Shown here in pieces: positions 1 through 5,721 of a stretch of 5,721 nt of DNA. Source of the stretch: Oscillospiraceae bacterium (lineage in GTDB: Bacteria; Bacillota_A; Clostridia; Oscillospirales; Oscillospiraceae). The stretch's first letter is position 1. Each line of letters opens with the position of its first letter. The position numbers and the translations under genes are program-made. The DNA lies in contig JAFQDR010000085.1 in the NCBI GenBank assembly GCA_017415945.1, forward strand, positions 1-5,721, written 5' to 3'. The notes beneath the pieces were generated by a model, which worked only from the letters and a program-made list of their open reading frames with translations, ran no database searches and had not been told where the DNA came from.

Positions 1-753
1 GAAAAAGGGATATGCCAAGGCAGAGGTGTAGGTCTTCCCCAGACTGCCTACGGACACGGCACACAGCAGCACGTTCAGCACCGTCACCCCCAACAGCCAC
101 GGGATGAGACTGTGAGATTTTTCGTCGGCTGCGGTATATTGGGTCAAAAATCCCATGGTCACCAAGGCCACGGACACCGCCTCCGCTGCAAGGGGGATGC
201 CCTTTGCAATGGCGGGCGCATCTTCCCATGTGACGGGTAAGAGGAAGGTGGGCTCCACATCCTCTAAGGAAAACAGCAGCACCGTGAGGATCACGAACAG
301 AAGCAGAGGACGAAACAGCTCCGCCGTCCGCGCCAGAGGCTTGATATGCCCAAAAGCGGCAATTGTGCAGGCAATGGCTGTGAGCACCATGAAGAAGGGA
401 GGCGTGGCTGTGGGATAAATGGTGGCGATGAATCGATCAGCGCCGCTGCGCAATAAAAAGCCGCTGTGGAAAACCAACCACGCCGACCACAAAAGCAGCA
501 GGAGTTTTCCACCGAAACTACCCAAAATACGGGGCAAAACCCGGGAAAATCCCTGTCCTTGTGGAAAACCCTTCAGCAGCAGAGTGAGCATGGCTGTCAA
601 AAGCAGGGCAGGCAGCAGAGAACAAGCGGCGCTGACCCATGCGGCAGACCCTGCACGGGAAGCAACGCTTGCGGGCAGCAGCCGCAGAAAGGGACTGAGC
701 ATAGCCACGAAGCACAGGATTCGCAGCTGTCGGAACGATATGCCGTTCTTCAC
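1..753 (-). CDS. GerAB-family spore germination permease subunit (3' end outside window)
   Basis: The gene starts at a GTG (753-751) and stays open for 251 codons to the left edge, so roughly the last 110 residues of a usual ~365-aa GerAB protein are missing. The product is very hydrophobic. I estimate membrane segments near residues 8-28, 38-61, 82-100, 117-135, 147-163, 183-203 and 216-235. An ARTAELF motif at 141-147 precedes a membrane helix and a ThrTyr...TyrPro stretch lies near 240-249; both are typical of GerAB, an APC-superfamily-like membrane subunit of germinant receptors in the spore inner membrane. The start is set by an AAGGAGG box seven bases upstream. The start overlaps the gerAC-type stop as GTGA, which indicates translational coupling. 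Family assignment is firm. The germinant and the subtype (GerA, GerB, GerK) cannot be told. Confidence 0.88.
   Translation of the reverse strand, partial: MKNGISFRQLRILCFVAMLSPFLRLLPASVASRAGSAAWVSAACSLLPALLLTAMLTLLLKGFPQGQGFSRVLPRILGSFGGKLLLLLWSAWLVFHSGFLLRSGADRFIATIYPTATPPFFMVLTAIACTIAAFGHIKPLARTAELFRPLLLFVILTVLLFSLEDVEPTFLLPVTWEDAPAIAKGIPLAAEAVSVALVTMGFLTQYTAADEKSHSLIPWLLGVTVLNVLLCAVSVGSLGKTYTSALAYPFF
465..569 (-). repeat. Pair of identical 10-mers GTTTTCCACA (465-474 and 560-569)
   Basis: Two exact copies on the minus strand, 95 bp apart, lie inside the GerAB-type gene. Residues 2-10 (TTTTCCACA) differ at one base from the DnaA box TTATCCACA. One copy starts at codon position 1, the other at codon position 2, so the identity does not come from a repeated peptide. 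A 9/10 match on the opposite strand lies at 504-513. Function is unproven. Confidence 0.4.
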
Positions 754-1901
754 GATGGTACCTCCTTGGTACGGGATTCATTTTCCTTGTGGTGGACGGA
801 GCATTGCACATGGGCAGACATGGACAGGGTGTCAAGCTGCTGTGTCCATGGAATCGGTGCGCGGGTCATTTCCTTGGGATAGGCGATGGCAATGCGGGCC
901 CCCAATCCCAAAAAGTCGCATTTGGTGCTGCGCATGGCCAGAAACAGCTCATTCATCCATTGGCTTACGTTATCCGACACCGCAGCTTCCAATCGCTGCC
1001 TGTCAACAGGATGTTTCTGCTCCGTTTCTATGGGCTCCGCTTCCAATTGCAGGGAAGACTGCAGCTGAGTCATGGTGCCCGCCTGTCCAAAGGTAGGGGT
1101 CAAGCTGCTTTTGCATTGGGTAAACCGCAGGCTTACGGGCTGTCCGTCCACGGTGATGGTCACCCCGCCTGTGCCAAGCTCCCCAATGAGGAGATTTACG
1201 GCACGGGAGGCATCGGCAGAGAGAAAGGCGGTGAGAGTGCCGTAGTCAATGACCCCATAGCCCGCCGCAATGGGGGTCACTTCCTCATCCTCCGCAGAGG
1301 GGTTGGTGTCTTTTGTCTTGTTCATGGTTAGAGCGCAGGCCAAGGCACTGCCGTATTCCGCGGAAAAGGAGCCGATGTCCCCGCAGGTAAAGGGGAAGCC
1401 CATGCCCTGTCGGTCACAGTCACGGATGACCGCCTCCAATACATCGTGTATCCCTTCCTTTTTGCCGCCTGCCTCCATGACAGCATCCTTGGCCTTGCCG
1501 CCCTTTACGATGAACAGGGGAATGTCCGACCGCAGCTGCTCGGAGCTTTCCAAATACTGCATCACATCTCCCAGCCCCTGCCGTGCGTAGTCCTCGCCAA
1601 CCAGTACATAACGGGTGTGGGCAAAGTACAGCTCGAATTTTTCGCTGTAATTTTGCAGCTTCCCCAAGCAATCGGAAATGTTCTTCCCCGTACAGGACAG
1701 ACGGATGAGGCTTTGTCCCTCCTCACCCTCCTCACCGCCGCAGATACTCAGCTCCAAGCCTTCCTCGTGGGCATCGAAGCCAATGGCGTGAATCAGCTTC
1801 AGCTGTTCAATGGGACGATAGTTGGAAAACAAGCTGCTTTTTGCACAGCCTGTGGAAAACAATAGGCAGATCGGCATGAGGAACAGGAAAAATCGTTTCA
1901 T
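750..1901 (-). CDS. Ger(x)C-family spore germination lipoprotein (GerAC-like)
   Basis: A 383-aa protein, a normal length for GerAC. The start at 1901 follows an AAGAGG box with a 6-nt spacer and opens directly into a lipoprotein signal: Lys2-Arg3, a hydrophobic core, then the lipobox STGC with Cys19 as the expected lipidation site. Longer in-frame starts would run into the divergent promoter and delete this logic. After the Cys come an N-terminal region with IGFD (about 40-43), the GerAC-like stretch FAHTRYVLVGE near 94-104, GYGVIDYG...LLIG around 215-240, and the C-terminal signature DFLGLG at 329-334 followed by a Trp-containing segment. GerAC subunits are anchored on the outer face of the spore inner membrane and work with A and B subunits in nutrient sensing. 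It is the first gene of its transcription unit and overlaps the GerAB-type gene by 4 nt. A tandem 9-bp repeat encodes GluGlu-Gly-GluGlu near residues 57-61. Confidence 0.92.
   Translation of the reverse strand: MKRFFLFLMPICLLFSTGCAKSSLFSNYRPIEQLKLIHAIGFDAHEEGLELSICGGEEGEEGQSLIRLSCTGKNISDCLGKLQNYSEKFELYFAHTRYVLVGEDYARQGLGDVMQYLESSEQLRSDIPLFIVKGGKAKDAVMEAGGKKEGIHDVLEAVIRDCDRQGMGFPFTCGDIGSFSAEYGSALACALTMNKTKDTNPSAEDEEVTPIAAGYGVIDYGTLTAFLSADASRAVNLLIGELGTGGVTITVDGQPVSLRFTQCKSSLTPTFGQAGTMTQLQSSLQLEAEPIETEQKHPVDRQRLEAAVSDNVSQWMNELFLAMRSTKCDFLGLGARIAIAYPKEMTRAPIPWTQQLDTLSMSAHVQCSVHHKENESRTKEVPS
761..767 (-). promoter_or_regulatory. Ribosome binding site for the GerAB-type gene
   Basis: On the minus strand AAGGAGG lies inside the last codons of the GerAC-type gene, seven bases before the GTG at 753. 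It decides a GTG start that overlaps the preceding stop codon. This perfect box should compensate for the weaker initiation codon. Confidence 0.8.
1717..1734. repeat. Tandem duplication of the 9-mer CCCTCCTCA
   Basis: Two perfect head-to-tail copies lie inside the GerAC-type gene and encode a repeated Gly-Glu-Glu on the minus strand. Being 9 bp, the repeat keeps frame. It looks like replication slippage within an acidic surface stretch, and no function is inferred. Confidence 0.6.
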
Positions 1902-1944
1902 AATAGGCCTCTTTTCCATATAATTTAGAAGAAATGTGGAAAAC
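1851..1944 (-). repeat. Second pair of the 10-mer GTTTTCCACA (1851-1860 and 1935-1944)
   Basis: Two more exact copies in the same orientation are 84 bp apart. The first lies in the lipobox region of the GerAC-type gene and starts at codon position 3. The second lies in the divergent intergenic region and forms part of the dyad at 1933-1949. The three coding copies therefore occupy all three codon phases. Confidence 0.4.
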
Positions 1945-1949
1945 ACATT
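1933..1949. promoter_or_regulatory. Operator-like inverted repeat in the divergent intergenic region
   Basis: AATGTG and CACATT form perfect 6-bp arms around the 5-bp centre GAAAA. The right arm covers the first two bases of the -35 box of the rightward promoter and the whole dyad lies in the 110-bp region between the divergent gerAC-type and hotdog genes. A repressor or activator could act here on one or both directions. Half of the dyad is also a DnaA-box-like word, so a DnaA contact is an alternative. Confidence 0.4.
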
Positions 1950-1976
1950 GCATACAAACAGCAGCAACGGTACAAT
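1948..1976 (+). promoter_or_regulatory. Probable sigma-A promoter for the hotdog gene array
   Basis: TTGCAT (1948-1953) and TACAAT (1971-1976) are separated by exactly 17 bp. The -10 matches consensus at 5 of 6 positions, the -35 at 3 of 6. Transcription would begin near 1983, which leaves a short leader before the GTG at 2012 and argues against an ATG start at 1985. It is the only credible rightward promoter seen upstream of the four-gene array. Confidence 0.55.
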
Positions 1977-1996
1977 AGAAAAAAATGTTGTACAGG

Positions 1997-2004
1997 AAAG
2001 GGAG
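1997..2004 (+). promoter_or_regulatory. Ribosome binding site that fixes a GTG start for the first hotdog gene
   Basis: AAAGGGAG is followed by a 7-nt spacer and GTG at 2012. An in-frame ATG at 1985 lies upstream of this box, has no box of its own and sits at the predicted transcription start. Confidence 0.65.
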
Positions 2005-2011
2005 CATTGCT

Positions 2012-2836
2012 GTGAGAAAACCAAGCCGCTTTGAACGTAATATGCTGATGGAGGTCACCCAAGTGCGGGAGGACGGCATCACCATGCATGGAAATCTCTA
2101 CAAGGATTGTAATAATGTATATGGTATTGCCCACGGAGGCTATTTATATACCGTTGCCCACATTGCCGCACAGGTTTGTGGAGAACTTTGTCTGGGCGGT
2201 GGGTGGAATGTCCGCAGCGCGGAGTGCCTGTTTCTCCATCCCCTGCGCATTTATCCCTCTGTCATTGAAGCGGTGATAATCAGCAGAGAGCCCGACTACC
2301 CCATGGTTCGCGCGGAAGTGCGGGATTCACAGGGTGCTCTGTGCTTTGAGCTGAACGCCGTTCTGACTCCCGCAATTTCCCATAAGGAAGCAGTGGTGCA
2401 GATTCCCAAAATCCACACAGAAAATATGCCCCCCAAGGAGCCGAATGGGGAATTCCTTCTGCCCTGTGTATCTACCACCTTTGCCCATTGGATGAATATT
2501 TACACCACAGCCAGAGATGAGGCATCCATTGTGTACTCCGTTGATTTGTGTGAGCGAAACTGCGACGAGTACGGCTATGCCCTGCCTGCCGCCATGTTCA
2601 CCGCCGCGGACTGCGCTGTGGGAGGCTGCCTGTATTATGTGGACGGAAAGCGGCCCATTACCGTGTCTGCCAATATGCATTATCTGGCTCCCACTGCCCA
2701 AGGGCCTGTCCATGCGGTGCCACATTCTGTGCGAAAGGGAAAATTCCTGAACTTCTACAATGTGGAGCTGATAGACGGAGCGGGAAAAACCGTTGCGGTG
2801 GGGCAGTTTATCATCCGCGATATGGACAAGAAATAA
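2012..2836 (+). CDS. Double hotdog-fold protein 1 (PaaI-like thioesterase superfamily)
   Basis: A 274-aa soluble protein with no signal peptide or membrane segment. Two hotdog domains follow each other, about residues 10-120 and 165-272. The first has YGIAHGGYLYT with His41-Gly42-Gly43, the loop-helix signature of PaaI/4HBT thioesterases. The place of the PaaI catalytic acid, nine residues after the His, is His50. The second half has YGYALPAAMFTAAD: HGG has become Leu191-Pro192-Ala193, but the acid is kept as Asp200. The central strand motif KRPITVSANMHY is shared with its three neighbours. Members of this superfamily hydrolyse or bind acyl-CoA or acyl-carrier thioesters; the substrate here is not known. 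It is the first gene of the array, 15 nt before gene 2. Fold assignment is good. Enzymatic activity is inferred, and a non-catalytic acyl-binding role is possible, since its second half has the most decayed HGG motif of the four. Confidence 0.82.
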   Translation: MRKPSRFERNMLMEVTQVREDGITMHGNLYKDCNNVYGIAHGGYLYTVAHIAAQVCGELCLGGGWNVRSAECLFLHPLRIYPSVIEAVIISREPDYPMVRAEVRDSQGALCFELNAVLTPAISHKEAVVQIPKIHTENMPPKEPNGEFLLPCVSTTFAHWMNIYTTARDEASIVYSVDLCERNCDEYGYALPAAMFTAADCAVGGCLYYVDGKRPITVSANMHYLAPTAQGPVHAVPHSVRKGKFLNFYNVELIDGAGKTVAVGQFIIRDMDKK

Positions 2837-2851
2837 GAGAGGAGAAGGCAT

Positions 2852-3676
2852 ATGGAAATCAGAGATCCTTTGGCACAGAAGCTGGGCTTGGAGCTTTCGG
2901 AAGTACGAGATAATGGCTTGGTCACAATCACAAACGCACGTCCCGAGGTGCTGAATCCCTACGGGATGGCCCATGGGGGATATCTCCACGCATTGGGACA
3001 GCTGTCCGCTGTGCTTTGTGCGCAGCAAAACTATGGGGGCAGCTGGGAAGTGACCGAGACCTCCACACAATATCTCCGATCCCTGCGGAAATTCCCCGCA
3101 AAGACCGTGATCCAATTGGTGAATGGGGATGAGGCGGCACCTGTCTGCCGTGGGGAAGTGTTCGACGGAGCGGGGGCCCTGTGCATTACCCAGATCATCG
3201 GACTGAAGCGGGCGGCGGAATATGTGCAGGCACCCCTTGTGCACAGCCCCGTCATTACCTCTGCCAATCCCATGCCCAAGGATTTGGATGCGGAGCCTCC
3301 CTTCCCCTGCTTGGCAACCTCCTTCTCTCGTTATCTGAACTGTTATTCCATCCGTAAGGAAGCTACGGGGCTGGTGTACGCACTGGATCTGAACGAAAAC
3401 AACACCGATGCCCATGGCTTTGCCCATACCGCCGCTATGTTCACCGTAGCGGACTCCGCGGCCTGCGGCTCCATGGTGCGTATCGAACGCAAGACCCCCG
3501 TCACCGTGTCCGCATCCATTCGCTATGTGACCAAGGCAGCGGCAAGCCTTGTGGAGGCAAGACCCCGCCTGACCCGCAGAGGACGTGTGCTGAATTTCTA
3601 CGATGTGGATATTGTGGATGGGAACGGGACCCTTGCGGCGGTTGCCCAGTTTGTGGTTCAGAGTCTGGATCAATAA
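2852..3676 (+). CDS. Double hotdog-fold protein 2 (PaaI-like thioesterase superfamily)
   Basis: A 274-aa cytosolic protein starting at ATG 2852 after GGAG with a 7-nt spacer. The first domain carries NPYGMAHGGYLHALGQ with His41-Gly42-Gly43; Gln50 stands where PaaI has its Asp. The second carries GFAHTAAMFTVADSAA: His192 remains, the two Gly are Thr193-Ala194, and Asp201 is kept. The motif KTPVTVSASIRY and the terminal strand DVDIVDGNG align with the other three proteins. Identical length to protein 1, HGG at the same residue number and a shared linker (ProCys...Thr.Phe...Asn.Tyr) make these two the closest-looking pair. Co-transcription with gene 1 is likely because the gap is only 15 nt. It is probably a thioester hydrolase or acyl binder, and may pair with a neighbour as a hetero-oligomer; both points are inference. 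Confidence 0.82.
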   Translation: MEIRDPLAQKLGLELSEVRDNGLVTITNARPEVLNPYGMAHGGYLHALGQLSAVLCAQQNYGGSWEVTETSTQYLRSLRKFPAKTVIQLVNGDEAAPVCRGEVFDGAGALCITQIIGLKRAAEYVQAPLVHSPVITSANPMPKDLDAEPPFPCLATSFSRYLNCYSIRKEATGLVYALDLNENNTDAHGFAHTAAMFTVADSAACGSMVRIERKTPVTVSASIRYVTKAAASLVEARPRLTRRGRVLNFYDVDIVDGNGTLAAVAQFVVQSLDQ

Positions 3677-3773
3677 ATTGTTAAAAAAAAGACTTGTACA
3701 AAAACCATTGCGATATGCAAGGATTTATGAGACAATATACAGTGATAATAAAGTAACAAATGAGGGAATGACT
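3677..3773 (+). other. A/T-rich gap between hotdog genes 2 and 3
   Basis: This 97-nt spacer contrasts with gaps of 15 and 5 nt elsewhere in the array. It holds an A8 run (3683-3690), the 8-bp palindrome TTGTACAA (3694-3701) and a short dyad TTGC-GATAT-GCAA (3708-3720). I see no hairpin plus U-run terminator and no convincing -35/-10 pair: TTGCGA at 3708 and CAATAT at 3733 are 19 bp apart and weak. The gap may hold an internal promoter or a processing site, or mark the join of two duplicated gene pairs. Confidence 0.4.
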
Positions 3774-4655
3774 ATGAACTACGAAAATAAAGAGGCATTG
3801 GCAAAAATCATCGAGTTTGAGGTGCTGGAGGTCCGTGAAAACGGTTTGCTGACCCGTGCGGTATCCAAGAAGGAATTCTGCAACGCTTACGGCTTTGCTC
3901 ACGGCGGCTTCACCTATACCGTGGGGCATCTGGCAGCTATTGCATCCGCACAGCTGTGTCTGGATCGCAAGACTGTTGTCACCGATGCCAGCTGTGAATA
4001 CCTCACCAGCCTGAACGGTGCTTGGGCTTATGCGGAAACCGAGCTGCTCCGTGCAGGCAACAGCCGTCTGGAATATCGTGTTTCCGTGATGGACGAAAAG
4101 AACAGAGTCTGCTTCAAGCAGGTCATCAGTCTGAAGGAAGTGGATCACCCCGAGGTCACCGTCAGCGGCAAGGAGCCCACCCTGTTTATGAGCAAGGATG
4201 GGGATCCCGTGGACGAGGTCACCGGCCTGTCCTATCCCAGACAGTCCCCCGCATTCGCAACCGTCTGCCACTGCTTCATGAGCGGCAGAGGTGCAGCAGG
4301 TATGAAGTATTCCGTTGACCTGCTGGACGATGTATACGATGTGTACGGCACCGCACACGGCGGCGCAATCTATACCTGCTGCGATGCCTGTGCCGGCGGC
4401 AGCATGGCCATGCTGCTGGAAAAGCGTCCCGTTACCGTTTCCAGCTCCATTCACTTCCTCCGTCCCGCAACGGAAGGCCCCGTGACCGTAGAAGCAAAGC
4501 TGGTGCGCAACGGCAAGCAGCTGGTGTTCTACGATCTGGATATTACCGACGGCAACGGCGAACTGATCGCGGTTGCGCTGTTCACCATGCAGGGTGTGGA
4601 ATACAAGGCAAACAATCTGCCTCAGGGATACCAGAACAAAGCTTTTAAGGAGTGA
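3774..4655 (+). CDS. Double hotdog-fold protein 3 (PaaI-like thioesterase, HGG in both halves)
   Basis: A 293-aa soluble protein. The ATG at 3774 is preferred because GAGGG (3762-3766) lies seven bases upstream; the ATG at 3768 would be too close and the far 5' in-frame ATG lies inside gene 2. The first domain has AYGFAHGGFTYTVGH with His43-Gly44-Gly45 and His52 at the acid position. The second has YGTAHGGAIYTCCDACAGG with His195-Gly196-Gly197 and Asp204, the full HGG plus Asp signature of PaaI-type thioesterases. It is therefore the paralogue nearest to a canonical enzyme and the best candidate for measurable activity. KRPVTVSSSIHF and YDLDITDGNGE follow. A roughly 20-residue tail extends beyond the second domain. 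Leucine codons are almost all CTG and glycine mostly GGC, more uniform than in gene 1, which may reflect higher expression. The stop is five bases from the gene 4 start, so the two are surely co-translated. Confidence 0.85.
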   Translation: MNYENKEALAKIIEFEVLEVRENGLLTRAVSKKEFCNAYGFAHGGFTYTVGHLAAIASAQLCLDRKTVVTDASCEYLTSLNGAWAYAETELLRAGNSRLEYRVSVMDEKNRVCFKQVISLKEVDHPEVTVSGKEPTLFMSKDGDPVDEVTGLSYPRQSPAFATVCHCFMSGRGAAGMKYSVDLLDDVYDVYGTAHGGAIYTCCDACAGGSMAMLLEKRPVTVSSSIHFLRPATEGPVTVEAKLVRNGKQLVFYDLDITDGNGELIAVALFTMQGVEYKANNLPQGYQNKAFKE

Positions 4656-4660
4656 CAATT

Positions 4661-5542
4661 ATGCAGGAATTCATCGATGAACAGCTTCCCATCAACGACT
4701 TATTTACGGAGAACTTGAATCTGGTTCTGCAGAGCTACACCAAGAGAAGTGTGACTGTGCGCTGCGACAGCAAGGATGTATTTCTCAACCCCTACGGCTT
4801 TGCCCACGGTGGCTTCCTGTATACCATCGGTCACATTGCAGCCCGCAACATGGCGCTGGTATGTCTGGGGCGCCATATGCAGGTGGTGCAGTCTACCTGC
4901 CAGTATCTGGGTATGGTGCACAGCGCCCCCATTACCGCAGAGGCAAAGCTTATGAGCGTCTTCCATGAGGCAGTGGTTTGTGAGGCCAAGGTCTTTGACG
5001 GTAAGGGAGATCTGTGCTTCCTGCAGACCTTGATTTTGCAGGATACCACTCAGGACGGTGTAGAGCTGGTTTACCCCAAGAAATATAAAGGGAAAACAAC
5101 CTCCAATTTTATGAATACCGGCATCATGGCAAAGGGCATGAAGCGTACCTTTGACGATGTATGTCATATCGGAGCGCCCTATGCAGACAAAAAGGGCATC
5201 CATGTGCAGACCGACCTGTACAGCGACACCAGCTCCGATCGCGGCTATGTCCATCAGGGCGTGCTGTTCACCATGTGCGACAACTGCGTTGCTGCCTGCG
5301 TGGGGATGCTGCAGAAAAAGCGTCCCGTTACGGTGACCGCTTCCATTCACTATCTGCTTCCCGCAGTCAAGGGCCCCATTACCGCAACGGGCAGCCTCCT
5401 GCGTGCGGGCAACAAGCTGGCATACTACGACATTATCGTCAGAGACGGTACGGGCAGAAAGTGCTGCAAGGCCCAGTTTATTATGAATTGCACCGACTGG
5501 CCTCCCCAGATCGCCGCTATGCTCAAGAAGCAGGGCTTCTAA
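4661..5542 (+). CDS. Double hotdog-fold protein 4 (PaaI-like thioesterase superfamily)
   Basis: A 293-aa soluble protein, the same length as protein 3. ATG 4661 follows AAGGAG (4647-4652) with an 8-nt spacer; a GTG at 4652 overlaps that box and is unlikely to be used. The first domain has NPYGFAHGGFLYTIGH with His49-Gly50-Gly51 and His58 in the acid position. The second has GYVHQGVLFTMCDNC: His198-Gln199-Gly200 with Asp207 kept. KRPVTVTASIHY and YYDIIVRDGTG match the neighbours. The interdomain segment (about residues 128-180) is longer and lysine-rich compared with the other three, and the C-terminal tail ends in a short basic helix-like stretch. It is the last gene of the array, followed by a hairpin. 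It probably binds or hydrolyses an acyl thioester. The kept His and Asp make activity plausible, but the middle Gly of HGG is lost. Confidence 0.83.
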   Translation: MQEFIDEQLPINDLFTENLNLVLQSYTKRSVTVRCDSKDVFLNPYGFAHGGFLYTIGHIAARNMALVCLGRHMQVVQSTCQYLGMVHSAPITAEAKLMSVFHEAVVCEAKVFDGKGDLCFLQTLILQDTTQDGVELVYPKKYKGKTTSNFMNTGIMAKGMKRTFDDVCHIGAPYADKKGIHVQTDLYSDTSSDRGYVHQGVLFTMCDNCVAACVGMLQKKRPVTVTASIHYLLPAVKGPITATGSLLRAGNKLAYYDIIVRDGTGRKCCKAQFIMNCTDWPPQIAAMLKKQGF

Positions 5543-5557
5543 TCCAACATATCTATC

Positions 5558-5583
5558 AAAGGGATGACGAAAGTCATCCCTTT
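5558..5583 (+). terminator. Hairpin terminator after the hotdog array
   Basis: An 11-bp perfect stem (AAAGGGATGAC with GTCATCCCTTT) closes on a GAAA tetraloop, 15 nt after the last stop codon. The stem is bordered by A/T on both sides, but only three T lie at its 3' edge, within the stem, and no further U-run follows. Termination may therefore be partial, or the hairpin may mainly protect the mRNA 3' end. Confidence 0.55.
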
Positions 5584-5599
5584 CAGCCTGTCAAAAAAA

Positions 5600-5628
5600 T
5601 AGACCACACCCTCTGTTTCTGGTATAAT
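5600..5628 (+). promoter_or_regulatory. Strong extended -10 promoter for the right-edge gene
   Basis: TGGTATAAT (5620-5628) is a perfect extended -10. TAGACC (5600-5605) matches the -35 at 4 of 6 positions with a 17-bp spacer. Transcription should start around 5634-5636, giving a leader of only about 16 nt before the ATG at 5651. Confidence 0.75.
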
Positions 5629-5646
5629 AGAAGAAACAGGGGGTGT
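5606..5646. repeat. 15-bp inverted repeat around the -10 box, right arm covering the ribosome binding site
   Basis: ACACCCTCTGTTTCT (5606-5620) and AGAAACAGGGGGTGT (5632-5646) pair along 15 positions with a single T-G wobble (5612 with 5640), around an 11-nt loop that contains TATAAT. The right arm includes the AGGGGG ribosome binding site. RNA entering from upstream would fold and hide this site, while RNA begun at the local promoter lacks the left arm. As DNA the dyad could also be an operator. Confidence 0.7.
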
Positions 5647-5650
5647 TCTT

Positions 5651-5721
5651 ATGGAACGATGGAGAAAGAACGGTCGTAACGACGCATATGTTATCGATGT
5701 AGATACGCTTGTTCCCGAAGA
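5651..5721 (+). CDS. 5' end of a probable IS1182-type transposase (cut by right edge)
   Basis: ATG 5651 follows AGGGGG (5638-5643) with a 7-nt spacer and the frame stays open for 23 codons to the edge. The first residues are basic (MERWRKNGRN) and then read DAYVIDVDTLVPE. The ValAsp-Thr-Leu-Val-Pro-Glu stretch near the N-terminus resembles the Asp-Ser-Leu-Val-Pro-x-Asp-His start of IS1182-family DDE transposases, as I recall the family. Twenty-three residues are too few for a firm call. The promoter and dyad layout before it supports a transposase. An unrelated small gene remains possible. No element ends can be identified here. Confidence 0.45.
   Translation, partial: MERWRKNGRNDAYVIDVDTLVPE

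What the first reader, a model, noticed from the sequence alone, without database searches (positions are those of the whole stretch)
2012..5542. Tandem array of four paralogous double-hotdog proteins
Four adjacent genes, eight hotdog domains, share AHGG in the first half and K-x-P-[IV]-T-V-[ST] in the second. Lengths fall into two pairs (274/274 and 293/293), and the 97-nt gap lies exactly between the pairs, which suggests duplication of a gene followed by duplication or divergence of a pair. No partner genes such as CoA ligases, acyl carriers or dehydrogenases are in the window, so a standard catabolic pathway is not evident. They may form a hetero-oligomer or a set of enzymes for different acyl thioesters. 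I know of no described system with this layout.
Basis: partly seen in the sequence, partly recalled or inferred. Interest (0 to 1): 0.7.

Follow-up and report, generated by a model that had tools for sequence, protein, structure and literature searches.

The report
Four tandem fused-hotdog thioesterase genes
Four neighbouring genes, probably from a gut spore-forming bacterium, encode related two-domain enzymes that each seem to share one active site between their two halves and probably split different CoA-linked acids; the layout is real and older than this one assembly, but the enzyme type is a known one and no activity has been measured.

Summary
Four adjacent + strand genes (274, 274, 293, 293 aa) each encode two hotdog domains; models of g3 and g1 are confident double hotdogs. 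The halves are complementary: the N-half keeps Asn and His-Gly-Gly but lacks the catalytic acid; the C-half keeps Asp and Thr. That composite PaaI-type site is complete in 136 of 139 relatives, the reverse site in 0 of 139; 27 of 27 single-domain relatives examined carry all these residues on one chain. Each protein is most likely a one-site acyl/aryl-CoA thioesterase.

The whole array was read only in the window, but all four groups have orthologues and a related MAG keeps g3-g4 plus a 39-codon remnant of a g1/g2-type gene at the expected place. g1 and g2 group together; copying of a whole pair is not supported. The family is narrow (3 of 400 family genomes) and lies divergently beside gerAC-gerAB germination genes at 4 of 5 loci read. 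Substrates, assembly and any germination link are unknown. New variant of a known kind.

The parts
2012..2836 (+). g1, double-hotdog protein, 274 aa (GTG start). Composite site: Asn35 (2114-2116) and His41-Gly42-Gly43 (2132-2140) in the N-half; Asp200 (2609-2611) and Thr217 (2660-2662) in the C-half; C-half HGG replaced by Leu-Pro-Ala
2852..3676 (+). g2, double-hotdog protein, 274 aa, grouped with g1. N-half Asn35 (2954-2956) and HGG 41-43 (2972-2980); C-half Asp201 (3452-3454) and Thr218 (3503-3505)
3677..3773 (+). 97-nt gap between the pairs; shares a 10-nt block (E 0.03-0.05, weak) with the gap between the hotdog remnant and g3 in L001. A promoter here is not above chance by consensus
3774..4655 (+). 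g3, double-hotdog protein, 293 aa. N-half Asn37 (3882-3884) and HGG 43-45 (3900-3908); C-half Asp204 (4383-4385) and Thr221 (4434-4436); the only one of the four that keeps a C-half HGG
4661..5542 (+). g4, double-hotdog protein, 293 aa (alternative GTG start 4652). N-half Asn43 (4787-4789) and HGG 49-51 (4805-4813); C-half Asp207 (5279-5281) and Thr224 (5330-5332)
5558..5583 (+). hairpin after g4 (11 pairs, loop GAAA); a similar hairpin with a T-run follows g4 in L001. Read by eye; not in the terminator scan's list
750..1901 (-). gerAC-like spore-germination gene, divergent from g1 (probable start ATG at 1901, by eye; ORF open to 2024)
1..753 (-). gerAB-like spore-germination permease gene, cut by the window edge

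Best explanation
Each of the four genes encodes a fused (double) hotdog thioesterase of the PaaI/THEM2 kind that folds like an internal dimer with one working active site. The N-half supplies the oxyanion end (Asn and the Gly of HGG at the start of its helix); the C-half supplies the attacking or water-activating Asp and the Thr. The mirror site has decayed. One ancestral fusion was followed by tandem duplications (lineages g3, g4 and g1/g2; g1 and g2 then parted by a further duplication), each copy being kept with its own pocket, most likely to hydrolyse different small acyl- or aryl-CoA esters and free CoA. Shown by sequence: architecture, complementary residue loss, conservation, gene order in the window, remnant in a relative. 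Inferred: residue roles (by homology), thioesterase activity, different substrates.
Against: No activity, substrate or ligand evidence. Only g3 and g1 were folded, and only g3 was compared with solved structures. Three of 139 relatives break the site: P0005 (Gly to Asp), P0133 and P0140 (divergent stretches, perhaps frameshifted). 'Different substrates' rests only on separate conservation of four lineages; only 2 positions are at least 90% fixed in every group yet differ between groups, which is weak support. Hotdog folds also serve dehydratases and other functions.
Confidence: 0.62

Rival explanations
1. The four proteins form one hetero-oligomer (for example pairs of g1 with g2 and g3 with g4) in which some members are structural or regulatory and only some catalyse.
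For: Tight gene spacing (15 and 5 nt); hotdog proteins form dimers, double hotdogs or higher oligomers (PMC2698920, passages read); g1 with g2, and g3 with g4, often share a contig length (8 and 5 of 17 shared lengths).
Against: All four groups keep the full composite site (136 of 139), so no member looks catalytically dead. A relative (L001) has g3-g4 without complete g1/g2 at that place, and no other match in its genome, though that genome is small (1.3 Mb held) and may be incomplete; so a complex of all four does not look obligatory. Not tested by modelling.
Confidence: 0.2
2. The hotdog array works together with the divergent germination genes, for example by making or removing an acyl metabolite sensed or released during spore germination.
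For: Divergent adjacency to gerAC-gerAB at 4 of 5 loci read (window, L001, L038, L039; not L040); in the L001-L039 comparison only hotdog and ger genes are shared; all 4 genus genomes have Spo0A and GerAC matches.
Against: The loci share ancestry, so adjacency may just be inherited. The second hotdog copy of G003 (L040) has no ger gene beside it. No sporulation sigma-factor pattern in 5 upstream stretches. L001 and L038 also share two other genes (gyrA and RNase H by eye) some kilobases away.
Confidence: 0.12
3. The proteins are not thioesterases but hotdog dehydratases/hydratases or acyl-CoA binding proteins.
Against: Sequence families and top structural matches are thioesterases; the conserved residues are those named for PaaI/THEM2 thioesterases rather than the Asp-His pair of hydratase 2 as described in PMC2698920 (passages read).
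Confidence: 0.08
4. Decaying or selfish tandem duplication without function, or an assembly artefact.
For: The family is lineage-restricted (3 of 400 family genomes), L001 has lost most of g1/g2, and the complete four-gene array was read only in the window.
Against: 44, 30, 36 and 29 members per group with conserved catalytic residues, from many different contigs.
Confidence: 0.03

Closest known systems
PaaI / THEM2-type hotdog thioesterases (4HBT, TIGR00369; e.g. E. coli PaaI, S. aureus PaaI, S. pneumoniae SP_1851, human THEM2)
   Same: Residue pattern Asn-x6-Gly-x7-acid and Thr/Ser on the following strand; site made across two hotdog domains; best sequence matches among solved structures
   Different: Those are single-domain proteins that assemble as dimers or tetramers with two equal sites per dimer; here two domains are fused and one site is lost. 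Scores 38-63 bits against the PaaD/PaaI equivalog cut-off of 118.9
Double-hotdog thioesterases: TesB (1c8u, 4r9z), 3bbj, 3cjy, ACOT7/ACOT12
   Different: 11-16% identity; TesB's triad is Asp204-Thr228-Gln278; here Asn and HGG with Asp and Thr of PaaI type; no four-gene tandem array is mentioned in the passages I read
Eukaryotic (R)-hydratase 2 double hotdogs
   Same: Fused pair that kept one of two catalytic sites (PMC2698920, passages read)
   Different: Dehydration/hydration chemistry, different residues, catalytic residues in one half only

Membership tests
4HBT hotdog superfamily (PF03061) | Score above the curated Pfam cut-off | tested here: met
   34.0, 35.0, 92.0, 73.4 bits against 20.6
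4HBT hotdog superfamily (PF03061) | Hotdog fold: curved sheet round a long helix, once per domain | tested here: met
   g3 and g1 models, two beta-beta-helix-beta4 units each; g2 and g4 not folded
TIGR00369 hotdog-fold thioesterase | Score above the curated cut-off of 36.6 bits | tested here: inconclusive
   g2 56.7, g3 69.5, g4 62.5 above; g1 35.9 just below
PaaI equivalog (TIGR02286, hydroxyphenylacetyl-CoA thioesterase) | Score above the equivalog cut-off of 118.9 bits | tested here: not met
   38.2, 40.9, 62.8, 42.8 bits: not PaaI proper
PaaI/THEM2-type thioesterase mechanism | Asn, Gly of HGG, acid and Ser/Thr in one composite site | tested here: met
   residues present in 136 of 139, equivalence by alignment; geometry not measured
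PaaI/THEM2-type thioesterase mechanism | Hydrolyses acyl- or aryl-CoA | not testable with these tools
   needs a purified-protein assay
TesB / acyl-CoA thioesterase II | N-terminal acyl-CoA thioesterase domain model (PF13622) above its cut-off of 24.3 bits | tested here: inconclusive
   g1 39.6, g3 52.6, g4 31.6 above; g2 21.9 below. In all four the best stretch lies in the C-half, although the model describes an N-terminal domain
TesB / acyl-CoA thioesterase II | C-terminal acyl-CoA thioesterase domain model (PF20789) above its cut-off | tested here: not met
   only g3 hits at E up to 1, 14.1 bits against 24.1
TesB / acyl-CoA thioesterase II | Double-hotdog fold | tested here: met
Hydratase 2 / MaoC dehydratase | Asp-His pair in an overhanging segment | not tested
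   no dehydratase family among the Pfam hits at E up to 1; the segment itself was not examined

The most novel reading that the evidence does not exclude
A lineage of gut spore-formers has built a four-member set of one-site fused hotdog thioesterases, lastingly paired with divergent germinant-receptor genes, that tunes a small acyl-CoA-derived pool or signal used in spore entry or exit: a metabolic arm of germination not known before.
Probability: 0.1. Interest if true: 0.68.

Novelty: new variant of a known kind. Interest (0 to 1): 0.4.

Why it matters
It gives a clean natural case of complementary decay after domain fusion: four paralogous lineages keep the same one of two hotdog active sites, which makes the division of labour between halves directly testable by point mutation. 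A lineage-specific expansion of such enzymes also hints at an unrecognised set of CoA esters in uncultured Oscillospiraceae.

Tried and rejected
Whole-pair duplication (g1~g3, g2~g4): not supported by the tree. Sporulation promoters: four sigma-factor patterns in 5 upstream stretches, both strands, gave no match; sigma-70-like scores were reached by shuffles with P 0.73, 0.96, 0.29, 0.14 and 0.03, so promoter type is left open. RNA families: none in the window at gathering scores. Viral contigs: 10 stretches matched a pattern, none a relative. Plasmids: no match for the 182 bases at the window's end. The one scan of genome contigs (301 pattern stretches) gave a single relative, L001. Pseudoenzyme idea for g1, g2 and g4 (their C-half HGG is gone): rejected because the other site is complete.

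Literature: seven searches listed 3, 8, 4, 1, 10 (of 28), 3 and 2 papers; none of those listed describes, by title or the start of its abstract, a tandem array of double-hotdog thioesterases or a link of such genes to ger operons. Most subscription papers are not held. I read passages, not whole texts, of three papers (PMC13114782, PMC2698920, PMC7190597).

One search scored only the 7998 candidates sharing most words, so group sizes are lower bounds. Rows dropped: 8 homologues under 255 aa were left out of the 139; the tree used 45 proteins, thinned at 72% identity, without P0140; P0140, P0133 and the two fifth-clade proteins were left out of the divergence count. The 27 single-domain controls are the best-scoring single-domain loci, not a random sample. 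'Groups' are by highest identity to g1-g4, so the two fifth-clade proteins fall in group 3 and apart.
Full report

THE ACTIVE SITE. In PaaI-type thioesterases the named active-site residues are Gly53/Asp61 (2FS2, E. coli PaaI), Gly65/Glu73 (1Q4U, Arthrobacter) and Asn50, Gly57, Asp65, Ser83 (3F5O, THEM2) (PMC13114782 Table 4, passages read). In S. aureus PaaI the interface table shows Gly40 and His38 of one subunit touching Glu47 and Thr48 of its partner (same call), so a site is built from two domains. Mapping by alignment: g3 Asn37, Gly44, His52 and Val69 of the N-half correspond to Asp189, Gly196, Asp204 and Thr221 of the C-half. That is, the N-half keeps Asn and HGG but has His for the acid and Val for Ser/Thr; the C-half keeps Asp and Thr but has mostly lost Asn and, in g1, g2 and g4, HGG.

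I counted this on 139 proteins: 133 of at least 255 aa (the four window proteins and 129 found) plus 6 from related loci; 8 shorter hits were dropped. N-half Asn 138, His 138, Gly 137; the N-half acid position is never Asp or Glu (His 115, Gln 18, others 6). C-half Asp 138, Thr 139; the C-half Asn position is Asn in only 18, and C-half Gly196 is Gly in only 32, all of group 3. The composite site is complete in 136 of 139 and the reverse site in 0 of 139. The exceptions are P0005, P0133 and P0140. As a control, the single-domain relatives in 27 of 27 loci (best-scoring such loci) carry Asn, His, Gly, Asp and Thr on one chain. The simplest reading is one working site per fused protein, and no dead paralogue among the four. 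This division of labour has precedent: ACOT7 uses Asn24 and Asp213 (by their numbers, one in each domain), and hydratase 2 kept one of two sites (PMC2698920, passages read).

HISTORY. N-halves match N-halves of the paralogues (local scores 146-192) and C-halves C-halves (159-286) far better than the two halves of one protein match each other (26-89), so one fusion preceded the array. In a 45-protein tree the g1 and g2 groups form one clade (100/99; g2 alone 100/99, g1 alone 96/90); g4 is its own clade (100/100); g3-like proteins lie on the other side of a 97/96 branch. The tree is unrooted, so the order of g3, g4 and g1/g2 is open, but copying of a whole pair is not supported.

IS THE ARRAY REAL ELSEWHERE? 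The complete four-gene order was read directly only in the window. The groups have 44, 30, 36 and 29 members. Among 137 hits, 17 contig lengths are shared by hits of different groups, including one 12,921-nt length with g1, g2 and g3, eight with g1 and g2 (that one included) and five with g3 and g4; this infers, but does not prove, common contigs. Read directly, the MAG contig L001 (Oscillospiraceae, water deer) has gerAB, gerAC (minus), then g3 (70%) and g4 (79%) orthologues, then gerAA (minus). Between gerAC and g3 lies a 39-codon remnant ending in a stop, 49% identical to the end of a g1-group protein (P0079; E 6.5e-9 in a 624-nt search) and 47% to a g2-group one (P0119), where g1/g2 sit in the window. 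So a longer array is probably older than the split of these species, and L001 lost most of it.

RANGE. This is a narrow, lineage-specific expansion. The window's own genome is not held, so its host is inferred from these relatives.

NEIGHBOURS. Hotdog genes lie divergently next to gerAC-gerAB in the window, L001, L038 (G004) and L039 (G003); a fifth-clade copy in L040 (G003) does not. L001 and L039 share nothing else in the stretches compared at E 1e-8; L001 and L038 also share two genes (gyrA and RNase H, named by eye) in another arrangement. All four genus genomes have Spo0A and GerAC matches; GerA was found in 2 of 4, and in G004 it is not beside the hotdogs. G002 has gerAC-gerAB on a contig that begins inside gerAC, so its missing hotdog genes may lie off the assembly. 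Of 18 proteins scanned (one of them the window's gerAB, one from G002), 17 had a Pfam hit at 1e-5 and none is a CoA ligase or acyl carrier; the nearest to acyl or redox enzymes are an acetyltransferase-type protein in L001 and an FAD-dependent protein in L038, each some kilobases off. The 18th was a reading frame opposite a better one. Not every neighbour was scanned. Promoter scans are uninformative.

VERDICT. A real, apparently maintained four-gene set of one-site fused hotdog thioesterases of PaaI type, new to me as an arrangement and as a family, ordinary in enzyme kind. Substrates, assembly and any link to germination are open. Interest 0.4.

Noticed in passing
L001 7021-7137 (+): A 39-codon remnant of the 3' end of a g1/g2-type hotdog gene between gerAC and g3: a gene-loss scar.
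   Followed up: yes
window 5651-5721 (+): A short reading frame (MERWRKNGRNDAYVIDVDTLVPE, read by eye) follows g4 and is cut by the window edge; perhaps a transposase (by eye). In L001 gerAA lies at the corresponding place. No plasmid match.
   Followed up: partly
L001 4629-10569: The germination genes are split: gerAA and gerAC-gerAB are on one strand with the hotdog pair between them on the other strand.
   Followed up: partly
L038 9504-10424 and L040 9402-10349: A fifth, fast-evolving double-hotdog clade (100/100, branch 1.16) with Cys at the N-half acid position in both.
   Followed up: partly
window 3774-4655 (g3 group, C-half): Only group 3 keeps a C-half HGG (Gly196 in 32 of 34), opposite an invariant His52 in the N-half (34 of 34); the mirror site might still bind something.
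   Followed up: no
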